Shown here one piece after another: positions 1 to 7,591 of a stretch of DNA of 7,591 bases. A program made the translations under genes and the position numbers. Each line of letters begins with the position of its first letter. Position 1 is the stretch's first letter. Under the pieces are notes generated by a model, which saw only the letters and a program-made list of their open reading frames with translations, was not told where the DNA came from and made no database searches. Source of the DNA: Candidatus Desantisbacteria bacterium CG1_02_49_89. Lineage in GTDB: Bacteria; Desantisbacteria; UBA1551. Location of the stretch: contig MNUP01000148.1 of the NCBI GenBank assembly GCA_001871075.1, forward strand, positions 1 to 7,591, read 5' to 3'.

Positions 1-519
1 ACCCTGGGAAATAAATTTTTCCTGCACGCGAGATGCGCTGTGGGTCAGGGAGTGATCAAAAAAGTCTTTATTTTTAAGGACGGTATACCGAGGCAGGAAC
101 TGCCGCTTTCTCTCAGCACGGGATCAAGGACTGCGCAGGGCGAATATAAGCCTTATTTTTACGTGCAAAACACCGGGAAGCCGCAGTATTTCGAGGTCTG
201 CTATCCTCTTGAGAGCCCGGGTTATTACCACGTTCATGTTGAAACTTCGGGCGGGATACTTTTAAACCAGCCGATGCTTTATGACGTATCCAGCCCGAAC
301 AGCCACCAGATAAGCTACCTGCGCGCCGGAGATTCGGTGAATAACATTGAGATCAAGGGATGGTGCGAGGATATACCGCTGAATGAGGTCGGGAAGGACC
401 CGGGCTATAACTGCTGGTTCAGGAAGGACAGGGCGTGGGAGATGCGGGCGAGTTTCTCAGGCGTGGAATATAAACTGCGCGAAGGGACCGATCTGAGCGC
501 GTATTTCGCCGACCTGTAA
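1..519 (+). CDS. C-terminal part of an unrecognised beta-rich protein
   Basis: The reading frame is open from base 1 to the TAA at 517-519, giving 172 visible residues. The 5' end lies outside the window. A GTG at 40-42 is in frame, but codons upstream of it (TLGNKFFLHARCA) are open too and no ribosome binding site precedes it, so it is probably internal. The visible part is rich in aromatic and beta-forming residues (for example YFYVQNTGKPQYFEV and GYYHVHVETSGG), with four cysteines at roughly residues 12, 61, 122 and 138. This suggests a beta-sandwich domain in an exported protein. I do not recognise the family. There is no repeat, membrane segment or sorting tail in the visible part, and its end, SAYFADL, does not resemble the C-termini of the downstream genes. 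The next gene on this strand lies more than 400 bases away behind its own promoter, so this is probably the end of a separate transcript. Confidence 0.75.
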   Translation, partial: TLGNKFFLHARCAVGQGVIKKVFIFKDGIPRQELPLSLSTGSRTAQGEYKPYFYVQNTGKPQYFEVCYPLESPGYYHVHVETSGGILLNQPMLYDVSSPNSHQISYLRAGDSVNNIEIKGWCEDIPLNEVGKDPGYNCWFRKDRAWEMRASFSGVEYKLREGTDLSAYFADL

Positions 520-521
520 TA

Positions 522-620
522 CCGTCATACGTCGTAAGTCGTACGTCGTTCGTAAATACTGTCATACATCGTAAGTTTTAAAGATTTATACGTATGACGT
601 AAGACGCACGACGCACGACT
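522..620. repeat. CGT/ACG-rich intergenic repeat
   Basis: This low-complexity stretch follows the stop of the first gene. A 16-base unit at 524-539 (GTCATACGTCGTAAGT) recurs at 561-576 with one mismatch. A reverse-complement piece (ACGTATGAC) lies at 590-598, followed by repeated ACG-type words up to 619. The second half therefore reads roughly as an inverted form of the first. It has no coding potential. It may be a dispersed intergenic repeat, but one window cannot show copy number. Confidence 0.6.
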
Positions 621-631
621 GTATTAATAAC

Positions 632-660
632 TTGACATTAGAGAGACTTTATGATATAAT
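632..660 (+). promoter_or_regulatory. Consensus sigma-70 promoter
   Basis: TTGACA at 632-637 and TATAAT at 655-660 are both perfect matches to the consensus and are separated by 17 bases, the optimal spacing. Transcription would start near 667 and run into the gene at 945, giving a leader of about 280 bases that contains two hairpins and a palindromic repeat. No other gene lies between. The match is seen directly; activity is inferred. Confidence 0.8.
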
Positions 661-690
661 CTTATAAAAATAAATAAGTTATGACAGCCC

Positions 691-740
691 GCCCCGATTA
701 ATATCGGGGCGAGGTCTCGCCCAGACTTAACGTCTGGGCG
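691..740 (+). other. Tandem strong hairpins in leader
   Basis: Two perfect stem-loops stand side by side. One has an 8-bp stem (GCCCCGAT at 691-698 with ATCGGGGC at 703-710, loop TAAT). The other has a 9-bp stem (CGCCCAGAC at 718-726 with GTCTGGGCG at 732-740, loop TTAAC). The linker CGAGGTCTCG (710-719) is itself a short palindrome. No U-run follows, so they are not classical intrinsic terminators. They lie just downstream of the promoter at 632-660 and could be a REP-like unit or a leader structure. Confidence 0.6.
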
Positions 741-801
741 GATTTAGTCAGTTCAGTCAGTTTCAAGACCTATTGTGAATCATGTATAATAACTTGACAA
801 T

Positions 802-876
802 TGTCTTTGCGAGCGACAGCGAAGCAATCTCGTTTTTAACGACGGGATTGCCGCGCCCTTCGGGCTCGCAATGACA
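802..876. repeat. Palindromic dispersed repeat, copy 1
   Basis: This 75-bp imperfect inverted repeat is bounded by TGTC and GACA. The left arm reads TTGCGAGCGACAGCGAAG and the right arm reads back as a near complement ending CTCGCAATGAC. A 32-base core (821-852) matches the reverse complement of 7386-7417 at 30 of 32 positions, so the window carries two copies in opposite orientation. This style of TTGCGA...TCGCAA palindrome is a common MITE- or REP-like intergenic element. It lies in the leader of the gene at 945. Confidence 0.75.
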
Positions 877-944
877 GTAAAAAGCGTCAATCAATTAAGT
901 GAATATCAATAGATTTTGAATATGAATAGTTTGCGAGTTGGCCT

Positions 945-3900
945 ATGATAAAAAATAAAAGGATCTGTTTATGGGCGGTCGTGATATGGGGGCTGTTATT
1001 TGCATGGTCCCCGTTTTTATTCGCGGAAACCGAACCGATCACGGCCTGGATGAAAATCTATAATTCCGGGGCATATGACTAGGTTAATGGAATCGTTATT
1101 GATGATTCAGGATACATCTTCACGGTGGGCGTTTCCAACAGCGATATGATAATTATGAAATACGATTCGAAGGGGAATACCGTATCGAAGATCTTATGGA
1201 ACAACAGTCCCACGGATGGCGGCCAGGGCATAGCCCTGGACGACTCAGGCTGCATATACACGGTAGGCTATTTTTATAACGGTTCGGATGACGACTTTGT
1301 TACAATTAAATGGGATTCGTCCGGAAATACGATCTGGCAGAAAACGTATAACGGCGGGTTCGGCGACGACATGTACGGCGTGGCCGTTGATCCGTCGGGC
1401 AATGTATACGCGGCCGGTACCTCGAACAACGGCACGGATAACGACTGGTTTGTGATAAAATATAATTCCGGCGGTGACAGCATCTGGCAGAAGTCATATA
1501 ACGGGGGAGACCAGGACAACGCATTAGGTATTGCTTTTGACGGCAATACCGGTGTGTATGTTATCGGGTATTCGTACAACGGCCTGAACAACGATCTACT
1601 GCTTATAAAATACGATTCGGACGGCAATACGGTCTGGCAGAAGTACCATGACGGCGGGAATTACGATTACGGCCGCTGCGTTGCGTTTGACAGCCCGAGC
1701 TATGTTTACGCGGCAGGGTCATATAACAACGGCACTGATAATGATGTCCTGCTGATAAAATACGATACAAGCGGTAATACTGTCTGGGTAACAGCCTGCG
1801 ATTTTGGTTATGCTGATGCAGCGAATGCTCTATGTCTTGATTCCGAAGGCAATATTTACGTGGCAGGCAGCGCAAACAACAACTTCAATGACGATCTGAT
1901 AGCGATAAAATACGATACTTCGGGCAACACGCTCTGGGTGAAGAGATACGACAGTTCTTCTAATGACGCCGGGAACGGCATAGTTGTTGAGCGGGGCACA
2001 AAGGATGTGTATGTCGGGGGGTATTCAACCGCCTCGGATTTCGATTACCTCGTTTTAAAATACAGCCAGGACCCGGCGGTAAAATTCAGGATAACTTCCT
2101 CTCCGTTTACCGTGATGGCCAGCCACTATTCCAGGAGGGTGACGGTGGAGGCGCAGGACGAATCAGGGACCCTGGACGAGGATTTCAGTGAGTCCGCCTT
2201 CCTTGTGACTTCCTCGGCAGGCGGGGCTTTCTCCGCAAGCAACACGGTATGGCAGGATACCAGCCTGCTGCATTTTGTTTTTGGCACAGCTTCTTTTTAC
2301 TATAAAGACCTGAATACCGGTATGCCGGTAATTACGGTTTACCGTCCGGATATGATACCGGACGCCCAGACAGAAACGATAGTTCCCGCGGCTGCCAACA
2401 TAGACGCGCTGGGCAGCGCGATCAAGATCAGTTCGTATGCTGTTCCCGCGTCAGGTACGGATACCGCGATCGTGAACGTGCTCTTAAGGGATGGAAGGGG
2501 CGTTCCGATGCAGGGAAGGAGCGCGGAACTGTTTGCAAGGCGTGGTGATTCCACCACTGTTACTTCCAGCCCGCAGATAACCGATGTCAGCGGCTGGTGC
2601 ACGTTCTCGGTGTCTTCGGTTTATGCCGGTATTGAAACTCTCACTGCGGTTTGCGACGGCAATTCTATATCCAACTGTTTTTACTCGGGAGACGTGGTTT
2701 GCCTGCCATTCGAGGAGGTGTGGACAGGCACTCAAACTATGCACGATGCTTCAGGGCATGGCAATGACGGAACGCTCAGCGGGGTTACCGGAGAGATCAA
2801 CGGGCGTAATCTCAGTTACGCGGCGGTTTTCAACGGGACGTCCGATTATGTGAACATCCCGAATTCCGCAAGCCTTAATTCGCCGTCCCTTACCGTAGTG
2901 GCGTGGATTAAACCTACGGTACTGAGGATACAGGGCATTGCGGGCAGAACGCCCGCTACTGCTTCATGGGAACTCTACATGAGCGACGGCACGGGCCATG
3001 TTTCATTCAATGCTTTAGGGGCCTACCAGGTTGCGACTATTTCTACGGCGTTGCCCGGGACGTGGTACCACATTGCCGTGACCTATGACAGCACCGAGCA
3101 GAAGATTAAAATATTCTGGAACGGAGCGCCGGAATCTACTTACTCTTCAGTACCCGGCGCAGGCAATACGGCTGCCAATCCGGTTGAGATCTCCCACACG
3201 TCAACCAACAGGTTTTCCGGATCCATAGATGATTTTAAAATTTACAACCGCGCTCTTTCCGCAAGGGAAATACAATTTGAATACAAAGCCGGCGCTGAAA
3301 TATATTTTGCGTCAACAGCTTTGAGGATAACAACTCCCCAGCGCACTACCACTGCCGGGATACCATCTGACAGCATTGTTGTGCAGGCAAGGGACGCAAG
3401 CGGTAACGTAGACGCGCTTTTCGATGAAACTATCACGCTTCTGTCGTCATCCCTGAACGGACGGTTCTCGCTGTCTAAAATGCCCTGGTCCGGAACAACC
3501 GAAATAGTGCTTTCCAAAGGCCAGCAGGCTTTCTATTACAGGGACTGGGACACGGGCACTCCGGTGATCACGGTTTACCGCGCAGGTCTTGTGTCCAACA
3601 CGCAGGTTGTCATTGTCAACGAGCCCGCGGTTTCTGAAGCAGCTTCTTCGCTAAAAATTCACAACCTGGCTAACGGGAGGTCAATCGCGGACGGAGTTAC
3701 CCTGTGCACGGTCACTGTGGAAGTCAGGGGAGGCTTTGGAGAGACACTTGCAGGGAAACAGGTCACTGTTTATTCTTCCAGGGGCGCATCGTTTGACACA
3801 GTATCTTATCCTTTCGGACAGGTTACGGACGGGAACGGGATCTGCACCGCTTTCATCTGTTCGTCATATGCCGGTGAAGACACGATAACCGCGGTCTGCG

Positions 3901-5105
3901 ACGGAGTGACGATAGCAGAGAATATCATTAATAACCCATCCTTCGAAATTTATAACGGGTCCATAGTCAACTGGAGCTACAACACACCGACAGGTTTATG
4001 GTCGATGTCTACGGATGCCTACGACGGCATGGTATCAATATTTCACACCTGCGCCACAAGTTCGAATAACTATGCGGGTGTTTCCTGGCCCGGAAATACT
4101 TATACAAGCGTCTGGCCTGCCTACGCGGGTGACGGGTTCCTCGTATCCGGTTATATAAAGACGGATAACCTTACCTCAAGCAACACAGGCGCGACTTTCT
4201 ACTTATTAAATCACTCGGACAATATACCTTATGAGTTAGCTTATGTCGGTAACCTTACGGGAACCAATCCGTGGACGTATGTTTCAGGATATTTTACGGT
4301 CAAAATGCTCAGGAACGGGTTCGAGTTCAGGTGTATGAACGAGGGGATGGGCACTGCCTGGTTTGACGCTGTCCGCGTGCAGAGGATACCGACGCTGAAT
4401 TTTACCGCGGCAAGGCTGGGTTTTAGCACGCCGGAAAGGAGCGTGGCAGCCGGAGCAGTGTCTGAAAGCATTGCGATCGAAGCGTGCGGAGAGGCAGGCG
4501 GCAGGGATGTTACCTCGAATGACAAGGTCGAGCTTTATACGTCTTCAATTACCGGAAAATTCTCCGTATCCGACACGCTGTGGGTTGACGTGACGGCGGT
4601 TTTTCTGGCAAAAGGCTGCGCGGTATTTTACTACAAGGATTCCAATACCGGCAATCCCGTTATCACTGTTTCCCGTTCAGGACTGGCGATCGACACCCAG
4701 GCCGTCACCGTGAACACGCCAACTGCGCCGGCCCTGAATATCGTAAAGACCCTGGAAAATGTCAGGACAGGGGAGACCGGAGTTCTTGTCAGGGCCGTTG
4801 CCGGAGACACCCTTGAATACTGCTTAGATATCCTGAACACGGGAGACGAAACCATCACGGAGGCTGTTATCTGCGACACATGGGCTTTTGACACCTCGGT
4901 GAATAACCCTGTTATTTTTATCAGCATGGACACATTCCCTGCTGATTCCTGGGCCTACACCCTTGCCGGGAACCCTTCTGACACAGACTGGATAGCAGGC
5001 GAGCCTTCTTCCGGTTCAGAGGACATAAAAGGCCTCAGGTGGAGGATGGATTTTCTGGTCCCAGCGGACCCGAAAGCCATTAGGTTCAGGATAAAGGTAA
5101 AATAA
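945..5105 (+). CDS. Giant secreted beta-propeller/Ig/lectin protein, interrupted by an in-frame TAG
   Basis: This encodes a probable extracellular or surface adhesin-like protein of about 1386 codons. ATG 945 opens a good signal peptide (basic MIKNKR, hydrophobic core, ...SPFLFA with cleavage expected after A27). Codon 46 is TAG, after which the same frame runs to TAA at 5103-5105. GTG 1125 is an alternative start but lacks a convincing Shine-Dalgarno site and a signal peptide, and it would delete part of the propeller. Domains by residue: 35-378, seven propeller blades of about 50 residues (SBBP-like); 379-485, A1 module; 486-581, invasin/Big_1-like Ig; 582-785, LamG/concanavalin-like; 786-895, A2; 896-991, second Ig; 992-1150, CBM4_9-like jelly roll (NPSFE start, AWFDAVRV end); 1151-1261, A3; 1262-1386, DUF11-like. 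No catalytic motif is visible, so binding of polysaccharide or other surfaces is inferred. The promoter at 632-660 probably drives it. The ribosome binding site before 945 is weak. It could be a recent pseudogene, a sequencing error or a readthrough gene. Confidence 0.85.
1047..2078 (+). repeat. Seven-blade beta-propeller repeat array
   Basis: About 150-bp tandem repeats encode units of the form [IV]Y.AG...NG..ND...IKYD.SGNT.W.K.Y..G...D...G[IV]A.D. Seven copies of the central DxxxxKYD/KWD strand can be counted. The last unit ends at LVLKYSQDP without its final W-x-K-x-Y strand. That strand is supplied at the N-terminus by AWMKIYNSG (from codon 34), the usual velcro closure of a circular propeller. 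This matches the SBBP-type beta-propeller family by pattern. Confidence 0.8.
1080..1082 (+). other. In-frame TAG within first propeller strand
   Basis: The codons run ...GGG GCA TAT GAC TAG GTT AAT GGA ATC..., and the frame is identical on both sides, so this is a substitution rather than an indel. In sister blades this position falls in the D-x-x-x-G[IV] segment, aligned with residues such as Y or D. TAG also ends the gene at 7290-7292, which argues against genome-wide TAG reassignment. Confidence 0.85.
2079..4727 (+). repeat. Alternating A, Ig and lectin modules
   Basis: Three A modules (2079-2399, 3300-3629, 4395-4727) share a block of the form FYY[KR]D.[ND]TG.PVITV.R followed by TQ or similar. 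Two Ig modules (2400-2687, 3630-3917) share a GxC...YAG..T[LI]TAVCDG ending with conserved cysteines. The carbohydrate-binding-like domains at 2688-3299 and 3918-4394 follow the Ig modules. The order is therefore (A, Ig, lectin-like) twice, then A, indicating internal duplication with a different lectin fold in each round. Confidence 0.7.
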
Positions 5106-5221
5106 GGATTCGCGAAATATTATATTGATATAACAGGAGTTAAACAAGTTAAGTTTAGAGTTAAGACTAAATAAGATTAGGCTTTTTAATTGATAAGATC
5201 AATATAGTTTAAGACCAGCCA

Positions 5222-5249
5222 ATTGTTAGCCGGTAAACAGGCTAACAAT
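5222..5249 (+). terminator. Stem-loop after the large gene
   Basis: A perfect 10-bp stem (ATTGTTAGCC with GGCTAACAAT) encloses an 8-base loop, about 115 bases after the TAA at 5105. It is followed by ATAATGAATTTT rather than a clean U-run, so it is at best a weak intrinsic terminator. The rest of 5106-5286 is AT-rich with scattered GTTAA words and no recognisable gene. Confidence 0.35.
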
Positions 5250-5286
5250 ATAATGAATTTTGGGTTAAACCAAAGATGGGTGTGCC

Positions 5287-5319
5287 ATGTCTAATCTATT
5301 AAAACCGATAATTAGACAT
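5287..5319. repeat. Short inverted repeat
   Basis: ATGTCTAAT at 5287-5295 pairs perfectly with ATTAGACAT at 5311-5319. The right arm abuts the first copy of the GGTCTGTTTTTACT direct repeat, so it may mark the outer boundary of the suspected insertion. Confidence 0.45.
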
Positions 5320-5662
5320 TGGTCTGTTTTTACTGTGCGGAAATAATCAAAGGCGGACATAGGGAACAATCAAAAGTGAATATATCTGGGGGAAAATTAT
5401 TTAGACTCGCGGACTTGCAAAAAGCTAAATTAAGAGCAGTTTCTTATGGCAAAACATGTCAGAGGGGAGGGAATGGAAGGCAGGACGGTTTTAAAGGCAA
5501 AAGGCAATCCTCTGTGTTATCTCTAATGAAAGATTTGTTGTGCTTAAAGATGAGCAGAAAATCGGAGAGTACCAACTATGAGCGATGTGACATTTTAAGG
5601 TTCCCAAATGTGACATTTTGAATGTTGCGGAACAATTGGTCTGTTTTTGGTCTGTTTTTACT
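5318..5662. mobile_element. Probable insertion-element remnant between direct repeats
   Basis: ATTGGTCTGTTTTTACT at 5318-5334 reappears at 5635-5662, where an 11-base piece (GGTCTGTTTTT) is doubled. The segment between contains two copies of ATGTGACATTTT (5585-5596 and 5608-5619) exactly 23 bases apart, an arrangement like the multiple transposase-binding repeats at some IS ends. Coding signal inside is poor. A 100-codon frame from TTG 5319 looks non-protein-like in composition. Another frame ending at about 5579 gives FVVLKDEQKIGEYQL, which resembles a real protein end but is cut by TAA a short way upstream. No transposase can be named. Decayed IS DNA is an inference; a chance intergenic region is the alternative. 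Confidence 0.35.
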
Positions 5663-5689
5663 TGACATTTAATAGTTTTATGCTATATT
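5662..5689 (+). promoter_or_regulatory. Sigma-70 promoter for riboswitch leader
   Basis: TTGACA at 5662-5667 is a perfect -35. TATATT at 5684-5689 lies 16 bases on, and TATTAT at 5686-5691 is an alternative with 18. A TATAAT at 5691-5696 is too far away (23 bases). Initiation near 5696 would begin transcription just before the structured leader at 5706. The -35 box directly abuts the second copy of the GGTCTGTTTTTACT repeat. Confidence 0.7.
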
Positions 5690-5705
5690 ATATAATAGGC
5701 ATAAT

Positions 5706-5782
5706 AAGGGGGCAAACCCCGGGAAATCGGGGGACGCAAAACTTTACCCGTCAGGGGCACAGAATCTATGTTACGGAAGAGG
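5706..5782 (+). promoter_or_regulatory. Candidate cyclic-di-GMP-I (GEMM) riboswitch
   Basis: The GEMM signature is visible: GGGCAAACC at 5708-5716, a stem capped by GAAA (5722-5725), then GGGGGACGCAAAA from about 5729. This matches the conserved GCAAACC ... GAAA ... GGGACGCAAA core of that class, including tetraloop and receptor-like bases. The second half fits less well: the usual GCC after GACGCAAA is ACT here. CCGT (5748-5751) could pair with ACGG (5772-5775), closing a helix that includes CACAG/CTATG. No terminator with a U-run follows. The presumed 3' end abuts GGAAGAGG (5775-5782), a good ribosome binding site for GTG 5789, so translational control is plausible. Loss or divergence of function in the second half cannot be excluded. 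Confidence 0.55.
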
Positions 5783-6601
5783 CTAATAGTGAGCCAGTCA
5801 GGTGCATATCCGTATATATTAAATTTGAGATCAAGAAATTTGTATATAACAGTCTTTATTATATGGGGACTAACCTTTTTATTTGGTTTGTCCCCATTTT
5901 TATTTGCGCAGACAGTGTCTGACACGCTGTCATTCGCCACGCTTAGTTCCTCCTGGGTTTGTGATGACGGTATTTCTGCCTGTACCGTATCAGTATATAT
6001 TAAAGATGCTTCAGATGTTGCCATACAGGGAAAACAGGTAACCCTGCAGTCCGACCGCGGCTCGCTCGACACGATCACCCAGCCTGTTTCCGTCACTGAT
6101 ACTTTTGGGATGGAAACAGGATGGATATGCTCTTCTGTTGCCGGAACTGCGACAATAACAGTTCTTTGCGACGGCAAAACTATTTCATGCTCCCCAGCAG
6201 GAACAATTCTTACTTTCGGAAGACCCATTATGGCTATATCAAAGATACTGAAAAACGTAAGAACCAATGAAACGGGTACTTCTGTGCCTGTAAATGCGGG
6301 GGATACCATAGAATACATTCTTACCGCGCAGAATACCGGCAACGAGACCGCTACCGATGCTGTTATCGTTGACACGAAAGCCTTTGATACTTTTACAAGC
6401 AACCCCGTTATTTTTATAGGTATGGATACTTTTCCCGCTGATACCTGGGCATACACGCTTGTTTCCAGCCCTTCGGATACCGAATGGATAGCAGGAGTAC
6501 CTGCTTTCGGTTCTGCCAGCCTGAAAGGCCTTAGATGGAGATTTTATTTTTACAGGCCGGGTTTGATCAACCAGGTGAAATTCAGCGTGAAGGTGAAATA
6601 A
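5768..6601 (+). CDS. Secreted Ig-module plus DUF11-like protein, short paralogue of the large gene
   Basis: This encodes 277 residues from ATG 5768. A GTG at 5789 is an attractive alternative: GGAAGAGG sits 6 bases upstream, and starting there shortens an overlong N-terminus and avoids overlap with the candidate riboswitch. Residues 27-47 are a hydrophobic signal ending SPFLFA, cut before QTVS. This copies the IWGL...SPFLFA signal of the 945 gene. Residues of about 50-150 are an invasin-like Ig module (GKQVTLQSDRG, GWICSSVAGTATITVLCDG). Residues of about 155-277 are a DUF11-like domain roughly two thirds identical by eye to the end of the large protein (shared MDTFPAD.WAYTL, PSDT.WIAG, KGLRWR, final KVK). 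No catalytic residues are seen; an extracellular structural or adhesive role is inferred. It has its own promoter at 5662. The next gene follows after 127 bases and may be cotranscribed. Confidence 0.88.
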   Translation: MLRKRLIVSQSGAYPYILNLRSRNLYITVFIIWGLTFLFGLSPFLFAQTVSDTLSFATLSSSWVCDDGISACTVSVYIKDASDVAIQGKQVTLQSDRGSLDTITQPVSVTDTFGMETGWICSSVAGTATITVLCDGKTISCSPAGTILTFGRPIMAISKILKNVRTNETGTSVPVNAGDTIEYILTAQNTGNETATDAVIVDTKAFDTFTSNPVIFIGMDTFPADTWAYTLVSSPSDTEWIAGVPAFGSASLKGLRWRFYFYRPGLINQVKFSVKVK

Positions 6602-6623
6602 TTTTAAATCATAAGGTAAAAGT

Positions 6624-6656
6624 CCCGCCTCAACGGCGGGTCGCCGAAGTGGCGAC
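6624..6656. other. Back-to-back GC-rich hairpins
   Basis: CCCGCC (6624-6629) pairs with GGCGGG (6635-6640) around TCAAC. Immediately after, GTCGCC (6640-6645) pairs with GGCGAC (6651-6656) around GAAGT. They lie 23 bases after the preceding stop codon. No U-run follows, so termination would be inefficient. They could be a REP-like unit or could protect the 3' end of the upstream message. Confidence 0.5.
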
Positions 6657-6690
6657 AAAATTCAAAATTAAAGAATAGGAAAAATGTAAC

Positions 6691-6708
6691 TCAGGGCTTT
6701 AGCCCTGA
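6691..6708. repeat. Perfect 18-base palindrome before the next gene
   Basis: TCAGGGCT (6691-6698) and AGCCCTGA (6701-6708) surround TT. The palindrome ends 10 bases before the ribosome binding site of the gene at 6729 and is followed by TTGTTTG. It may be a terminator-like attenuator, an operator or an intergenic repeat. The sequence alone does not decide. Confidence 0.5.
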
Positions 6709-6728
6709 TTGTTTGAAAAGGAGATACG

Positions 6729-7292
6729 ATGAAAAAGATTTTAGCAGGATTGTTTATTGCCGGAATTCTGATGCTATGCGCAGGGGCGCAGGCAGCGGTG
6801 CAGAACATTGCCGTCGGCACGTTTAAGAATATGGCGGGAACTCCTTTTCCGGAAACATGTTCGGAGCAGGTAACGGCTGATATAGTGGGCCCTCAGATCA
6901 CGGTCACCAAGCTTCAGCAGAACGGAAGGACGGGGCAGTCCGGATCCGCGATTCTGGTCGCAAGCGGGGACACGATCATTTATACTATCCAGCTTTCTAA
7001 TAGCGGCACTGATTCCGCAACCGAGGTCGTGATAACCGACACGCTTGCCTTTGAAACGGTCGCAGGCCAGAGTGTGTTATACGAGACCAGCTCTGCGACA
7101 CCTGATACCGGCGCGGTATTCGCTGGCGGAATAGTAACAGCCCTTGAATACTATAACGGGTCGATCTGGCAGGGCACGACCTCAGGATTGATCCCGACCA
7201 ACGCAAAAGGCATCCGCTGGATTATAAATCTTGTGACATACGGCGCAAGTCTTTATAACGCCGGGTTCACGATAAAGGTCACAAGCCCGTAG
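6729..7292 (+). CDS. Secreted DUF11-like repeat protein
   Basis: This encodes 187 residues. The start is well supported: AGGAG at 6719-6723 lies 5 bases before ATG. The signal peptide is classical (MKKILAGLFIAGILMLCAGAQA, cleaved near residue 22); C17 lacks a proper lipobox, so a lipoprotein is unlikely. Residues of about 54-187 form one DUF11-like beta domain with NGRTGQSG, SGDTIIYTIQLSNSG and EVVITDTLAFET. These correspond to NVRTGETG, AGDTLEYCLDILNTG and EAVICDTWAFDT at the end of the large protein. KGIRW and a final FTIKV also match the KGLRWR and IKVK of the paralogues. There is no Ig or lectin module, so it is the minimal member of the family. It ends in TAG, so TAG is used as a stop here. 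Probable role: an extracytoplasmic structural component; the exact function is not recognisable. Confidence 0.9.
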   Translation: MKKILAGLFIAGILMLCAGAQAAVQNIAVGTFKNMAGTPFPETCSEQVTADIVGPQITVTKLQQNGRTGQSGSAILVASGDTIIYTIQLSNSGTDSATEVVITDTLAFETVAGQSVLYETSSATPDTGAVFAGGIVTALEYYNGSIWQGTTSGLIPTNAKGIRWIINLVTYGASLYNAGFTIKVTSP

Positions 7293-7327
7293 TTCAATGA
7301 CAGATACTGGATATCAGATCCTGGATG

Positions 7328-7465
7328 CTAATACAAACGCATAAAATAACCTGATAGTGTCATTGCGAACGAACGAAGTGAGTGTGGCAATCTCGTCGTT
7401 AAAACCGAGATTGCTTCGTCGTTTCACTCCTCGCAACGACAAATTACTTAATGCGTTTGTATTAG
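7328..7465. repeat. Nested palindromic MITE-like element, copy 2 of the 802-876 repeat
   Basis: A perfect 15-bp inverted pair (CTAATACAAACGCAT at 7328-7342, ATGCGTTTGTATTAG at 7451-7465) encloses an inner 84-bp imperfect palindrome (7358-7441) bounded by TGTC and GACA. The inner part carries the core shared with copy 1 (7386-7417 against 821-852, reverse orientation, 30 of 32). Copy 1 lacks the 15-bp outer arms. It sits between convergent genes, where it could act as a two-way terminator. The upstream 7293-7327 holds only short CTGGAT-type repeats. Confidence 0.75.
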
Positions 7466-7510
7466 TAAATACGTGACTTGTGAGCTTGTTAACTATTTCC
7501 TGCCCGCGCG

Positions 7511-7591
7511 TTATCTTATTAAAACAAACTTGCCTGTTGCAGGCTTGTTCCCGGTGGTGTTGGTGACAACGTAGAAGTACACGCCGCTTGC
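7511..7591 (-). CDS. C-terminal end of a protein with type IX-like sorting tail
   Basis: Reading the minus strand from base 7591, the frame is open for 26 codons and ends at TAA (7513-7511). It ends in ASGVYFYVV, then a short loop, and GKPATGKFVLIR-like residues (exactly ...NKPATGKFVLIR). The pattern [AS]SG[VI]YFY....G....GKF.[IV][LI][KR] at the extreme C-terminus is the hallmark of the Por/type IX secretion C-terminal sorting domain, or the related FlgD-like Ig end found on many secreted proteins. The rest of the gene lies beyond the right edge, so the passenger function is unknown. It is convergent with the gene ending at 7292. It is too short to be found by length-based calling but is well supported by the motif. 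Confidence 0.75.
   Translation of the reverse strand, partial: ASGVYFYVVTNTTGNKPATGKFVLIR

Follow-up and report, generated by a model that had tools for sequence, protein, structure and literature searches.

We found that the leader of a predicted secreted-protein gene is homologous to the cyclic-di-GMP class I (c-di-GMP-I, GEMM-I) riboswitch aptamer, that its 5' half is intact, and that no 3' half was recognisable by any test used. The window analysed here is an entire contig (C10) of 7591 bases, from a genome of 2.48 Mb in 150 contigs. We favour, with some confidence, the explanation that the leader derives from a class I riboswitch whose P3 half and linked expression platform were lost or diverged beyond recognition, so that it is most likely without effective control by c-di-GMP. 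The copy in the window is probably a relic, which may once have been complete and would since have lost both ligand binding and switching. A first-pass annotation had proposed a GEMM-like c-di-GMP aptamer here. That proposal stands as a statement of homology, based on the RF01051 match, the two-sided change of a P2 pair, the three further copies in the genome and its GGDEF and PilZ domains, but not as the description of a complete working aptamer.

The covariance search with RF01051 that the first-pass annotation had suggested was significant. When the window was scanned with cmscan against Rfam, RF01051 (c-di-GMP-I) matched positions 5701-5778 of the + strand from end to end with 38.6 bits, above the gathering score of 35 bits, and the E value was 6.3e-5 for the window against all of Rfam and 4.9e-6 for the genome. 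The conserved elements GGCAAACC, GAAA loop and GGGACGCAAA were seen in the order already described, at 5711-5740, about 20 nt past a predicted promoter-like site with an extended -10 (table 1). Promoter-like sites around the aptamer were about as numerous as in shuffled sequences, and this one stands out by its 11/12 agreement and its TG. Transcription would be expected to start near 5696-5700, on the basis of this predicted site. In the window copy, the P2 hairpin is flanked by GGCAAA and GACGCAAA. A covariance model of the 33-nt 5' half (R1), built from 26 copies of other genomes only, gave the window 36.4 bits (genome-wide E 6.5e-5), the top score of any 5' half in the genome, the other copies reaching 35.9, 28.1 and 24.6 bits; because the model came from other genomes, chance is ruled out for the 5' half. 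Moreover, the window keeps each of the 11 invariant columns of our alignment (A1), as well as the two nearly invariant ones. The first P2 pair is C-G in the window and in the copy on contig C23, and U-A in the copies on contigs C114 and C133, a two-sided change among copies of one genome that directly supports the predicted P2 helix. Homology of the leader to the c-di-GMP-I aptamer is therefore supported at the level of sequence and predicted structure. That the whole resemblance arose by chance, to which only the missing 3' half would point, has a practically negligible probability in view of the genome-wide E values of RF01051 and of the independent R1.

Table 1. Features of the leader and the adjoining gene, numbered along the window.
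Feature	Position	Strand	Basis or remark
Predicted sigma-70-type promoter-like site, TTGACA-16-TATATT, TG before -10	5662-5689	+	Consensus scan, 11/12
5' half of c-di-GMP-I aptamer	5708-5740	+	RF01051 alignment, R1 model, invariant columns of alignment A1
P2 hairpin	5717-5732 (GAAA loop 5723-5726)	+	RF01051 alignment
Inner pairs	G5712-C5737, C5713-G5736	+	RF01051 alignment
Place of missing 3' half (P3, C92)	5741-5778	+	No stable P3, no 3'-half model match
Shine-Dalgarno-like GAGG	5779-5782	+	Sequence reading; 6 nt ahead of GTG 5789
Gene 2, predicted secreted protein with Big_1 Ig-like domain	5789-6601	+	ORF list, Pfam, translations
Terminator-like hairpin and U run in signal-peptide codons of gene 2	5861-5904	+	Fold -18.6 kcal/mol

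The divergence of the 3' half, which had been noticed before, proved stronger than was claimed, only a 9-nt resemblance being left. RF01051 aligns this half by a local jump that skips 22 bases, and the P3 region folds with -4.9 kcal/mol, the weakest value among the 31 copies examined. In the canonical register no P3 closes with favourable energy, and a relaxed search for P3 found pairing at chance level (15-41 of 100 shuffles as good), both tests being of limited power, as several genuine copies fail them too or obtain low scores. A model of the 3' half (R2), run unfiltered over 5690-6000, gave no match (best -0.4 bits); as controls, the three other copies of the genome were matched where expected, with 3.9, 6.3 and 4.6 bits, and copies outside its building set with 24.7, 21.8 and 9.6 bits. 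Since R2 is weak on the copies of this genome, it could overlook a divergent 3' half. The sole indication of a 3' half is GUUACGGAA (5770-5778), which resembles the usual end GUUACCGAA in register and would set C92 at 5774; this resemblance was equalled in 80 of 1000 shuffled versions of the local sequence. The best P1 duplex (-3.3 kcal/mol) was matched by 173 of 1000 shuffles, and P1 of the C133 and C23 copies was likewise not beyond chance. The difference between the RF01051 and R1 scores, which is a rough guide only, as it compares two different models, was 2.2 bits for the window and had a median of 22 bits over 62 copies. Among these 62 copies scored with both models, the window copy is the only one without a recognisable 3' half: of two others with a low difference, one (G092:C29) reaches 58 bits once its long P3 insert is included, and the other (L028) has a canonical P3. 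We also looked for a 3' half displaced behind such a long P3 insert, as in the C133 copy and G092:C29; neither RF01051, run on the whole window and on 5650-5920, nor R2, run on 5690-6000, revealed one. Orphan 5' halves as a class were also rejected, as R1 over 98 genomes gave no match without an RF01051 match.

Three further c-di-GMP-I copies exist in the genome, on contigs C114, C133 and C23, with total scores of 48.9-53.2 and 46.4 bits, and all of them are ordinary members of the class. The second helix, to which the first-pass annotation had tied its reading, is absent from the window and present in these homologous leaders. Their layout runs from a promoter (TTGACA...TGCTATA for C114 and C133, TTGACT...TGCTATA for C23) to the aptamer, a hairpin with a U run (-18.7, -19.2 and -27.8 kcal/mol) and the gene. 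Complementarity between the 3' end of the aptamer and the terminator can be read in all three (AUGAACG/CGUUCAU in C114, GUUGCCAG/CUGGCAAC in C23 and CCUGUGG/CCACAGG in C133). Judged by duplex energy against 500 shuffles, there was a clear excess only for C114 (8 as good), a weak one for C23 (41) and none for C133 (213). The P2 hairpin of the siblings is nearly identical to that of the window (CCCGGGAAACCGGG-type) and the promoter is similar; unlike the window copy, they have retained a 3' half at its proper position and a terminator ahead of the gene. The C23 copy (L002:1450-1561, - strand) carries A at position 20 and, as in Geobacter, is followed by prepilin-like genes (N_methyl, weak PilX_N). 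In the C133 copy (L004:1495-1647), P3 is interrupted by roughly 80 nt of inserted sequence that contains long inverted repeats, and the frame downstream of this copy has 887 codons and includes a type IX sorting domain (CHU_C).

No complementarity of this kind was found between the aptamer 3' end and the downstream sequence of the window (314 of 500 shuffles as good). A terminator-like hairpin does lie downstream (table 1), comparable in strength to those of the siblings, and a pattern search of the genome found only one other of its type, a similar GC hairpin with a U run at 984-1021, in the signal-peptide codons of gene 1. The downstream hairpin was rejected as expression platform, because it stands in coding sequence and gene 1, which has no aptamer, carries a similar one; it is probably not part of the riboswitch. 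It would acquire a role if P2 and the joining half alone sensed c-di-GMP and the core GGGGGCAAACC (5708-5718) paired with GGUUUGUCCCC (5884-5894), the 3' arm of this hairpin encoded inside the signal peptide. Such a working half-aptamer is highly improbable in our estimation. The pairing of the 5' core with that arm was equalled by 15 of 500 shuffles, in one of eight such tests, and was not counted as significant.

The main rival to a relic is a c-di-GMP-I riboswitch that still works despite strong divergence, with a minimal P3 and translational control from GTG 5789, which we regard as possible but rather doubtful. Its tiny P3, made of A5740-U5772, A5741-U5771, C5742-G5770, U5745-A5768 and A5746-U5767 around a CCC/GGG mini-hairpin, would form on ligand binding and alter access to the GAGG five bases past C92. 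Such a switch would fit the full-length RF01051 match over the gathering score, the invariant columns all kept in the 5' half, the register of GUUACGGAA and the Shine-Dalgarno-like site adjoining the aptamer end. It also has a precedent, as Vc1 of V. cholerae controls the secreted GbpA with no apparent terminator or anti-Shine-Dalgarno sequence (PMC4744006). Nevertheless, it is opposed by the lack of a favourable energy for P3 in the canonical register, the chance-level pairing in the relaxed search, the failure of R2 to find a match and of P1 to exceed chance, and by the retention of P3 in the other copies examined.

The contact positions of the leader were assigned by alignment to Vc2 and follow the Vc2 numbering. 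On this basis the predicted contact bases G20 (5711) and A47 (5738) are kept, and C92 is C5774 only under the weak 3' register. Position 20 of the window copy is thus a G, of c-di-GMP type, and the A found there in cGAMP-selective GEMM-Ib is absent. The role of G20, A47 and C92 and of their equivalents in Vc1 and Bc1 has been described (PMC4744006, PMC11218506), as has the cGAMP-selective GEMM-Ib class (PMC8835794). Four GGDEF domains, each with a canonical GHxxGD, and three PilZ domains are encoded in the genome, so c-di-GMP signalling is to be expected; despite the A20 of the C23 copy, all four GGDEF domains look like ordinary c-di-GMP cyclases. A variant aptamer for a different ligand such as cGAMP, with which the divergent 3' half and the A20 of C23 would agree, has only a very slight probability, considering the G at position 20 of the window copy and the canonical D of GHxxGD in every GGDEF domain. 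Moreover, every 5'-half match in 98 other genomes fell on an ordinary c-di-GMP-I match, which gives no sign of a separate class. Of the two readings of the 3' half offered before, altered ligand preference thus found no support, and a decayed copy fits better.

The short host contig of a 150-contig genome and the sharp break in the leader would also suit an assembly error of the metagenome type, in which the first half of a riboswitch was fused to unrelated sequence. We consider this improbable, because the promoter-like site and 5' half are followed by an open gene with a Shine-Dalgarno-like site at normal spacing. The start of this gene is uncertain, the candidates being ATG 5768 (within the aptamer match), GTG 5789 (GAGG ahead) and TTG 5825, the last of which gives a signal peptide that aligns with that of gene 1. 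The product of gene 2 had been called a secreted Ig/DUF11 protein. An Ig-like domain (Big_1) was confirmed in Pfam, with a sub-threshold match to DUF7507, but DUF11 was matched by the next gene (6729-7292) instead. The domains of the gene 2 product are common to many places in the genome (45 matches), and a search for close homologues of the locus turned up only paralogues and distant relatives. The C-terminal parts of genes 1 and 2 include a direct repeat of 220 nt with 70% identity (4835-5054 and 6331-6550), so the two genes have a duplicated domain in common. In gene 1, an in-frame TAG at 1080-1082 separates the signal peptide (from 945) from the long frame (to 5105) and is either a nonsense mutation or a sequence error. 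Elsewhere in the window there are two 33-nt inverted-repeat arms (820-852 and 7386-7418), 94% complementary and 6.5 kb apart, and a palindromic stretch at 515-628. The microRNA families matched by this stretch in Rfam (MIR4372 and mir-9261) scored far under their cut-offs and were rejected.

The transcript, which probably begins around 5696-5700, would open with the P2 half of the c-di-GMP-I aptamer. On the relic explanation that we favour, the missing P3 should prevent stable closure of the three-way junction around c-di-GMP; efficient switching would then not be expected, and the secreted-protein gene is likely read from the promoter alone. Four points speak against a relic. First, the 5' half is more canonical than those of the siblings, which look complete, and long neutral decay would not usually leave it so; given this near-perfect half, the loss, if real, would be recent, or the 5' half would be kept for another reason. 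Second, the final nine bases are similar to the consensus end and lie in register with it. Third, R2 scores low on the siblings of this genome, and fourth, P1 does not exceed chance in the C133 and C23 copies either. As a relic, the leader would indicate that a riboswitch may lose half of its aptamer with the other half staying intact, and it cautions that an Rfam match may exceed its threshold through only one half of a motif. A leader that still worked would mean that c-di-GMP can be recognised with hardly any P3. The genome also adds an isolated, uncultured lineage in which c-di-GMP-I riboswitches regulate genes for pilin-like and secreted proteins.

Compared with known systems, the leader is closest to the c-di-GMP class I aptamer (GEMM-I, RF01051) of type I with a GNRA loop, with which it shares GGCAAACC, P2 with the GAAA loop, GACGCAAA, G20 and A47, as well as its position behind a promoter and before a secreted-protein gene. 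It differs from that type in that a P3, a tetraloop receptor, a P1 and a linked expression platform could not be recognised. Type II aptamers of c-di-GMP-I also have no tetraloop receptor and usually carry a GYRA loop (PMC11218506), whereas the receptor-less leader of the window has a GAAA loop; receptor-less GAAA copies in other genomes retain a strong P3. The c-di-GMP-I-GGC family (RF03167) belongs to the same clan and is the best match for many relatives in other genomes, but the window is best matched by RF01051, and the RF03167 copies seen carry a strong P3. Since P3, a defining feature, is not recognisable in it, the leader is a partial, degenerate variant derived from RF01051 rather than a full member of this family, though it scores above the threshold.
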